This document shows, one piece after another, positions 1-64,000 of a stretch of 64,000 nucleotides of DNA. The stretch lies in NCBI GenBank assembly GCA_020436025.1, contig JAGQYP010000002.1:1-64000 (forward strand), in the 5' to 3' direction. A program made the translations under genes and the position numbers. Each line of letters opens with the position of its first letter. The first letter of the stretch is position 1. This stretch comes from Crocinitomicaceae bacterium. GTDB lineage: Bacteria; Bacteroidota; Bacteroidia; Flavobacteriales_D; Crocinitomicaceae. Below the pieces are notes generated by a model, which saw only the letters and a list, made by a program, of their open reading frames with translations, was not told the origin of the DNA and did no database searches.

Positions 1-1182
1 AGTTTGGAGTATTTTGAATTATACATTACGAGTAAGGACAGTCTTGAAAAAGAAGAGAATCAGAAAGAAGTTATCCGACAAGAATACAAATACGAATACG
101 AAAAACAAGCTTTGCAAGACAGCATCAAGAACGCAGAAGCACAAAAAATCAAGGACGCAGAACTGGCCGCTGAAAAAGCAGAAGGAAAAAGACTTGAAAT
201 TCAAAACAAACAACAGCAACAACAAAAGTATTTTCTCTTCGGAGGCTTAGCTCTTGCCCTCGTATTTGGAGGCTTTATTTTTAATAGATTCCGGGTTACT
301 CGCAAACAAAAAGGAATCATTGAAGAGCAAAAAGAAAAAGTAGATGAAGCTTACGAAGAATTAGGAGAAAAAAATCAGGAAATATTAGATTCCATCAACT
401 ACGCCAAAAGAATTCAGTCGGCCATTCTTCCTCCACAGAAACTTGTCAAATCGTATTTGGAGCAATCATTTATCCTCTATAAACCCAAAGATATTGTGGC
501 GGGTGATTTTTATTGGATGGAGGTTTTGAGCAAGAGTAGTGAGCAAGAGCAAGAGTTGATTTTATTGGCTGCATGCGATTGTACGGGTCATGGGGTTCCG
601 GGAGCGATGGTTTCGGTGGTTTGTAATAACGGTTTGAATCGAGCGGTTAGAGAATATGGGCTTACGGATCCTGGGAAAATTCTAGATAAAACACGAGAGA
701 TCGTTATTCAAGAATTTGAAAAAAGCGAAGAGGAAGTGAAGGATGGAATGGATATAGCAGTTGTGAGTCTTGAGCAAGAGCAAGAGGGAGAGGGTTCTCT
801 TGCTCAAAACTCTTGCTCGAAACTCAAATATTCCGGTGCTCATAACCCACTCTGGATCATCCGAAAAGGAGCTGAAGAAGTGGAAGAAATCAAAGCAGAC
901 AAGCAACCTATTGGTAGGTTTTCCAACCCTGTTCCCTTCACTACACATGAAATTTCTCTTAATTCAGGAGATACGATCTACATTTTCTCGGATGGATTTG
1001 CAGATCAGTTTGGCGGAGAAAAAGGCAAGAAATTCAAAGCAGCAAACTTCAAAAATCTACTGCTTTCCGTTCAAAAAGAATCCATGGACAAGCAAAGAGA
1101 ACTGATTGACCAAGCATTTGAAGAATGGAAAGGAAATTTAGAGCAGCTCGATGATGTATGTGTGATTGGTGTAAGAGTATAA
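1..1182 (+). CDS. SpoIIE-type (PP2C) serine phosphatase, 5' end outside window
   Basis: The reading frame is open from base 1, so the N-terminus lies outside the window. Visible order: a charged coiled coil (to about residue 75), one membrane helix (about 76-96), a second coiled coil, then a SpoIIE/PP2C domain (about 130-392). Catalytic-type motifs are GDFYW, DCTGHGVPGAM, KDGMD, SDGFADQFGG and a terminal DDVCVIGV. Family knowledge: these phosphatases remove phosphate from STAS-type anti-sigma antagonists, and in Bacteroidota this architecture is often preceded by TPR repeats, which would lie upstream. Compared with the phosphatase at 5484-8744 it carries two extra Glu/Gln/Ser-rich peptides (about residues 175-183 and 257-272), both encoded by the GAGCAAGAG repeat. 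Confident on family; target unknown. Confidence 0.93.
   Translation, partial: SLEYFELYITSKDSLEKEENQKEVIRQEYKYEYEKQALQDSIKNAEAQKIKDAELAAEKAEGKRLEIQNKQQQQQKYFLFGGLALALVFGGFIFNRFRVTRKQKGIIEEQKEKVDEAYEELGEKNQEILDSINYAKRIQSAILPPQKLVKSYLEQSFILYKPKDIVAGDFYWMEVLSKSSEQEQELILLAACDCTGHGVPGAMVSVVCNNGLNRAVREYGLTDPGKILDKTREIVIQEFEKSEEEVKDGMDIAVVSLEQEQEGEGSLAQNSCSKLKYSGAHNPLWIIRKGAEEVEEIKADKQPIGRFSNPVPFTTHEISLNSGDTIYIFSDGFADQFGGEKGKKFKAANFKNLLLSVQKESMDKQRELIDQAFEEWKGNLEQLDDVCVIGVRV
525..558 (+). repeat. GAGCAAGAG repeat inside coding sequence (copy A)
   Basis: Three GAGCAAGAG-type units lie in frame in the phosphatase gene just before the DCTGHG motif and encode a Ser/Glu/Gln peptide. The same units, separated by the same TAGT-like spacer, make up the intergenic array at 21878-21974 (read on the minus strand). 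Confidence 0.8.
770..822 (+). repeat. GAGCAAGAG palindromic element inside coding sequence (copy B)
   Basis: Two overlapping GAGCAAGAG units (772-780, 778-786) are followed by two inverted CTCTTGCTC units (797-805, 810-818). They can form a hairpin and stay in frame, encoding about 16 extra residues between the KDGMD block and the LKYSGAHN block. Confidence 0.85.
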
Positions 1183-1204
1183 ATCGATAATTTCGCTATT
1201 ACAT

Positions 1205-1244
1205 CTTTGCGACCTCTGCGCCTCCTTAGCGCCCTTTGCGGTTA
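1205..1244. repeat. TTTGCG-type intergenic repeat
   Basis: A pyrimidine-rich strand with repeated TTTGCG/CTGCGCC words ending in TTTGCGGTTAAA. Related copies lie at 19926-19966, 20545-20588 and 47899-47941. Confidence 0.7.
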
Positions 1245-1257
1245 AATAAAAAGTGCT

Positions 1258-1378
1258 GGGTTCTAAGTTCTAGTTACTAAGTTCTAGGTTCTAAGTTCTA
1301 AGTTCTAGGTTCTAAGTATTAATTTTTCACTTTTCACTTTTCACTTTTCACTTTTCACTTTTCACTTTTCATTTTTAA
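1258..1378. repeat. Simple tracts: GTTCTAAG units then CACTTTT heptamers
   Basis: Bases 1258-1320 hold about seven degenerate GTTCTAAG/GTTCTAGG units. Bases 1329-1378 hold six perfect CACTTTT heptamers plus a CATTTTT variant. The heptamer tract runs into the 3' end of the minus-strand hydroxylase gene. Short tracts of the same heptamer recur near 47840. Confidence 0.85.
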
Positions 1379-2339
1379 TTTTTTTAAGCATTCTTCGGAA
1401 AGGCATAAAATAAGCTTTCAAAACTGACTTATGCGGATTTCCATCCGGTATCCCATACTCCACTTTCTCTACTTCTTTGGAACGGACCAGAGAGCGAAAC
1501 ATCCAATCCCAAATAGCCAAATGACTCCCGAAATTTTTATCGAAATGCTCTTGATCTTTGCTGTGATGGACTTGATGCTGGTAAGGCGAAATAAAAATGT
1601 ATTCCACTGCAGGAGGAAATTTGACTGGAATCTGTGAATGACGCAGGTTGGATCCAATAAAAAGAAAAGCAAAACGGAAAATATTTACTCCAAAAACCAT
1701 CAAATAGCCTTCTTCTTTCATTACAAAAGGATAGTAATACAAATAAACGCCAGAAACAATCCCCAATACGAAAATGCCTCTAAAATAAAACAAGATCATT
1801 TCGATGGGATGCATGCGGTATTGGGTTACTGGTGTCAGTACCTCCGCTGAATGATGTACTTCATGAATTCTCCACAGAAAGGGAATTTTATGCAATAGAA
1901 AATGAAGTAAAAACCTTGAAAAATCGGAAATCAACCAAATAATGACAGTATAAAAGACCACAATCCAAAAAGCATTCACCTCCTTGACTTCAGGTTCCCC
2001 AAACCAAATGATCATCTGATTCTTCGTTCCGTCCAAGATCATCATTGCGGAAACAAAAAATGGAATAATCAACAATCCCAAGATGACCGTATTGAAGAAA
2101 AAGATCTGGTAATCCACCAAAGCCGACTTATGAAACCACACTTTGCGATCAAAAATCTCCTGTAAAATCAAAAAAGGCTTCAATGAACCATGCTTCCTAT
2201 AACTCACCACAGCTAAAAAGAAGAACGCCAGCGCAATAGAAGAAATCAAATACAACCAATTCAACCGCGAATCAAAGTGAGTAAAACGATTTACAAACGC
2301 TTCCCACGCGGGCTGGATATGATCTTGGACGGTATTCAC
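1362..2339 (-). CDS. Sterol desaturase / fatty acid hydroxylase family membrane enzyme
   Basis: A 325-residue integral membrane protein with about five hydrophobic segments. Its histidine clusters are typical of the di-iron family: HFLLH (146-150), HEVHH (159-163), a lone His at 234, and HQVHH (255-259). The family inserts hydroxyl groups or double bonds into lipids using O2. The His set looks complete, so an active enzyme is likely; the substrate (sterol, carotenoid, fatty acid or ether lipid) cannot be told. It stands alone, convergent with the phosphatase upstream, and its 3' end overlaps the heptamer tract. Confidence 0.88.
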   Translation of the reverse strand: MNTVQDHIQPAWEAFVNRFTHFDSRLNWLYLISSIALAFFFLAVVSYRKHGSLKPFLILQEIFDRKVWFHKSALVDYQIFFFNTVILGLLIIPFFVSAMMILDGTKNQMIIWFGEPEVKEVNAFWIVVFYTVIIWLISDFSRFLLHFLLHKIPFLWRIHEVHHSAEVLTPVTQYRMHPIEMILFYFRGIFVLGIVSGVYLYYYPFVMKEEGYLMVFGVNIFRFAFLFIGSNLRHSQIPVKFPPAVEYIFISPYQHQVHHSKDQEHFDKNFGSHLAIWDWMFRSLVRSKEVEKVEYGIPDGNPHKSVLKAYFMPFRRMLKKIKNEK

Positions 2340-2483
2340 AGGACAAAAATAAGGGTTTTGAATTCGGAATGCGGAATTCGGAATTCGGAATTGAAGAAAA
2401 TACCGGGAATGTGGGAGGTTTTTTTTGAATTATGAATTATGAATTATGAATGAAGAATGAAGAATGAAGAATGAAGAATTAAC

Positions 2484-2525
2484 AACCGAGCGATAGCGAG
2501 CTCATCGACCGATAGGGAGATAATT
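2484..2525 (+). repeat. 42-bp interspersed repeat, copy 1
   Basis: Begins AACCGAGCGATAGCGAGCTC and ends GATAGGGAGATAATT. Nearly identical or degenerate copies occur at 31260-31300, 41823-41865, 48742-48784, 48793-48835, and inverted at 55503-55544, 59645-59687 and 61083-61121. Confidence 0.9.
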
Positions 2526-2599
2526 AGTCATGCATCATTCAGTGATAAATCAACTAGTCATGCATCAATTAGTCATGAGTCAATCAGTCATGCATCAAC

Positions 2600-2633
2600 A
2601 AAAAAAACGGCAAGATTTCTCTCACCGTTTTTC
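2600..2633 (-). terminator. Intrinsic terminator of clpB
   Basis: On the minus strand an AAAACGG/CCGTTTT stem is followed by a run of eight T, just downstream of the clpB stop. Confidence 0.7.
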
Positions 2634-2656
2634 TCTATTAAACTAAACTAATCTAC

Positions 2657-5275
2657 TTATGAAACTTGCTCTTCTTCTGCTGTGATGGGTTTTCTGAAGA
2701 CGATTGAGTCGTCGAATACATCCATCACTACGTTGTTTTCTCTGTCTATGGTGCCTGCGAGTAGTTGTTTGGACAATTCGTTTAGAACTGACTTTTGAAT
2801 CACTCTTTTCACAGGTCTGGCTCCGAATTGTGGGTCGTACCCTACAGTTGCAATCCAATTCAGTGCTTCTTCTGTTGGCACCAGTTTTACTCCTTTTTCT
2901 TTCAGATCTTTTACCAATCTGTTTATATGAATATCCACAATCTGTCTCACGTTCTCCTTGCTAAGTGGTGTAAACATGATGGTTTCATCAATACGATTCA
3001 GGAATTCAGGTCGGATTCTTGCTTTGAGCATTTCAAACACCATGGCTTTGGTCTTTTCAAATACTTCGTGCTCCTCTCCTGCTTTCAGTTTGTCGTAGTT
3101 TTCCATGATCAGGTCAGACCCCATGTTGGAAGTCATAATGATGATGGTGTTTTTGAAGTTTACTACTCTACCCTTGTTGTCCGTCAATCGTCCGTCATCC
3201 AATACTTGCAGCAAGATGTTAAACACATCTGGATGCGCTTTTTCGATCTCGTCCAACAATACGATGGAGTAAGGTTTTCTTCTCACCGCTTCCGTTAATT
3301 GTCCGCCTTCATCGTATCCTACATATCCTGGAGGCGCTCCCACCAATCTAGACACCGAATGCTTTTCCTGGTATTCACTCATGTCGATCCGTGTCATCAT
3401 GTTCTCATCGTTGAACAAGAAGGAAGCCAGTGTTTTGGCCAACTCTGTTTTACCGACACCCGTTGTACCCAAGAAAATAAACGATCCGATTGGCTTTTTC
3501 TCATCTGCCAGTCCCGCTCTCGATCTTCTAACAGCGTCTGAAAGTACTGCGATGGCTTCTTCCTGACCAACTACTCTTTCAGAAAGTACTTCTTCCAATC
3601 TCAAGAGTTTTTGCTTTTCAGACTCCATCATTCGGCTCACCGGAATACCCGTCCATTTCGAAACGACATCAGCTATTTCTTCCGCATCGACCTCTTCTTT
3701 GATCATTTTGGAATCTTTCTGCATATCAGCCAACTTTCCTTTCAGTTTTTCCAGGTTCTCTTCCGCTTCCTTGATCTTTCCATAACGCAATTCCGCTACT
3801 TTTCCGAAATCACCCGATCTTTCCGCTTGTTCTGCTTGCAGTTTGTATTCCTCAATATCCTCTTTGTTCGCCTGAATATTGTCCATCACTGACTTTTCCG
3901 CTTCCCATTTGGCTTTGAAAGAATCTCTTTTTTCCTGCAGATTCGCTAATTCCTCGTTGATGGAAGACAATTTCTTCTCGTCTTTCTCTCTCTTAATCGC
4001 TTCCTTTTCGATTTCCAACTGCATGATTTTTCTATCCAACTCATCCAATTCTTCCGGCTTGGAATTGATCTCCATTCTTAGTTTGGAAGCCGCTTCATCA
4101 ATCAAATCGATGGCTTTATCCGGCAAATGTCTTTCAGTAATATATCTCTGAGAAAGCTCTACCGCCGCAATAATTGCTGCATCCTTAATCAAAACCTTGT
4201 GGTGATTCTCATATTTTTCTTTGATCCCTCTCAAAATCGAAATCGCATCTTCTTGATCTGGTTCATCAACCATCACCGTTTGGAATCTTCTCACCAAAGC
4301 CTTGTCCTTTTCAAAATACTTTTGGTATTCATCCAAAGTCGTTGCTCCTACCGCTCTTAGTTCCCCACGAGCCAAAGCCGGTTTCAGAATATTTGCCGCA
4401 TCCATGGCTCCTTCTCCACCTCCGGCACCAATCAGTGTGTGAATCTCATCAATAAAAAGAATGATTTCTCCATCCGAATTGATCACTTCCTTCACAACTG
4501 ATTTCAGTCTTTCTTCAAATTCTCCTTTGTATTTTGCTCCGGCTACCAAGGCTCCCATGTCAAGGGAAAACACCTTTTTATTTTGCAGGTTTTCTGGCAC
4601 GTCCCCCGACACAATTCTGTGGGCAATTCCTTCTGCAATGGCTGTTTTACCAACTCCTGGTTCACCGATCAAAATGGGGTTGTTTTTCGTTCTTCTTGTT
4701 AAGATTTGCAACACCCTTCTAATCTCCTCATCTCTTCCGATCACTGGATCCAACTTCCCATTGGCAGCCATTTCGTTTAGGTTTTTGGCGTATTTCTCCA
4801 ACGACTTGTAGTTTTCATCCGAAGTTCTCGAATTTACCTTGTCTCCATTTCTCAAATCCATAATTGCATCTTTTACATTTTTAGTGGTTAGTCCGTTGTC
4901 TTTCAATAACTGAGAAACCTGATCGCTCTCTTTTACCAAAGACAACAATAATAATTCGATCGAAACAAACTCATCTCCAAACTCCTTCATCAATCCGAAG
5001 GCTCCGTTAATGACTTTATTCAAATTTTGGGAGATGTAAATATTCCCTCCGCTCACTTTTGGGTAGGATTCAATGATCTTATCCAAGGCCATGAAAACGG
5101 CAGCATTATTTACTCCCATTTTGTTAAAGATAAAGGAAAGAACATTATCATCCACTTCTTTCATTCCCTTCAACAAATGTCCTGGTTCAATCGCCTGATT
5201 TCCATTTTCCTGCGCGAGCATTTGCGCTTTCTGAATGGCTTCAGTTGATTTGATGGTTAACTTGTCTATATCCAT
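2657..5275 (-). CDS. clpB: ATP-dependent chaperone ClpB
   Basis: An 872-residue Hsp100 disaggregase of usual length. Order: N-terminal repeat domain, first AAA+ module with Walker [10 protein letters not shown] (about residue 205) and Walker B LFIDEIH, a long middle-domain coiled coil (about 410-540), second AAA+ module with [10 protein letters not shown] (about 603), and a C-terminal small domain. It cooperates with DnaK to pull proteins out of aggregates in the cytoplasm. It is monocistronic with its own terminator. The upstream region shares a TGTCA-type motif with hsp20 of this window, which suggests common stress control. Complete, with no missing motif seen. Confidence 0.98.
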
Positions 5276-5348
5276 TGTTTTGTTGCTTTAAAATTCATTC
5301 TATTTACTCTCATCAATTCATGTTCCAAGTCAAAAAAGGGAGGTTTTT

Positions 5349-5387
5349 CAAGACATTTTGACATATCTCTTTCTTGTGAACTGACAT
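5349..5387 (-). promoter_or_regulatory. Candidate heat-shock motif upstream of clpB
   Basis: The plus-strand element at 5349-5364 (CAAGACATTTTGACAT) matches 13 of 16 bases of an element in front of hsp20 (38626-38641). A second TGACAT lies at 5382-5387. The role is inferred from sharing between two stress genes. Confidence 0.45.
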
Positions 5388-5468
5388 TATATCCGAATCC
5401 TCAGAAAATCAATCCAAATTTGTCTGAATTTTGACCCCAAAAAACTACTCCTATGTCCAATTAAATAC

Positions 5469-5476
5469 TATTTTTG
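5469..5476 (+). promoter_or_regulatory. -7 promoter element TATTTTTG
   Basis: Exact TAnnTTTG match, eight bases before the GTG start of the propeller phosphatase. It supports that start and a very short leader. Confidence 0.55.
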
Positions 5477-5483
5477 CTTTCCC

Positions 5484-8400
5484 GTGAAAAAGAGTATACG
5501 TTCCATATTCAATTTGAAAACAGGCCTGTTTTTACTGGTCCTTCTTTTCGTTGGCTCCTCTTTTTCTCAAAACAAATTAAGTTACGGACACCTTCCTTAC
5601 AAAAACTATCCGAGAAATGTATACAATGGTCAGCAACAGAATTTCGGTATTGTTGAAACCGACGACCATACGCTGATTTTTGCCAACAACAGTAACATTC
5701 TGGAATTTGACGGAAACAACTGGACCAAGATCAGAGTAGGAAAAGTTGAAGAAGGTCAAGATTCCACATTGAATCCTAAGTCTGTTTTCAAGACTAATGC
5801 GGGAACCATTCTAGTTGGATGTGAAAATGCTTTTGGTTTACTCGTTTTCAATGAAAGAGGCGGAAAAGAGTTTCAATACCTTTCCAATCCTTCAGACAAA
5901 GATATCATTGGAAAAATCTGGAATATTTTCGGTAATGAGGATGAGTATTATTTCATAGGTGAAAAAGCCATTTTTGTTTACCGGGAGAATCAAGAAATTG
6001 AAACCATCAAATATCCTGAAGGCTACACCAGAGATAATGCGAGCCAGATCAAAAGAAATTTATTCATCTCCTTGGTGAAGAAAGAAGCTGGAAATGCTGA
6101 AAAAGCCCATTCGCATTTACTCTTCAATACTAAAACCAAAAAATTCGACCCTTTCCTTCCTAATATTCCGGAGTTTCAAAACATTACTGCGGTTAAGTTT
6201 ATTACTCCTTGGAAAGATGACAAGCATTATTTAGCTATTACGCAGAAAGGTCAGGCCTACTCCATCAATTTCGTTACCAATCATCTTGCAAAACTAGATG
6301 TGTTCGAAATGAAAATGAATGACGTGTTATTACACGCTGCCATGCAAAATGGATTGATCATTTTCTCGACGGAAAAATCAGGGGTTTTCATCTTTGACCA
6401 ATTGGGAATGCTCATCCGCCAAATCAATGACAAAGACGGATTGATCGATAATGGGGTGAACTTTTCTTACATAGATCGCCAAAATAACCTTTGGTGTTCG
6501 ACTGCAAATGGAATTTCTTTAATCGAACTTTCTTCTCCTGTCAGCTCCTTCGGTAAAAACGATGGTTTGATTTCCAAAGCAGAGGATATTGTCTATTTCA
6601 ATGACGGAATTTTTATAGCTTCTGGAGCCGACATGAATAGATTGGCTCGAAAGGAAGTCAATGGGAAATTTAAAGGATTGAATTTTGGTCAGCCTACTTT
6701 TAATTTCGCCAAAGTTCACTTAGATGGAGAAGAGAAAATTTTGATCGTTGGGTATGATGGTATTTACTCCATGAACAAAAATCTGGAGAAGAAAAGTGAA
6801 ATCCCGAATCTCTATGCCTGGAAAATCATCCAAAGTCACGTGGACACCAACAGGATTTACATCGGAACAGAATCTGAAGGAGTTGCAAGTGCCTATTGGG
6901 ACGGAAGTAGATTCCAATTGGAAACTTTCTACAAAAACACTGGAGAACTCATTCGTTCCTTGGTGGAATTCAATGGAGAAGTGTATTACGGACTTTCCAA
7001 AAAAGGTTTAGCACGATTGGATACGACTAAAACGCAGGAAGAAAACATCATTCCCGGGATTCAATCCGAAGACTTGAAAGATTTCTCCGTTGCCGTATTT
7101 CAAAATCGACTTTATGTAGGAACTACAGACGGATTGTATTATTTGTCCGAGGACGGAAAGAAACTACTTCCATTCGAGCAATTCAATTTGGTTGAGAAAG
7201 ATCTTTATGTACACCGCGTATTTAATGAAGGTAACAAAAGATTGTGGTTGGTATTGTTCTACAAGAGTGATAGTGACGATAATAAACCTGTATTTGGATA
7301 CATTGAACCTTCAAAAGATGGAGAATGGAAATTTGTTACGGCTCCATTTAGATATTTCACAGATGATATTGTACAGGGATTCACGAAAGATGTAGATGGA
7401 AATATTTGGTTGGGAGCTGATGCTCAGACTTATGTCGTGGACATGGATCAGTTGGCCAATCTTATTTCAAATTTCAAGATCAACATTACCAATTTCACGG
7501 TTACTGGAGGGGAATCTTACTTTGAAAACTTCAATCACTTTGCAGGTTCCATTCCGCAAATTGAATACACTCAAAACTCGGTAAGAATTGAAGCTTCCGC
7601 TCAAAGTTATTATGGAGGAGCCAAGAATCAATTTAGATTCAGACAAAATGGAGGGAATTGGAGCGAATGGACAGATATCAACTGGAAGGAATACCAAAAC
7701 TTGGATGAAGGAGTCTACACTGTCGAAGTGCAGGCAAAAGATTATTATGGAAATGAAAGTAGAATCATTTCGATCACTTTCACCATCTTGCCGCCTTGGT
7801 ACAGAACCTGGTGGGCTTATGTCATTTATGTGATTGGAGCCATCGCCATTATTTATGGGTTGATCATGCTTTCACTGTACCGAGTAAAACAGCAGAAAAA
7901 GAGACTTGAAACCATTGTAAAAGAAAGAACGGCGGAAATTGCCAAACAAAACGAAGTACTTGCTGAACAAAAAGATGAAATTGAGCTGAAGAATCAGGAT
8001 ATTTTGGACAGTATTAAATACGCCAAGAGAATTCAAGATTCCATCCTCCCTCCAGTGGAAAAAATGGATGCAATGTTTACGGACTATTTTGTTCTTTTCA
8101 AACCTAAAGACATTGTATCTGGCGACTTCTATTGGGCGGAAAAAATTGACGGTAAATCTTTATTTGCTGCGGTAGACTGCACAGGTCACGGAGTACCAGG
8201 AGCGATGGTGTCTGTTGTAGGAAATAATGGTCTAAACAGATCCGTAAAAGAATTCAATTTAAGAAGTCCTGGAGCAATTCTGGATCAGTTAAGAGAAATC
8301 GTAATTGAAGCCTTCAACGCACAGAACAATATGGACGTGAAGGACGGAATGGACATTGCCTTGTGTTCCATTGATTATGAAAACTTGAAACTGGAGTATT

Positions 8401-8744
8401 CTGGAGCTAACAATCCATGTGTGATTATTCGAGACGGTGAAATCATTGAAACGCGTCCGGACAAACAACCAATTGGCCAATTCATCAATAAAACACCATT
8501 TACAAATACAGTGGTGGATCTGCAAAAAGGAGATACGATTTATGTGTATTCGGATGGATACGTGGATCAATTTGGTGGAGACAAAGGAAAGAAATTGAAA
8601 TCTCGTCCATTTAAAAACCTATTGTTGACTATTCAGGACTTACCGATGGATCGACAAAGGGAAAAGCTTGACAACCTATTTGAAGAGTGGAGAGGCAATT
8701 ATGAACAAATAGATGACGTTTGTGTTTTTGGAGTAAAAATCTAA
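5484..8744 (+). CDS. Propeller sensor (Y_Y_Y) protein with SpoIIE phosphatase output
   Basis: A 1086-residue sensor with a GTG start. The signal peptide (1-29) is followed by a periplasmic two-component-regulator-type beta-propeller (about 30-680), a Y_Y_Y domain (about 690-768), one membrane helix (about 774-797), a coiled coil, and a cytoplasmic SpoIIE/PP2C domain (about 840-1086) with GDFYW, DCTGHGVPGAM, KDGMD, SDGYVDQFGG and DDVCVFGV. This is the layout of hybrid propeller kinases with the kinase replaced by a serine phosphatase, so an outside signal probably controls dephosphorylation of a STAS protein. It lacks the repeat-encoded insertions of its two paralogues in this window. The next gene follows after six bases, so the two are probably translated together. 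Confidence 0.93.
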   Translation: MKKSIRSIFNLKTGLFLLVLLFVGSSFSQNKLSYGHLPYKNYPRNVYNGQQQNFGIVETDDHTLIFANNSNILEFDGNNWTKIRVGKVEEGQDSTLNPKSVFKTNAGTILVGCENAFGLLVFNERGGKEFQYLSNPSDKDIIGKIWNIFGNEDEYYFIGEKAIFVYRENQEIETIKYPEGYTRDNASQIKRNLFISLVKKEAGNAEKAHSHLLFNTKTKKFDPFLPNIPEFQNITAVKFITPWKDDKHYLAITQKGQAYSINFVTNHLAKLDVFEMKMNDVLLHAAMQNGLIIFSTEKSGVFIFDQLGMLIRQINDKDGLIDNGVNFSYIDRQNNLWCSTANGISLIELSSPVSSFGKNDGLISKAEDIVYFNDGIFIASGADMNRLARKEVNGKFKGLNFGQPTFNFAKVHLDGEEKILIVGYDGIYSMNKNLEKKSEIPNLYAWKIIQSHVDTNRIYIGTESEGVASAYWDGSRFQLETFYKNTGELIRSLVEFNGEVYYGLSKKGLARLDTTKTQEENIIPGIQSEDLKDFSVAVFQNRLYVGTTDGLYYLSEDGKKLLPFEQFNLVEKDLYVHRVFNEGNKRLWLVLFYKSDSDDNKPVFGYIEPSKDGEWKFVTAPFRYFTDDIVQGFTKDVDGNIWLGADAQTYVVDMDQLANLISNFKINITNFTVTGGESYFENFNHFAGSIPQIEYTQNSVRIEASAQSYYGGAKNQFRFRQNGGNWSEWTDINWKEYQNLDEGVYTVEVQAKDYYGNESRIISITFTILPPWYRTWWAYVIYVIGAIAIIYGLIMLSLYRVKQQKKRLETIVKERTAEIAKQNEVLAEQKDEIELKNQDILDSIKYAKRIQDSILPPVEKMDAMFTDYFVLFKPKDIVSGDFYWAEKIDGKSLFAAVDCTGHGVPGAMVSVVGNNGLNRSVKEFNLRSPGAILDQLREIVIEAFNAQNNMDVKDGMDIALCSIDYENLKLEYSGANNPCVIIRDGEIIETRPDKQPIGQFINKTPFTNTVVDLQKGDTIYVYSDGYVDQFGGDKGKKLKSRPFKNLLLTIQDLPMDRQREKLDNLFEEWRGNYEQIDDVCVFGVKI

Positions 8745-8750
8745 TTCCGA

Positions 8751-9332
8751 GTGAAACTTCTAACTAAACTATTAAAATACTGGAAAACCATCATTGTGAC
8801 TGTAGAAATCGTCGCCATGATTTATTTCGGATTCCAAATTGTAGGTGAATCAGGTATATCTGGATCCAGTTTTATAGCCACACTTGTTTTTCTTTCCGCA
8901 GCCTTAAACACTTTATTCCTCATTGTTTTCTTGATGTATGACGAAGGCACATACAAGCTTCTGAATCGCATTGGTCGCTTACTTTCCATCATCAATTTCA
9001 TTTTTACTACGATGGTTTTTAGTGATACCTTAAGTGTAAAAGTGTATTGGATTCCAGCCATGATTTCCTCCTTATTTGTTGCTGGGTTGGCTTTGCAGTT
9101 TTATATCGGATTGGGAAGTCTTACCAAACTCAAATACCTGTGGTTGTTCCGAATCAATTCCTTTGTCATCATTCTGATCACTTTTTACGGCATCTTCCTT
9201 TTGATGCTAAAAACAGAACAAGGCATTTTCTTTGATTATTTTTACTACGGAATTGTGGCCGTTTTCCTTTTGAGCTTCATTTCCAATTTGATCAATCACC
9301 GACCTAGCAAATCCGCTCCTGTGGAGGGGTAA
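8751..9332 (+). CDS. Six-helix membrane protein of unknown function
   Basis: 193 residues with about six hydrophobic helices (near 13-32, 37-60, 77-92, 100-121, 131-150 and 158-180) and short loops. It begins with GTG six bases after the propeller phosphatase stop and is therefore likely part of the same operon. No family recognised. It may work with the neighbouring sensor, but only position supports that. It ends one base before the convergent NlpC/P60 gene. Confidence 0.75.
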   Translation: MKLLTKLLKYWKTIIVTVEIVAMIYFGFQIVGESGISGSSFIATLVFLSAALNTLFLIVFLMYDEGTYKLLNRIGRLLSIINFIFTTMVFSDTLSVKVYWIPAMISSLFVAGLALQFYIGLGSLTKLKYLWLFRINSFVIILITFYGIFLLMLKTEQGIFFDYFYYGIVAVFLLSFISNLINHRPSKSAPVEG

Positions 9333-9333
9333 T

Positions 9334-10233
9334 CTATTCCAAATAGCTTCCTACAAATTTCAATCTGGGTTTCCAATACGAATTCCCAAGAATATCTGTT
9401 TCCACGATTCCCTGACTTGTCGAAGCATGAATCATGATTGGTTTGCCATTCTCATTGGACACTATAATTCCCACATGGTTCACTCCTCCTCCACTACTAA
9501 AGAAGACCAAATCTCCTACTTTAGCATCCTTAATTTTAATCTTTTTCGATTTAGCTTGCTGATCAGCGGCACGTCGTGGAAGTTCAATGTCAAATTTCTT
9601 GTAGACATAAGAAGTAAACCCAGAGCAATCGAATCCAGTTTTATCAGTTCCTCCATATTTGTATTTGATTCCAATAAGAGACTTTGAATATTTGATCAAA
9701 TCTAATCGTCTCTTCTCAACACTTCCCTCCTTGACATCTTTATTAGACGGAACTTCCGCGATTTCTTTCTCTTGAACAATAATATTGTCCACTTTATCAA
9801 AATGAGTCACCAAAAAGCCAGAAATCTTCTCTGAAAGGGCCACTTCACCTCTTTGCTTTAAGTCCTCGTTCCACATGATCAAATCTTGTTTGAGTTCTAT
9901 GATCTCGTGAATATGTGCATCAAAAACCTTGTTACCATTGTCGTATTTTCTGAAATAGTCCCACAGTTCAATGGCTTCATTCAGTGAGTTTTTATTTCTT
10001 TTTCGGTAATTTTTATTCTGATTCATCTGGAAAAGGACCATCGACTTATAAAAGGAAGGAACTACCGTGTAATCGTAATCAGGATTGTCCAGCAATTTAT
10101 TGGCTTTTCTCAGCACGATCTTGTAATGCTCCTGATCATAATACATCTCGAGCATGTCCAGGTTCTTTTCCTGAGCAAATAGATTGAATCCAATGGTAGT
10201 GAGTACGATGGTAAATATGATTCTCCAATTCAT
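9334..10233 (-). CDS. Secreted NlpC/P60 family peptidoglycan hydrolase
   Basis: An N-terminal signal peptide (about 1-20, ending FAQ), a 150-residue helical/charged region, and a C-terminal NlpC/P60 domain (about 180-299). The catalytic Cys is in DCSGF (about 202), the first His in NHVGIIV (about 254), and a third polar residue is in MIHAST. The family cleaves peptide bonds in cell-wall stem peptides. An in-frame GTG two codons upstream (10239) is an alternative start; the ATG at 10233 is preferred because the signal peptide follows directly. Monocistronic. Confidence 0.88.
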   Translation of the reverse strand: MNWRIIFTIVLTTIGFNLFAQEKNLDMLEMYYDQEHYKIVLRKANKLLDNPDYDYTVVPSFYKSMVLFQMNQNKNYRKRNKNSLNEAIELWDYFRKYDNGNKVFDAHIHEIIELKQDLIMWNEDLKQRGEVALSEKISGFLVTHFDKVDNIIVQEKEIAEVPSNKDVKEGSVEKRRLDLIKYSKSLIGIKYKYGGTDKTGFDCSGFTSYVYKKFDIELPRRAADQQAKSKKIKIKDAKVGDLVFFSSGGGVNHVGIIVSNENGKPIMIHASTSQGIVETDILGNSYWKPRLKFVGSYLE

Positions 10234-10308
10234 GAACACAAATTTCGTTCAATCTGAATCAAGAGAAAATAGGTTGATGAAAAATCTATAAACAGACCAA
10301 TGTGAGTA

Positions 10309-11949
10309 TTATTCGACGATCAGTTTTTGTGTAATCTGACTCCCTTTCGAAACAATTTGAATGATGTACATTCCAGCGGAAAAATCCTGAAGCAATAGCA
10401 GTTTCTTCTCTTCTTTGTAGACTTTTTCATTCCAGACTTCTTTACCAGAAATACTGTAAATTTTTAACTCATAAGAAGTAACATCTGGCGAATACAAAGT
10501 CACCACATCCTTACCCGGATTAGGATAAACCTGAATTTTCTCCAAACCGTTTTTATGATCTACCACACCAGCAACACATGGAGGATAAGTTCCGTAAAAA
10601 GTCATCACTCCAGTGTTGGAAGGATCCAAAAGCGTTTGCAAAGCATCTCCACCTACCCCAGTATTCGAATTCCAGTTGTAAGCCATTTTTCCGTAGAGAT
10701 CAGGGGAAGTTGGTGAAGAACAGCTGGCACCTCCACCTGTGAGCTGACCAATTACATTCCCTTGAGCGTTAAACAAAGGGCAACCCGAAGAACCTCCTTC
10801 TGTTACTCCGTGACCATTTGCCGTGGCCACCCAGGAAACTCTCCAATGTGAACCAGTGGCAGTACCAAAGGCATCAGAAATTGTCGGAGAAGTATAAGTA
10901 GAAATCTTTTTATAATCTCCCGAAGGATGATGCATGGTCACCCCACTAGAAGAAGCTGAATTATTCGCGTCCCAACCTGCATAAAAAACATCGTAAGACC
11001 AAGGAATGGCGCTATTCAACTCCACCAACATGAAATCTGAACCGTTGTCACCTCCACCATCCTGGCTATTTCCAAGCATGGAACATCCTAAAACCTGATC
11101 ATTTTGCGCCGTTCCAGAACCACAATCCGATAATTGGTAATTGAAATAAAAGATGTAATTGTCCAAATCATTTTGTGTAGGATCTGAGAAACCATTTCCT
11201 AATCCGCAATGCCAAGCTGTTAGAATCATCGGACGGCAATCTTGGTTCGTGTTATTCATCAATTTACCTGAACACCATCCAACCCAGCCACCTTTGTAGG
11301 TTTTAATGCGAACCACCGCTTTTTTCTGATCCTCAAAATTAGTTCCCTCAGAGCAATTCACATCCACATTACAAGATCCAGAAGCCTTCAATAAATGTTG
11401 AGGCATGACGTACATGTAGCATAGAGAGGCTATGGTGAAATGTGTCTGACCTTCCACCGATTCCGGTTCGTACAATTCAAGAATCAATTCTTCACCTGGC
11501 AGATCATCATGTGTAAATCGGCCTCGCTCTCCAAAGGACTGTGCATCAAAAGCACCACGAAGAAATTGTTTGTCCGGAGTGTAAATATTTAAGTATGCTC
11601 CTGCTGGAATAGACACATTTTCCATATAAAGAGAAGTAGCCACGGCATTAGGAGCCTGAAAACGCATGATCCAAATTCGCCCTCCTTCATCCAAATCCAT
11701 CCATTCTCCGGTTTCCTCGAGACTTAAATTGACTGGTTTGGTGATTCCTGAGCGCATCCATGGAGACTCAGACAACTCATCTTCTTGGAACAAAGCATCT
11801 ACATCGATAGCTTCTCCCTGATGCATTGGTAAAGTGGAATAATCCAATTCGGGCATGCTAAAGGATTTAGGAAGCGCTTTAAAATTGATCTGAGTAAATG
11901 TTTCACTCGAGATCAAAAGAAAGAATATGAAGCCAAGAATTCTAATCAT
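10309..11949 (-). CDS. Secreted trypsin-like serine protease with type IX sorting domain
   Basis: 546 residues: signal peptide (1-20), an N-terminal region of about 180 residues, and a chymotrypsin-fold protease domain with His247 (TAWHCG), Asp305 (GSDFMLVEL) and Ser388 (GGSSGCP). The C-terminal domain of about 75 residues starts near VYPNPGKD and ends in a short basic/hydrophobic tail, the type A sorting signal used by the Bacteroidota type IX secretion system. Several Cys residues suggest disulfides. The arrangement resembles lysyl-endopeptidase-like proteases. The triad appears complete, so an active exported or surface-bound enzyme is likely; cleavage preference is unknown. Confidence 0.9.
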   Translation of the reverse strand: MIRILGFIFFLLISSETFTQINFKALPKSFSMPELDYSTLPMHQGEAIDVDALFQEDELSESPWMRSGITKPVNLSLEETGEWMDLDEGGRIWIMRFQAPNAVATSLYMENVSIPAGAYLNIYTPDKQFLRGAFDAQSFGERGRFTHDDLPGEELILELYEPESVEGQTHFTIASLCYMYVMPQHLLKASGSCNVDVNCSEGTNFEDQKKAVVRIKTYKGGWVGWCSGKLMNNTNQDCRPMILTAWHCGLGNGFSDPTQNDLDNYIFYFNYQLSDCGSGTAQNDQVLGCSMLGNSQDGGGDNGSDFMLVELNSAIPWSYDVFYAGWDANNSASSSGVTMHHPSGDYKKISTYTSPTISDAFGTATGSHWRVSWVATANGHGVTEGGSSGCPLFNAQGNVIGQLTGGGASCSSPTSPDLYGKMAYNWNSNTGVGGDALQTLLDPSNTGVMTFYGTYPPCVAGVVDHKNGLEKIQVYPNPGKDVVTLYSPDVTSYELKIYSISGKEVWNEKVYKEEKKLLLLQDFSAGMYIIQIVSKGSQITQKLIVE

Positions 11950-12061
11950 AGCTCAAATATAAACGGAATTCGCGAATCAAGGGTTGAGATGAATCCATCA
12001 AAATTGAAGAATATTCTACCTATCTAAGTTCGAATTCCTAACGAATTCCAAAGGAAATGGC

Positions 12062-12069
12062 TATTTTTG
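12062..12069 (+). promoter_or_regulatory. -7 promoter element TATTTTTG
   Basis: Exact TAnnTTTG match ending 17 bases before the cyclophilin ATG at 12087. It overlaps the longer in-frame start at 12057, which argues against that start. Confidence 0.6.
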
Positions 12070-12086
12070 CCCAAAATTTTAGAGAA

Positions 12087-12524
12087 ATGAGCAAAGTAGA
12101 GATCAAAACAAACAAAGGCACCATGATTGCCGAACTTTATGATAAAGACACCCCAGGAACAGTGGCAAACTTCAAAAAATTAGCTTCTGAAGGGTTTTAC
12201 AATGGTTTAACTTGGCACAGAGTCATTCCTGATTTTGTAATCCAAGGAGGATGTCCGAACGGTACCGGAGCTGGTGGACCAGGTTACACAATCGATTGCG
12301 AAACTCAAGGAGACAACCAATACCACGACCGAGGAGTACTTTCGATGGCACATGCTGGACCGAATACTGGAGGATCTCAATTCTTTATTTGTCATTCAAG
12401 AAACAACACCTCCCATTTGGACGGGCACCATACTTGTTTTGGTAAAGTGATTGAAGGCGTGGATGTCGTAGATGACATCAGAGAAGGAGATGCAATTGAA
12501 TCGATTACCGTTATTGAAGAATAA
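12087..12524 (+). CDS. Cyclophilin-type peptidyl-prolyl cis-trans isomerase
   Basis: A compact single-domain cyclophilin of 145 residues, without signal peptide, so cytoplasmic. Key residues: catalytic Arg45 in [13 protein letters not shown], and GGSQFF. The position equal to human CypA Trp121 is His (HLDGHH), as in many bacterial cyclophilins that bind cyclosporin weakly. It speeds proline isomerisation during folding. The start is set at ATG 12087 because a -7 promoter box overlaps the earlier in-frame ATG (12057). Confidence 0.93.
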
Positions 12525-12677
12525 TCTCATATCCCTACATTTTGCTGGTTTTCAGATAATGACCAAAGAAAATCAGGAAATGTTTGAAATTATTTGAATA
12601 AAGATTATAGGATTCAATTTATTTTTCGTAATATTGCACCCTCATTTTTGGGAAATAAGAACTTTTATATATAAAAA

Positions 12678-13034
12678 ATGGACTTTGTAAGAGAATTAAC
12701 ACAAGAACTTGTTGAAGTAAAGGAATGGCCAGAATTCGGTGCTGGAGATACGATCACTGTAACTTACAAGATCAAGGAAGGGGATAAAGAGAGACTTCAG
12801 AGTTTTCAGGGAGTTGTAATCCAAAGAAAAGGAACTGGAGCTACTGAAACTTTTACAATCAGAAAAATCTCTAACAATATTGGGGTTGAAAGAATCTTCC
12901 CTATTGCTTCACCATTTTTACAGGAAATCACTGTAAACAAAAGAGGTGCAGTTAGAAGAGCAAGAATTTTCTACTTCAGAGAAAGAAGAGGAAAGTCTGC
13001 AAGAATCAGAGAAAAGAAATCATTCGCAAAATAA
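12678..13034 (+). CDS. rplS: Large ribosomal subunit protein L19
   Basis: 118 residues with the typical L19 pattern: FGAGDTITV-like N-terminal strand, [33 protein letters not shown], and a basic C-terminus. L19 sits at the interface of the 30S and 50S subunits. Monocistronic with a clear terminator; its AT-rich leader carries TAATATTG near 12632, one mismatch from the -7 consensus. Confidence 0.98.
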
Positions 13035-13055
13035 TATTAGCGAATTTGAAGATAT

Positions 13056-13088
13056 GGAAAAGGGAGTCTGTTCGACTTCCTTTTTTTT
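13056..13088 (+). terminator. Intrinsic terminator of rplS
   Basis: Stem GGGAGTC/GACTTCC (one G-T wobble), loop TGTTC, followed by eight T. Confidence 0.85.
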
Positions 13089-13169
13089 GTTCAAAACTCT
13101 GCGCAATTTTTAGTAAAAACGCTCTCGGATAATCAAATTTCTATTAATTTTATATTTTAATTGATCCGA

Positions 13170-13625
13170 ATGGTTACTGACAAATTACAGGAAACTGTCA
13201 AGAATATTTTTTCCGCTTATCTTGAAAAAAACGGGCACCGAAAAACACCCGAACGATTCGCCATACTTGAGGAGATTTACAACTACAACGGTCACTTCGA
13301 TATCGAATCCCTGTATATTTTAATGAAAAACCAGAATTACCGCGTATCCAGAGCAACTTTGTACAATACCATCGAGCTTTTATTGGCTTGTAATTTGGTT
13401 CAAAAACACCAGTTCGGAAAAAACATTGCACAATTCGAGAAGTCGCACGGATCCAAACAACATGACCACATTGTGATCACAGATACTGGAGAAGTGATTG
13501 AGTTTTGTGACCCGAGAATCGAAAAAATTAAATCCATGGTAGAAGAAGTGTTTGATATTAAGGTACTGCATCATTCGCTTTATTTCTACGCTGAAAAATC
13601 TAAGAACAAAGACAAATCCGAATGA
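13170..13625 (+). CDS. Fur-family transcriptional regulator
   Basis: 151 residues from ATG 13170; a TTG three codons earlier is possible. The N-terminal winged helix ([15 protein letters not shown], then [14 protein letters not shown]) is followed by a dimer/metal domain with [15 protein letters not shown]. The C-terminal CxxC zinc pairs of E. coli Fur are absent; only one Cys remains in EFCDPR. It could sense iron, zinc or peroxide. First gene of an operon: its stop overlaps the STAS start (ATGA), and purA follows. Confidence 0.9.
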
Positions 13626-13978
13626 ATTTCGAGATCACGAAAGAAATATCAGGTGACCTAATTTTATTCAAGGTTGCAGGGAAGATCCTTTCTCATGAAG
13701 AAGTGGATGACATGGACGACATGATCTACACGGCTTTGGAAGATGTGGAGGGGAATCCGAAAATGATCTTGGATTTAGAAGGATTGAATCATACCAATAG
13801 CACAGGATTGAATCATTTCATTCGCTATTTTACAAAGTGTCGAAACAAAGGCGGAGAACTAGTCATGATTAACATGACTCCACCTGTTTTGAAATTATTA
13901 GAAATCACAAAATTAATTGATGTATTTACCGTGGCTCAAAATGTTGAGGAAGCCAAGCAAATACTAAATGATCTATAA
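13622..13978 (+). CDS. STAS-domain protein (anti-sigma factor antagonist type)
   Basis: 118 residues, a single STAS domain. The conserved phosphorylation loop reads [16 protein letters not shown], with Ser60 at the place phosphorylated by anti-sigma kinases in SpoIIAA/RsbV relatives. Such proteins bind a switch kinase only when unphosphorylated and are reset by SpoIIE-type phosphatases, three of which lie in this window. It overlaps fur by four bases and precedes purA by three, so the three genes are one transcription unit. No RsbW-like kinase or cognate sigma factor is seen here. The partner assignment is inference. Confidence 0.85.
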
Positions 13979-13981
13979 AAA

Positions 13982-15268
13982 ATGAAAGTAGACGTATTAT
14001 TAGGACTACAATGGGGAGATGAAGGAAAAGGTAAAATCGTAGATGTTTTAACCCCAAATTACGATATCATTGCACGTTTTCAAGGCGGACCAAATGCCGG
14101 ACACACATTGATCTTCGAAGGAAGTAAACACGTTTTGCATACCATTCCCTCTGGAGTTTTCCATGATGGTATCATGAATGTAGTTGGAAATGGTGTGGTG
14201 ATTGACCCATGTATTTTCAGAGAAGAAATCAAAAAGTTGGTGGATAAAGGAGTAAATATTGAGAAAAATCTATTGATCTCTAAGAAAGCTCACTTGATCC
14301 TTCCGAGTCACAGACTTTTGGATGCTGCTTCGGAACAATCCAAAGGAAAGAATAAGATTGGTTCTACATTGAAAGGAATTGGACCAACTTACATGGACAA
14401 AACAGGAAGAAACGGATTGAGAGTTGGAGATATTTTAAGTCCGAATTTCAAAGAAAAATATGATAAACTGGTTGAAAAACACACCAATATTTTGAATCAC
14501 TATGATGATTTTGAATACAATCTTGCTGATTTGGAAGGAGATTGGTTTGCAGCCATTGAAGACTTGAAAAAACTTCAGTTTATTGATAGCGAGCACTACA
14601 TCAACAATGCAATGAAAGCCAATAAGAGAATTCTTGCTGAAGGAGCTCAGGGTACTTTATTAGACATCGATTTCGGAACTTATCCGTTCGTGACTTCTTC
14701 AAATACAGTTACCGCGGGTACTTGTACAGGATTGGGTGTAGCTCCAAATAAAATTGAAAAAGTAATCGGAATTTTCAAAGCTTATTGTACGCGAGTGGGT
14801 TCAGGACCCTTCCCTACTGAGCTGGAAAACGAAGACGGAGAAAGAATCAGGCAAGAAGGAAAAGAATTTGGTGCTACCACTGGTCGTCCAAGAAGATGTG
14901 GATGGATTGATCTTCCTGCCTTGAAATATGCTATTACCATCAACGGAGTTACTGAATTGTCCATGATGAAAGCAGATGTTTTGGGTTGTTTCGAAACGAT
15001 CAAAGTTTGTACACACTACGAAATCGATGGTGAGAGAATTGACTATTTCCCTTTCGATATCAACGATGTAGAGATTACTCCAATTTACGAAGAAGTGAAG
15101 GGATGGAACTGTGATTTGACTCAGTTGACGAATCTTCACGATGCACCTTCAGAATTATTGAACTACATTTTATACTTAGAAGACCAATTAAACGTTCCTA
15201 TTACCGTAGTTTCGGTGGGACCAGACAGAAAACAAACCTTACACCGCAAAAGTTCGTTGAATGCCTAA
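13982..15268 (+). CDS. purA: Adenylosuccinate synthetase
   Basis: A full-length 428-residue enzyme joining IMP and aspartate with GTP to give adenylosuccinate, the first committed step to AMP. Seen: the N-terminal GTP loop LQWGDEGKGK, GGPNAGHT, a GIGPTYMDK block, the TGRPRRCGWIDL segment and a C-terminal VSVGPDR. Third gene of the fur-STAS-purA unit. The linkage suggests purine synthesis is transcribed with regulatory genes, but no binding site was seen. Confidence 0.98.
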   Translation: MKVDVLLGLQWGDEGKGKIVDVLTPNYDIIARFQGGPNAGHTLIFEGSKHVLHTIPSGVFHDGIMNVVGNGVVIDPCIFREEIKKLVDKGVNIEKNLLISKKAHLILPSHRLLDAASEQSKGKNKIGSTLKGIGPTYMDKTGRNGLRVGDILSPNFKEKYDKLVEKHTNILNHYDDFEYNLADLEGDWFAAIEDLKKLQFIDSEHYINNAMKANKRILAEGAQGTLLDIDFGTYPFVTSSNTVTAGTCTGLGVAPNKIEKVIGIFKAYCTRVGSGPFPTELENEDGERIRQEGKEFGATTGRPRRCGWIDLPALKYAITINGVTELSMMKADVLGCFETIKVCTHYEIDGERIDYFPFDINDVEITPIYEEVKGWNCDLTQLTNLHDAPSELLNYILYLEDQLNVPITVVSVGPDRKQTLHRKSSLNA

Positions 15269-15312
15269 GCGGTAATTGGTTTCGTAGTTTGGATTGCGAG
15301 CTAAGTTAAAAT

Positions 15313-16989
15313 TTGAAAGCAAAATCTTACATATGGAATTATGCGCTGTTAATCGGCGCATTTTTTTTAAGTCTGAATTCTTTGGGCCAGCAACTAGACA
15401 CCCTAAACTCTGATAAAGTAGAGTTTTTAGGATCTGGATCTGTTCGTATTGACGGAAGAAGAGGGGCGCAAATTTTAGAAGACAATGTAAGATTCCGTTA
15501 CGACACTTTGCTTTTCCGATGTGATTCTTTGATCATCTATTCTTCTAAAAACACCTTCTTCGGATACGGAAACGTACATGCGACCAATCAAAGATCCTTT
15601 AATCTAACGGCAGACTCCATGCACGTATTTCAGAATTTGAATTTGGCTCATGTTTACGGAAATGTTCGCTTGCAAGACAGTATTTACGTGATGACTACCG
15701 ATAGTCTGCACTACAATACACAGGAAAAATATGCTTATTATTTGAATCACGGAACCATTGTGAATGTCGAGAATAATGAGATCATCAATAGTCACCGAGG
15801 CTATTACTACCCGGATTCTCGTTCTTTCTTCTTTAAAGGTGATGTGGTGATTGAAAATCCCAATTATTTGGTTAAGTCAGACACCTTGAATGTTCTGGGA
15901 GAAGAGAACACCGCTTATTTTTATGGTCCAACCAAAATCTTCAAGGAAAAATCATTTGTGTACTGTGAAAATGGATTCTATAATTCATCAACAGAGATTG
16001 CGCAGTTCAAGGAAAACGCCATCATCATTCATGAAGGAACAGAAATTCGAGCTGATAGTATTTATTTCAATATGAAGGATGAGATTGCGAAAGGGTTTAA
16101 GAATGTGATCGTGATCGACACCGCCAATAAAAGTATTTTCAAAGGAGATTATTTGTTTTCTGACCAAAAGAAAGAATACGCTTTATTGACCGAAGATCCA
16201 TTAGTGATACAGTACGATGATAAAGACACGCTTTATATTACAGCAGATACCATCGTCACCTACAAAGACACCTCCGACAAAGCCATTATCAACGGCTATT
16301 ATCACGTAGCCTTCATGAATTCAGACTTTCAGGGAAAATGTGATTCTTTGTACTACAGTGAGAACGATTCCCTTTTGAACATGTACAAAGACCCAATTTT
16401 GTGGCAGAAAGACAATCAGATTACCGGAGACACCATCATCATCAAAACCTTTGATAGCAAGATTGACAAAATGGATATTTATTCCAATTCCTTCATCATT
16501 ACTTATATCGATTCCGTTTTTTACAATCAGGTTTACAGTAAGGACATGGAAGCCTTTTTTGTAGATAGTGAATTGGATCGTGTCCATGCTATTGGGAACG
16601 GAATGACTATTTATTATCCTTTGGAAGAAGAGACTCAGGATTCAGTCCGAATTCGCACCATTAAAGGGATGAATCGTATATTTTGCCGGGATATTTTACT
16701 CCAAATGAAAGAAAAAGAAATTGATCAAATCACTTTTTACGACAAACCTGATGGGAAATATTACCCGATGAACCAGTTGAATTTAGAAGAAATGCGGTTG
16801 AGAGGTTTTAAATGGAGGGAATCTGAAAGACCCATGAGTGTAAATGACATCTACGAAAAAGCCAATCCTGCAAAGTTCAATATTCAGGTGGAAACGGTAG
16901 AACTATTAACCAAGGAAGAAAAAGAGCAAAAAAAATCCTCCGCACAAGCTGCAGAGGATCAATTACCTTTGATTATTTCGAAGCCCTAG
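15313..16989 (+). CDS. OstA-like periplasmic protein (LptA/LptD N-domain type)
   Basis: 558 residues with a signal peptide (1-25) after a TTG start, then many short beta-strand repeats of the OstA kind (DNVRFRYDTLLFRCDSLIIY, GDVVIENPNYLVKSDTL, DPLVIQYDDKDTLYITAD), predicted to form a beta-jellyroll stack. The family handles lipopolysaccharide transport across the periplasm; in Bacteroidota such OstA-like proteins are widespread, although their exact step is not settled. The C-terminal tail is Lys/Glu/Gln-rich. It follows purA by 44 bases and may be read from the same transcript. It ends one base before the convergent TerB-like gene. Confidence 0.85.
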   Translation: MKAKSYIWNYALLIGAFFLSLNSLGQQLDTLNSDKVEFLGSGSVRIDGRRGAQILEDNVRFRYDTLLFRCDSLIIYSSKNTFFGYGNVHATNQRSFNLTADSMHVFQNLNLAHVYGNVRLQDSIYVMTTDSLHYNTQEKYAYYLNHGTIVNVENNEIINSHRGYYYPDSRSFFFKGDVVIENPNYLVKSDTLNVLGEENTAYFYGPTKIFKEKSFVYCENGFYNSSTEIAQFKENAIIIHEGTEIRADSIYFNMKDEIAKGFKNVIVIDTANKSIFKGDYLFSDQKKEYALLTEDPLVIQYDDKDTLYITADTIVTYKDTSDKAIINGYYHVAFMNSDFQGKCDSLYYSENDSLLNMYKDPILWQKDNQITGDTIIIKTFDSKIDKMDIYSNSFIITYIDSVFYNQVYSKDMEAFFVDSELDRVHAIGNGMTIYYPLEEETQDSVRIRTIKGMNRIFCRDILLQMKEKEIDQITFYDKPDGKYYPMNQLNLEEMRLRGFKWRESERPMSVNDIYEKANPAKFNIQVETVELLTKEEKEQKKSSAQAAEDQLPLIISKP

Positions 16990-16990
16990 T

Positions 16991-17410
16991 CTAGTACAAC
17001 TGAGCTAAAATCTCATCTTCTGTGTGTTTTTCATCCAACAATCTGTTGATTTCGTTGAAATACTTCTCCACATCTGCAGAACTGAATCCAAGAGCGATTC
17101 CAAACTTCTTCAATAAGTTAATCTCTGCATCCGCCAAAACACCGTCTGCTTTAATCACTTCAATAAAGTTGATATATCTCACAATTCTCTCCTCTTTTCC
17201 AAATGGAGGGAAAGTTGGATATTTCTCTGGGTTTTTCTTGATATCGCTAATTTGCTCATTAGACAAACCGATTTTTTTCCCGATTTCATCTAAAATTGCT
17301 TCTTCCTTCGCATCAATGCTTCCGTCTGCTCTAGCCAATAAAAGTAGGTTTCTATAATGACCTTTATTGTGTTTGTGAACTCCTGATTCGTATAATTCTG
17401 AAATTGACAT
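16991..17410 (-). CDS. TerB-like helical protein
   Basis: 139 residues, all-helical, with two TerB-type acidic turns: ARADGSIDAKEEAILDEIGKK and IKADGVLADAEINLLKKFG. TerB folds bind metal through such Asp/Glu groups, and members are linked to tellurite or stress response, but many are of unknown role. No signal peptide or membrane segment. Its upstream DNA is a tract of ATGATTTT repeats. Confidence 0.75.
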   Translation of the reverse strand: MSISELYESGVHKHNKGHYRNLLLLARADGSIDAKEEAILDEIGKKIGLSNEQISDIKKNPEKYPTFPPFGKEERIVRYINFIEVIKADGVLADAEINLLKKFGIALGFSSADVEKYFNEINRLLDEKHTEDEILAQLY

Positions 17411-17412
17411 TT

Positions 17413-17535
17413 TTTTTTGATTTTATGATTTTATGATTTTATGACGTTATGATAGAGGTCAGAAAATCAGTTTTCAAATTTCACGCAAAAGTAATGATTT
17501 TTTGATTTTATGACATTACGATATTATGATTTTAT
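17413..17535. repeat. TGATTTTA octamer-type tract
   Basis: Two blocks (17416-17453 and 17497-17535) of degenerate TGATTTTA units flank about 45 bases of other sequence, between the TerB-like gene and truA. Confidence 0.75.
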
Positions 17536-17577
17536 GAGTTCTTGAAATACTATCCAACACGTCCAATCTTCAAATAG

Positions 17578-18318
17578 CTAAAAAGCATACACAATCTCCG
17601 CCAAAAACAACCCCTCCGGTGGCATCGACGTTCCGGCTGCTCCCCTATTCTTTTCTTCGATTACCTGGGTGAATTCTTCTAGAGTCATTTTGTGTTGACC
17701 TACTTCAATGAGTGTTCCAACCACAGCTCTTACCATATTTCTGAGGAAACGATCAGCTGTTATGGTGAATTTGAATTGATTTGCTCCGATTTGTTCCCAT
17801 TTGGCTTCGGTTACTTTGCAGATGGTTGTTTTATTATCGGAACCTGTTTTACTAAAGGAAGTGAAATCATCATATTTCAACAGGATCTCCCCTGCTTGAT
17901 TCATCAATTCGAGGTCTAGTCTATGCTTGAATTCGGTCGAAAAACGTTTCGAAAACGGATCTTTTTCAGTATGGATAAAATAGTGGTATGTCCTAGAAGT
18001 AGCGTCAAATCGAGCATGCAGATCATCTTTCACTTCAAAAACATCAAAAACACTGATTGCATCATCTAAAATGCAGTTCAACTTAAAAACAAACTGATTG
18101 ATATTGGAAATCGCCTCCATTTCGAAATGGGCGTAGAAAGAAGAAGCATGTACTCCGGCATCCGTCCGACCACAGCCTATCACCTCCACTGCTCGATTGG
18201 AGTTCAGTTTTGTTAGTGCATTTTGCAAATTTTCTTGCACGGAAGGACCGTTGGGCTGAATTTGCCAACCGACATAATCCGTTCCATCGTAAGCGATATG
18301 TATAAAATATCTAGGCAT
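17578..18318 (-). CDS. truA: tRNA pseudouridine synthase A
   Basis: 246 residues. It converts uridines 38-40 of tRNA anticodon stems to pseudouridine. Seen: N-terminal YDGTDYVGWQIQPNGPSVQ, the catalytic Asp53 in CGRTDAGVHAS, FHARFDATSRTYHY-like motif (LHARFDATSRTYHYFI), and the RFLRNMVRAVVGTL helix near the C-terminus. Its start overlaps the end of the upstream nuclease-like gene by eight bases, so the two are co-translated. Confidence 0.97.
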   Translation of the reverse strand: MPRYFIHIAYDGTDYVGWQIQPNGPSVQENLQNALTKLNSNRAVEVIGCGRTDAGVHASSFYAHFEMEAISNINQFVFKLNCILDDAISVFDVFEVKDDLHARFDATSRTYHYFIHTEKDPFSKRFSTEFKHRLDLELMNQAGEILLKYDDFTSFSKTGSDNKTTICKVTEAKWEQIGANQFKFTITADRFLRNMVRAVVGTLIEVGQHKMTLEEFTQVIEEKNRGAAGTSMPPEGLFLAEIVYAF

Positions 18319-18763
18319 TTAAGTCTGCAAATTCGGGAATTTCTTCGAAAAACTGAATTCCGTTTTCATCTACCTGACAAGCAAAGTGCTGAATTCCGTT
18401 GGACATGATCAAATATTTCACCTGTAATTGACTATTGTAAGCCGCAATTTGGTGAAACGTCTTTTCAGTGATCTCTACATCTGGCGCTTTGAATTCGATC
18501 AAAAGCATGGGTTCACCCGCCGAATCATGTACCAGCGCATCAAATCGTTTGTTTTTCTTATTTACTTTGATGAGTTTTTCCAGCGCAATCAAACCTTTCG
18601 GAAAGCCTTTCTCCTCTACCAAATAGCGCAAGAAATTTTGTCTGACCCACTCTTCAGGCGTGCAAACGATGTGTTTTTTCCGGAAATCATCCCAAATGGT
18701 AATTCCAGCTTCATTGCTGTCCATTCGAAATTCGTATTCGGGTAAATTGAGAGCTGTCAACAA
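18311..18763 (-). CDS. HsdR N-terminal-like nuclease-fold protein
   Basis: 150 residues matching the stand-alone HSDR_N_2 type: TPEEWVRQNFLRYLVEEKGFPKGLIALEKLIKV-like helices, then a PD-(D/E)xK pattern (RFDALVHDS...LLIEFKAP) and QIAAYNSQLQVKYLIMSNG. The same fold forms the nuclease lobe of type I restriction HsdR, but no helicase, methylase or specificity gene is nearby, so a restriction role is unlikely. Start is TTG (18763); an ATG exists 14 codons in. Operon with truA. Confidence 0.8.
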   Translation of the reverse strand: MLTALNLPEYEFRMDSNEAGITIWDDFRKKHIVCTPEEWVRQNFLRYLVEEKGFPKGLIALEKLIKVNKKNKRFDALVHDSAGEPMLLIEFKAPDVEITEKTFHQIAAYNSQLQVKYLIMSNGIQHFACQVDENGIQFFEEIPEFADLNA

Positions 18764-18799
18764 AATGCAATTATTTCACACAAAATTAGCCAATATTAC

Positions 18800-18807
18800 T
18801 AATTTTG
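18800..18807 (+). promoter_or_regulatory. -7 promoter element TAATTTTG
   Basis: Exact TAnnTTTG match seven bases before the holA ATG, so the transcript would be leaderless or nearly so. Confidence 0.5.
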
Positions 18808-18814
18808 AAAGCCC

Positions 18815-19816
18815 ATGGAGCATACCAAAATCATAAAAGACATTCAGTCGGGAAAAATTGCACCGGTTTACCTTTTACACGGGGATGAACCGTATTATAT
18901 CGACCTCATTTCTAAGACAATAGAAAAGAACGCTTTACAAGATCACGAAAGAGATTTTAATGAGTTTATTTTCTATGGAAAAGATGCCGATATCGAGCAA
19001 GTTATTGCCTCTGCAAAGGAATTCCCTATGATGGCAGAAAGAAAATTGGTTGTGATTCGAGAAGCTCAGGGTCTGCACGCCAGCACCCATGAAAAATTGG
19101 AATTGTACTGCAACAACCCTGTCAGCACAAGCGTTTTGGTGCTCGATTTCAAAGGGAAAAAGATTGCCAAAAACACGAAATTCTACAAAGCAGCTGCCAA
19201 AGCAGGAATCGTTTTTGAGTCGGTAGGCATACCCGATTACAAAATTCCAGGATGGATCAAAGACTATTGTAATGGGAAGAATCTGAAAATCGACGACAAA
19301 TCGACTTTTCTCCTATCCGAAAACCTGGGGACAGATTTGAGTCGGATAGTGAATGAGCTTGAAAAACTCACCATTATTGTAGATGACGGACACACCATTA
19401 CTCCTGAAATCATAGAAGAAAACATTGGGATTTCAAAGGATTACAATTTCTTCGAGCTTTCGAACGCCATAGCCGAAAGAAATGCAGAAAAAGCGTCAAG
19501 AATCGTCTATTATTTCGAAAAAAATCCAAAAGCGGGTCCGTTGACTGTTATAATCAGTAATATTTTTGGGACTTTCGAGAAAATTCTAAGAATTCACTTT
19601 TTAAAAGACAAATCGACGAATGTGGTGATGTCGTCTTTACGAGTTCCTCAGTTTATAGCCAAAAAATACATGAGTGCCGCCTCTTTCTACAATATGAAGA
19701 AATGTGCCCACAACATTGAGATTCTCATTGAATACGAGAAAAAATCTAAAGGTGTGGATGGAACGACGATGAAGCATGAGGAGTTGAAGGAGATGATTTT
19801 TAGGTTGATGCATTGA
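18815..19816 (+). CDS. holA: DNA polymerase III subunit delta
   Basis: 333 residues of the clamp-loader delta family: PVYLLHGDEPYYIDLIS at the start, a Rossmann-like first domain, DLSRIVNELEKL (typical of delta), GISKDYNFFELSNAIAERN, and a helical collar domain. Delta opens the beta sliding clamp. Divergent from the HsdR-like gene; the 3' end runs into short GGAATTCGGAAT repeats. Confidence 0.93.
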   Translation: MEHTKIIKDIQSGKIAPVYLLHGDEPYYIDLISKTIEKNALQDHERDFNEFIFYGKDADIEQVIASAKEFPMMAERKLVVIREAQGLHASTHEKLELYCNNPVSTSVLVLDFKGKKIAKNTKFYKAAAKAGIVFESVGIPDYKIPGWIKDYCNGKNLKIDDKSTFLLSENLGTDLSRIVNELEKLTIIVDDGHTITPEIIEENIGISKDYNFFELSNAIAERNAEKASRIVYYFEKNPKAGPLTVIISNIFGTFEKILRIHFLKDKSTNVVMSSLRVPQFIAKKYMSAASFYNMKKCAHNIEILIEYEKKSKGVDGTTMKHEELKEMIFRLMH

Positions 19817-19966
19817 GGAATTGGGAATGCGGAATTCGGAATTCGGAATGTGGAATGAAAAAGGAGGTAATAAGCCATTGAGATTTCTAGGTGTTAAGGG
19901 ATTTGCTTCGAAAATCAATTTTATTTGAACCGCGAAGACGCAAAGAAGGCGCAATGGACGCAAGGA
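19817..19966. repeat. Repeat-filled gap: GGAATTCGGAAT units and a TTTGCG-type repeat
   Basis: 19819-19852 has GGAATTCGGAATGCGGAATT-type units. 19926-19966 is a TTTGCG-type repeat on the minus strand, ending 10 bases before the GNAT start. Confidence 0.7.
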
Positions 19967-19976
19967 ATTTTAGGAA

Positions 19977-20480
19977 ATGAAAATAGAGTTAGCTACAACT
20001 AAAGAAAGCATTCAGCAAATTGAAGAATTAGGTCGCGAAATCTGGACGGAGCATTACACTCCTATTATTGGGATTGAGCAGGTGAATTATATGTTGGATA
20101 AGTTTCAGTCTGCCCGAGCGATAACGGAGCAAATTGGTGAAGGCTATTTGTACTACCAGTTGGTTGAAGAAGGAGAACTGATCGGTTATTTGGCCATTCA
20201 GAAACGTGAGGAGTCTTTGTTCTTGTCTAAGATTTATGTACGTAAAGACCAGCGTGGGAAAGGTTTTGGAAGGCAGGCGATGGAATTTGTATTTGATCAG
20301 GCCAAAGCGATGAATTGCGAGAAAGTGAATCTGACGGTGAACAAATACAACGAAGGATCGATCAAATCCTATGAGAAAATGGGCTTTCAGAATGTGGGAG
20401 ATGCTGTTTTTGATATTGGGGAGGGGTTTGTGATGGATGATTTTCTTTTTGAGTTTAGAGTGCTAGGTTCTAGGTGCTAA
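19977..20480 (+). CDS. GNAT-family N-acetyltransferase
   Basis: 167 residues. The acetyl-CoA loop is RKDQRGKGFGRQAMEFV (motif A), preceded by LFLSKIYV and followed by VNKYNEGSIKSYEKMGF (motif B). The substrate cannot be told; RimI-like protein acetylation and small amine substrates are both possible. The last six residues (VLGSRC) are read from GTTCTAGG-type repeat DNA that continues past the stop, so the natural C-terminus may have been replaced by repeat sequence. Confidence 0.88.
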   Translation: MKIELATTKESIQQIEELGREIWTEHYTPIIGIEQVNYMLDKFQSARAITEQIGEGYLYYQLVEEGELIGYLAIQKREESLFLSKIYVRKDQRGKGFGRQAMEFVFDQAKAMNCEKVNLTVNKYNEGSIKSYEKMGFQNVGDAVFDIGEGFVMDDFLFEFRVLGSRC

Positions 20481-20588
20481 GTTCTAAGTAGACATAGTTT
20501 GGAGTTTTTCGAGTTTAGAGTTTTTCGAATGTGGAATTTTATGTTTCGCGAAGTTGCGCAAAGGAGGCGCTAAGTTTCGCGGAGGGGG
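20461..20588. repeat. GTTCTAAG, TTTTTCGAGTTTAGAG and TTTGCG-type repeats
   Basis: 20461-20490 GTTCTAAG units; 20500-20528 two GAGTTTTTCGAGTTTAGAG-like units; 20545-20588 a TTTGCG-type repeat with GCGCAAAGGAGGCGC. No gene in the gap 20481-20641. Confidence 0.7.
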
Positions 20589-20641
20589 TTGAGACAGAGC
20601 AAATTATTCATTCTTAATTCTTAATTATTCATTGTTCATTT

Positions 20642-21856
20642 TCATTTCCCCAATTCAAGGAGAAACTCGTCGATGACGTGTTTTTGTACGTGCGTCATGA
20701 CTACAATTTTCCACCATTTCGGATTTTGGTAGTTGTCGGCTACTAGATTGTATTTTTTGGCTAAAGCTTTGTCGAAATTTTTGGCTTTGGCTGTTATGAT
20801 GTTCATGTAGGGATCGCAGTAGTATTCGATTCCGAGTTCTTCGTATTTGCTTGCTATGCGATCTCTTCTGTCGAGCAGTCTTTGGCAGTTGAATTTCCAT
20901 CCTTCGTAGCCATAAGTCATCATGATCATCCAAACGGCAATGGCATTGGCTCCGGAGCGACTCCCACAAAAAGTAAAGTCAGTTCCATGAACGTAGGAAG
21001 CATCTTCAGTTTGGGTGTAATGGATAAGACCCTTTCTACAAAGGAAGATCCCTGTTCCGTATGGAGATTGTAGCATTTTGTGTCCGTCGACGCTGAACGA
21101 CTCAATATACGGATTCTCAAAGGACAGTTTGTTGTCTGGATTGGTAAATGGATACATAAATCCTCCATATGCCGCATCCACATGTACTTTGAAATGTTCG
21201 GTATTGGCTTTGATTATTTCGATAATTGGATCCGGATCATCTACCGAACCAAACATTGTTGTGCTCATCGTAATGAAGGCAATCCAATATTTGATCTGCG
21301 GATTGGCTTGCATTTTCGATTTTAAATCCTCTAAATCCCAAACACGTGTATTTTCATCTACTTGGATACAAACAGGTTTTAGAGATAGGATATTACAGGA
21401 TTTATTGACCGAATAATGAGCATCTTCAGAAAAAAGTACTCCTATTTCTTCATTTTTGGCTCCGAATTCGGATTTGAACAAATTTCTGTAGATCCAAATC
21501 CCTTGAAAATTGGCTTCTGTCCCTCCACTGGCAACATAGCCATCTACGGAATTTGGTTGTGCTTTGAATACATCTGTGGCGAGTAATTCAATCAATTCTT
21601 TTTCAATCTCCTGTGTACCCGCAAAAAATGGCTCAGACTCTCCTACCGTATGAATTCCAATGTGATTCGGGTTGGCAATCATCGCAGATAAAAAAGGTGC
21701 ATCTTTCAAGAAGGGCGCATCAAAATAGAACTGCTCCTGATCCAAATAAGAAGCCGGAACCCCCAAAACCTTGGAGTTCATGTAATTATTATTCTTTCCA
21801 AGAGCATCAAAGACTCTCTTTGTAATTTCCTTATGTGATAATTTTTTCCAAGTCAT
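20642..21856 (-). CDS. PLP-dependent (histidine-type) decarboxylase, group II
   Basis: 404 residues of the fold-type I amino acid decarboxylases, closest in feel to histidine decarboxylase-like enzymes. Seen: SGGTEANFQGIWIYRN, His147 in DAHYSV (stacks on PLP), Asp227 in HVDAAYGG (binds the pyridine nitrogen), and the Schiff-base Lys260 in SVDGHKMLQSPYG. The substrate is not proven; glutamate, histidine and aromatic amino acids are all handled by this family. Monocistronic; its upstream region is the GAGCAAGAG array. Confidence 0.85.
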   Translation of the reverse strand: MTWKKLSHKEITKRVFDALGKNNNYMNSKVLGVPASYLDQEQFYFDAPFLKDAPFLSAMIANPNHIGIHTVGESEPFFAGTQEIEKELIELLATDVFKAQPNSVDGYVASGGTEANFQGIWIYRNLFKSEFGAKNEEIGVLFSEDAHYSVNKSCNILSLKPVCIQVDENTRVWDLEDLKSKMQANPQIKYWIAFITMSTTMFGSVDDPDPIIEIIKANTEHFKVHVDAAYGGFMYPFTNPDNKLSFENPYIESFSVDGHKMLQSPYGTGIFLCRKGLIHYTQTEDASYVHGTDFTFCGSRSGANAIAVWMIMMTYGYEGWKFNCQRLLDRRDRIASKYEELGIEYYCDPYMNIITAKAKNFDKALAKKYNLVADNYQNPKWWKIVVMTHVQKHVIDEFLLELGK

Positions 21857-21877
21857 TTTCTGGACTTTTTGATTTTA

Positions 21878-21974
21878 CTCTCTACTCTTACTCTTACTCT
21901 TGCTCTTGCTCATTACTCTTGCTCATTACTCTTGCTCTTGCTCCCCACTCTTGCTCACCACTCTTGCTCAAAAC
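21878..21974 (-). repeat. GAGCAAGAG intergenic array
   Basis: About ten GAGCAAGAG-like units on the minus strand, spaced by TGGT, GGG or TAAT, fill the gap between the SafE-like stop and the decarboxylase gene. Same unit as inside the SpoIIE genes. Confidence 0.9.
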
Positions 21975-22685
21975 TCAATGCGGCAATATACATCCCTTCA
22001 CATAGCCTACAAAATTTCCTTTTCTCAGTTCTGAATCTTGATGGATCAATGCGGGTCTGATGAATAGAAACACTCCCAACAAGAAAACAAAGACGGGAAT
22101 GACCAATCTATATTTTCCAACAATTCTTTTCTTCATTTCTACACCGAATAATATGGCCAAAACCATAAGCGGTACCGTGCCCAGTCCAAACAAGAACATG
22201 TAGAGGGCAAATTCATAGAATTCTCCTAAAACCAAAGATGAAGCAATGGCTACATAGACCAATCCGCAAGGAATTAAACCATTTAAAAAGCCTAAATAAA
22301 ACAGCGCTTCTAGTCTGTTGGACTTAAACAAACTCCCTAAAGTCTTGCTGAAGTATTTGCTCTTCCAAATCAATCGGGACGAGTTCTTTTCGAAATAGCG
22401 CAAAATGAATGGGAAAATTGCGAAAAGCATGATCACTATCCCCATGATCAAACTCACCGCGTCTTGAATCCCATAAAGCGTGGCTCCGATTCCTAAAATT
22501 CCAGCAATGACTCCAAGAAGGATATAAGTGACTATTCTCCCTGCTGAATAAAGCGCAATTCCAAAGGCTTTTCTGGATTTTGAAGATTTCCCTAAAGGCA
22601 AGGCCATGGCAATGGGGCCACACATTAAAACACAGTGAAAACTACTTGCTAAACCTAAAAGTAATGCTGAAACATAGATCATCAA
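21975..22685 (-). CDS. SafE/TauE-like (UreH_2) membrane protein of the cco operon
   Basis: 236 residues, about six membrane helices. The start carries a conserved metal-type motif HCVLMCGPIAMALP (His17, Cys18, Cys22), typical of the UreH_2/CcoI-linked heavy-metal transporter-like family found after ccoH. A role in copper delivery for cbb3 oxidase assembly is plausible from context. The start overlaps the ccoH stop (ATGA). Its stop codon abuts the GAGCAAGAG array. Confidence 0.82.
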   Translation of the reverse strand: MMIYVSALLLGLASSFHCVLMCGPIAMALPLGKSSKSRKAFGIALYSAGRIVTYILLGVIAGILGIGATLYGIQDAVSLIMGIVIMLFAIFPFILRYFEKNSSRLIWKSKYFSKTLGSLFKSNRLEALFYLGFLNGLIPCGLVYVAIASSLVLGEFYEFALYMFLFGLGTVPLMVLAILFGVEMKKRIVGKYRLVIPVFVFLLGVFLFIRPALIHQDSELRKGNFVGYVKGCILPH

Positions 22686-23104
22686 TACGAAAGCGTTTTT
22701 TCCGTATAATACGATTTATCGCCTGATTTCCAAGAGATTTTTAGTTTGTAATTCCCTTTTTCGAGTTCGCTTTTAGGTATGTGAACCTTTTCCCCTTGAA
22801 TCGGATATTTTCGATCCAATTTTGCACTTGAAGGTCTGTATACAAACAACTCTCCTTCATAGCTCCCTGTTTTAGGCAAATCCACTTGTATGAACTCATC
22901 GAGAACCAACACTTTAACCTCTTCATTTAAGCTTTTAAAATTGGTTTGCGCGTCGATATTGTCCTGGTGCTTTAATTCTTCTTCGTAGTATTCCTCAGAC
23001 ACTAAATCACCATCAAAACTCAATGCTTGAAAGAGAAAGAACAAGATAAAACTCACAAATCCTGTCAATCCAATTGCTATACCCCAACCCCAGTTTAATT
23101 TCAT
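22682..23104 (-). CDS. ccoH: FixH/CcoH assembly protein of cbb3 oxidase
   Basis: 140 residues: an N-terminal membrane anchor (about 5-27), EEYYEEELKHQDNIDA (a FixH hallmark), then a periplasmic beta domain. FixH/CcoH takes part in cbb3 oxidase assembly and stability. Directly abuts ccoG (no gap) and overlaps the SafE-like gene by four bases. Confidence 0.88.
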   Translation of the reverse strand: MKLNWGWGIAIGLTGFVSFILFFLFQALSFDGDLVSEEYYEEELKHQDNIDAQTNFKSLNEEVKVLVLDEFIQVDLPKTGSYEGELFVYRPSSAKLDRKYPIQGEKVHIPKSELEKGNYKLKISWKSGDKSYYTEKTLSY

Positions 23105-24517
23105 CTATTTCGGACCTAAAAAACTAATTTCATATGTTTCTTCGAGTGTTCCATTGGCAAAAACCTTGATATTCATTGGTGTTTTATGCCTTTGTAGCAC
23201 ACTACGATCTGCTTTAATCATGATCTGACCATAGTAATGATCCCCTTTCGGAACAATGATTGAATCCCCAATAATATACAATTCGGCATCCACTCCATCA
23301 ATTTCCAACTGGATATTCATGTCCTTATTGGTTTTATTGAAGAAATTGACTTTGAACATATTCGTGATCATGCCATTTTCCGCTTTGGTAAAAGTAGTTC
23401 CTCTTACTCGCTGAAACTTGGTCTGCAAATCATCTCTGGTAAAGATCAAAATTCCAAAAACAATCACCAAAATTGTCATCACTGCTGAGTAGGCTTTCAC
23501 CTTCAAACTCCATTTGAACTTTTTCCCTTCCTTGATCTGAGTTTCAGAAGCAAATCGAATCAATCCTCTGTCCATGCCTACACCATCCATCATGTGGTCA
23601 CAAGCATCAATACAGGCCGTACAATTGACACATTCCAATTGCGTTCCATTTCGGATGTCGATTCCGGTTGGACAAACGTGTACACATTGTCCGCAATCAA
23701 TACAATCTCCTTTACCGGTAGTTGCACGATCTTCTTTTTTATTGAATTTCGCTCTTCCTTTCTCTTTTTCTCCTCTTACATAATCGTAAGCCACTACCAT
23801 GGAATTCTTGTCTAGAAGTACCCCTTGCAATCTTCCATAAGGGCAAACAACCGTACAAACTTGTTCTCTAAAAGATAGAAAAACAAAGAAAAACACCGTC
23901 GAGAAAGCCACGATCGCAATCAAGCCTACAACGTGATCCTGTGGATTATCTGTAATGATTTGAAAAACTTCCTCATAACCTATGATATACATGAGGAAGA
24001 AATTGGCTATTACAAAGGATATGGCGTAAAAAATGAACCATTTGAGGAGTCGCTTCCTCAGTTTGACTCCCTTGAAAGGCATTTTAGCCAATCTTTTTTG
24101 TTCCGTCCAATCTCCATCAATGGCGTATTCAATTCTTCTGAATAGCATTTCCATGAAGATAGTTTGGGGGCAGACCCACCCACAAAACAATCGACCAAAT
24201 ATGAGGGTAAAAAGGATGACCACCACTACCATGATGATCGTTCCTAATGCGAATAAATAAGCTTCTGCTGGCCAGAATACTTGTCCGAAGATGACAAACT
24301 TTCTTTTGATGATATTGAGCATCAAAAGCGGTTCTTCACCAATTTTAATGAAGGGGCCAATAAATATCAGCGCCAAAAGAAAGTAGGATAGAATTTTTCT
24401 TCTATCGTAGAATCTCCCCTTTGGTTTTTTCGGGAAGACCCATATTCTTTTTCCTTTCTCGTTTACTGTGGCGATCCTGTCTCTAAACGCCTCTTCTTGT
24501 TGCTGTTCTTCAGACAT
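23105..24517 (-). CDS. ccoG: Cytochrome c oxidase accessory protein CcoG
   Basis: 470 residues: about five membrane helices, a GRLFCGWVCPQTIFMEMLF motif near residue 110, a REQVCTVVCPYGRLQG motif (about 217-231), two 4Fe-4S ferredoxin clusters (about 270-310; CIDCGQCVHVCP and CVNCTACIDACD) and a C-terminal immunoglobulin-like domain. CcoG reduces copper for insertion into the cbb3 active site. Follows ccoP by 27 bases. Confidence 0.95.
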   Translation of the reverse strand: MSEEQQQEEAFRDRIATVNEKGKRIWVFPKKPKGRFYDRRKILSYFLLALIFIGPFIKIGEEPLLMLNIIKRKFVIFGQVFWPAEAYLFALGTIIMVVVVILFTLIFGRLFCGWVCPQTIFMEMLFRRIEYAIDGDWTEQKRLAKMPFKGVKLRKRLLKWFIFYAISFVIANFFLMYIIGYEEVFQIITDNPQDHVVGLIAIVAFSTVFFFVFLSFREQVCTVVCPYGRLQGVLLDKNSMVVAYDYVRGEKEKGRAKFNKKEDRATTGKGDCIDCGQCVHVCPTGIDIRNGTQLECVNCTACIDACDHMMDGVGMDRGLIRFASETQIKEGKKFKWSLKVKAYSAVMTILVIVFGILIFTRDDLQTKFQRVRGTTFTKAENGMITNMFKVNFFNKTNKDMNIQLEIDGVDAELYIIGDSIIVPKGDHYYGQIMIKADRSVLQRHKTPMNIKVFANGTLEETYEISFLGPK

Positions 24518-24544
24518 ATTTCTAACTTAAATGTATAAGCTAAT

Positions 24545-25732
24545 TTATTGGTTATCTTCTACGTTTAATGTATCATTTATCACAGTAAGCGTATCCACTT
24601 CCACATTTTCTTGAACCGCTGGAGCATCTGCATTTTCAGCTGGTGCATCACCACCTTCTGGCACATATAAATCTCCTTGAGGTTCTTTTGGACTTGCTGG
24701 ATTAGATCCTTGCTTACTTAAGATATAGGAAGCCACTTTTTGCATTTTTTCAGGCGATAATTCAGATGCCCAAGCTTGCATACCATTTGTTGCCCCGTAT
24801 TTGATGGTTCTGAAGACATCTTTAACATCTCCACCATACAACCAGTACTTATCTGTCAAGTTTGGTCCAATATCTCCTCCAAGGTCAGTTCTATGACAGA
24901 TAGCACATTTAGCATCGAAAATCGCTTGTCCGCCAGCTAAAGAACCTTCATCAACCAAAAGGGTTACGGTGTTTTCGTCCAAACTTACTTTGTATTTTTC
25001 TTTGGCATCAGCTACTTCTTTTTTGTATTCATCTATCTGAAGATCTCCCATTCCTAAGACGTGGTAATATCCTATATAGAAAACGGCCCAAACAATTGAA
25101 ATATAAAAGGAATATTTCCACCAAGGCGGCAAGTTGTTGTCCAACTCCCTAATTCCGTCATACTCGTGATCCATTTCGATCTTGTACTCTTCCTCGATAG
25201 CCACCGCATCATTAATCGCTTTGTTCCAGTTCCACTTCTTTTTCTTTCCAGAAACAGGCGATTTGTATTCTTTTGTGAAACTGTTGGTTACTTGAGCTAA
25301 ATAATAAATCAATCCAACCAAAATCCCATCAAACAATAGCACCATCCAAAAAGCGGTGTCTGAAAAAGGAATGAATGGCGGTTTTTCTACAACTGTTTCT
25401 GCTCCAGCTGCTGCATCTTGACCAAAAAGAGAACCTGTAAAGCCAAGTGTCACAAGAACCAAAATCATTTTTAGCTTATCCGATCCACCATTGATCTTAA
25501 AATTCAATACGTTTTTAAGTGTGGAGATCATGACAGCCAATATGATTAGCAGTACTATGGTAATACACATCATCAGCGTAAAAAGAGCGGTTTCTGATAG
25601 TCCCATTCTTTCTGCAATAGTAACTTCAATTGTCTCTTTCGCACCCGTTTTGGCTGCTGCTTCAGCTGCTTCCTGAGCAAAGGAATTCATGCTAACAAAG
25701 AGACCTAATAAGATATATGTTAATTTTTTCAT
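24545..25732 (-). CDS. ccoP: cbb3 oxidase subunit CcoP, single-haem type
   Basis: 395 residues. An N-terminal signal-like helix, two or three further membrane helices, the CcoP N-domain (PPWWKYSFYISIVWAVFYIGYY) and one cytochrome c domain with haem motif CAICH (about 276-280) and a distal Met in the NGMQAW loop. Proteobacterial CcoP has two haems; only one CxxCH is present here, as in many Bacteroidota. The long N-terminal part holds a second signal-like stretch (TLGFTGSLFGQ). It passes electrons from soluble donors to CcoO and CcoN. Confidence 0.93.
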   Translation of the reverse strand: MKKLTYILLGLFVSMNSFAQEAAEAAAKTGAKETIEVTIAERMGLSETALFTLMMCITIVLLIILAVMISTLKNVLNFKINGGSDKLKMILVLVTLGFTGSLFGQDAAAGAETVVEKPPFIPFSDTAFWMVLLFDGILVGLIYYLAQVTNSFTKEYKSPVSGKKKKWNWNKAINDAVAIEEEYKIEMDHEYDGIRELDNNLPPWWKYSFYISIVWAVFYIGYYHVLGMGDLQIDEYKKEVADAKEKYKVSLDENTVTLLVDEGSLAGGQAIFDAKCAICHRTDLGGDIGPNLTDKYWLYGGDVKDVFRTIKYGATNGMQAWASELSPEKMQKVASYILSKQGSNPASPKEPQGDLYVPEGGDAPAENADAPAVQENVEVDTLTVINDTLNVEDNQ

Positions 25733-25739
25733 AATCGTT

Positions 25740-25913
25740 TTATTTATCTTCTTCCAAAGGAATATTACTCATTTCTTTAATGTCACTCTTCTTCATTTTG
25801 ACAACATACCAAGTCAAACCGATGAAGAAAGCCACGAAGATCAACAGGGAGATAATTGGATAGATCTCTATCCCGTCGATGCTAGTCATATGATGTTTAA
25901 TGAATCTTAACAT
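25740..25913 (-). CDS. ccoQ: CcoQ/FixQ-like small membrane subunit
   Basis: 57 residues, starting MLRFIKHHMTSIDGIEIYP, with one membrane helix (about 19-38), WYVVKMKK after it, and an acidic tail. It lies five bases after the ccoNO stop and seven before ccoP, the usual place of CcoQ, which stabilises the assembled oxidase. Too short for sequence-only proof, but position, length and topology agree. Confidence 0.85.
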   Translation of the reverse strand: MLRFIKHHMTSIDGIEIYPIISLLIFVAFFIGLTWYVVKMKKSDIKEMSNIPLEEDK

Positions 25914-25918
25914 AATGT

Positions 25919-28072
25919 CTATTTTTCTGGTTGTTGATCTTTTGGTGTTTTATGAATGTCTGCACCCAGTCTTTCCAGATAAGCGATCAATGCAATGATC
26001 TCTTTATCCTTGCTACCTTCAGCATTTTCAACACCTTGTTCTTCTAATGCTCTAACGACAGTCATCGCTTGAGCTTCCATACTATCTACTGCGATTTCTT
26101 CGAATCCTTCAGGATAAGGAACCCCGATTGTTCTCATAGCAGAAATTTTAGCCGGCATATCTGATTTGTTGTAATCACTATCATACAACCAAGTGTAAGC
26201 AGGCATCACAGATCCTTCAGCAATATCCTGAGGAGCATACATATGGTCCCAATGCCATTTTTCAGACTTATTCATTTTCATATTCCCTTTTCCAGAACGA
26301 TGTAAGTCTGGCCCCGTTCTTTTAGAACCCCATTGGAATGGGTGGTCATAAATGTATTCACCTGCTTTGGAGTAATCCCCATATCTTTCCACCTCATCAC
26401 GGAATGGACGAACCATCTGTGAGTGGCAATTGTAACATCCTTCTCTTATATAGATATCTCTACCTTGTAGTTCGAGAGGCGTATAAGGCTGAACACTAGA
26501 AATTGTAGGAACATTCGTTTTGATTAAGAAAGTTGGAATCATCTCAATAGCTCCTCCGATCAAAATCGCGATTAAAGCCAATACAGTAAATTTAATTGGA
26601 CGAACCTCAATCCATCTATGCCAATGTTCACCTTTGTGCTCAGATTTCGCATTTCTAACATTTACCGCTTCAGCTTCTTCGTTGGCTACAAAACTTCCAG
26701 ATTTAGCTGTTTTCCATAAGTTATAAACCATTAAGAACACACCTATGAAATACATTGTACCACCTAGTGCTCTCATCAGCCAGAAAGGTTTCAAATAAAC
26801 TAAAGTTTCAACGAATGTGTGTGCAATCAATCCATCAGAATCAAATTCTTTCCACATTAAACCTTGATAGAAACCTCCCCAATAAATAGGAATAGCATAA
26901 AATAAAATCCCTAGAGTAGCAATCCAAAAGTGTGTATTTGCCAATCCAACCGAATGTAATTTGGTATTCCACAACTTAGGAACTAAATAGTAGAACATAC
27001 CAAAAGCCAACATCCCATTCCATCCAAGACCTCCTACGTGCACGTGAGCAATAGTCCAGTCAGTGTAGTGAGAAATCCAGTTTACATTCTTTAAGGAAAG
27101 CATGGGTCCTTCAAAAGTTGCCATACCATATGCTGTAACAGCAACCACCATGAATTTCAATACTGGATCCTCTCTTACTTTATCCCAGGCTCCTCTCAAA
27201 GTTAAAAGTCCGTTCAACATCCCTCCCCAAGAAGGCATAATCAACATAATGGAGAACACAACACCTAAAGACTGCGCCCAATCAGGAAGTGCAGTATACA
27301 ATAAGTGGTGAGGTCCTGCCCAGATGTAGATGAAAATCAAGGCCCAGAAGTGAATAATCGAAAGTCTGTAAGAATAAACTGGTCTGTTAGACGCCTTAGG
27401 AATAAAGTAGTACATGATTCCCAAGAATGGAGTTGTTAAGAAAAATGCCACCGCATTATGTCCGTACCACCACTGAACCAAAGCATCTTGTACACCAGCA
27501 TAAACTGAATAGGATTTCAGCATGGTAACCGGCATTTCGAACGAGTTCACAATGTGAAGTACAGCAACGGTAACGAATGTTGCGATGTAAAACCAAATCG
27601 CTACATACATGTGTTTTACACGTCTCTTCATGATTGTAGCAATCATATTCCATCCAAAAACGACCCAAATAAGCGCGATAGCAATATCAATTGGCCACTC
27701 TAATTCAGCATATTCCTTACCAGTAGTATACCCCAAAGGAAGCGTAATCGCGGCTGATAGAATAATCAACTGCCATCCCCAGAAATTAATATTACTCAAG
27801 GTGTCTGAGTACATTCTGGTCTTCAACAATCTTTGAAGTGAATAATACACCCCTGTAAAGATCGCATTCCCAACGAAAGCAAAGATCACTGCATTCGTGT
27901 GAAGTGGTCTGATACGACCAAATGATAGCCAAGGGGCCAAATTCAATTCTGGATATACCAACTGGAATGCTGCAAGCAAACCTACAAGCATCCCAACGAT
28001 TCCAAAAATAACGGAGGCAATAAGGAACTTCCTTACAATACCGTTGTCATAGCTGTACTTTTCTAACTCCAT
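25919..28072 (-). CDS. ccoNO: cbb3 cytochrome oxidase, fused CcoN-CcoO subunit
   Basis: 717 residues. Residues 1-480 are the twelve-helix CcoN core with haem and copper ligands in WYGHNAVAFF, AGPHHLLY and HVHVGGLGWNG; 500-717 is CcoO with a haem c motif CYNCH (about 546-550) and PFRDEVERYGDYS. The CcoN/CcoO fusion is common in Bacteroidota. The complex reduces O2 to water at low oxygen and pumps protons. Three bases separate it from ccoS. Confidence 0.97.
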   Translation of the reverse strand: MELEKYSYDNGIVRKFLIASVIFGIVGMLVGLLAAFQLVYPELNLAPWLSFGRIRPLHTNAVIFAFVGNAIFTGVYYSLQRLLKTRMYSDTLSNINFWGWQLIILSAAITLPLGYTTGKEYAELEWPIDIAIALIWVVFGWNMIATIMKRRVKHMYVAIWFYIATFVTVAVLHIVNSFEMPVTMLKSYSVYAGVQDALVQWWYGHNAVAFFLTTPFLGIMYYFIPKASNRPVYSYRLSIIHFWALIFIYIWAGPHHLLYTALPDWAQSLGVVFSIMLIMPSWGGMLNGLLTLRGAWDKVREDPVLKFMVVAVTAYGMATFEGPMLSLKNVNWISHYTDWTIAHVHVGGLGWNGMLAFGMFYYLVPKLWNTKLHSVGLANTHFWIATLGILFYAIPIYWGGFYQGLMWKEFDSDGLIAHTFVETLVYLKPFWLMRALGGTMYFIGVFLMVYNLWKTAKSGSFVANEEAEAVNVRNAKSEHKGEHWHRWIEVRPIKFTVLALIAILIGGAIEMIPTFLIKTNVPTISSVQPYTPLELQGRDIYIREGCYNCHSQMVRPFRDEVERYGDYSKAGEYIYDHPFQWGSKRTGPDLHRSGKGNMKMNKSEKWHWDHMYAPQDIAEGSVMPAYTWLYDSDYNKSDMPAKISAMRTIGVPYPEGFEEIAVDSMEAQAMTVVRALEEQGVENAEGSKDKEIIALIAYLERLGADIHKTPKDQQPEK

Positions 28073-28075
28073 ACA

Positions 28076-28273
28076 CTAGTTTTTGTTAATAGAACTTTTG
28101 ATTTTAACTTCTTTTTGATCTGATTTTTTAATGAGCTCATCATCAAATAAAATACGCACAGAAGGCGTATAGTCGTCCTCGTATTGACCTGACTTCACGG
28201 ACCAAATAAATGCTCCCAAAAAAAAGAGAGCCAGGCAAATAGAAATTCCGACTAAAATGAAGACTACACTCAT
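28076..28273 (-). CDS. ccoS: cbb3 oxidase maturation protein CcoS
   Basis: 65 residues: N-terminal membrane helix (about 3-25) then FIWSVKSGQYED, the CcoS hallmark. CcoS is needed for cofactor insertion into cbb3 oxidase. It is the first gene of the operon. The copper ATPase ccoI/fixI that often precedes ccoS is not present upstream here. Confidence 0.9.
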   Translation of the reverse strand: MSVVFILVGISICLALFFLGAFIWSVKSGQYEDDYTPSVRILFDDELIKKSDQKEVKIKSSINKN

Positions 28274-28296
28274 TGTATTTTTATTTTACGTGTTCA

Positions 28297-28304
28297 AAGC
28301 TACA
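28297..28304 (-). promoter_or_regulatory. -7 promoter element of the cco operon
   Basis: Minus-strand TAGCTTTG, an exact TAnnTTTG match 23 bases before the ccoS start. A TTTG at 28321-28324 could be the -33 element, although the 16-base spacer is short. Confidence 0.5.
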
Positions 28305-28332
28305 AATAAAGAAAGCATTTCAAAGGTGATTT

Positions 28333-28368
28333 ATGACACATATCAACACCTACTCTGATTTTTGTCAA
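28333..28368 (-). promoter_or_regulatory. Two FNR/CRP-like boxes upstream of ccoS
   Basis: Plus-strand ATGACACATATCAA (28333-28346) and CTGATTTTTGTCAA (28355-28368) each match 8 of 10 specified bases of TTGATNNNNATCAA. Their centres are 22 bases apart. The proximal one lies about 45 bases before the inferred start site. An oxygen-sensing regulator would suit this operon; binding is inferred. Confidence 0.45.
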
Positions 28369-28391
28369 AGAATTCATATACGCATAACATC

Positions 28392-28427
28392 AAAAAAGCC
28401 CGACTCATCTATGAATCAGGCTTTTAA
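28392..28427 (-). terminator. Intrinsic terminator of the helicase gene
   Basis: A long stem AAAGCCTGATTCAT / ATGAGTCGGGCTTT followed by T residues on the minus strand, between the helicase stop and the cco promoter. Confidence 0.85.
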
Positions 28428-28478
28428 GCTTCAAAACGAATTGTTGAAAAATTATGACATTTTTATGACAAAAGTTTT

Positions 28479-29987
28479 TCACATATCTAAATTCGCTCTC
28501 AATTTTTGTGCTAATTGTCGGTTGTAAGTATCAAACAACCATTTGAAATAATTGTCAGTCGATTTTGAAATCAATTTGGTGTATTGTTTCAATCTATATT
28601 CGATTTGTTCTTGCAACATTTCCTGCAATTCAATTCCGTCGTATAAGTCTTCCGAATTTGCAATGATTGCTTCTGCGTGATTTTCAATGGAACGATCTAC
28701 GGCTTCTTTTCCTTTTTCACCACTATTGACAATCTCATCGTATACCCTCTTCATGCAGAAACTTTCGATCAATTGAGTATCCATCTTTTCCTTCACTTTC
28801 TGAGGAATTTCATATTCTACCTCAAAAGCCATGTCGTCTTCTTCCGACAATCTCGATTCCAGGAAACGATCTGGATATTTGAAAGCATCAGTCCAGTTGA
28901 TATAATCCTGCCAAAGACCAAATCTTCTTACATTGTTTCCAAGATCGATTACCGTAAACAAATCTTTTTTAGGCAATTTTCTGGATCCTCTACCAATCAT
29001 CTGATGGTACAAAGTAAGCGATCGTGTAGCTCTATTTAAAATGATGGTTTCCACCGAAGGCTCATCAAATCCTGTGGTCAAGATTCCTACAGATGTTAGA
29101 ATGGCATCAGGAGTTTCTTTAAACCATTTAATGATGTCTTTTCTATCCTTATCTGAAAAAGTGGAATCCAAATGTCGAATTTTGTATCCTTTCTTCTTAA
29201 AAGTCTCGTAAACTCTTTCCGAAGTTTCAATTCCAGAATTAAAAATCAGCGTTTTCTTTCCTAAAGCTACTTCCTCATAAGCAAAAAGCAATTTCTCCTG
29301 CATGAAATAGTTGCCATAAACCAATTCAGAAGAACTCACGGTAAAATCCCCATTCGAACCAATTTTTAACCCATGTAGATTCACATCATAAGTAAACGTT
29401 TCTGCATCTGCCAAATATGTTCCTTCGATCAATGATTTGATACTCTCCCCTACGATTAATTCATCGTAATTATCATTTAAAGGAAGCGCTTTATTCGAAC
29501 TTAAAGGAGTAGCAGTTACACCTAAAATGTTAGACCCTTCATAATACTGAAAGATTTTTCTGAATGAATTGTAATGTGCTTCATCCACAATCACCAATCC
29601 AACATCCTGAACAAAATTTTCATTCTCTTGCAAGCGGTTGTTTAAGGTTTCAACCATAGCAATAAAGCACTCGTAATCCTCCTGATCTTCCAAAGACTTT
29701 ACTTCCGAGTTGATGACTTTATTATTGACCTTAATCGCTTTTAGTTGGACAGAAGTCTGTACCGAAAGTTCAATTCTATGAGTCAGGATAAGTACCTTTT
29801 TATTCCAATGTTTGATGTATTCTTTGGCAATTTCAGAGAAGATCACCGTTTTTCCACCACCAGTTGGCAATTGAAATAACAGGTTGAAATTCTGATCATT
29901 TACCTTAAGTTTTTCGATTATTTGTGAGACTGCTTTTTCTTGAAATGGATAAAGTTTTTTCTTAACAAATAATGTTTCGTCAATCAT
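28479..29987 (-). CDS. DEAD/DEAH-box superfamily 2 helicase
   Basis: 502 residues. Walker A QLPTGGGKT (about 40-47), VDEAH (about 130-134), GVTATP, and the motif VI region MIGRGSRKLPKKD; a C-terminal helical tail of about 130 residues. It resembles the type III restriction/UvrB-like SF2 core, but no nuclease or methylase accompanies it. A DNA repair or RNA role is possible. Monocistronic between its terminator and trxB. Confidence 0.88.
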   Translation of the reverse strand: MIDETLFVKKKLYPFQEKAVSQIIEKLKVNDQNFNLLFQLPTGGGKTVIFSEIAKEYIKHWNKKVLILTHRIELSVQTSVQLKAIKVNNKVINSEVKSLEDQEDYECFIAMVETLNNRLQENENFVQDVGLVIVDEAHYNSFRKIFQYYEGSNILGVTATPLSSNKALPLNDNYDELIVGESIKSLIEGTYLADAETFTYDVNLHGLKIGSNGDFTVSSSELVYGNYFMQEKLLFAYEEVALGKKTLIFNSGIETSERVYETFKKKGYKIRHLDSTFSDKDRKDIIKWFKETPDAILTSVGILTTGFDEPSVETIILNRATRSLTLYHQMIGRGSRKLPKKDLFTVIDLGNNVRRFGLWQDYINWTDAFKYPDRFLESRLSEEDDMAFEVEYEIPQKVKEKMDTQLIESFCMKRVYDEIVNSGEKGKEAVDRSIENHAEAIIANSEDLYDGIELQEMLQEQIEYRLKQYTKLISKSTDNYFKWLFDTYNRQLAQKLRANLDM

Positions 29988-30119
29988 GCTCGCGTTTTGA
30001 AAATTGGGCTACAAAAATACAGCCTTTATTCTGATATATGAAATTATTCAGCGGAAATCTCTAAAATCTTTCTTGTAATCTTATCGAAGCATAAAAATGA
30101 ATTGGTAACTCTGGTCACC

Positions 30120-30148
30120 TTGGGAATTCAAAAATTCAATTAATTTTG
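30120..30148 (+). promoter_or_regulatory. Promoter of trxB
   Basis: TTG at 30120-30122, an 18-base spacer, then TAATTTTG at 30141-30148: a good match to the Bacteroidota -33/-7 consensus. The start site would lie near 30155. Confidence 0.65.
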
Positions 30149-30170
30149 GCACTCCTTTGTGAAAAGATCC

Positions 30171-30189
30171 TGTTTTAAGTCTTAAAACA
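30171..30189. promoter_or_regulatory. Perfect palindrome in the trxB leader
   Basis: TGTTTTAAGTCTTAAAACA: nine-base arms around one central base, just downstream of the inferred start site and 57 bases before the ATG. It is shaped like a dimeric repressor site; the one-base centre is unfavourable for an RNA hairpin. Confidence 0.55.
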
Positions 30190-30246
30190 AGAACTAAAAT
30201 CAGAAAGGTTTGTTTACATACTAATTCAAAATAACAATACATTAAT

Positions 30247-31194
30247 ATGAGCGATATAGAAAGAGTAAAATGCCTTATTATTGGTTCAGGACCAGCAGGT
30301 TATACCGCGGCAATTTACGCAGCAAGAGCAGATATGCACCCTGTTTTGTATCAAGGGATGCAGCCAGGAGGACAATTAACAACTACCAATGAAGTTGAGA
30401 ATTTCCCAGGGTATCCACAAGGAATTACCGGACCAGAGATGATGCTGGAATTGCAAGCTCAGGCAGAGCGTTTTCAAGCAGATATCAGAACAGGATTTAT
30501 TGATAAAGTAGATTTTTCTGGACCAGTTCACAAAGCCTGGACAGAAGATGGAAAAGAGATCCATGCAGATACAGTAATTATTTCTACAGGAGCTTCAGCA
30601 AAATACTTAGGACTTGAAAACGAGCAAAGATTGTTGAAAGCTGGTGGAGGTGTTTCTGCCTGTGCGGTTTGCGACGGATTCTTCTACAGAGGACAGGAAA
30701 CTGTAATCGTTGGTGGAGGTGATTCTGCTTGTGAGGAAGCGCATTATTTATCTAAGCTTTGTAGCAAGGTGACCATGTTGATCAGAAGAGATGAAATGAG
30801 AGCCTCAAAAGTGATGATCAAAAGAGTGGAAAATACACCGAATATTGAAATCCTATACAATACTCAAACTATTGATGTAGTTGGAGAAGAAGGTGTAGAA
30901 GGAGTTCATGTAAAAAACGTGGTAACTGGAGAAGAACATACGATACCAGCAACAGGATTTTTCGTAGCTATTGGTCACAAACCCAATACAGATATTTTCA
31001 AAGACTACATCAATTTGGATGAAGTGGGTTACATCAAATATGAAAAACCAGGTACTTCTAAAACCAATGTTCCAGGTGTTTTTGTAGCCGGAGATGCTGC
31101 AGATAAAGAATACAGACAAGCGATTACGGCCGCTGGAACTGGCTGTATGGCCGCTTTGGACGCTGAGAGATATTTGGCGAGTCTGGAAGACTGA
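30247..31194 (+). CDS. trxB: Thioredoxin reductase
   Basis: 315 residues, low-molecular-weight type. FAD loop IIGSGPAGYTAAIYAARA, redox pair Cys139-Ala-Val-Cys142 in SACAVCDG, NADPH loop IVGGGDSACEEA, and C-terminal FVAGDAADKEYRQAITAAGTGCMAALDAE. It reduces thioredoxin with NADPH. Own promoter, a palindromic leader and a terminator at 31333. No thioredoxin gene is nearby. Confidence 0.97.
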   Translation: MSDIERVKCLIIGSGPAGYTAAIYAARADMHPVLYQGMQPGGQLTTTNEVENFPGYPQGITGPEMMLELQAQAERFQADIRTGFIDKVDFSGPVHKAWTEDGKEIHADTVIISTGASAKYLGLENEQRLLKAGGGVSACAVCDGFFYRGQETVIVGGGDSACEEAHYLSKLCSKVTMLIRRDEMRASKVMIKRVENTPNIEILYNTQTIDVVGEEGVEGVHVKNVVTGEEHTIPATGFFVAIGHKPNTDIFKDYINLDEVGYIKYEKPGTSKTNVPGVFVAGDAADKEYRQAITAAGTGCMAALDAERYLASLED

Positions 31195-31300
31195 TGAATT
31201 AAGAATGTAGAATTAAGAATTAAGAATTAAGAATTAAGAATTAAGAATTAAGAATTAAGAACCGAGCGATAGTGGCTTATCGACTGATTAGGAAATAATT
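31195..31300 (+). repeat. GAATTAA heptamer tract and degenerate 42-bp repeat
   Basis: About nine GAATTAA-like units (31196-31260) run into a degenerate copy of the 42-bp interspersed repeat (31260-31300), the same order as at 2440-2525. Confidence 0.85.
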
Positions 31301-31332
31301 TTGAAGTTTGAACTTTGAACTTTGAATTTAAT

Positions 31333-31359
31333 AGGCCCCTTTTTGGGGTCTTTTTTTTT
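31333..31359 (+). terminator. Intrinsic terminator downstream of trxB
   Basis: Stem GGCCCC/GGGGTC with a T-rich loop, followed by nine T. Confidence 0.85.
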
Positions 31360-31411
31360 GCTGTGATTTGAGTAGTCCTTTTTATTGTTTTATATTTTGA
31401 CTCAATTACAC

Positions 31412-32785
31412 ATGGAAAATAATTTAATGGAGGAAATTTCTACTTCTAAAAAACCTGATGGACCTGGAATTGTTGAAACCTATAAAGGTTTGATCAAAAA
31501 GGAATTCATCCAATTTGTTGAGGAAAACTGGAAAGAACATGGTGACACTTTTAAGTTGAATCTTGGGTTTCGGTCTCTTTATTTTGCGATGCACCCGGAT
31601 GCGGTCCAACAAATTAATATTTCAAATAGTCAGAATTACGACAAATTGAAAAGTTATGATGTGGTACGAAAATACCTTACTGGAGAAGGATTAGTTGCAA
31701 GTACAGGTGAATTATGGAAACGTCAACGCAAACTGATGAGTCCCTTCTTCACTCCCAAAGGTGTTCAGGAATATGCTGAAATCATGATTCAAGACTCCAT
31801 CGAGATTGCCGACAGATGGGAAGAACTTGCTCAAACAGAAGAAGAAGTTGAGATTGGTGAAGAAATGATGCGAGTAACTGCTTCCATTATCTTAAAATCC
31901 ATGTTTAGTTCTGAAATTGATGAGGAAACACTGGAAATGAAAGATTGCGTGGAATACATGATCAAGTTTGCGACTACTCAGCAACAAGGATTATATTTTC
32001 CGGATTGGGTTCCAACGAAAAGAAATACGAAATACAAAGAATCCAAAAACAAAGTTTACAAATACATCAATCGAATAATTGCGGAAAGAAAAGCCATTCC
32101 TCAAGATCAATGGCCCGAAGATTTATTGACAAAATTAATGCTTACGGTAGATGAAGAAACGGGTGAAAGCATGTCTGAAAACTTGTTGCGGGATGAATCG
32201 ATTACAGCCTTTTTTGCCGGTCACGAAACCACAGCAAGAACCATGAGTGCCACTTGGTATGCTTTAGCTAAAAATGAAAAAGCCAGAAAAAAATTACACG
32301 AAGAACTAGATCGAGAATTAGGAGATAAAACTCCTACGGTCGAAGATCTGTTTAAACTCCCCTACACGCTAATGGTCGTAAAAGAGGTTTTAAGAATGTA
32401 TCCAGCAGCTCCCTTTTATGTCCGAGACGCGATAGAAGAAGATGTAATCGACGGGTTCAAAATCCCAAAGGGTGCCGCTGTAATGCTTTCCCCCTATTTT
32501 ACGCACAGACACCCAGATTTTTGGGAGAACCCGGATGAATTTAATCCAGACAGATGGGCGCCTGAATTAGAAAAAGAAAGACATCGATATTGCTATCATC
32601 CTTTTGCTACAGGTAAACGAATTTGTATTGGGAACAATTTCTCTCTTTTAGAATCTCAAATTTTAATTGCCGTTTTAGCCAAGAAATTTGACCCAAAACT
32701 AAGGTCTGGATACGAACCAGAATGGGAAATGCAAGGAACTTTAGGGACGAAAGAAGGGTTTCCGATGAGGATTGAAAGGCGTTAG
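31412..32785 (+). CDS. Cytochrome P450
   Basis: 457 residues from ATG 31412; an in-frame TTG at 31385 lies in AT-rich promoter-like DNA and an ATG at 31427 is also possible. I-helix oxygen motif AGHETTA, K-helix ExxR as KEVLRMYP, and haem loop FATGKRICIGN with the ligand Cys at about 405. No membrane anchor, so a soluble enzyme. The sequence is of the CYP4/CYP102-like fatty-acid hydroxylase style, but substrate is unknown. No ferredoxin or reductase neighbour is seen except trxB, which is not a known P450 partner. Confidence 0.93.
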   Translation: MENNLMEEISTSKKPDGPGIVETYKGLIKKEFIQFVEENWKEHGDTFKLNLGFRSLYFAMHPDAVQQINISNSQNYDKLKSYDVVRKYLTGEGLVASTGELWKRQRKLMSPFFTPKGVQEYAEIMIQDSIEIADRWEELAQTEEEVEIGEEMMRVTASIILKSMFSSEIDEETLEMKDCVEYMIKFATTQQQGLYFPDWVPTKRNTKYKESKNKVYKYINRIIAERKAIPQDQWPEDLLTKLMLTVDEETGESMSENLLRDESITAFFAGHETTARTMSATWYALAKNEKARKKLHEELDRELGDKTPTVEDLFKLPYTLMVVKEVLRMYPAAPFYVRDAIEEDVIDGFKIPKGAAVMLSPYFTHRHPDFWENPDEFNPDRWAPELEKERHRYCYHPFATGKRICIGNNFSLLESQILIAVLAKKFDPKLRSGYEPEWEMQGTLGTKEGFPMRIERR

Positions 32786-32838
32786 TTTGTTGATGTATGA
32801 TTTATGATTTACTGATTTATGATGAATGATTTATAAGT
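32786..32838. repeat. TGATTTATGAT-type tract
   Basis: Four to five degenerate TGATTTA/TGATGAA units directly after the P450 stop. Confidence 0.6.
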
Positions 32839-32889
32839 CTAAAACCCCTCATTCTTTTAATTATTCCTTATTTTTCTGAAAAATATTAA

Positions 32890-33459
32890 ATGAGAATCTA
32901 CCTATCAAATCAGTCCAAGAAATTTTCCAAGCATTTGGCTTTTTTCAAATCCAAGAAAGTTATTCCGTATGACAGGAATCTATTAAAGGAAGTTGTTTCT
33001 GAGATCAAACTTGATCAGGTAGAGAATTTTGACCAACTGAATTTCTCTCTCTTGTTTGATTATAAAATTTTCCCAAAAAATATCATGGAAGGTTTTGGTC
33101 AGTGGCAGGAAGAAAATAGAAGCATGCAAGAGGGAGATATATTGGTGCAGCAAATATTCATACCTCCCAATCCGAAATGGTCGCAAAAGATCATAACAGG
33201 CGTACGTATTTCTGAGATCATTGATAAAGCAGATTGCAAAGGATTTAGCTATGAGACTTTAGAAGGTCATGTTGAAAAAGGGATTTCTACTTTCACCATT
33301 GAAAGGAAAGACGAAGGAATCTTTTTTAAAATCCACACCTACTCTAGTCCAGGTAATTTTTTGAGTAAATTAGTGGGGCCTATTTTTTCTAAACATTATC
33401 AGAATTACAGTACCAAAAAGGCCTTGGAGCATTTTAAGCAACTTTATAAACCTAAATAG
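32890..33459 (+). CDS. DUF1990 family protein
   Basis: 189 residues. The diagnostic stretch is GFSYETLEGHVEKGISTFTIE, followed by FKIHTYSSPGNFLSKLVGPIF, which fits DUF1990, a small beta-rich family of unknown function. No signal peptide. The next gene begins at the base after the stop, so the two form an operon. Confidence 0.75.
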   Translation: MRIYLSNQSKKFSKHLAFFKSKKVIPYDRNLLKEVVSEIKLDQVENFDQLNFSLLFDYKIFPKNIMEGFGQWQEENRSMQEGDILVQQIFIPPNPKWSQKIITGVRISEIIDKADCKGFSYETLEGHVEKGISTFTIERKDEGIFFKIHTYSSPGNFLSKLVGPIFSKHYQNYSTKKALEHFKQLYKPK

Positions 33460-33954
33460 ATGTTAAAATTATATACGGTATTTATTGTTCTTTTAATTTT
33501 TGGATGTTCTAATCCGAATTCAAAAATTGATCTTAAACAGAATTGGCCTAATCAATCTATTGATCTATATCTACATGAATACGGTCTTTCTAACCTGAAG
33601 AAATATTATCAGGACAAAATGAAAGAAAAAAATTTCAGCCTTAATAACTCTGGAGATTGCAAAGATTTTATTCCACATCCGGACTCTATTTACCAGAGGC
33701 ATCCTTTTCGATTAAACAGTATCTTAAAGACTGACTCCTCTATTATTATAGACTTTACATTTGTAGAATCATGCTGTCAAAATCTGATGGGCGACTATCG
33801 GATTGAAAATGACACATTATTCTTTGAATATGAAAATGTAAGCGACATAGTTTGTGGGTGTAAATGCTGGTATTGCTTTGAAATGATTATAGATCCAAGA
33901 GAAGCCGAATTCTCCAAAATGAAGGTGAAATATGTTTCTCATCTAAAAAAATAG
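33460..33954 (+). CDS. Small lipoprotein, Cys-rich, unknown function
   Basis: 164 residues with a lipoprotein signal ending LIFGCS (lipid-bearing Cys at about 16). The mature part has Cys pairs (ESCCQNL and VCGCKCWYCFEM) that could bind metal or form disulfides. No family recognised. Directly coupled to the DUF1990 gene. Confidence 0.7.
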   Translation: MLKLYTVFIVLLIFGCSNPNSKIDLKQNWPNQSIDLYLHEYGLSNLKKYYQDKMKEKNFSLNNSGDCKDFIPHPDSIYQRHPFRLNSILKTDSSIIIDFTFVESCCQNLMGDYRIENDTLFFEYENVSDIVCGCKCWYCFEMIIDPREAEFSKMKVKYVSHLKK

Positions 33955-34047
33955 AGGAATCCCCCCTTTCCTAAACAAAAACAATCCGTTCCTGAAAATA
34001 CTTGATTGGGAAATTGGTCGGTGATTATATTCGCGAAAAAATCGACT

Positions 34048-35286
34048 ATGAATTACGCAAAAATTTCTTTTATCACTCTTTTAAATCTACTGTTTTCCGT
34101 ATCCCTTTTATCGCAATCCTTTAATAAAGTAGAGGCGAAAGGAGTCGAAAATAAGAATACTTATATTGACGGGCCTAGTATTGACACTTTAATTAAATAT
34201 AATTTGAATGAGGAAGGAATCGTCATCCATCATAGTGAGAATGTCGTTGTTTTTTTGTCAAACATAGAACATCCTAATCAAAAAAAACATTATTATCCGG
34301 CGATTTTTCGCTTTGAAAAAAAGGGAAATGATTGGAAAAAAATCTATGCGCATTATTTCCACGCTAAACTAACGCGTGATTGTTTCTATGGTGATGCTGA
34401 CAAACCAGTACCTCAAGCAGTTTACGAGCCTAAAACTGGGAATATCGTTGTTTATGGTCAGCGTTTTGCCTTGTTTTTCGAGCATAAAACTCAGGAGCCC
34501 ACCTACATGACAGAAGGAGACTTTAAATTCACTTCCTTTCATGACGGAGTAGTTCTTTGTGATTCGATGATTGCGATTGCAGGTGAAGTTCATTATGAAG
34601 GATATAAGACAAAAACTGTGGTGTATTTGTTTAGAACAGGAATCATGAAATACAAAAAAAGGTCTTTTGACATGGACTTCGGGGCAGGTTGTCCACAGCT
34701 GGTTAAAATTTCAGACAATAGCTTTTATTGCTATAACTCTAAAAAAGATAGCCTCCATAATGCCTATCACAAACTTCGAAAATTCAAATTAGATCGGAAT
34801 GCAAAAGAAGGAAAAGGATCTCTAATTGAGGAATGGAAAAAGGAATTGGTCGTTAAATCAAAAGCTCACCCTTCTGACGAGCACTTTTTAATGTCCATGC
34901 CGGAGTCTAATACTTTTAAAATGATTGACAATAAATTAGTTATACTTTACAGATGGAGCTCTCCAGAATATTATAGCATCGGAGTATATGATCTAAATGG
35001 AAACTTAATCTGGGATAAATTTATTCCTAACAGTACTTCAAGTGGATCCCGCTATTTTATCGATTCCTGGGATGATGGAACTATTTTGTTTGGGTATACT
35101 CCAGATTACAACACCTATTCTGCTTCTGAACTATATTCCATAGGACTGGACGGAGAAATAAAAGATATTGTCCGACTTCCACACCAGGTTAAAGAATTTA
35201 TGGATTTTAAAGGAACTATTAAGGATTTTACATCCTATGCAACTTATGACTACTATTTGAGAAAAATTCATTTTACAATGAAATAA
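34048..35286 (+). CDS. Secreted protein of unknown function
   Basis: 412 residues from ATG 34048; a longer frame to 34006 exists, but the signal peptide (about 1-24, ending SLLSQS) sits right after this ATG. The remainder is rich in short beta strands with Trp/Tyr/Asp repeats (EWKKEL, YRWSSPEYYSIGVYDLNGNLIW, DSWDDGTILFGYTPDYN), which suggests a WD40/propeller-like fold. No family recognised and no neighbour gives a clue. Confidence 0.7.
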   Translation: MNYAKISFITLLNLLFSVSLLSQSFNKVEAKGVENKNTYIDGPSIDTLIKYNLNEEGIVIHHSENVVVFLSNIEHPNQKKHYYPAIFRFEKKGNDWKKIYAHYFHAKLTRDCFYGDADKPVPQAVYEPKTGNIVVYGQRFALFFEHKTQEPTYMTEGDFKFTSFHDGVVLCDSMIAIAGEVHYEGYKTKTVVYLFRTGIMKYKKRSFDMDFGAGCPQLVKISDNSFYCYNSKKDSLHNAYHKLRKFKLDRNAKEGKGSLIEEWKKELVVKSKAHPSDEHFLMSMPESNTFKMIDNKLVILYRWSSPEYYSIGVYDLNGNLIWDKFIPNSTSSGSRYFIDSWDDGTILFGYTPDYNTYSASELYSIGLDGEIKDIVRLPHQVKEFMDFKGTIKDFTSYATYDYYLRKIHFTMK

Positions 35287-35319
35287 ATATAATCTAGCCT
35301 ACCTTTTTATTTAATTGAA

Positions 35320-35343
35320 TTAAAGGCGAATTCCAATAACGCC
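35320..35343 (-). pseudogene. Remnant 3' end of a SpoIIE-type gene (A)
   Basis: On the minus strand the frame reads G-V-I-G-I-R-L-stop. The 20 bases 35321-35340 differ at one position from the true 3' end of the phosphatase gene at 35511-35530. The frame is broken two codons upstream. Confidence 0.6.
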
Positions 35344-35424
35344 CTGAGGTCAATATTCCATTTTAGAAAATTTCACATTAACCAATTTGACTCAGGGTAA
35401 ACTTTGCGTATCACTTTTATTGAT

Positions 35425-35460
35425 CTAAACTCTTATCCCAATTACGCAAACATCATCTAT
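35425..35460 (-). pseudogene. Remnant 3' end of a SpoIIE-type gene (B)
   Basis: On the minus strand it reads IDDVCVIGIRV-stop, the exact protein signature that ends SpoIIE phosphatases in this window (DDVCVIGVRV, DDVCVIGIRL). Upstream of it no phosphatase coding sequence remains. Confidence 0.65.
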
Positions 35461-35509
35461 ATTGACGATAAATGTCAGCATGGTGAATTACTAGTGATCT
35501 TGAAATTGC

Positions 35510-37939
35510 CTAAAGGCGAATCCCAATAACACAGACATCATCCAGCTGTTCTAGGTTTCCTCTCCACTCTTCGAAGACTTTGTCTAGCGTGAGCATTTGT
35601 TCTTCCATGGAAAGGTCTTGGATTTTGAGAATGAGTTCTTTCATAGACTTGTATTTAAACTTCTTCCCTCTTGGTCCGCCAAACTGATCTGCATAACCAT
35701 CTGAAAATAAGTAAACAGTATCACCTGCCCTCAAATTCAGTTGATTTGTGGTAAATGACGTAGCATCTTCAAAATTTCCTATGGGTTGTTTGTCGGCTTT
35801 TATTTCGTATAAATTGTGATCCACTCCCTCCATCAAACTAATTCTCTCTTCTGGAATAGCCGGAGCATCCTGACTAAGTTCTACTTCTGATGTTTTTCGT
35901 ACGATCCACAGGGGGTTATGAGCACCAGCGTATTTTAGTACTGAGCAAGAGGATTGGGCAACAGATTGATTTTTACTCTTGCTCGATTGCTCTTGCTCAA
36001 TACTGATCAAAGCTCCATCCATTCCATCTTTCACCTTATCTTCCCCTGATTCGAAAGTTTCTTGGACCAAACCAGATAATTTATCCAAAATTTCTCCCGG
36101 TTCTTTCAACTCAAATTCCTTGACGCATCTATTCAATCCATTAGCTCCTACCACGCTTACCATGGCTCCTGGAACTCCGTGTCCTGTACAATCTACTGCT
36201 GCAATCAAAGTTTTGTCTTCAAATTCATTCATCCAGTAAAAATCTCCTGAAATGATGTCTTTGGGTTTATAGAGTACAAAACTCTTCGGAAAACTATCTT
36301 TTACTCGAGCTTTGGTAGGCAAAATCGCTTTTTGGAGTCTTAAGGCGTAATTAATGGAATCCACCATTTCCTTATTCTTCTCCTCGATCATTTCTTTCTG
36401 TCTTTTCAGCAATCGAGTTCTTGCTTCTACTTTGTCCTCCAGATTGTGGATCATGTCAGACAAAGAATTTTGCATATGAATAAAACTTTTGGAAAGAATC
36501 CCAATTTCGTCGCCACCTCTTGGATCAATCTTCACCTCTAGATTACCTGTTGCCAATTCTTCGGCTCTTTTGGTTAATTCCTTGATTGGTTTTGTAATCT
36601 TTTTAGAAATGAAGAAAGAAGCAATGACAATGGAAATCAGCAATCCGAAAAAGGTAATGATGATATTGTTTCGAAGATCGTATACATGAGAAAAGGCTTC
36701 GTCTTTATCAATCTCAGACATGATAACCCAATGCATATCCTCTATTTTTAAAGGCTTGTAGGACGAAAGCACATCAACTCCCCGATAATCTTTGAAAATT
36801 TTCGTATTGGTTTCTCCTTCCAAGGCGGCAATCGTTCCTTCTGTTTCAACCTTTTGCAAACCCACTGTGCTTTCAAAGGTTTTGATTTTTTTGATTGTTT
36901 CTTCGGGTGTACCAATTGAGGCAATCATTCTGAAATAATTCTCACGATCTTCAATGAAAAAACGCGATTGATTTCTTAAACTAAAATCTTCAGCCACAAT
37001 ATAGGTTTCTCCAGATTGTCCCAATCCTACTTCCGCCCATTCGTGTCTGTTGGTCATGATCTCATTGATCTTTTTAATAGGCATTTGAAAGATCAGGGTT
37101 CCAATATTTTTACCGTCTTTGAAAATCGGTGTAGCAATGAAGGAAGCGGGTTCAGCGTAAGACGGCAAATAAGATTCAAAATCTACCAAGCGAACAAAGT
37201 CCTTGTTTTTAGCATTTTTGGAGGCTTGAAAAGCTCTGGCGATATTGGAATTGGCATATGGTCCATCGATCAAAGATGTCGCATAATCTACCTCTTTATA
37301 CACAGAATAAACAATTCTACCTGTTTCATTGTCTACTAAGAAAATATCGTAATATTCAAACTTTTCGAGGTAAGATCGAATCAGGGGATGATAAGCTAAA
37401 TGGGCTTTACTGTAAAAACTCCCATCTTTCGCATAATCCATTAACTGTTTTCGACCTAGTGGATATTCGTTATCTGAAATATATTCATCTTGTAAGATAA
37501 TCGCCGCTTTATCATTAGGCCAATGCTTTTTGTAATCCTCTGAAATTTTCGCATCAATATTCAGCTTAGGTAAAAAATTGTATTCGTAATATTTTCTTAG
37601 TCTGTTTTCAGCAGCTTGAAACTGTACAGGAGAAATTTGCAATTCTGTAACAATGGTATCAAATCCCTTTTTGAAATCAACCATCGCATCTACAATGGTT
37701 AGATCTTCTGAAAAAGTAATGATTTGATTGCGTATGTCGTTGAAATAATCCTCAATCTGAGTGGCTTTCATTTCTCTTACCGCAGTTAAACGGTTAAAAG
37801 ATTCTTTTCTGAGGGAGGACTTTCCTTGTTCGTAGGCCAAGTATCCAATAACAACAATGGATAAAAAAGCAATGACAAAGAAGGCTAATGTCAGTTTGAA
37901 GTTGATCTTGGTATCGTTAAATTTCTTGAAAAAGCCCAC
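35510..37939 (-). CDS. Cache-HAMP-SpoIIE sensor phosphatase
   Basis: 809 residues. Membrane helix 17-36, a large periplasmic cache-type sensor domain (about 40-415), second membrane helix (about 420-443), HAMP (about 445-500), a coiled coil and a SpoIIE/PP2C domain (about 540-809) with GDFYW, DCTGHGVPGAM, KDGMD, SDGYADQFGG and DDVCVIGI. A ligand outside the cell probably controls dephosphorylation of a STAS antagonist inside. Between KDGMD and LKYAGAHN it carries a repeat-encoded insertion (about 647-665), plus a further linker around SEVELSQDAPAIPEERI. Two decayed copies of its 3' end lie just downstream. Confidence 0.93.
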   Translation of the reverse strand: MGFFKKFNDTKINFKLTLAFFVIAFLSIVVIGYLAYEQGKSSLRKESFNRLTAVREMKATQIEDYFNDIRNQIITFSEDLTIVDAMVDFKKGFDTIVTELQISPVQFQAAENRLRKYYEYNFLPKLNIDAKISEDYKKHWPNDKAAIILQDEYISDNEYPLGRKQLMDYAKDGSFYSKAHLAYHPLIRSYLEKFEYYDIFLVDNETGRIVYSVYKEVDYATSLIDGPYANSNIARAFQASKNAKNKDFVRLVDFESYLPSYAEPASFIATPIFKDGKNIGTLIFQMPIKKINEIMTNRHEWAEVGLGQSGETYIVAEDFSLRNQSRFFIEDRENYFRMIASIGTPEETIKKIKTFESTVGLQKVETEGTIAALEGETNTKIFKDYRGVDVLSSYKPLKIEDMHWVIMSEIDKDEAFSHVYDLRNNIIITFFGLLISIVIASFFISKKITKPIKELTKRAEELATGNLEVKIDPRGGDEIGILSKSFIHMQNSLSDMIHNLEDKVEARTRLLKRQKEMIEEKNKEMVDSINYALRLQKAILPTKARVKDSFPKSFVLYKPKDIISGDFYWMNEFEDKTLIAAVDCTGHGVPGAMVSVVGANGLNRCVKEFELKEPGEILDKLSGLVQETFESGEDKVKDGMDGALISIEQEQSSKSKNQSVAQSSCSVLKYAGAHNPLWIVRKTSEVELSQDAPAIPEERISLMEGVDHNLYEIKADKQPIGNFEDATSFTTNQLNLRAGDTVYLFSDGYADQFGGPRGKKFKYKSMKELILKIQDLSMEEQMLTLDKVFEEWRGNLEQLDDVCVIGIRL
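35943..35998 (-). repeat. GAGCAAGAG palindromic element inside coding sequence (copy C)
   Basis: In gene sense: two GAGCAAGAG units (35990-35998, 35977-35985) then a CTCTTGCTC unit (35943-35951), in frame, at the same codon position as copy B in the phosphatase at 1-1182. Confidence 0.85.
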
Positions 37940-38036
37940 TTGTAAAATTTTGGTGGCAAGATAATAAAACTCAAGAAATTAGCCGAGTGAAATGGACGAG
38001 TAAAATGAATGAAAATCCAATCTTGAGATCTGCCAT

Positions 38037-38063
38037 AAAAAAAAGACCCCTTTCGAGGTCCTT
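38037..38063 (-). terminator. Intrinsic terminator of hsp20
   Basis: Minus-strand GACCTC GAAA GGGGTC (one wobble pair) followed by eight T. Confidence 0.75.
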
Positions 38064-38111
38064 CTTCTCAACTAAAACATCAGATTATAAACTGATTTAC
38101 TACTATTTGCT

Positions 38112-38549
38112 TTAAGCGATTTTAATTTGCTGTACAGGTTTTGGTTTGGCGATATCTGACTTAGGTAGAACAATACTCAAAACGCCATCTTCATATTTTG
38201 CTCCAATATGTGTATCATCGATGGCTTCTGATAAAGTGAATGTTTGTCTGAAGGAAGTACTGTAAAATTCTCTTCTTGTGTATTTCTCTTCATTCTCACT
38301 GTTCACCTGCTCCCCTTTTGTCATGGCTGATACTTCTAAAATGCCATTTTCCACCTGAATATTAATGTCTTCTTTTCGAATTCCAGGAGTGGCCATTTCG
38401 ATCAGAAAATGTTCTTCCGTTTCTTTGATGTTCACTGAAGGTTGATTTGCAAAACTCGTCGACAGTCCTGTGTTGTTTCTCCATTCGTTTTCAAAAAAAT
38501 TGTGAAACATGGATGGAAAAAGTCCTTGATTTCTTTTAATGATTGTCAT
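38112..38549 (-). CDS. Small heat-shock protein Hsp20 (alpha-crystallin type)
   Basis: 145 residues: short N-terminal arm, alpha-crystallin domain (about 37-128; SVNIKETEEHFLIEMATPGIRKEDI to GVLSIVLPK) and a C-terminal tail. It is an ATP-independent holdase that keeps unfolding proteins soluble for ClpB/DnaK. Monocistronic. The long upstream region carries a motif shared with clpB. Confidence 0.95.
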   Translation of the reverse strand: MTIIKRNQGLFPSMFHNFFENEWRNNTGLSTSFANQPSVNIKETEEHFLIEMATPGIRKEDINIQVENGILEVSAMTKGEQVNSENEEKYTRREFYSTSFRQTFTLSEAIDDTHIGAKYEDGVLSIVLPKSDIAKPKPVQQIKIA

Positions 38550-38625
38550 AACTCTTATTTTTTGTTCAACTTTTTGCTTTAAAATTCTGAAAAAGCTGTT
38601 TCAAATCAGATGCCAATTCCACTTA

Positions 38626-38714
38626 CAGGACAAATTGACATTCAAGCTATTAACCATCAATAATTCTACTGACGAAATTTCATTTTCTTCTTCATCAGAC
38701 TGAAAAAATGACAT
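38626..38714 (-). promoter_or_regulatory. Candidate heat-shock motif upstream of hsp20
   Basis: CAGGACAAATTGACAT at 38626-38641 matches 13 of 16 bases of the element before clpB; a further TGACAT lies at 38709-38714. Confidence 0.45.
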
Positions 38715-38781
38715 TCAAACAGAAATTAGACTCCTATAAAATTGAATCTACTTAAGAAATGGGGCTATTGACATGCAACTG

Positions 38782-38789
38782 TAATTTTG
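38782..38789 (+). promoter_or_regulatory. -7 promoter element TAATTTTG
   Basis: Exact TAnnTTTG match 25 bases before the TTG start at 38815. Confidence 0.5.
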
Positions 38790-38814
38790 TATTTTTACTT
38801 CGCAATTCTAGATT

Positions 38815-39348
38815 TTGAAACGCACTTTATTAGCCATATCACTGATTGCTGTCCTATTTGCTCCCTTGCTATTTACTGGGGTTTGGTTTCATTTTCAGAA
38901 AAAACAGATTAAGCGAGAAGTCAAACACCGCATCATTGATGGAATCGAAAAAGAAGAGCTCGTCAAATTTGAATTTTCTTTGAAAGAGAGCATCATTCTT
39001 TTGGATTGGGAACATTCCAAAGAATTTGAATTCAAAGGAGAAATGTACGACGTAGTCTTTACAGAATATATTGAAGATAAGGTGATTTATTATTGTTGGT
39101 GGGATAACAAAGAAACCAAACTCAATAAGCAACTTGCTCAAAATTTAGAAGAAATTCTTGGAGGAAAATCAGATCGAAACACAAATAAAATAAGTTATTT
39201 CAAGCTTTTGAAGTCATTGTATTTAGAGCAGGAAATTGAGAATCATGCAGAATTTACCTTACAAATTGAGCATCATTTCAATCAAGAATTTAACCTTTGC
39301 CAAACCTTCTTTCAACCGTCTACTCCCCCACCCAATCCTGTAGTTTGA
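38815..39348 (+). CDS. Membrane-anchored protein of unknown function
   Basis: 177 residues, TTG start. One N-terminal membrane segment (about 4-25) followed by a charged, Lys/Glu-rich domain (EEKELVKFEFSLKES..., YYCWWDNKETKLN). No family recognised; orphan between hsp20 and the TonB-dependent receptor. The TTG start is favoured by the -7 box in front and by the signal-anchor that follows. Confidence 0.65.
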   Translation: MKRTLLAISLIAVLFAPLLFTGVWFHFQKKQIKREVKHRIIDGIEKEELVKFEFSLKESIILLDWEHSKEFEFKGEMYDVVFTEYIEDKVIYYCWWDNKETKLNKQLAQNLEEILGGKSDRNTNKISYFKLLKSLYLEQEIENHAEFTLQIEHHFNQEFNLCQTFFQPSTPPPNPVV

Positions 39349-39407
39349 TCTTAGACTCCCCCAATTTGTTTGGTGGATAAAATATTGATTAACTACAAAT
39401 AATTTAA

Positions 39408-41816
39408 ATGAAAACACTAGTATTTTTAGTGGTTTTGGGTATTTCTGCATTTAGTTATTCCCAAAACCTAACGATCTTTAATGAAGAAGATCAAAAACCG
39501 GTGAAGCTGGCTTATATTTCCAGTCTCAAGCCAAATAAATCCATCATGACCAACGAAAACGGAAGTGCAGACATTTCTGGATTCGAAGGAGCTGAGCTCA
39601 TCTATATTCAAGCTCCCGGGTTTGAGTCGATGGAAAAAACATTCGCCCAGCTAAAAGAAGCGGATTATAAACTATTTCTTAAACCCTTAAATTTCAATTT
39701 GGATGCGGTGACCATTGCCGCTACTAGATGGAGACAAAACATCAATGATCTCCCTCAAAAAGTAGAACGCATCAAACAAAGCGACAACCTCTTTTTGAAT
39801 CCACAAACGGCCGCAGATCTTTTAGGGAGCTCTTCTAAGATCTTTATTCAAAAGAGTCAACAAGGAGGTGGAAGTCCCATGATTAGAGGGTTTGCCACTA
39901 ACAGACTTCTATATACTGTAGACGGAGTAAGAATGAACACCGCTATTTTCAGAAGTGGAAACATTCAGAATGTGATCAGCATGGATCCATTTGCAACCGA
40001 AAGCATGGAAGTGATGATGGGCCCTGGATCAGTGAATTACGGTAGTGATGCGATTGGTGGGGTAATGAACATCAATACACTTACACCACAACTTTCGACA
40101 GAAGACAAACCTTTAATTAAAGGGAAAGCCGCGGCACGATTTTCAACTGCCAATATGGAGAAAACGGGTCACTTTGACATCAATGTGGGATGGAAAAAAT
40201 TCGCTTTTGTTACCAGCGTGAGCTACTGGGATTTTGAAAACCTAAAGCAAGGTGCGTTTGGTCCAGATGAGTATGTAAAGCCATATCATGTTGAGCGAAT
40301 AGATAGTCAGGATGTGGTTGTGTATCAAGACAATAAACTTGAACAAGCACCCTCAGCTTATTCTCAGTTCAATATCATGCAGAAGATCCGATACAAACCA
40401 GGGAAAAACTGGAATTTAGAGTATGGATTCCATTATTCAGAAACTTCCTCTTATGGTAGATACGACAGACATAATCGCATGAAAAACGGACTCCCTCGAT
40501 ATGCAGAATGGTATTATGGTCCGCAAAAATGGATGATGAACAACCTTTCCATTAATCACTCAGGAAGCAACGCCGTTTATGATGAAATGACTTTGAGAAT
40601 TGCCCAACAGTCCTTTGCTGAGAGCAGACATTCAAGAAATTTCAATAACAAATGGTTGGAAAACAATGTAGAAAGAGTAGATGCGTATTCAGCCAACCTC
40701 GATTTCAAAAAAGGTATTGGATTGAAGAATACCTTATTTTATGGTGTGGAATATGTAATGAATGATGTAAAATCGAGTGGTACTACAGAAGATATCACAA
40801 GCGACATTGTAAATCAGGGTCCTTCTAGATATCCTAATTCAAAATGGCATTCCATTTCGGTTTATGTCAATGACGAATACAGAATCTCTGAGAAATTCAC
40901 CTTGCAAGCAGGAATCAGATACACCTATTATATTTTACGCTCTGATTTCAGTAACAACAAAGACTTCTACCCTTTCCCTTTTGAGACAGCCGAACTCAAT
41001 AATGGCGCTCTTACGGGTAGCATCGGATTCGTTTACAAACCAACCAAAAAATGGGCGATTCGTGCCAATTTCGGGACGGCATTTAGGTCTCCAAACGTAG
41101 ATGATATTGGGAAAATATTTGATAGCGAACCAGGGGCTATTGTTGTTCCCAATCCTGATCTAAAAGCGGAATATGCTTATAGTGCCGACTTAGGAATCAC
41201 AAAGGTATTTGGAGATATTGCCAAGATTGAATTGGATGGGTATTATACTTATTTAGATGATGCTTTAGTAAGAAGAGATTACCAATTGAATGGACAAGAC
41301 AGTATTCTTTATGGTGGTCAAATGAGTAAAGTTCAGGCTATCCAAAATGCGGCCAATGCTTACGTTTATGGAGTAATGTTCCATGCCGAATTTAAGTTAC
41401 CTAAAGGATTTGGAATCGCTGCAGATTTTAACTGGCAAGAAGGTATTGAAGAAATGGATGATGGATCAATTAGCGCCTCCAGACATGCGGCTCCAATTTT
41501 CGGTGCAGGCAGATTTAGCTATACCTATAAAAATCTCAAGCTAGAAGCATATGTGAATTACCAAGGCGGGAGAATTCACGATAAATTGGCCGTTTCCGAA
41601 CAAGGGAAGGACGAAATCTATGCACACGATGAAAATGGAGAAACCTACGTTCCGTCATGGTATACACTCAACTTTAAAGCTATGTACACATTATGGGATC
41701 AGTTCCATATAACAGCAGGAATTGAAAACATAACCAACGTGAGATACAGACCCTACAGTTCAGGAATCTCCGGAGCAGGAAGAAACTTTATTTTCGGCTT
41801 AAGTTGGACTTTTTGA
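39408..41816 (+). CDS. TonB-dependent outer membrane receptor
   Basis: 802 residues: signal peptide (1-19), carboxypeptidase-D-like domain (about 20-95), plug domain (about 105-225) with QGGGSPMIRGFATNRLLYTVDGVRMN and GPGSVNYGSDAIGGVMNINT, then a beta-barrel ending in ...FGLSWTF with a terminal Phe. The plug style is like haem/haemoglobin or siderophore receptors. No SusD partner follows, so polysaccharide uptake is unlikely. Import would use TonB-ExbBD energy. Confidence 0.92.
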   Translation: MKTLVFLVVLGISAFSYSQNLTIFNEEDQKPVKLAYISSLKPNKSIMTNENGSADISGFEGAELIYIQAPGFESMEKTFAQLKEADYKLFLKPLNFNLDAVTIAATRWRQNINDLPQKVERIKQSDNLFLNPQTAADLLGSSSKIFIQKSQQGGGSPMIRGFATNRLLYTVDGVRMNTAIFRSGNIQNVISMDPFATESMEVMMGPGSVNYGSDAIGGVMNINTLTPQLSTEDKPLIKGKAAARFSTANMEKTGHFDINVGWKKFAFVTSVSYWDFENLKQGAFGPDEYVKPYHVERIDSQDVVVYQDNKLEQAPSAYSQFNIMQKIRYKPGKNWNLEYGFHYSETSSYGRYDRHNRMKNGLPRYAEWYYGPQKWMMNNLSINHSGSNAVYDEMTLRIAQQSFAESRHSRNFNNKWLENNVERVDAYSANLDFKKGIGLKNTLFYGVEYVMNDVKSSGTTEDITSDIVNQGPSRYPNSKWHSISVYVNDEYRISEKFTLQAGIRYTYYILRSDFSNNKDFYPFPFETAELNNGALTGSIGFVYKPTKKWAIRANFGTAFRSPNVDDIGKIFDSEPGAIVVPNPDLKAEYAYSADLGITKVFGDIAKIELDGYYTYLDDALVRRDYQLNGQDSILYGGQMSKVQAIQNAANAYVYGVMFHAEFKLPKGFGIAADFNWQEGIEEMDDGSISASRHAAPIFGAGRFSYTYKNLKLEAYVNYQGGRIHDKLAVSEQGKDEIYAHDENGETYVPSWYTLNFKAMYTLWDQFHITAGIENITNVRYRPYSSGISGAGRNFIFGLSWTF

Positions 41817-41822
41817 GTGTAG

Positions 41823-41865
41823 AACCGAGCGATAGCGAGCTCATCGACCAAAAGGGAGATAATTT
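41823..41865 (+). repeat. 42-bp interspersed repeat, copy 3
   Basis: Near-identical to the copy at 2484 apart from ACCAAAAGG in place of ACCGATAGG. Confidence 0.9.
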
Positions 41866-41907
41866 TTCGAGTGTAGAGTTATTCGAGTGCAGAGTTTTTC
41901 GAGTTTT

Positions 41908-41950
41908 AACCTCGTAGGTCTTTCCAATATGGGCATTGACCTGCGAGGTT
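41908..41950. repeat. AACCTCGTAGGTC inverted repeat
   Basis: Arms AACCTCGTAGGTC and GACCTGCGAGGTT pair over 13 bases with one G-T wobble around a 17-base loop. No T-run follows, so it is not a plain terminator; similar elements are common in flavobacterial intergenic DNA. Confidence 0.7.
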
Positions 41951-42005
41951 TACTTTTACACGCGCATTTTTTAACCGCAGAGGACACAGAGTAATCAAAG
42001 TATCC

Positions 42006-42075
42006 CTCTTGCCCATTACTCTTGCTCTTGCTCAATACTCTTGCTCTACACTCTTGCTCCTCACTCTTGCTCAAA
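42006..42075 (-). repeat. GAGCAAGAG intergenic array
   Basis: About six GAGCAAGAG-like units on the minus strand, with spacers TAGA, TGAGG, TATT. Same family as 21878-21974. Confidence 0.85.
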
Positions 42076-42201
42076 ATCAAATAATAAGTCAAGTTCTGCA
42101 AATAATATTTTGCATCTTAAAAACTGACGGAATCCATTCATTTTGAGGAAATAAATCTCTAATTTGCCTTCATAATTAATGTTTTAAATAAATAATCCGC
42201 T

Positions 42202-45200
42202 ATGAAACGTTTGTATTTACTACTCATTCCGATGCTTTTTGTATTTGGTATAACTTTCAACTCCTGTTCTGGAACCAAATCAACTGATAAAAAAGATGAA
42301 ATCGTTGAGATTGATCCTGGTTTTTCCAATTATATCTCCGCCTTTACCGGTGGTTTGATTTCGAATCAGTCGACCATTCAGATTCGGTTGGCCAATCCTT
42401 ATGAAGGAGATATCAACATGGACGAACCTATTCCTGGAGATTTGTTCGATTTTAAACCAAGTATTCCTGGAAAAGCATATTGGAGAAACAATACAACCAT
42501 TGAGTTCATTCCTGAAGATCAATTGATCTCGAATCAACTATATAAAGCAAGTTTCAAACTAGGGAAACTCGTAGATGTTCCTGCTGAATTTCAAGTATTT
42601 GAATTCAACTTCAAAGTAAAACCTCAAACTTTTCATGTGTATGTAGATGGAATCAACACGCCTTCTTATGATAGACCAGAAAATCAAATTATTGAAGGGC
42701 GATTGACTTCATCAGATATCATTGACACAGCGAGTTTAAAGAAAATCGTTCATGCCTTTCAAGATGGAAGTGAATTACCTGTACAATGGGATTTCACAGG
42801 CGGATTAGTGAAAAAATTCATCGTAAGAAATGTAAAACGTAAAACAACGGAATCTAAAGTAACTCTGGAATGGAATGGCGGTGGAATTGATTCAGAGCTT
42901 TCTGGTTCAAAAGAAATCAAAGTTCCAGCTTTAGGTGATTTTAAGATTGTTGAGATTTCGGTAGTACAAGCTCCAGAGCAACATGCTGTAGTTATTTTCA
43001 GTGATCCTTTGGATGATGGACAGGATTTAAATGGTATTGTTTCTCTCGGTAGCGAAAATGTTAGTACGATCATTGATGGACATAAATTGATGATCTATCC
43101 CGACAAAAGAATTACAGGTGACAGAGACCTTTCTATATCCAGTTCGATCCGAAATATCTCCGGTTTTAAATTGGACAAATCAGAAAAAATTGAATTGGTT
43201 TTTGAAGACATCAAACCTGAAGTGGAATTGTTAGGGAATGGGGTGATTGTGCCAAGTACCCAAGGTGCCCAAGTTCCTTTCAAAGCTGTTAATTTAAAAG
43301 CTGTAGACGTTTATGTGGCCAAAATTCACGAAGACAATATCATTCAGTTTTTACAAGTGAATGATTTGGAAGGTCAATATGAATTAAAGCGTGTAGGAAA
43401 AACGGTTTACAAGCAAAAACTAACCCTTGATGGAAATGGATTGAACTTGAATTCCTGGAATAATTTCTCGATCGATTTAAGTTCGATCATCAAAGTGGAA
43501 CCAGGTGCAATTTATCGGGTATCGATTACTCCAAGAAAGAATTATTCGCTTTACAGCTGCACTACGGATGAATCAGCTACCGATGATGACGACCTCATCA
43601 GCATGGATGAAGATGAAACCGAGTGGTCTGAAAAAGACTGGGGAAGCTCTTATTATTATGATTATGATGATGGCTATGATTACTACTACGATTACGATTA
43701 CAATGATCGTGACAACCCATGTAAAAACTATTACTACAGAAACAAGACCGTCTCAAGAAATGTATTGATTTCTGATATTGGATTAATTGCAAAAGCCGGA
43801 GCAGACCGAAGAATTCACGTATTCGTAACGGATTTGAATACCACCAAACCGTTGACAGATGCCAAGGTGAAATTTTACGATTTCCAGCAACAACTTTTAG
43901 GCACAACCACAACCGATGAAAAAGGAATGTGCGACATGTTCCTAAAGAAAAAACCATTCATTGTAGTAGCCGAAAATGGTACTCAAAAGGCTTACTTGAA
44001 ACTTAGAGATGGAGAATCTAATAGTTTGTCAAAATTTGAAGTCTCTGGTACGCAAGTTGAAAAAGGAGTAAAAGGATTCTTGTATACAGAAAGAGGAGTT
44101 TGGAGACCAGGAGATTCTCTTTATGTGACTTTCATTTTGGAAGACAAAGAAGACGTGATTCCTGAAAATCACCCTGTGAAATTTGAAATGATTGATTCCA
44201 GAGGAGTTACCGTGGACAGACAAGTAGCCACTTCAAGTGTGAATGGTTTCTATGATTTCAGAACGGCGACTTATGAAAGTGCTCCAACTGGAAATTACAG
44301 AGCCAAGGTATCCATTGGAAACAGAAGCTTTACCAAAACTTTAAAAATTGAAACAGTTAAACCTAACCGATTGAAAATCTATTTAGAGTTTGCGGATAAG
44401 GTTCTGAAGAAAAAAGGAGGCAAGAAAGCTGAATTGAATGTAAAATGGTTACACGGAGCAGTAGCCAAAAGTTTGAAAGCAAAAGTAGATGTAACGATCA
44501 GCTCTGCTTACACGAGCTTTGAAGGCTACAAAGGATTTGTTTTCGACGATCCAATCAAAAGATTCAGTACAGATCAGCAAACCATCTTCAATGATAGATT
44601 AGACGAATATGGAGTTGCTCATTTCGACCCAAAAATCTACGTTACAGATGCGGCACCTGGAATGCTTACGGCCAATTTTGTTACTAAGGTATTTGAAGAA
44701 GGAGGAGCCTTTTCAATTGACAGAAGTTCGATCAAATATTCACCATACGAAGAGTATGCCGGAGTAAAAATTCCTCAAGGTAAAATGTATGGAGGTACAC
44801 TTGAAACGGATCAAGATCATATAGTTGAAATTGCAACCGTTAACGAAGATGGGAAACCAACTAGTACAGATTGTGAAGTAAAAGTCTTCAAACTACAATG
44901 GAGATGGTGGTGGGACAGCTACGATCGAGACATAAAAAGCTATATTTCAAGATCTTCTACTACCCCAATATTCAGCGACCGGGTGCGCACAAGCAACGGG
45001 AAAGGGAAATTCAATTTGAGAGTCAACAGACCTGAATATGGAAGATATTTGGTGTATGTGAAAAACTTAGAAAGTGGTCACACTACTGGGAAAATCATCT
45101 ATATCGACTGGCCTTACTGGGCAAGAGCAAACAGAAAGAATACTGAAAACTCTACAATGTTGGCCTTCTCAACCGACAAAGAAGCTTATGTGACCAACGA

Positions 45201-47772
45201 GCAAGTGAAATTGTCGATTCCTTCCTCTTCAAATGGTCGAGCATTGATTACGGTTGAAAACGGAACCAAAGTATTGCAAAAGTTCTGGGTGGACACGAAA
45301 AAAGGAGAAACAAAAGTAGAAATACAAACTACGGAGGCCATGAGTCCGAATGCTTATGTACACGTATCCTTGATTCAGCCACATGCCGAAACTGAAAATG
45401 ATTTGCCGATTCGAATGTATGGAGTAGTTCCAATCATGGTCGAAAATCCAAAATCACATTTGAGTCCGGTAATTAAAATGGCGGATGAATTAAAACCAGA
45501 AACAACGGCAAAAGTACGTGTTGGTGAGAAGAATGGAAGACCTATGACCTACACGCTAGCAATTGTAGACGAAGGATTATTAGATCTTACAAGTTTCAGA
45601 ACTCCAGATCCGTGGAAGCACTTCTACGCCAAAGAAGCATTAGGAGTAAAAACCTGGGATTTATACGATGAAGTTTTAGGAGCCTTTGGTTCAAAAATCA
45701 ATAAAATGCTTGCCATCGGAGGGGATGGTGAGGGACCTGGAAAGAAAAAACAGGCAAAAGTAAATCGATTTAAACCTATGGTGCGCTTTGTTGGACCTTT
45801 CTACTACAATGGAAATGGGGAAAATAGTCATGACATTGATATTCCGAATTATGTTGGTTCGGTTCGAGTAATGGTAATCGCCGGACAAGATCAGGCTTAT
45901 GGAAATGCTGAAAAAACAGTGCCAGTAAAAGCTCCATTGATGGTCTTGGGTACACTGCCGAGAGTATTAGGCCCAGGTGAAGAAGTAGATCTTCCTGTGA
46001 ACGTATTTGCTACAGAAGATTATATCAAAGATGTTCAGATTACGATTTCAGCTAACGAATTGTTGATTCCAAAAGATGGAACACAAAAATCCATGTCCTT
46101 CTCTAAAAAAGGAGATAAAGTGGCTAATTTCAGATTAAAAGTTGCTGAAAAATTAGGAGTAGCAAAAGTGCGTATCAATGTAAAATCAGGAAATGAAAGT
46201 GCACATTACGACGTAGAATTGGCCGTTCGACCCTCCAACCCGGAAACAGTGAACGTGCAAGAAGTCGTTATTCAGCCTGGACAAAAATGGAGCGGTAGCC
46301 CTGAGTATTTTGGAATTGAAGGAACAAATTCAGCTAAACTTGAATTATCGACCTTCCCTCCATTAAATTTAGAGAAGCGATTGAAGTATTTGATTCGTTA
46401 CCCTCATGGATGTATCGAGCAAACTACTTCTGGAGCTTTCCCTCAACTGTATTTAGCCAGATTGATGGAATTGAACAATGATTATAAGATTTCGATTCAG
46501 CAAAATATTGATGCAGCCATTGCGAGAATCAGTTTATTCCAAACAAGCGGAGGAGGATTCTCTTACTGGCCAGGAGGAACTTCAGAAAGCGAATGGGGAA
46601 CCAACTATGCAGGACACTTCTTATTGGAAGCTGAAAAATTGGGATACAAAGTTCCATCCCATTTGATTTCCAGATGGGAAAGATATCAGAAGAAAAAAGC
46701 AAAAAGCTGGTATGCTTCTTCAACTTATGAAGGTCGATACAACGACATCACGCAAGCCTACAGATTGTACACTTTGGCGCTTGCAGATAAGGCAGACTTG
46801 GCATCCATGAACCGATTGAGAGAAAAGAGAGATCTATCGATTACGGCAAGATGGAGATTGGCAGCAGCTTATAAATTAGCTGGTCAATTTGAAATTGCAG
46901 AACAACTTGTCAAAGGATATGGTACCGCCGTACCGGAGTACACCGAATTGTCTTACACATTTGGAAACAGTGTGAGAGATGAAGCCATGATTCTTGAAAC
47001 ACTGACATTATTGGATGAAAAGACCAAAGGATTCTCCGTAGCAAGAAGAATCGCAGAACAATTGTCTTCTCAGCATTGGATGAGTACTCAGACTACCGCA
47101 TATTGTTTACTAGCACTTGGTAAATACATGGGCAAACATCTTCCATCAAAAGTGATGTATTTTGAATACAAAATTGGAAATGGAGACAGGGTCTTGAAGA
47201 AAACCATGAAACCTTTATTGACTTACGATGTGGAATACAAAGACAAAACTATTGAGGTAGTGAATAAGAGTGAATCTCCCCTATTTGTCCGTATTATGAC
47301 CACAGGAATTCCAATGCAAGGAAGAGAGCAAAGAAAGGCGGAAAATGTATCCATCAGCATCGATTACAAAGACATGGACGGAAACCGAATTGATCCAAAA
47401 CGAATTGAGCAAGGAACAGATTTCATTGCCGAAGTTACGGTTCGGAACAGTGGATTAAGAGGTTATTTGAAAGAAATGGCTTTGAATCAGATTTTCCCTT
47501 CAGGTTGGGAAATCCACAATACAAGAATGGATGGATTCAGATCGGCACATACATCAAGTAGCTTTGTTTATCAGGATATTCGAGATGATCGCGTGTACAC
47601 TTACTACAATTTAGCAGTAAATCAAACGCGAACGTATCGAATCCAATTGAACGCTACTTATTTAGGGAAATTCTACATGCCTTCTATTTCAACTGAGGCC
47701 ATGTACGACAATACTATCAGTGCTCTGGAACCCGGAGGATGGGTAGAAGTAGTCAAGCAAACAAATGACTAG
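42202..47772 (+). CDS. Alpha-2-macroglobulin family lipoprotein
   Basis: 1856 residues. Lipoprotein signal with Cys22 (FNSC), several macroglobulin domains, a linker rich in Asp and Tyr (about 459-515), a bait-like region, and the thioester motif CIEQ (Cys about 1404) in YPHGCIEQTTSG, followed by the helical thioester domain and receptor-like C-terminal domains. Bacterial homologues trap foreign proteases in the periplasm and, in many genomes, lie next to pbpC; no pbpC is adjacent here. The thioester is intact, so covalent trapping should be possible. Confidence 0.94.
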   Translation: MKRLYLLLIPMLFVFGITFNSCSGTKSTDKKDEIVEIDPGFSNYISAFTGGLISNQSTIQIRLANPYEGDINMDEPIPGDLFDFKPSIPGKAYWRNNTTIEFIPEDQLISNQLYKASFKLGKLVDVPAEFQVFEFNFKVKPQTFHVYVDGINTPSYDRPENQIIEGRLTSSDIIDTASLKKIVHAFQDGSELPVQWDFTGGLVKKFIVRNVKRKTTESKVTLEWNGGGIDSELSGSKEIKVPALGDFKIVEISVVQAPEQHAVVIFSDPLDDGQDLNGIVSLGSENVSTIIDGHKLMIYPDKRITGDRDLSISSSIRNISGFKLDKSEKIELVFEDIKPEVELLGNGVIVPSTQGAQVPFKAVNLKAVDVYVAKIHEDNIIQFLQVNDLEGQYELKRVGKTVYKQKLTLDGNGLNLNSWNNFSIDLSSIIKVEPGAIYRVSITPRKNYSLYSCTTDESATDDDDLISMDEDETEWSEKDWGSSYYYDYDDGYDYYYDYDYNDRDNPCKNYYYRNKTVSRNVLISDIGLIAKAGADRRIHVFVTDLNTTKPLTDAKVKFYDFQQQLLGTTTTDEKGMCDMFLKKKPFIVVAENGTQKAYLKLRDGESNSLSKFEVSGTQVEKGVKGFLYTERGVWRPGDSLYVTFILEDKEDVIPENHPVKFEMIDSRGVTVDRQVATSSVNGFYDFRTATYESAPTGNYRAKVSIGNRSFTKTLKIETVKPNRLKIYLEFADKVLKKKGGKKAELNVKWLHGAVAKSLKAKVDVTISSAYTSFEGYKGFVFDDPIKRFSTDQQTIFNDRLDEYGVAHFDPKIYVTDAAPGMLTANFVTKVFEEGGAFSIDRSSIKYSPYEEYAGVKIPQGKMYGGTLETDQDHIVEIATVNEDGKPTSTDCEVKVFKLQWRWWWDSYDRDIKSYISRSSTTPIFSDRVRTSNGKGKFNLRVNRPEYGRYLVYVKNLESGHTTGKIIYIDWPYWARANRKNTENSTMLAFSTDKEAYVTNEQVKLSIPSSSNGRALITVENGTKVLQKFWVDTKKGETKVEIQTTEAMSPNAYVHVSLIQPHAETENDLPIRMYGVVPIMVENPKSHLSPVIKMADELKPETTAKVRVGEKNGRPMTYTLAIVDEGLLDLTSFRTPDPWKHFYAKEALGVKTWDLYDEVLGAFGSKINKMLAIGGDGEGPGKKKQAKVNRFKPMVRFVGPFYYNGNGENSHDIDIPNYVGSVRVMVIAGQDQAYGNAEKTVPVKAPLMVLGTLPRVLGPGEEVDLPVNVFATEDYIKDVQITISANELLIPKDGTQKSMSFSKKGDKVANFRLKVAEKLGVAKVRINVKSGNESAHYDVELAVRPSNPETVNVQEVVIQPGQKWSGSPEYFGIEGTNSAKLELSTFPPLNLEKRLKYLIRYPHGCIEQTTSGAFPQLYLARLMELNNDYKISIQQNIDAAIARISLFQTSGGGFSYWPGGTSESEWGTNYAGHFLLEAEKLGYKVPSHLISRWERYQKKKAKSWYASSTYEGRYNDITQAYRLYTLALADKADLASMNRLREKRDLSITARWRLAAAYKLAGQFEIAEQLVKGYGTAVPEYTELSYTFGNSVRDEAMILETLTLLDEKTKGFSVARRIAEQLSSQHWMSTQTTAYCLLALGKYMGKHLPSKVMYFEYKIGNGDRVLKKTMKPLLTYDVEYKDKTIEVVNKSESPLFVRIMTTGIPMQGREQRKAENVSISIDYKDMDGNRIDPKRIEQGTDFIAEVTVRNSGLRGYLKEMALNQIFPSGWEIHNTRMDGFRSAHTSSSFVYQDIRDDRVYTYYNLAVNQTRTYRIQLNATYLGKFYMPSISTEAMYDNTISALEPGGWVEVVKQTND

Positions 47773-47791
47773 AAATCTCAAACCAGTTTAG

Positions 47792-47831
47792 AAAAAAGCC
47801 CTTTCCGATTTATTTTGGGGAGGGCTTTTTT
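47792..47831 (+). terminator. Intrinsic terminator of the alpha-2-macroglobulin gene
   Basis: AAAAAAGCCCT and AGGGCTTTTTT arms around a loop of about 19 bases, ending in a T-run. Confidence 0.85.
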
Positions 47832-47837
47832 AATTAA

Positions 47838-47941
47838 AAATGAAAAGTGAAAAGTGAAAAATTATTGATATTGGCTATCGGAGAATGCACAATGATACTC
47901 TTGCGTCCTTTGCGTCTTCTTTGCGCCCTTTGCGGTTAAAA
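47838..47941. repeat. AAAAGTG heptamers and a TTTGCG-type repeat
   Basis: 47838-47860 has two to three AAAAGTG units (reverse complement of the CACTTTT tract at 1329-1378); 47899-47941 is a TTTGCG-type repeat ending TTTGCGGTTAAA. Confidence 0.75.
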
Positions 47942-48002
47942 ATTACTTAATCCTTAATCTTAGTCACTTCTTTTATTCAAACATTATTCGCATTTTTAGG
48001 TT

Positions 48003-48713
48003 ATGGAATCACAGTCATTTTATTACGACGAGCAGCATAGCAGAACCATTAAATTGGAGTGGACTAAAGATTGTGGTCAGGTAACTATATACGACAACGA
48101 CCAGATTTTACACCAACACAGTGATGTGGGCCAGTTGAAAAAAGGAATTGTGATTCGATCGCAGAAGGGAGAGAATTTGTACATCCGATTGTTTATGGAC
48201 CCTGTGCGCTGGCAAGTGTCATTTGGAGATCGCATGCTGATCAATTCCTACAACCGATCAGAAGAAGTTGTCAAAGGAACCTCCCAGATCTTTTATTATG
48301 TTTTTCTTGCCTCCGTCATTTACTTGATGCTCCTCTTTTTGCCGCAATACAAGGCAGGGATGATTGGTCTGGATATTTTACTTACTCCAACGATGCTTAT
48401 TTATATTGGGCTGATTGTGGTTTTTTATCTCTGCGGAATGTTGGTTAGAAGAGGAAAACTGACCTGGTACTATATTGGAACTTCACTTTACTTGATTGAC
48501 ACGGTATATGTCCTGTTAAATTCCTTCGTGATCTCTGAAATTAGTATCTCTGCCCTATTTCAAACCAATCTTGGATTGATCTTATTTGCCTTATTACTCA
48601 TTCGAATCGTTTTTGCTTACTACCTCATCAAAGCTTTTCCTGATGCTGTGGAATATGCTAAACATGTTAAATCAATCAAGAAAAGGGAATCAAGTGAGCT
48701 TTTGGATAGTTGA
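48003..48713 (+). CDS. Membrane protein, paralogue 1 of a tandem pair
   Basis: 236 residues. A soluble N-terminal half (about 1-95; IKLEWTKDCGQVTIYDND and GENLYIRLFMDPVRWQVSFGDRMLINSYNRS), then four hydrophobic helices. Clearly related to the next gene, with the same KGENLY and LINSYN blocks. No family recognised. The N-terminal domain precedes the helices and has no signal peptide, so it should be cytoplasmic. Confidence 0.75.
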   Translation: MESQSFYYDEQHSRTIKLEWTKDCGQVTIYDNDQILHQHSDVGQLKKGIVIRSQKGENLYIRLFMDPVRWQVSFGDRMLINSYNRSEEVVKGTSQIFYYVFLASVIYLMLLFLPQYKAGMIGLDILLTPTMLIYIGLIVVFYLCGMLVRRGKLTWYYIGTSLYLIDTVYVLLNSFVISEISISALFQTNLGLILFALLLIRIVFAYYLIKAFPDAVEYAKHVKSIKKRESSELLDS

Positions 48714-48741
48714 ATAGCGTGAGAATGAATTATTATGTATC

Positions 48742-48835
48742 AACCAAGCGATAGTGAGCTCATCGACCGATAGGGAGATAATTATCAAGTATCAACCGAG
48801 TGATAGCTAGCATATTGACAGATAGGGATTTATTT
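48742..48835 (+). repeat. Two tandem copies of the 42-bp interspersed repeat
   Basis: 48742-48784 (good match) and 48793-48835 (degenerate), in the gap between the two paralogous membrane genes. Confidence 0.85.
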
Positions 48836-48949
48836 AAAAACGGTCAGAATTGGATCGTCTTATAGAGCATCATTTTTCATTTTTAATTATTCATTTTTCA
48901 TTCCAATGTCCCTATATTAGCGTTCGTATTAACTTAAAAATCCTACCTG

Positions 48950-49624
48950 ATGGAACAATTTTTCAAGAAGTCATTTTATTTTGACAGTTCAAGAGAACGA
49001 AACATTTCAGTTGAATGGTCTCGTGGCTGTAAAGAAGTTTTTATCAGTGAAAATGGTCAAGAACTAGCTAAATTCAATGGATCCAAGGAACTCATTCAAG
49101 GAGTTACCCTACAAACAACTAAGGGTGAAAACTTATATGTGAAGGCTTTTGTCAGACCTTTTAGATGGGAAGTTAAATTGGGAGATCGATATTTAATTAA
49201 TTCCTATAATCATTCTCAAGACAGCTTAAAATCTACTTCAAATATCTTTTATTTTATCGCTATTGCTTTAATTCTTATTTTACTTCTAATTGCTACAATC
49301 AGAGGATTTGAAAGTGTTATGTGGTTCCATTGGGTGATGTTGCTGAACTATCTTCACATTGCAGTTTATTTTGCCTGTGGATACTTTCTTAGAAAAGGGA
49401 TACTTTGGACTTATTATGTAGGAACAGCCCTTTACATTGCAAATTCTGTTTGGTTCTTATACAGCATGGTTGAATCGGGAAATCCAGGATCAGGGATATT
49501 CCTTAGTTTGATCAGAGGAATCTTTATTTACTACTTGGTGAAAGCATTTAAGCATGTCAATACATTGCGCAAACACCAACAAGATGCTCAAGTAAAAACT
49601 AGTATCGACTTGTTAGATAGTTGA
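48950..49624 (+). CDS. Membrane protein, paralogue 2 of a tandem pair
   Basis: 224 residues. Same layout as the preceding gene: N-terminal domain with ISVEWSRGCKEVFISENGQ and KGENLYVKAFVRPFRWEVKLGDRYLINSYNHS, then about four membrane helices, ending SIDLLDS as the first ends SSELLDS. The pair arose by tandem duplication. Function unknown. Confidence 0.75.
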   Translation: MEQFFKKSFYFDSSRERNISVEWSRGCKEVFISENGQELAKFNGSKELIQGVTLQTTKGENLYVKAFVRPFRWEVKLGDRYLINSYNHSQDSLKSTSNIFYFIAIALILILLLIATIRGFESVMWFHWVMLLNYLHIAVYFACGYFLRKGILWTYYVGTALYIANSVWFLYSMVESGNPGSGIFLSLIRGIFIYYLVKAFKHVNTLRKHQQDAQVKTSIDLLDS

Positions 49625-49794
49625 AAATGGTAATTGGTCACTAAGCAAAAATACTTAGAACTTAGAACTCAAATCCCAACTCCCCACATCACCCAAATGA
49701 ATCAAAATTCCCTACACTTTAAGTTTTTTCAAAAAATGGGAAGGAATTCCTGTGTATCTTAAGAGTACAAAAATGTCACAGTCTATTGTTCTTT

Positions 49795-49899
49795 AAAAGT
49801 TTGCACATAATTCCGACTCACTAGAATCTTCTTCATGAGTTATTCTGGTTTTCTTTGGTTTTAATAGTTCTTTTGGGTCGGAATTTGTCAACTTTTTTT
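49795..49899 (+). ncRNA. Candidate structured RNA
   Basis: Outer stem AAAAGTT/AACTTTT (49795-49801 with 49890-49896), inner stem AATTCCGACTC/GGGTCGGAATT (49809-49819 with 49875-49885), with ACA/TGT pairing between them, and a small hairpin CTAGAAT/ATTCTGG (49821-49848) next to a pyrimidine-rich open stretch. A T-run follows. AAAGTTTG at 49796-49803 is one mismatch from the -7 box. The size and rod shape recall 6S-like RNA; this is an inference. Confidence 0.4.
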
Positions 49900-49928
49900 C
49901 GCGAATTCATTGTTGTTATTAGCTAGAG

Positions 49929-49958
49929 CCTGTTTACGAAAGTAGATAGGTTTTTTTT
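49929..49958 (+). terminator. Intrinsic terminator
   Basis: CCTGTTTAC GAAA GTAGATAGG, a nine-base-pair stem with a GAAA loop and two wobbles, followed by eight T. The transcript it ends is probably the small RNA or the upstream membrane gene. Confidence 0.8.
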
Positions 49959-50023
49959 GTTGATTTAGGCTGAAAACGAAAAATTTATTTCATTCCATGA
50001 TAAAAATTAAGTAAATCAAACCG

Positions 50024-50063
50024 AGCTTATCCTGAGTTGGCCTTGTAAGGGATAGGCTTTTTC
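50024..50063 (+). terminator. Possible terminator or leader hairpin
   Basis: GCTTATCC pairs with GGGATAGGC, followed by five T. It lies 76 bases before the next gene, so attenuation is possible. Confidence 0.5.
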
Positions 50064-50138
50064 TTTCCTGTAAAAACCAAGAACTCAATATTAAAATTAT
50101 AGTACATTTATTCAAATCAATACAAAATTTTCATCACA

Positions 50139-50693
50139 ATGAAATTCATTCTTCCATCCATAATCACCATTGACCTCTGGGCTTGTCAAGTAGATCAACC
50201 TCAGGAAACTGTATCTCAAAGCAGTGCTCCAAAAGTTGAACGGGACACAGTTTATGAAGAAGTTCCAGATCTCATGGAGGAAAGTATGCAATACACCAAA
50301 AACCGAGATTTCGATGGGGATGGCAAAGAAGATCCTATTGGATTTGACTATACAGGAGGTGCGCATTGCTGTTATAAAATGATTTTAGTTCTTAGTTCAA
50401 CAAAAGATACCATTTACTACCCATTTGAAATGGATGGTGGATATGAGTTTGGAATTGTTGATGGAAGTAACCTTACTCATTTTTCGATTGGTGATTTTGA
50501 TGAGGATGGATTAGAGGAAATATTTATGTCGATATACACTTACAATGCCCAAAAATATCCGGTTCCTAAATCTGTAACGAGAAAATACAAAGTTCACTCG
50601 AACTATATCGTTTTTGATTTTAAAGATGGTGAAATGATCACTGAGGATTATGACTCGACCAAGCATCATTTGGAACTCAATACCAACCGATAA
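50139..50693 (+). CDS. Putative lipoprotein with VCBS/FG-GAP-like calcium loops
   Basis: 184 residues. A short signal ends LWACQ, with a possible lipobox Cys at about 16. Two Asp-rich loops, DFDGDGKEDPIGFDYTGGAHC and DFDEDGLEEIF, match the calcium-binding turns of FG-GAP/VCBS repeats. Its last 28 bases overlap the convergent regulator gene. Role unknown. Confidence 0.65.
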   Translation: MKFILPSIITIDLWACQVDQPQETVSQSSAPKVERDTVYEEVPDLMEESMQYTKNRDFDGDGKEDPIGFDYTGGAHCCYKMILVLSSTKDTIYYPFEMDGGYEFGIVDGSNLTHFSIGDFDEDGLEEIFMSIYTYNAQKYPVPKSVTRKYKVHSNYIVFDFKDGEMITEDYDSTKHHLELNTNR

Positions 50694-51562
50694 CCCACAC
50701 CGCGAATATTCACGATTTTCACATTGGGATCGGCTTCCAGTTTTTTCCTCAATTTGGAAATGAATACATCCAATGTCCTTCCAACATAATCTCCTTCATC
50801 TCCCCAAACCCGGTTCAAAATGGTGTCTCTTTCTACAGTTTTATTGAGATTTTCATAAAGAAGTACAAGTAAATCAGACTCTTTAGCTGTTAACTCTATC
50901 CTTTGTTCTTTGAGAATTAGCTCGGTATTGAGTTTGTCAAATTGAAATTTTCCTAAAGCTATGTAGTTTGAGTTTTGGGTTTTTGACTTCCTTTTTTTGT
51001 ACAAATACCATACTAAAAAAGTGAGTGACAGCAGTAAAAATAATCGAAGCCAAATAGTTCCGAGATCTTCTTCATCTGCCTTTTCTTCGGCTTTCTCATT
51101 CTTTTCCTTTTCTATCGGGAACCGAGATTTTTGCGGGATTAGCTGCACTTGAATAGTGTAACAATCCCTAGATAAATAACGTCCGCGGCATGGAACTAAA
51201 GAATCCGATCCCATATTTCTTTCAAAACTATGAACCACTTCCTCTTTCTCGCAATCCCTTACCTCCAAATGATAACCTCCTCCTATTTGTGCTTGATCCA
51301 AGACGGAATCCACAATTGTCACCAAATCATCGGGTAAAAATTCCAATTCATTTTCAAAAGAAACAACATATGTATTGCCTTCTTTTTGAATGGGAAGAAC
51401 ACGACCGGTAAGATCTCCCGACCTTAACAATAATTGATGTCCAATCATTCTCATCGCAGTTTCCTCATGACTTTCTTTTGGCAAATCTTGAGAAAAAGAA
51501 GCATTCACGCAGCTAACAAAAAGAATAAAAAACAATATGATGTTTCGACCTAAAATGTGCAT
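50666..51562 (-). CDS. Membrane-anchored winged-helix regulator (OmpR/PhoB-type DNA-binding domain)
   Basis: 298 residues: signal peptide (1-25), a periplasmic domain (about 26-165), one membrane helix (about 173-191) and a C-terminal OmpR-type winged helix (about 205-298; ELTAKESDLLVLLYENLNKTVERDTILNRVWG and VGRTLDVFISKLRKKLEADP). It has no receiver domain, so it is a one-component regulator with the sensor outside and the DNA-binding domain at the C-terminal, cytoplasmic end, the reverse order to ToxR. Tandem TTTAC repeats in the divergent promoter region are its likely target. A -7 box four bases before the ATG suggests a leaderless transcript. Confidence 0.88.
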   Translation of the reverse strand: MHILGRNIILFFILFVSCVNASFSQDLPKESHEETAMRMIGHQLLLRSGDLTGRVLPIQKEGNTYVVSFENELEFLPDDLVTIVDSVLDQAQIGGGYHLEVRDCEKEEVVHSFERNMGSDSLVPCRGRYLSRDCYTIQVQLIPQKSRFPIEKEKNEKAEEKADEEDLGTIWLRLFLLLSLTFLVWYLYKKRKSKTQNSNYIALGKFQFDKLNTELILKEQRIELTAKESDLLVLLYENLNKTVERDTILNRVWGDEGDYVGRTLDVFISKLRKKLEADPNVKIVNIRGVGYRLVLSSK

Positions 51563-51566
51563 GCTA

Positions 51567-51574
51567 CAAATCTA
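51567..51574 (-). promoter_or_regulatory. -7 promoter element TAGATTTG of the regulator
   Basis: Exact TAnnTTTG match on the minus strand, four bases before the ATG. Confidence 0.55.
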
Positions 51575-51599
51575 GAGCAATTCAAATCATCTGAAACAG

Positions 51600-51626
51600 T
51601 TTTACGATGATTTTACACTAATTTAC
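51600..51626. promoter_or_regulatory. Three tandem TTTAC repeats, candidate operator
   Basis: TTTTAC at 51600, TTTTAC at 51611 and ATTTAC at 51621: direct repeats 11 and 10 bases apart, the phased pattern used by OmpR/PhoB-type winged helices, between the regulator and its divergent neighbour. Confidence 0.55.
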
Positions 51627-51659
51627 AATTGAGAAAGGTATGGAAACGCACTTAGAGCA

Positions 51660-51667
51660 TAGATTTG
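51660..51667 (+). promoter_or_regulatory. -7 promoter element TAGATTTG of the TonB-like gene
   Basis: Exact TAnnTTTG match 22 bases before the ATG at 51690; no good -33 element, as in activated promoters. Confidence 0.55.
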
Positions 51668-51689
51668 ACTAAATCTTAAAGCAATAATT

Positions 51690-52496
51690 ATGAAAAAGAA
51701 AATGATGATTTATGCGGTTGTTCTTACCGCTCTTGGTTTTACAACTTATGGCTTCTCCAACTGGATGGATACTTCAAAAACACAAACCAAGGAAGAACTT
51801 AAATGCAAACCAATTGCTGATTCTGAAGAAATCCGAAGAGACCTTCCAAAGACAGCATTTGCCTACAAAATACATCCCCGTTTTGATACCGGCATTACTA
51901 AAGAACAAATTCAAAAAGCTAAAACAATCTTAGACATACTGCCGATAAATGCAACAGCAGATTACCTGGATTTTCACACAACAATTGCTGCCACTGTCAA
52001 CGAACAAGATGGTTCTTCCATTCTGCTTGAGAAAGGAAATGATCACTATTTAACAGAGGAACAACTTCACTTACTCAAATCCATGGAATATTCCACCAAT
52101 TTCAAAATTTCAACCTATTGCCAGACTAAAAATCCGGTTTATGGAGATGCCGCCAATGAATTTATAGTTTATTACATGACTGTTCTTCCTGAAAAACAAA
52201 CAGAATACAAAGATGGAATGGAAAATCTAATCTATTATTTGAAAAAGGAAAGCCAAAAGGAAGTAGCTCAAATCAACATGAATTCGGTCACTCCAGGGAA
52301 AATTCAGTTTACTGTAACAAAGGATGGGACAATTGAATCCGTGATATTGAGTTCCAGTTGTGGTCACACCAATATTGACTCCAAAATGCTTCAATTGATC
52401 AAAGAAATCCCTGGAGAATGGCAAGCCGCAACTGACACAAAAGGATACAAAGTGGATCAAATTCTGTTCTTTTCATTTGGATTAGAAGGGTGCTAG
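51690..52496 (+). CDS. Secreted TonB C-terminal-like protein
   Basis: 268 residues: an N-terminal hydrophobic segment (about 3-22), a middle domain of about 160 residues, and a C-terminal stretch (about 205-265) of TonB style: GKIQFTVTKDGTIESVILSSS, NIDSKMLQLIKEIPGEWQAAT, GYKVDQILFFSF. Four or more Cys suggest disulfides. TonB-like proteins often lie beside winged-helix or peptidase regulators in Bacteroidota. The final codons (EGC) run into GTGCTAGG-type repeat DNA. The role is uncertain; probably controlled by the divergent regulator. Confidence 0.7.
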   Translation: MKKKMMIYAVVLTALGFTTYGFSNWMDTSKTQTKEELKCKPIADSEEIRRDLPKTAFAYKIHPRFDTGITKEQIQKAKTILDILPINATADYLDFHTTIAATVNEQDGSSILLEKGNDHYLTEEQLHLLKSMEYSTNFKISTYCQTKNPVYGDAANEFIVYYMTVLPEKQTEYKDGMENLIYYLKKESQKEVAQINMNSVTPGKIQFTVTKDGTIESVILSSSCGHTNIDSKMLQLIKEIPGEWQAATDTKGYKVDQILFFSFGLEGC

Positions 52497-52572
52497 GTAT
52501 TTTAATTCGGAATTAGGAACAAGGAAATTTTCTTAGATAATTTGTAATTGATAGTTGATAATTAATATTTGA

Positions 52573-52580
52573 TAATTTTG
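52573..52580 (+). promoter_or_regulatory. -7 promoter element TAATTTTG
   Basis: Exact TAnnTTTG match 31 bases before the ATG at 52612. Confidence 0.45.
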
Positions 52581-52611
52581 AAGTATCAGCGCTGGCGGAC
52601 ACATATCATCC

Positions 52612-52854
52612 ATGCTTTCGAGTATTCGAAACAACCTTAAACGAAAACACAAAACCATATTTGAAGGAAACGGTGGGATGGAAAACCGTGAAGTTCGAAA
52701 TCCCTTCGTTTCTCCTAAAAATGCCAGTCCTGAAGAATTAAAAGCACTAAGAAAAAAGATTCAGCAACAACAAAGAAAAAGAATCTTGAAAGCTATTTTG
52801 ATTTCTGTTCTGATATTGGGATTATTGCTTGTAGGTATACTTATCGTATTTTGA
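52612..52854 (+). CDS. Small basic membrane protein
   Basis: 80 residues: basic N-terminal part, a short helical stretch with Gln/Arg/Lys (KKIQQQQRKRI), and a C-terminal membrane helix (about 60-80). Tail-anchored topology. No family recognised. A matching -7 box in front supports it as real. Confidence 0.6.
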   Translation: MLSSIRNNLKRKHKTIFEGNGGMENREVRNPFVSPKNASPEELKALRKKIQQQQRKRILKAILISVLILGLLLVGILIVF

Positions 52855-52898
52855 GATTGTCAAATATGATCCATTCTCAATTGTTCATCCTACTTTCC

Positions 52899-52925
52899 AC
52901 CCAGGACTGAAGTCACCGGGTTACA
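52899..52925. repeat. ACCCAGGACTGAAGTC-type palindromic repeat
   Basis: Imperfect inverted repeat: ACCCAGGACT and AGTCACCGGGT around GA. It lies between convergent genes, without a T-run. One copy in the window. Confidence 0.55.
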
Positions 52926-52986
52926 AAATGAAAGAAAAGTCCTTAACCAACATTTTTATAGCCGTTACAGATTAATTTTTCATTTT

Positions 52987-54906
52987 TCATTTTTCATTAT
53001 TAATTCTAAACTCAATAATGCTTTCTACAACTTCCGGATTCAATAGCGTACTTGTGTCTCCAAGATTACTGAAATCGTTATGCGCTATTTTTCTTAAGAT
53101 TCTTCTCATGATTTTCCCAGATCTAGTTTTTGGCAACCCTTCTGTAAACTGAATTTTATCCAATTTGGCAATAGGACCAATATGTTCAGTAATTAGCTGA
53201 TTAATTTCTTTTCTCAAATTATCATGGTCTCTGGATTCGCCCGTTTCCTTTAGCGTCACATACCCATAAAGTGCATTCCCTTTGATCTCGTGCGGAAAGC
53301 CAACAATTGCCGATTCCGCAACTGCTGGGTGTTCGTTGATGGCATCTTCAATCGGAGCAGTTCCCAGATTGTGTCCTGAAACGATAATTACATCATCCAC
53401 TCTTCCTGTTATTCGGTAATATCCCACAGCATCTCTTCTTGCACCATCTCCAGTAAAATACATATTCTCATAAGCAGAAAAATAAGTCTCTTTGTATCGC
53501 TGATGATTCCCCCAAATCGTTCTCGCCATGGAAGGCCAAGGAAATTTAATACACAATCTTCCCTCAACCTGATTGCCCTCAATCTCTTTTCCGTTTTCAT
53601 CCATCAAAGCCGGCTGAATACCTGGCATGGGTAATGTGGCAAATGTTGGAATGGTCGGCGTCGCAAAGGGTATTGGAGAAATCATGATTCCTCCTGTTTC
53701 TGTTTGCCACCAGGTGTCTACGATCGGACATTCATTTTTTCCAATATTATCATTGTACCAATGCCAGGCCTCTTCATTGATGGGTTCTCCGACAGTTCCT
53801 AGGATTTTAAGAGAAGAAAGATCATGTTTATCCACATATTCGATGTTTTCTTTGGCTAGGGCTCGGATAGCCGTTGGTGCTGTGTAAAACTGAGTTACCT
53901 TATGTTTTTCTACTACTTCCCAAAAGCGACTAAAATCAGGATAGGACGGCACTCCTTCAAACATCACTGTTGTGGCTCCGTTGGCTAACGGACCATAAAC
54001 AATGTAAGAATGACCCGTAATCCAACCTATATCTGCCGTACACCAATAAACATCTCCTTCTTTGTATTGAAATACATTTTTGAATGTATATGCGGTGTAC
54101 ACCATGTAACCTGCACAAGTGTGCACCATTCCTTTAGGTGAACCTGTAGATCCTGAAGTGTACAAAATGAAAAGTGGATCTTCCGCATCCATGATTTCAG
54201 GTTCACATTGCATTGAAGCTTGATCTAATAAAGGTTGCATCCATTCGTCTCTTCCTTGCTTCATATGGATGTTCGATTGGATCCTTTTAACTACCAAAAC
54301 GCTTTCCACACATGGAGTATTTTCTAATGCCTCATCAACAATTCCCTTCAAGTCGATGCTTTTCCCTCCTCGATAAGACCCATCCGAAGTAATAACCATT
54401 TTACATTCAGAATCATTGATTCTTGCAGCCAAAGCTGAAGATGAAAAACCTGCAAAAACAACAGAATGAACCGCTCCAATTCGAGCACAAGCCAAAAGAG
54501 AAATAGCTAATTCCGGAACCATGGGCAAATAAATACACACGCGATCGCCTTTATTAATCCCCTTAGTTTTAAGAACATTGGCCATTTGATTTACCCGGTC
54601 ATGCAATTCTTGATAGGAAATATGCTGAGCCTCTTCCTTTGGATCATTCGGTTCAAAAAGTATCGCTGTCTGATTCGCTTTTGTAACTAAATGACGGTCA
54701 ATGCAATTCTCCGTAATATTCAATTTGGCCCCATCAAACCATCTTGCTTCAGGTTTTGTGAAATCCCATGACAATACTTGATCCCATCGTTTCCTCCAGA
54801 GAAAATGCTCCTCTGCTATCTCTTCCCAAAACCCATCTGGATTTTGAACAGACTTACGATAAACATTGAAATACTCTTCTAGATTTTTGATGTGATAATT
54901 ACTCAT
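52987..54906 (-). CDS. acs: Acetyl-CoA synthetase
   Basis: 639 residues, full-length ANL-family enzyme making acetyl-CoA from acetate, ATP and CoA. Seen: YTSGSTGSPKGMVHT (ATP loop), WWQTETGG, YFTGDGARRD, the hinge region RVDD, and the C-terminal TRSGKIMRRILRKI with the Lys that is acetylated in relatives. The SGHR motif of enterobacterial Acs reads SGHN here, so the Arg that contacts the phosphate is Asn. Monocistronic; a palindrome lies in front. Confidence 0.96.
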   Translation of the reverse strand: MSNYHIKNLEEYFNVYRKSVQNPDGFWEEIAEEHFLWRKRWDQVLSWDFTKPEARWFDGAKLNITENCIDRHLVTKANQTAILFEPNDPKEEAQHISYQELHDRVNQMANVLKTKGINKGDRVCIYLPMVPELAISLLACARIGAVHSVVFAGFSSSALAARINDSECKMVITSDGSYRGGKSIDLKGIVDEALENTPCVESVLVVKRIQSNIHMKQGRDEWMQPLLDQASMQCEPEIMDAEDPLFILYTSGSTGSPKGMVHTCAGYMVYTAYTFKNVFQYKEGDVYWCTADIGWITGHSYIVYGPLANGATTVMFEGVPSYPDFSRFWEVVEKHKVTQFYTAPTAIRALAKENIEYVDKHDLSSLKILGTVGEPINEEAWHWYNDNIGKNECPIVDTWWQTETGGIMISPIPFATPTIPTFATLPMPGIQPALMDENGKEIEGNQVEGRLCIKFPWPSMARTIWGNHQRYKETYFSAYENMYFTGDGARRDAVGYYRITGRVDDVIIVSGHNLGTAPIEDAINEHPAVAESAIVGFPHEIKGNALYGYVTLKETGESRDHDNLRKEINQLITEHIGPIAKLDKIQFTEGLPKTRSGKIMRRILRKIAHNDFSNLGDTSTLLNPEVVESIIEFRINNEK

Positions 54907-54943
54907 GGTTTGCGTTTTTATTGGCCCTTAAATTAATGATTTT

Positions 54944-54959
54944 ATTTGTTTAAACAAAT
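54944..54959. promoter_or_regulatory. Perfect palindrome upstream of acs
   Basis: ATTTGTTTAAACAAAT, 38-53 bases before the acs ATG, overlapping GAAATTTG (one mismatch to the -7 box, minus strand). Candidate repressor or activator site. Confidence 0.45.
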
Positions 54960-55063
54960 TTCACTATTCACCCTAAATTATAAATAACTTCCTTAGCAAT
55001 CACATTTTTATTACGCTAAGTTGCACTAACGAATAGTACTCAAGTAGTTTAACCCAAAATCTA

Positions 55064-55071
55064 TAACTTTG
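55064..55071 (+). promoter_or_regulatory. -7 promoter element TAACTTTG
   Basis: Exact TAnnTTTG match 16 bases before the ATG at 55088. Confidence 0.55.
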
Positions 55072-55087
55072 TCTAAAATTAAATCAC

Positions 55088-55450
55088 ATGAAAGCAGTAT
55101 ATACACTCATTATAATTTTCAACCTTTCCGTAGTATTCGGTCAAACAGAAACTGAAGTAGCCCAAACTAAAACACTTCAGAAAGTGTTGAAAAAGTTAAA
55201 GAATCAGGACTTTGAGAAATTCACCGATTACATGAATTCGGATGTCATCGAGAAAACCGACTTAAATAAACTTTCCAATAAAATTAGAGAAGCCATGAGT
55301 GGTTTGGAATCGATTAATGTGATCTACCTAAGCGGCAAAAACATCTTCCGTTGTCAATACCTGAAAGACGGCAAAAAGGTATTCGAAGTGAAATTCTATT
55401 TCAACATGTACGATGCGGAAAGCAAAGTAACCGACATCCGATTTGAATAG
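55088..55450 (+). CDS. Small secreted protein of unknown function
   Basis: 120 residues with a signal peptide (1-19, ending VFGQ), then a helical/charged domain (LQKVLKKLKNQDFEKFTDYMNSDVIEKTD) and a beta part (FRCQYLKDGKKVFEVKFYFNMYDAESKVTDIRF), similar in outline to DUF3887/NTF2-like exported proteins, but not assignable. Own -7 box. Confidence 0.65.
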   Translation: MKAVYTLIIIFNLSVVFGQTETEVAQTKTLQKVLKKLKNQDFEKFTDYMNSDVIEKTDLNKLSNKIREAMSGLESINVIYLSGKNIFRCQYLKDGKKVFEVKFYFNMYDAESKVTDIRFE

Positions 55451-55502
55451 GTAAATAGATCAACTATAGAACTAAAAAAACTCGAATAACTCCACATTCG
55501 AA

Positions 55503-55588
55503 AAATTATCTCCCTATCGGTCGTTGAGCTCGCTATCGCTCGGTTCTACACTCGAAAAACTCTACACTCGAAAAACTCTACACTCCAA
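55503..55588 (-). repeat. 42-bp repeat (inverted) and CTCGAAAAACTCTACA units
   Basis: 55503-55544 is the 42-bp repeat on the minus strand; 55545-55588 has two to three ACTCTACACTCGAAAA units, reverse complement of the TTTTTCGAGTGTAGAG units near 41865. Confidence 0.85.
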
Positions 55589-55589
55589 C

Positions 55590-56081
55590 TTACATCGCCT
55601 TAGCCACGTCAGCTGTAATCTTCACAATAGTGCTTCCCCCTGGAATATTTGCAGTTACTGTTACGGTTTTGTTTACCGTTGTTCCTTCTTGACCTGGTTT
55701 AGGTTTAAAGATCACTTCTAACTCCCCTTCTTCTCCTGGAGGAATTGGTTTTTCTGGTTTCTTTGGAATTGTGCATCCACAAGAAGCTTTCGCATCTTTT
55801 ACAACCAGTGGAACATTTCCAGTATTGGTGAATTTAAAAATATGCTTGTTTTCAGATACTGCTGGAACGGTTCCGAAGTCATGAACCACCTCATCGAAGC
55901 GAATATTGGTCAGATTTTTATTCGGATCTTCGTAAGGCACGTTTTCCTTCGCTACCAATTTCTTACCTCCGGTGCTTTCTCCAGAAGTTGTATTTGATTT
56001 TTCTTCTTTTGATTCTTCTCCTCCACAAGCACTAATCAAAAGTGCTGCAGCCATTCCTCCTAAAACAAATATTTTCTTCAT
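55590..56081 (-). CDS. DUF1573 lipoprotein
   Basis: 163 residues. Lipoprotein signal with Cys19 (LLISACGG), a Ser/Thr/Gly-rich linker, and an immunoglobulin-like DUF1573 domain: FDEVVHDFGTVPA, FKFTNTGNVPLVV, ASCGCTIP, PPGEEGELEVIFKP. Common in Bacteroidota; function unknown. Just downstream of the S41 peptidase (39-base gap), so possibly the same transcript. Confidence 0.87.
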   Translation of the reverse strand: MKKIFVLGGMAAALLISACGGEESKEEKSNTTSGESTGGKKLVAKENVPYEDPNKNLTNIRFDEVVHDFGTVPAVSENKHIFKFTNTGNVPLVVKDAKASCGCTIPKKPEKPIPPGEEGELEVIFKPKPGQEGTTVNKTVTVTANIPGGSTIVKITADVAKAM

Positions 56082-56120
56082 TTTTTGAATTCGATTGTTG
56101 GTTTTAGCAAAATTATAAAA

Positions 56121-57728
56121 TTAATTCTTCAAGATCTTTTCGTAAGCTCCTTTGGTTTTGAAAACTTCAATCGCTTTGGATAAAACATCATTCTCTACAT
56201 TTACGATCTCGTAATACTTCCCAAAGTCCCACAAATCATTAGCAATGGATGCTTTTACTCGCAATTCAATTAATTTCCCTGAAATCTTCAGGTCTTCATC
56301 TACGATTTCAACTCCTTCTTCTTCTACTCTCTTCCAAAATGCTTCGATAATCTCTGATATTTCAGTAGCCTTTTTAAAGTCTTCAAATGTTGGATATTTT
56401 TCCGCTAATGCTTTTCTATTTTGATCTACATACTCTATTGAAAAACCATTAATCACTCCCTTTCTCAAAATATCTTTATACATCTCAGAAACTTGTGTGG
56501 TATCAATCGGAACAAATATATCTGGAACAATTCCTCCACCTCCGTATATTTCTCTTTTGTTCACTAAAGTCTGGTATTTCAAAGAATCAGGTAATTGAAT
56601 ACTATCCTTGCTCATCAACTCTCCCGATTCGAATCTGGTCATGTAATCATTTCTATACGCATCGTGATCCTCATATGGCTTTTGAATCCATCTTCCCGAA
56701 GGGGTAAAGTATCTTGCAATGGTTAGTCTGATTTGAGAACCATCCGACAAATCAATCGGGCGCTGAACCAATCCTTTTCCGAAAGACCTTCTTCCGATAA
56801 TGACTCCTCTGTCCCAATCCTGAATCGCTCCGGATAAAATTTCACTTGCAGAAGCAGTACTTTCATCAATCAAAAAGATCACTTGCCCTTTTTCAAAAAT
56901 TCCTTTTTTATCTGCTACATAAGTTTTCTTTGGCTGAGCTCTTCCTTCAGAATACACAATCATCCGATCGTCATCTAAAAATTCATCCGCAATCTGCTTG
57001 GAAGCATACAATAGCCCACCTCCGTTATCTTGCAAATCAAAAACTAACTTCTTCATTCCCTCTCCTTTTAATTTCTCTATTGCCTCATGTACTTCATCGT
57101 AGGAAGTTCTTGAGAAGGAAGTCAATTTAATATAGCCAATCTCGTTGTCAATCATGTAAGATGTTGGCACACTAAAAACAGGAATCTTATCTCTTTTGAT
57201 CTCATATTCTACCAGCTTTTTGGTTCCTTTTCTATAAATCGATAATATTACTTTCGATCCTTTGTCTCCCAATAATCGATCCCGAACACCTGAATTTTTC
57301 AGTCCGACACCTGCAACAACTTCGTCATCAATTTTTATGATTTTATCGCCTGCTCTTACTCCTACTTTCGCTGATGGTCCGCCTGGGATAGGATTCACCA
57401 CCATCAAAGTATCTTTTAAAATCTGAAAACGAATCCCGACTCCAACAAAACTCCCCACAATATTTCTATTAGCAGATTCTACTTCTTCAGCAGAAATATA
57501 AACTGAATGCGGATCTAATTCCTCCAGCATCGCTCGGATAGCCGTTTCAGTAAGTTTTGGCCCGTCTATATCTTCCAAATAAAGATTGTCGACATATCTG
57601 TACACTTCCGAAAATTTCTTGGTCGTCTTGAGTTGCTCCTCAGCGAGTTCATCTAATTGAGCCGCTCCGATAAATGGAATCATTGCAATTAGGATCAGTA
57701 AGGACTTGTAAATATTTGTTTGGTTCAT
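56121..57728 (-). CDS. S41 family C-terminal processing peptidase
   Basis: 535 residues. Signal peptide (1-22), a helical N-domain (Tyr-Leu-rich), PDZ domain (about 95-185), and the S41 catalytic core with DLQDNGGG, Ser in STASASE (about 291) and Lys in GRRSFGKG (about 319), then a long C-terminal helical tail. Prc/CtpA relatives cut exported proteins from the C-terminus. Both catalytic residues are present. Confidence 0.94.
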   Translation of the reverse strand: MNQTNIYKSLLILIAMIPFIGAAQLDELAEEQLKTTKKFSEVYRYVDNLYLEDIDGPKLTETAIRAMLEELDPHSVYISAEEVESANRNIVGSFVGVGIRFQILKDTLMVVNPIPGGPSAKVGVRAGDKIIKIDDEVVAGVGLKNSGVRDRLLGDKGSKVILSIYRKGTKKLVEYEIKRDKIPVFSVPTSYMIDNEIGYIKLTSFSRTSYDEVHEAIEKLKGEGMKKLVFDLQDNGGGLLYASKQIADEFLDDDRMIVYSEGRAQPKKTYVADKKGIFEKGQVIFLIDESTASASEILSGAIQDWDRGVIIGRRSFGKGLVQRPIDLSDGSQIRLTIARYFTPSGRWIQKPYEDHDAYRNDYMTRFESGELMSKDSIQLPDSLKYQTLVNKREIYGGGGIVPDIFVPIDTTQVSEMYKDILRKGVINGFSIEYVDQNRKALAEKYPTFEDFKKATEISEIIEAFWKRVEEEGVEIVDEDLKISGKLIELRVKASIANDLWDFGKYYEIVNVENDVLSKAIEVFKTKGAYEKILKN

Positions 57729-57806
57729 AGTTTGTTACTTTTTTCTAGAATAATGTTAATTAAACCTAAAGGTTAACAATAAAACGTAAATTTCTTTATT
57801 TTCCTC

Positions 57807-57814
57807 TAAATTTG
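57807..57814 (+). promoter_or_regulatory. -7 promoter element TAAATTTG
   Basis: Exact TAnnTTTG match 10 bases before the ATG at 57825. Confidence 0.55.
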
Positions 57815-57824
57815 GGCTTAAATT

Positions 57825-58568
57825 ATGTTAAAGGTATTCAATTTACTTATCATCGGTTTATTCTTTATGTCTTCAGATCCACAAACCGGCTTCAAGGAAA
57901 AACAAAAAACCTACTCGAGAGTTCGAACTGCTTATAGCGAAAAGGAATCTTCACTTAAAAAAGAACTGGAAGCTAAAGGATTTGAATTCAGTAAGATTAA
58001 TAAGATATTCATTAGAGCCTTGAAAAAAGAGATGGATTTGGAAGTCTGGATTCAAAAATCAGATGGCAAGTACCATTTATTCAAAACGTACAAATTTTGC
58101 AGTTTCTCTGGAATTCTTGGTCCGAAAATGAAACAAGGGGATTTACAAATTCCAGAAGGAGTCTACACCATTGATCGATTTAATCCATGGTCTAATTTCT
58201 ACTTGAGTCTTGGAGTGAGCTATCCAAACAAAGCAGACAGAATCAATAGTCCTTACAAAAGTAAAGGCGGAGATATTTTCATTCATGGAAATTGTGTGAC
58301 TATCGGATGCATTCCAATCACTGATGAATTCATCAAGGAATTTTATGTTTTATGTGTGGAGTCAAAAAATAAAGGACACGAAATTCCCGTTCACATCTTC
58401 CCGTTTAGAATGAATTTTGATTTAAAAACAATACCAAGTTATTCGGATTATGCAGAAGGAGCGGAAAAACTTTGGCCTAATTTGCAGCCTATTTTCAAAG
58501 ATTTTGATGAGAAGAAAACGCTGAGTAAGATTTCTATTGATGAGAAAGGTATGTATGTTTTGAATTAA
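57825..58568 (+). CDS. L,D-transpeptidase (YkuD family)
   Basis: 247 residues. A short signal peptide, then a YkuD fold with catalytic His154 and Cys162 in IFIHGNCVTIGCIPI; the usual HGx(n)SxGC reads HGNCVTIGC. Family enzymes cross-link peptidoglycan stems or attach lipoproteins to it. The length and motif fit the murein L,D-transpeptidase group with an extended N-terminal helix. Monocistronic. Confidence 0.88.
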   Translation: MLKVFNLLIIGLFFMSSDPQTGFKEKQKTYSRVRTAYSEKESSLKKELEAKGFEFSKINKIFIRALKKEMDLEVWIQKSDGKYHLFKTYKFCSFSGILGPKMKQGDLQIPEGVYTIDRFNPWSNFYLSLGVSYPNKADRINSPYKSKGGDIFIHGNCVTIGCIPITDEFIKEFYVLCVESKNKGHEIPVHIFPFRMNFDLKTIPSYSDYAEGAEKLWPNLQPIFKDFDEKKTLSKISIDEKGMYVLN

Positions 58569-58628
58569 GAATTAAGAATTAAGAATTAAGAATTAAGAAT
58601 TAGGAATTAGGAATTAGGAATTAAGAAT
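58564..58628 (+). repeat. GAATTAA heptamer tract
   Basis: Six GAATTAA units followed by three GAATTAG variants, between the transpeptidase and the YwqK-like gene, same family as 31196-31260. Confidence 0.85.
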
Positions 58629-58645
58629 TTTGTGAGATTGAAGAA

Positions 58646-59368
58646 ATGATTGGGAGAATTTACATATTGTTTGTTGGGCTTGTAGTTGTTTCTTGTTCTA
58701 CCGATATGGGGGAAGAGGAAGAGCCAGTGAAGCCAAAACAACCTGCTCGTTTGGATGTGAAGCCGCCTGAATACAACAAACCTGATGATGGGGATTCGAC
58801 TTTGAATGAAACGGATTCTTTGGGTCGGAAAATTGGGAAATGGGAAACCGAAGTAGATGGTCAGGTATGGAAGACGGAATTCTACAAGGATGGAAAGCTA
58901 CATGGGCTACAGACTCAAAAATTGGACAAAGGAAAAGTTTTAGAAACTCACTTCGCCAACGGTAAGAAAAATGGAATTTCTCAGGAGTACCAGGACGGAG
59001 CCAAAGTAGCTGATTATTTAACCATTTACCAAAACGATAAGCGGGTATTCTCCACTTTTCCGAAAGATTTGGCTCAAGGAAATTTTAAAAAAATCATTTT
59101 CTCTACTGAACTTGATTCCATCGATCTCAAAATAAATTACCTCTCGGGCAAAAAACTATATGAAGGAAAGATCCTGAAAAAGTCGAATATTCGAGGAGTT
59201 CCAGTAGGCGAACACAAGGTGTTTTACGAAAACGGTCAAACCAAATACCTCCTGAATTTCGAAAAGGACAGCATTTACCAATTTGACACAAAAGGTAATC
59301 CAAAAGACACCTCCTTTTTCTCCTACGAAAAGAAAATCTGGCCGGTGTATGATGGAGTTAAAATTTAA
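58646..59368 (+). CDS. YwqK/MORN-repeat lipoprotein
   Basis: 240 residues. Lipoprotein signal with Cys17 (VVVSCS), an acidic Pro-rich linker, then MORN_2-type repeats (GKLHGLQTQ, NGKKNGISQEYQDG, VGEHKVFYENGQ). The repeat family is sometimes called toxin-antitoxin YwqK antitoxin, but lipidated relatives in Bacteroidota have unknown roles; no toxin gene adjoins. The stop is followed by GGAATTCGGAAT repeats. Confidence 0.75.
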   Translation: MIGRIYILFVGLVVVSCSTDMGEEEEPVKPKQPARLDVKPPEYNKPDDGDSTLNETDSLGRKIGKWETEVDGQVWKTEFYKDGKLHGLQTQKLDKGKVLETHFANGKKNGISQEYQDGAKVADYLTIYQNDKRVFSTFPKDLAQGNFKKIIFSTELDSIDLKINYLSGKKLYEGKILKKSNIRGVPVGEHKVFYENGQTKYLLNFEKDSIYQFDTKGNPKDTSFFSYEKKIWPVYDGVKI

Positions 59369-59507
59369 TTCGGAATTTGGAATTCGGAATTCGGAATTTG
59401 GAACCGAACGACAGCAAGAAACTGCAAGAGCAAGAGATTTGAGTAAATGTTCTATCCCACTTAATTTTGCATTTTGCACTTTGCACTTTACATTTTGCAT
59501 TTTGATT

Positions 59508-59613
59508 TGCTGCGGAGGATCCCCGAATCCTACGCAAAAACCGTCTTAATAAAATGTCTTGCAAAAGCTACACGGAGATGCACGGTGAATCACGGCGATA
59601 CACGGAGAGAGTT
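59508..59613 (+). repeat. ~105-bp repeat, copy 1
   Basis: Begins GCTGCGGAGGATCCCCGAAT, continues through AATAAAATGTCTTG and ends in ACACGGAGA words. Near-identical to 60962-61067 and 61157-61262. Confidence 0.9.
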
Positions 59614-59644
59614 CTAGAATCCCAAATTCTTAATTCATAATTCA

Positions 59645-59687
59645 TAATTATCTCCTTGTCGGTCGATGAGCTCGCTATCGCTCGGTT
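59645..59687 (-). repeat. 42-bp interspersed repeat, inverted
   Basis: Matches the copy at 2484 with a few changes, on the minus strand. Confidence 0.9.
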
Positions 59688-59699
59688 CATAATTCAAAT

Positions 59700-60260
59700 C
59701 TAGTTTTTCACACAAATCGAATAGGTCAAACTCACCATGTGATAATTCCCCCAGCTATATTCTGTATTGTTGATTAAAGGTAAGTGATAGCCATAAAAAA
59801 TACTGATATAACCATAATCCCAACCAATTTTTGGTGTCAGCATCCACATTCCTTTGCCATTTTCGCCAAAATAAAAATCGGTTTCCAGAGCAATGAGTGA
59901 AAACCCTAACCCTCCACGAACATGATGATGCATGACTCCTCCGGTTTTCTGAAAGTCAAACAAATAATCATAACCTCCATATGCCGAAAAAGTGATCAAT
60001 GGAGAGCCATAAAATGCCGCCCAAGCCTTGAATTGTAGACCCAAAGAATATGTGTTTAAATCATATCGATTTTCAATTCCAAGAAAGAATCCATCCGGCG
60101 AACCCCAAAACACATTTTTCTCTTTTTTCAAGGGTAAATAATGCTGGTAAGATCCGTAATTTCTATAGTTTTGGATAGTATCTACTCTAGAAGTATCTGC
60201 TTGACCAATTACCATTGAGCCAAAGCAACTAAGAAGAAATAAGAGTATTACTGTTCTCAT
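59700..60260 (-). CDS. Small outer-membrane barrel-like protein, paralogue 1
   Basis: 186 residues from ATG 60260; a longer frame to 60341 exists, but the signal peptide (FLLSCFGSMVIGQ) follows this ATG directly. Aromatic-rich alternating strands (YDLNTYSLGLQFKAW, YISIFYGYHLPLINN) suggest a small beta-barrel. Homologous to the next upstream gene; function unknown. Confidence 0.68.
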   Translation of the reverse strand: MRTVILLFLLSCFGSMVIGQADTSRVDTIQNYRNYGSYQHYLPLKKEKNVFWGSPDGFFLGIENRYDLNTYSLGLQFKAWAAFYGSPLITFSAYGGYDYLFDFQKTGGVMHHHVRGGLGFSLIALETDFYFGENGKGMWMLTPKIGWDYGYISIFYGYHLPLINNTEYSWGNYHMVSLTYSICVKN

Positions 60261-60328
60261 ATAATTTGGGGTTCTAAAAACTAGATATTCCATAAAAAGA
60301 AGAATAAAAAACTTCAAAAAAAATGTTC

Positions 60329-60844
60329 TTACCTTCTCCAACTTTCTATCTCAATGTGATAACTAATTTGAACTACATGAAAATCTTTCCATGAAAACTC
60401 AGATTTGTTGATTATAGGCAACTGATACCCATAATAAAATGACAAATTTCCTCCAAAATCAAGTCCAAGTTTCGGTGTGACCGTCCATAGAAAGGAATTC
60501 GATTTACCAAAATAGAAGCTGTTCTCCAAACTAATACAATAAAGACTCAACCCAAAATATAATGACTCTGAAATACCCGAATTTTGTGTAAACAAATGCT
60601 TATAACCTGCATATCCGTTCGTATATGCCCATGGTTCATTGACACCCCACATTGATAGGTGCCATTTTCCTTCTACTCCAATACTGTAAGTATTTAAATC
60701 ATATTTATTGGTCAGCCCAAACATCCAACCGTCAATCGAGTCCCAAAAAACTAATTCTATATGCAGCTTGTCTTTTTTCTTTTCCTGGGCATTGAGAAAG
60801 GAACTAAACAATATAATTGAAAGACAAATTTTTAAAGATTTCAT
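60329..60844 (-). CDS. Small outer-membrane barrel-like protein, paralogue 2
   Basis: 171 residues, signal peptide (1-19, ending FLNA). Shares FWxSxDGxxxG, KYDLNTYSIGVE and YYGYQLPIINKSEFSW with the adjacent gene, so the pair arose by duplication. The pair lies between copies of the ~105-bp repeat. Confidence 0.7.
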   Translation of the reverse strand: MKSLKICLSIILFSSFLNAQEKKKDKLHIELVFWDSIDGWMFGLTNKYDLNTYSIGVEGKWHLSMWGVNEPWAYTNGYAGYKHLFTQNSGISESLYFGLSLYCISLENSFYFGKSNSFLWTVTPKLGLDFGGNLSFYYGYQLPIINKSEFSWKDFHVVQISYHIEIESWRR

Positions 60845-60961
60845 ATGGCAAAACTAGCCCTCTCTCTTAGATAAAAATTACGGATTATCGCAAATGAAAT
60901 ACATTTCAGATACCTGACTACTGATGTTGAAACGCAGAGATCCAAGAAGAAAACTTCTACA

Positions 60962-61067
60962 AAGCTGCGGAGGATCCCCGAATCCTACGCAAAAACCGTC
61001 TAAATAAAATGTCTTGTGAAAGCTACACGGAGATGCACGGTGAAACACGGGGATTCACGGAGAATGT
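60962..61067 (+). repeat. ~105-bp repeat, copy 2
   Basis: Same orientation as copy 1, a few base changes. Confidence 0.9.
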
Positions 61068-61082
61068 GACAAAAGATCATTA

Positions 61083-61121
61083 ATTATAATCTCCCAATCA
61101 ATAAGCTCGCTGTCACTCAAT
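61083..61121 (-). repeat. 42-bp interspersed repeat, degenerate
   Basis: Partial match on the minus strand (CTCCCAATCAATAAGCTCGC). Confidence 0.6.
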
Positions 61122-61156
61122 TGATAATTGATCGTTGATAATTGATAATTATCTCA

Positions 61157-61262
61157 GCTGCGGAGGATCCCAGAATCCTAAGCAAAAATCGTCCAAATAA
61201 AATGTCTAGTAAAAGCTACACGGAGATCCACGGTGAACCACGGCGATACACGGGGAAAATTC
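61157..61262 (+). repeat. ~105-bp repeat, copy 3
   Basis: Same orientation; more diverged (CCCAGAATCCTAAGC). Confidence 0.88.
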
Positions 61263-61374
61263 AAAAAACTAGAATCCCTCTTACTCCATTTTTCATTGTT
61301 CATTTTTAATTATTCATTGTTCATTCTTAATTGCTCATTCTTAATTGTTCATTCATAATTCATAATTATTTCCC

Positions 61375-61382
61375 TATTTTTG
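61375..61382 (+). promoter_or_regulatory. -7 promoter element TATTTTTG
   Basis: Exact TAnnTTTG match 21 bases before ATG 61404. It overlaps an in-frame TTG at 61380, so the longer start is unlikely. Confidence 0.65.
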
Positions 61383-61403
61383 CACCCGCAAATACAACAG
61401 AAT

Positions 61404-62999
61404 ATGAGCCTGAAAGAAGAGATTGAAAAAAGAAGAACCTTTGGAATTATTTCTCACCCGGATGCTGGAAAAACTACTCTTACTGAAAAATTACTTCTTT
61501 TTGGTGGAGCTATTCAGACTGCCGGAGCGGTGAAATCCAATAAGATCAAAAAAACGGCGACTTCGGATTTCATGGAGATTGAGAAACAAAGAGGGATCTC
61601 AGTAGCGACTTCTGTAATGGCTTTCAAATATCAGGGAAAACAAATCAATATTCTGGATACTCCGGGTCACAAGGATTTTGCGGAAGATACTTACCGTACA
61701 TTGACTGCAGTGGATTCTGTAATTCTTGTCATCGACTGTGCTAACGGTGTGGAGGCTCAGACCGAAAGATTAATGGAGGTATGCCGAATGAGAAATACTC
61801 CTGTGATCATCTTCATAAATAAACTCGATCGTGAAGGACGTGATCCTTTTGATTTGTTAGATGAGTTGGAAGAAAAATTAGACATTAAAGTACGTCCTCT
61901 CTCCTGGCCTATTGGAATGGGAATGGATTTTAAAGGGATATACTCGATCTATCAAAATAAATTGAACCTGTTTTCTGCCAACAAAACCAAAATCGAAGAA
62001 GATATTGCTTCTTTTGATTCAGTTGATGATCCAGAAATTGACAAATTGGTTGGTGAGGATAAAGCAGCCCAACTCCGCGAAGAATTGGAATTGGTTGAAG
62101 GGGTTTATGATGATTTCGATCGAGCAACTTATTTAAAAGGTGAAGTGGCGCCGGTATTTTTTGGTTCTGCCATCAATAATTTCGGTGTCAAAGAGCTTTT
62201 GGATTCCTTTATTGAGATTTCTCCAAATCCTGTTGGAAGAGAAACGAGCAAAGGTTTAGTAGAGCCTAACGACAAAGATTTTAGCGGATTCATTTTTAAA
62301 ATTCACGCGAATCTGGATCCCAAACACCGCGATAGAATTGCCTTTTTAAGAATTTGTTCGGGAACTTTTGAAAGAAATAAATTCTACAAGAATATTCGTT
62401 TGGATAAAAAACTAAAATTCTCGAATCCAACTTCCTTCATGGCTCAAGATAAATCAATTATTGATGAAGCTTACCCAGGAGATGTAGTTGGATTGTACGA
62501 CACAGGTAACTTCAAAATTGGAGATACTTTGACAGAGGGAGAAGACTTTAATTTTAAGGGTATTCCAAGTTTTTCACCTGAGATTTTCATGGAATTGGAA
62601 AACAAGGACCCAATGAAAACCAAACAACTGGAAAAAGGAATCCAACAGTTGACGGATGAGGGAGTTGCACAGCTTTTCGTGCAACAACCAGGAAATAGAA
62701 AAATTGTAGGGACAGTTGGAGCACTTCAGTTTGATGTTATCCAATACCGTTTAGAACATGAATACGGGGCTAAAGCAGATTTCAGACCAAGAAATTACTT
62801 TAAGGCTTGTTGGATTACGACGGATAATGAGGCTCAACTACAACAATTTTTAAGAGCCAAAACAGGTAATATTGCCAAAGACAAAGATGATAATTACGTC
62901 TTCCTGGCTGAAACGGCCTTTCTGTTGAGTTCAGCCCAGCAGGATTATCCGGATTTGGAATTCCACACCAACTCAGACTTCAAAGTGGAAGAAGCATAA
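61404..62999 (+). CDS. prfC: Peptide chain release factor 3
   Basis: 531 residues, a translational GTPase that recycles RF1/RF2 after termination. G1 HPDAGKTT, G2 region [11 protein letters not shown]3 DTPGHKDF, G4 NKLDRE, then domains II and III with [16 protein letters not shown]. Start at ATG 61404. The EamA transporter follows after one base. Confidence 0.97.
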
Positions 63000-63000
63000 T

Positions 63001-63903
63001 TTGAAAGGCATCTTTTACATATTGATCTCCACCACATGCTTTGCTTTAGTCAATTTATGTGTGAAGATCTTAGCGGGTTCAGACAGTGTATTTGAACTTG
63101 AAACTCAAGACTACTCCCCTTTTCAAATTGTCTTTTTTAGAAGTATCATTTCGCTTTCAATTTGTATTGCGATAATCAAAGCCAAAGGGATTCCCTTTTT
63201 TGGAAATAACAAGAAATGGCTGATTGTACGAGGTGTTTTTGGAGCTACCGCATTGACTTTATTCTTCTATACCATCAAAAACCTTCCTTTGGCTATTGCA
63301 ACAACCGTTCAATATCTTTCCCCAGTATTTACCGTCATTTTTGCCATTTTTCTGGTGAATGAAAAAGTGAAACCCATTCAGTGGTTGTATTTTGCGATTT
63401 CCTTTGCAGGAGTCGTCTTAATTGGATTAACTAAAGGAGATGTGAACACCGCAGCAATTGATCCTTTTTGGGTGATCATGGGAGTTGTTTCGGCTCTTGG
63501 ATCAGGTATTGCCTACAATGCCATCATGAAGTGTCGTCTAACTGATGCCCCGATAACCATTGTCATGTATTTTCCTTTGATTTCTACTCCTATCACTTTG
63601 ATTATTTCCCTAGCCAATGGATTTGTCATTCCTCAAGGAGCTGAGTGGATTTTAATTCTGATCATCGGTATTTTCACTCAGATTGCCCAAATTTACATGA
63701 CCAAAGCCTTACATGCCGAAAAAGCATCGATTGTAACTCCTTTCAAATATTTTGGAGCTATCTACGCAATTTTCATCGGTAGTTTTGTGTTCTTCGAAGA
63801 TTTGGTACCTATGCTGTACCTAGGAATTCTTTTGATTATTTCCGGTGTCCTTTTGAATTCAATTGGAAAGATTATGGATTCGTTTAGAAAGAAATTGAGC
63901 TAA
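63001..63903 (+). CDS. EamA/DMT-family transporter
   Basis: 300 residues, ten predicted membrane helices in two EamA repeats (GVFGATALTLFFYTIKNLPLAIATTVQYLSP-type block, and TPFKYFGAIYAIFIG). TTG start one base after the prfC stop, so translation is probably coupled. Substrate unknown; relatives export amino acids or metabolites. Confidence 0.87.
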   Translation: MKGIFYILISTTCFALVNLCVKILAGSDSVFELETQDYSPFQIVFFRSIISLSICIAIIKAKGIPFFGNNKKWLIVRGVFGATALTLFFYTIKNLPLAIATTVQYLSPVFTVIFAIFLVNEKVKPIQWLYFAISFAGVVLIGLTKGDVNTAAIDPFWVIMGVVSALGSGIAYNAIMKCRLTDAPITIVMYFPLISTPITLIISLANGFVIPQGAEWILILIIGIFTQIAQIYMTKALHAEKASIVTPFKYFGAIYAIFIGSFVFFEDLVPMLYLGILLIISGVLLNSIGKIMDSFRKKLS

Positions 63904-63950
63904 TTAATTGATATTTAAATATTTTCTATCTTCGTTTCAAACTTTACAAC

Positions 63951-64000
63951 TTGAGAATATTAGCCTTATTTTCCCTTTTATTTATTGTGTTTTGTTCATT
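63951..64000 (+). CDS. Start of a lipoprotein gene, cut by the window end
   Basis: TTG start, reading MRILALFSLLFIVFCS, a lipoprotein-type signal (FIVFCS). A near -7 box TATCTTCG lies at 63927-63934. The rest is outside the window. Confidence 0.5.
   Translation, partial: MRILALFSLLFIVFCS

Follow-up and report, generated by a model that had tools for sequence, protein, structure and literature searches.

The window analysed here, 64,000 nucleotides long, forms the start of a 137.6-kb contig in the 3.64-Mb genome (192 contigs) of a member of the Flavobacteriales, called the source genome below. It opens with an ORF whose protein is a SpoIIE/PP2C phosphatase. Indeed, Pfam SpoIIE (PF07228) is recognised in residues 187-393 (E 2e-19), and the AF2 model of the domain matches SiaA-PP2C (6k4e) in Foldseek (E 9.5e-23). 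Two turns of this domain, loop 1 and loop 2, hold inserts of repeated DNA. The features concerned are the following:

1..1182, plus strand: SpoIIE/PP2C-type phosphatase ORF, 5' end beyond the contig start (Pfam PF07228, AF2 model match)
524..555, plus strand: loop-1 insert in the same gene as the hairpin at 764-826, direct TTTTGAGCAAGAGTAGTGAGCAAGAGCAAGAG, resembling the intergenic arrays, no hairpin
764..826, plus strand: coding hairpin filling loop 2, 63 nt, RNA fold -34.4 kcal/mol
772..786, plus strand: two overlapping GAGCAAGAG units, 5' arm, encoding EQEQE
797..805, minus strand: inverted GAGCAAGAG unit 1
810..818, minus strand: inverted GAGCAAGAG unit 2
7989..8741, plus strand: SpoIIE domain with plain loops 1 and 2, the paralogue used for empty-site comparison
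21875..21969, minus strand: intergenic direct GAGCAAGAG array, 13/6-nt period
35510..37978, minus strand: second SpoIIE-family gene, plain loop 1, palindrome in loop 2, divergent backbone
35930..36004, minus strand: loop-2 insert of gene 35510-37978, SIEQEQSSKSKNQSVAQSSCSVLKY, hairpin -28.7 kcal/mol
42006..42074, minus strand: intergenic direct GAGCAAGAG array, 13/6-nt spacing

A sequence-only reading of this locus had described two overlapping and two inverted GAGCAAGAG units inside the SpoIIE domain, and we confirmed them, at 772 and 778 on the plus strand and, inverted, at 797 and 810, all within PF07228. The palindrome that it had placed at 770-822 is real and extends further, over 764-826 (TGAGT.TTGAGCAAGAG ... 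CTCTTGCTCgAA.ACTCA), with an outer stem TGAGT/ACTCA, a next stem TTGAGCAAGAG/CTCTTGCTCGA, and an inner stem GAG.GAGAG/CTCTT.CTC. Its inverted-repeat score has a p value of 0.005 against codon shuffles and of 0.01 against synonymous resampling. The insert occupies the turn between DGMDIAVVS and LKYSGAHNPLW, and the stretch from DGMD to SG counts 26 residues vs 15 in the plain paralogue at 7989-8741, so that 11 residues are extra and not about 16 as had been estimated. In the AF2 model, the strands bordering loop 2 are longer (E129-141/E145-160) and the tip is of low confidence (pLDDT ~54), while the model of the plain paralogue has tight beta-turns at both loops (E47-53/E56-64 and E121-129/E134-141). 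The insert is thus predicted to lengthen a surface beta-hairpin, with an uncertain tip, and the reading frame is kept. None of the 38 SpoIIE-family hits of the source genome contains an internal stop codon. We found no orthologue of ORF 1-1182 devoid of the insert; paralogues with plain loops exist. Two features had escaped the earlier reading, i.e., the second palindrome-bearing gene of the window (35510-37978) and the second insert of ORF 1-1182 (524-555). The latter sits in the turn preceding ILLAACDCTGHG, where loop 1 has 20 residues vs 13 in the plain paralogue.

The GAGCAAGAG word matches 23 times in the window vs 0.41 expected from shuffles, and 284 times in the source genome vs 5 for a reversed control pattern; the 15-mer GAGCAAGAGCAAGAG occurs 94 times in that genome and its reversed control not once. 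The same unit had been said to build intergenic arrays, and the word is indeed shared, but the arrays at 21875-21969 and 42006-42074 are direct repeats, in a single orientation throughout, and not palindromes. Genome-wide, about three quarters of the multi-unit clusters outside SpoIIE are intergenic according to our own tally, and within any array all units have one orientation, with spacings of 13 and 6 nt. On the other hand, the closely paired inverted form (AGCAAGAG, at most 30 bases, CTCTTGCT) is limited, in the whole genome, to seven SpoIIE paralogues, always in loop 2 and with both window genes among them, a distribution that lends no support to a mobile palindrome derived from the intergenic unit.

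Direct copies of the word are found in frame in several unrelated genes, namely inside the ThiE (PF02581) and DUF1697 (PF08002) domains, in a secreted protein, and in the tails of a glyoxalase, a glycosyltransferase, and an acyltransferase. The in-frame copies in unrelated genes that the earlier reading had named as support are therefore present, but as direct ones only, the closely paired inverted units being confined to SpoIIE. As for the clean empty sites expected in relatives, we obtained one: in the acyltransferase gene (L187:10173-10973, minus strand), an array replaces the stop region and adds a 16-residue C-terminal tail, and the orthologue of a species of the same genus ends in ...GPLVE, just ahead of the insert. 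ThiE and DUF1697 do not provide clean insertions. In both, the word stands in place of other residues, the protein being of nearly or exactly the same length as in relatives, and its placement looks like overwriting. The ThiE gene of the source genome (L198:757-1422) has the word (RARAR), other genera have a plain loop, and the congener (L343:1501-2202) has, at this very site, an insert of 20 residues that is unrelated to the word. In DUF1697 (L195:2597-3122, minus strand, and L351:1501-2010), a GAGCAA word occupies the same loop in both congeners, shifted by 11 nt and read in different frames, without net length change. Two other ORFs were observed in passing: an FKBP-type protein (L201:2529-3077, minus strand), whose signal peptide and lipobox (LLQLLLLLTTLAHNSC) are read from the antisense of an array, and a very EQ-repeat-rich ORF of 550 residues (L178:2722-4371), built from the GAGCAA word, with no Pfam hit.

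The comparison within the genus was made with one genome, G001, the congener. It contains 75 copies of the GAGCAAGAG word vs 284 in the source genome, has few arrays, and in its sampled intergenic DNA GAGCAAGAG k-mers are at background level; at least seven of its SpoIIE paralogues nevertheless have a GAGCAA-type loop 2. Since related loop-2 inserts are present there but arrays are few, the loop-2 insert would have come first and the arrays later, unless arrays were lost from the congener, a point that a single congener cannot settle. The earlier proposal that the coding palindrome derives from an intergenic element is not supported by this distribution, the loop insert being present in several congener paralogues that have so few arrays beside them.

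These results bear on whether an intergenic GAGCAAGAG element was transposed into the gene, in the manner of the Rickettsia palindromic elements (RPE). Such mobility would account for a word common to intergenic arrays and to in-frame sites of several unrelated genes, for the acyltransferase tail absent in the congener, for loop-1 insert DNA nearly identical to the intergenic arrays, and for inserts on divergent backbones. We nevertheless hold it to be improbable: closely paired inverted units occur nowhere but in SpoIIE loop 2, arrays are few in the congener although its loops have the insert, in ThiE and DUF1697 the word hardly lengthens the protein, if at all, no target-site duplication was recognised by eye around the loop-2 hairpin, and no transposase could be linked to it. 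Indeed, the three PF01797 genes (RAYT/Y1 transposases) of the source genome have no GAGCAAGAG copies nearby, and we rejected them as movers; no enzyme for insertion and no partner transposase for the hairpin were found, and a phage or plasmid vehicle was discarded for want of any match.

The inserts themselves inform on how they spread. Two divergent paralogues, gene 35510-37978 of the window and L162 of the congener, have the insert, the 5' flank next to it showing no rise in identity, and in L056 identity rises modestly 3' of the insert. With no raised 5'-flank identity, transfer must have been confined to the insert or to a short patch; a long gene-conversion tract carrying the insert to divergent paralogues was rejected on this ground, a short tract being possible (L056). 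Loop 1 changes faster than loop 2: the orthologues L032 and L139, a supported pair, have unrelated words there, and of the sisters L037 and L041 only one has a loop-1 insert. Dating the insertions by the paralogue tree was abandoned because the tree is weakly resolved (17 of 76 inner branches starred).

The phosphatase belongs to a large family. Protein searches gave 38 SpoIIE-family hits in the source genome and 51, 50, 21, and 59 in four other genomes; the SpoIIE/PP2C family is expanded in Flavobacteriales (G059, G060, G061), with about 20-60 hits per genome. Across this expanded family, inserts recur at common sites, chiefly loop 2 and to a lesser degree loop 1. In the source genome, a GAGCAA-type loop 2 is present in at least 11 paralogues (in L043, with a nested CCTGAGCTTGTCGAAGG), GAGAATGAG/CTCATTCTC in loop 2 of two, and GTTCCAAGT/ACTTGGAAC in loop 1 of three. 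Loop 1 of the congener contains GAGGAACGAG, GGCC-, and CCCCTCC-type palindromes. In other genomes, the same two loops are occupied by CTTCGACTCCGCTCAG/CTGAGCGGAGTCGAAG (G059), CCCTCTCCAAAGGAGAGGG and TACCGATG-type words (G060; both genomes being other Flavobacteriales), CCCCTCCTTGGGAAGGAGGGG, GGAACGAG, and others. Several of these loop words of other genomes resemble palindromic repeats known from Bacteroidetes intergenic DNA. A general filling of the loops from intergenic repeats of the host was rejected, k-mer enrichment being seen for GAGCAAGAG of the source genome and absent in four other genomes.

Thus, the insert words differ between paralogues and between genomes, yet inverted repeats are frequent among them. 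The inverted-repeat score is above that of codon shuffles (p<0.05) in 37 of 101 expanded loops, vs 6 of 302 control segments of equal length from the same genes, and it is above that of synonymous resampling, in which the protein is fixed, in 28 of 101 loops vs 3 of 302 controls. At least eight unrelated words pass the test. The 37 passing loops do not represent 37 independent events, because loops within a genome are related by paralogy, and the other 64 of the 101 have no significant inverted repeat against codon shuffles. In sampled DNA of the source genome, inverted repeats scoring at least 26 number three in 8.9 kb of SpoIIE coding sequence, all in the loops, and one in 246 kb of other coding DNA; in G001 and G061, some of the SpoIIE inverted repeats counted fall outside the loops. 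More than half of the SpoIIE paralogues are devoid of the hairpin in each genome sampled.

The loop-2 insert in this genus is conserved as DNA, most strongly in its two arms, which is unlike an ordinary protein loop. Among the GAGCAA-type genes of both species, synonymous-codon identity (calculated on codon pairs encoding the same residue) reaches 0.80-0.88 in the loop-2 arms and 0.60 in the centre, while elsewhere in the domain it is mostly 0.3-0.6 (extremes outside the loops, 0.19 and 0.69) and random codon choice predicts 0.42. Third codon positions are as conserved as first and second ones in loop 2, which is not the case in the flanks, and the Glu codons GAG:GAA stand at 37:4 in the loop vs 113:182 elsewhere. 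Synonymous codons being conserved in loop 2 far above the rest of the domain, the insert has been kept as nucleic acid. An old protein loop, with the same peptide written in unrelated codons, had been named as the outcome that would speak against an inserted element; we found the opposite, codons conserved above neutral expectation.

These statistics also bear on a reading in two separate parts, namely an old low-complexity loop and, independently of it, a similar purine-rich word that grew between genes in the manner of a microsatellite. The word is of low complexity and grows in 6- and 13-nt steps, and E/Q/S-rich loops are common, as this would have it. Against this, the 15-mer is present 94 times in the source genome and absent for its reversed control, the codon choice of the loop opposes gene-wide usage in a manner common to both species, and the inverted repeats exceed synonymous resampling. 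Codon conservation and inverted-repeat statistics already largely refute this reading, and we judge it very improbable.

The explanation that we favour, with moderate confidence and about as much doubt, is that the two permissive loops of SpoIIE act as a sink for coding palindromes, which are copied among paralogues and whose arms are kept complementary by a process acting at the DNA level. Two surface beta-turns may tolerate foreign peptide, so that palindromic DNA landing there in frame would survive. Duplication and short-patch transfer could then spread an insert among the paralogues, and its arms would be kept complementary most likely by template switching between them (quasipalindrome correction). 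The GAGCAAGAG loop-2 insert would have arisen before the split of the two species of the genus; later, in the source species alone, the word would have multiplied as direct 13/6-nt tandem arrays, both between genes and inside some of them, namely several paralogues (loop 1) and a few others. The loop-1 GAGCAAGAG inserts are direct and not inverted, which counts against the sink for palindromes. Moreover, strong homogenisation within a genome does not predict equal core identity within and between genomes, and the synonymous-codon identity of loop 2 is equal within the source genome and between the two species. Our confidence in the mechanism is moderate because this equality fits constraint at least as well as homogenisation.

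Constraint leads to the main rival of template switching, a hairpin functional as RNA or DNA, through ribosome pausing, through mRNA stabilisation or regulation at a beta-strand junction, or through protein binding, with selection keeping the pairing. Such a function would produce the pattern observed, in which synonymous sites are most conserved in the arms and less so in the centre, to the same degree within a species as between the two, and the pairing is kept while the word changes. A few compensatory pairs point the same way (GAGT/ACTC vs CAGT/ACTG in congener paralogues; GTGCAA/TTGCAC in L141). They are suggestive only: in 11 related sequences, three pairs changed on both sides and the covariation score was reached by 27 of 500 shuffles, and we rejected covariation as proof of a selected structure on account of this weakness. 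Compensatory changes being no more than suggestive, the maintenance of the arms is something that we infer. A function of the hairpin is possible but on the whole unlikely, given that more than half of the paralogues in each genome sampled do without it, that orthologues may hold entirely different loop-1 words (L032/L139), that no Rfam family matches the loop-2 hairpin above threshold (the best hit being far below the gathering score), and that a shared function would need to be independent of sequence. A broader proposition, which we rate as rather doubtful, is that the SpoIIE loops of Flavobacteriales are a maintained hairpin site, where selection or a dedicated process would keep a hairpin whose sequence is replaced repeatedly, so that the hairpin, and not the peptide, would be the conserved trait.

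Among known systems, the palindromic elements of Rickettsia and Wolbachia (RPE/WPE) are palindromic DNA inserted in frame in protein genes, at solvent-exposed positions and with the frame kept (PMC2229807, PMC3767692); their insertion sites may be hotspots with different element groups in orthologues (PMC3767692), and RPEs measure 100-150 bp, one family being found across many unrelated genes (PMC2229807, PMC3767692). The loop-2 palindrome is similar to them in being in frame inside a protein gene, solvent-exposed, frame-keeping, and placed at reused sites. The parallel to RPEs drawn by the sequence-only reading holds for the in-frame coding insert and fails for palindromic copies in unrelated genes. 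Indeed, the SpoIIE palindrome is restricted to two loops within a single set of paralogues, and the copies found in unrelated genes are direct; SpoIIE loops gain about 33-60 nt and the hairpin has 63 nt (RPEs are set apart here by length, not by consensus alignment); the loop words of one genome are unrelated to those of another; and between genes the unit forms direct tandem arrays. The loop palindrome thus works like an RPE and is not a member, as neither the size nor the spread over unrelated genes of RPEs is found. A MITE would have terminal inverted repeats, a target-site duplication, and a partner transposase; the hairpin is symmetric, with no duplication seen by eye and no partner transposase found.

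Intragenic REPs of the GTAG and CGTC families are palindromes of 20-40 bp within ORFs, tolerated at the protein level, and CGTC repeats are reported in Bacteroidetes (PMC3733652). They are likewise in-frame palindromes outside Rickettsia, but the GAGCAAGAG word has no GTAG/CGTC tag, the Y1 transposase genes have no copies nearby, and its palindromes are not mainly extragenic. In mitochondrial genes of Nematomorpha, inverted repeats are also kept inside coding sequence, where both arms encode conserved protein under strong amino-acid selection (PMC6649704), whereas the SpoIIE arms encode a variable loop and it is the synonymous sites that are conserved. PARCEL repeats share dyad symmetry in a coding repeat; they form tandem amphipathic protein repeats of 25 residues, in ORFs that have no assigned function (PMC2996958), unlike the single 26-residue loop described here, which forms no tandem protein repeat. 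Finally, template-switch homogenisation of short inverted repeats is documented in microbes and yeast (PMC8794818, PMC8604942). It is a mutation mechanism and not an element, and it predicts complementary arms, multi-base compensatory changes, and unusually conserved arms.

Most in-frame palindromes described so far come from Rickettsia and Wolbachia or are intragenic REPs scattered over genomes. In the openly licensed literature, we found no report of a single large family that gathers them in two of its loops, the words being unrelated and the conservation lying at the nucleic-acid level. The SpoIIE family assembles many such cases, with dozens of paralogues in each genome and words that are unrelated among related genomes; it therefore becomes testable whether coding palindromes are junk that the protein tolerates, hairpins that a mutational bias maintains, or structures with a function as RNA or DNA. 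The codons of this protein loop are constrained as nucleic acid and not as protein, which also calls for caution when selection tests are applied to low-complexity loops.

Intergenic heptamer direct repeats, e.g., TAACTGA, some of them within ORFs and some in Bacteroidetes, have been described (PMC4679880). They have in common with the GAGCAAGAG arrays a short tandem intergenic word and differ in word and period, and a palindromic coding form is not described there. The window itself contains intergenic tandem arrays of 7-nt words (1260-1376, 2360-2598, 31196-31261, 58562-58629, and 59367-59403; words GTTCTAA, TTTTCAC, GAATTAA, and AATTCGG) that resemble these heptamer repeats. A 52-nt repeat with CGAGCGATAGCGAGC...CGACCGATAGGGAG is present at 48728-48828 and at about 2487-2523, and a nested CCGATAGCTCTGGATGGCCATCCGG insert in loop 2 of the congener gene L162 looks partly similar to it. 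Lastly, 55545-55585 is a perfect 16-nt tandem repeat, TCTACACTCGAAAAAC, in 2.6 copies.
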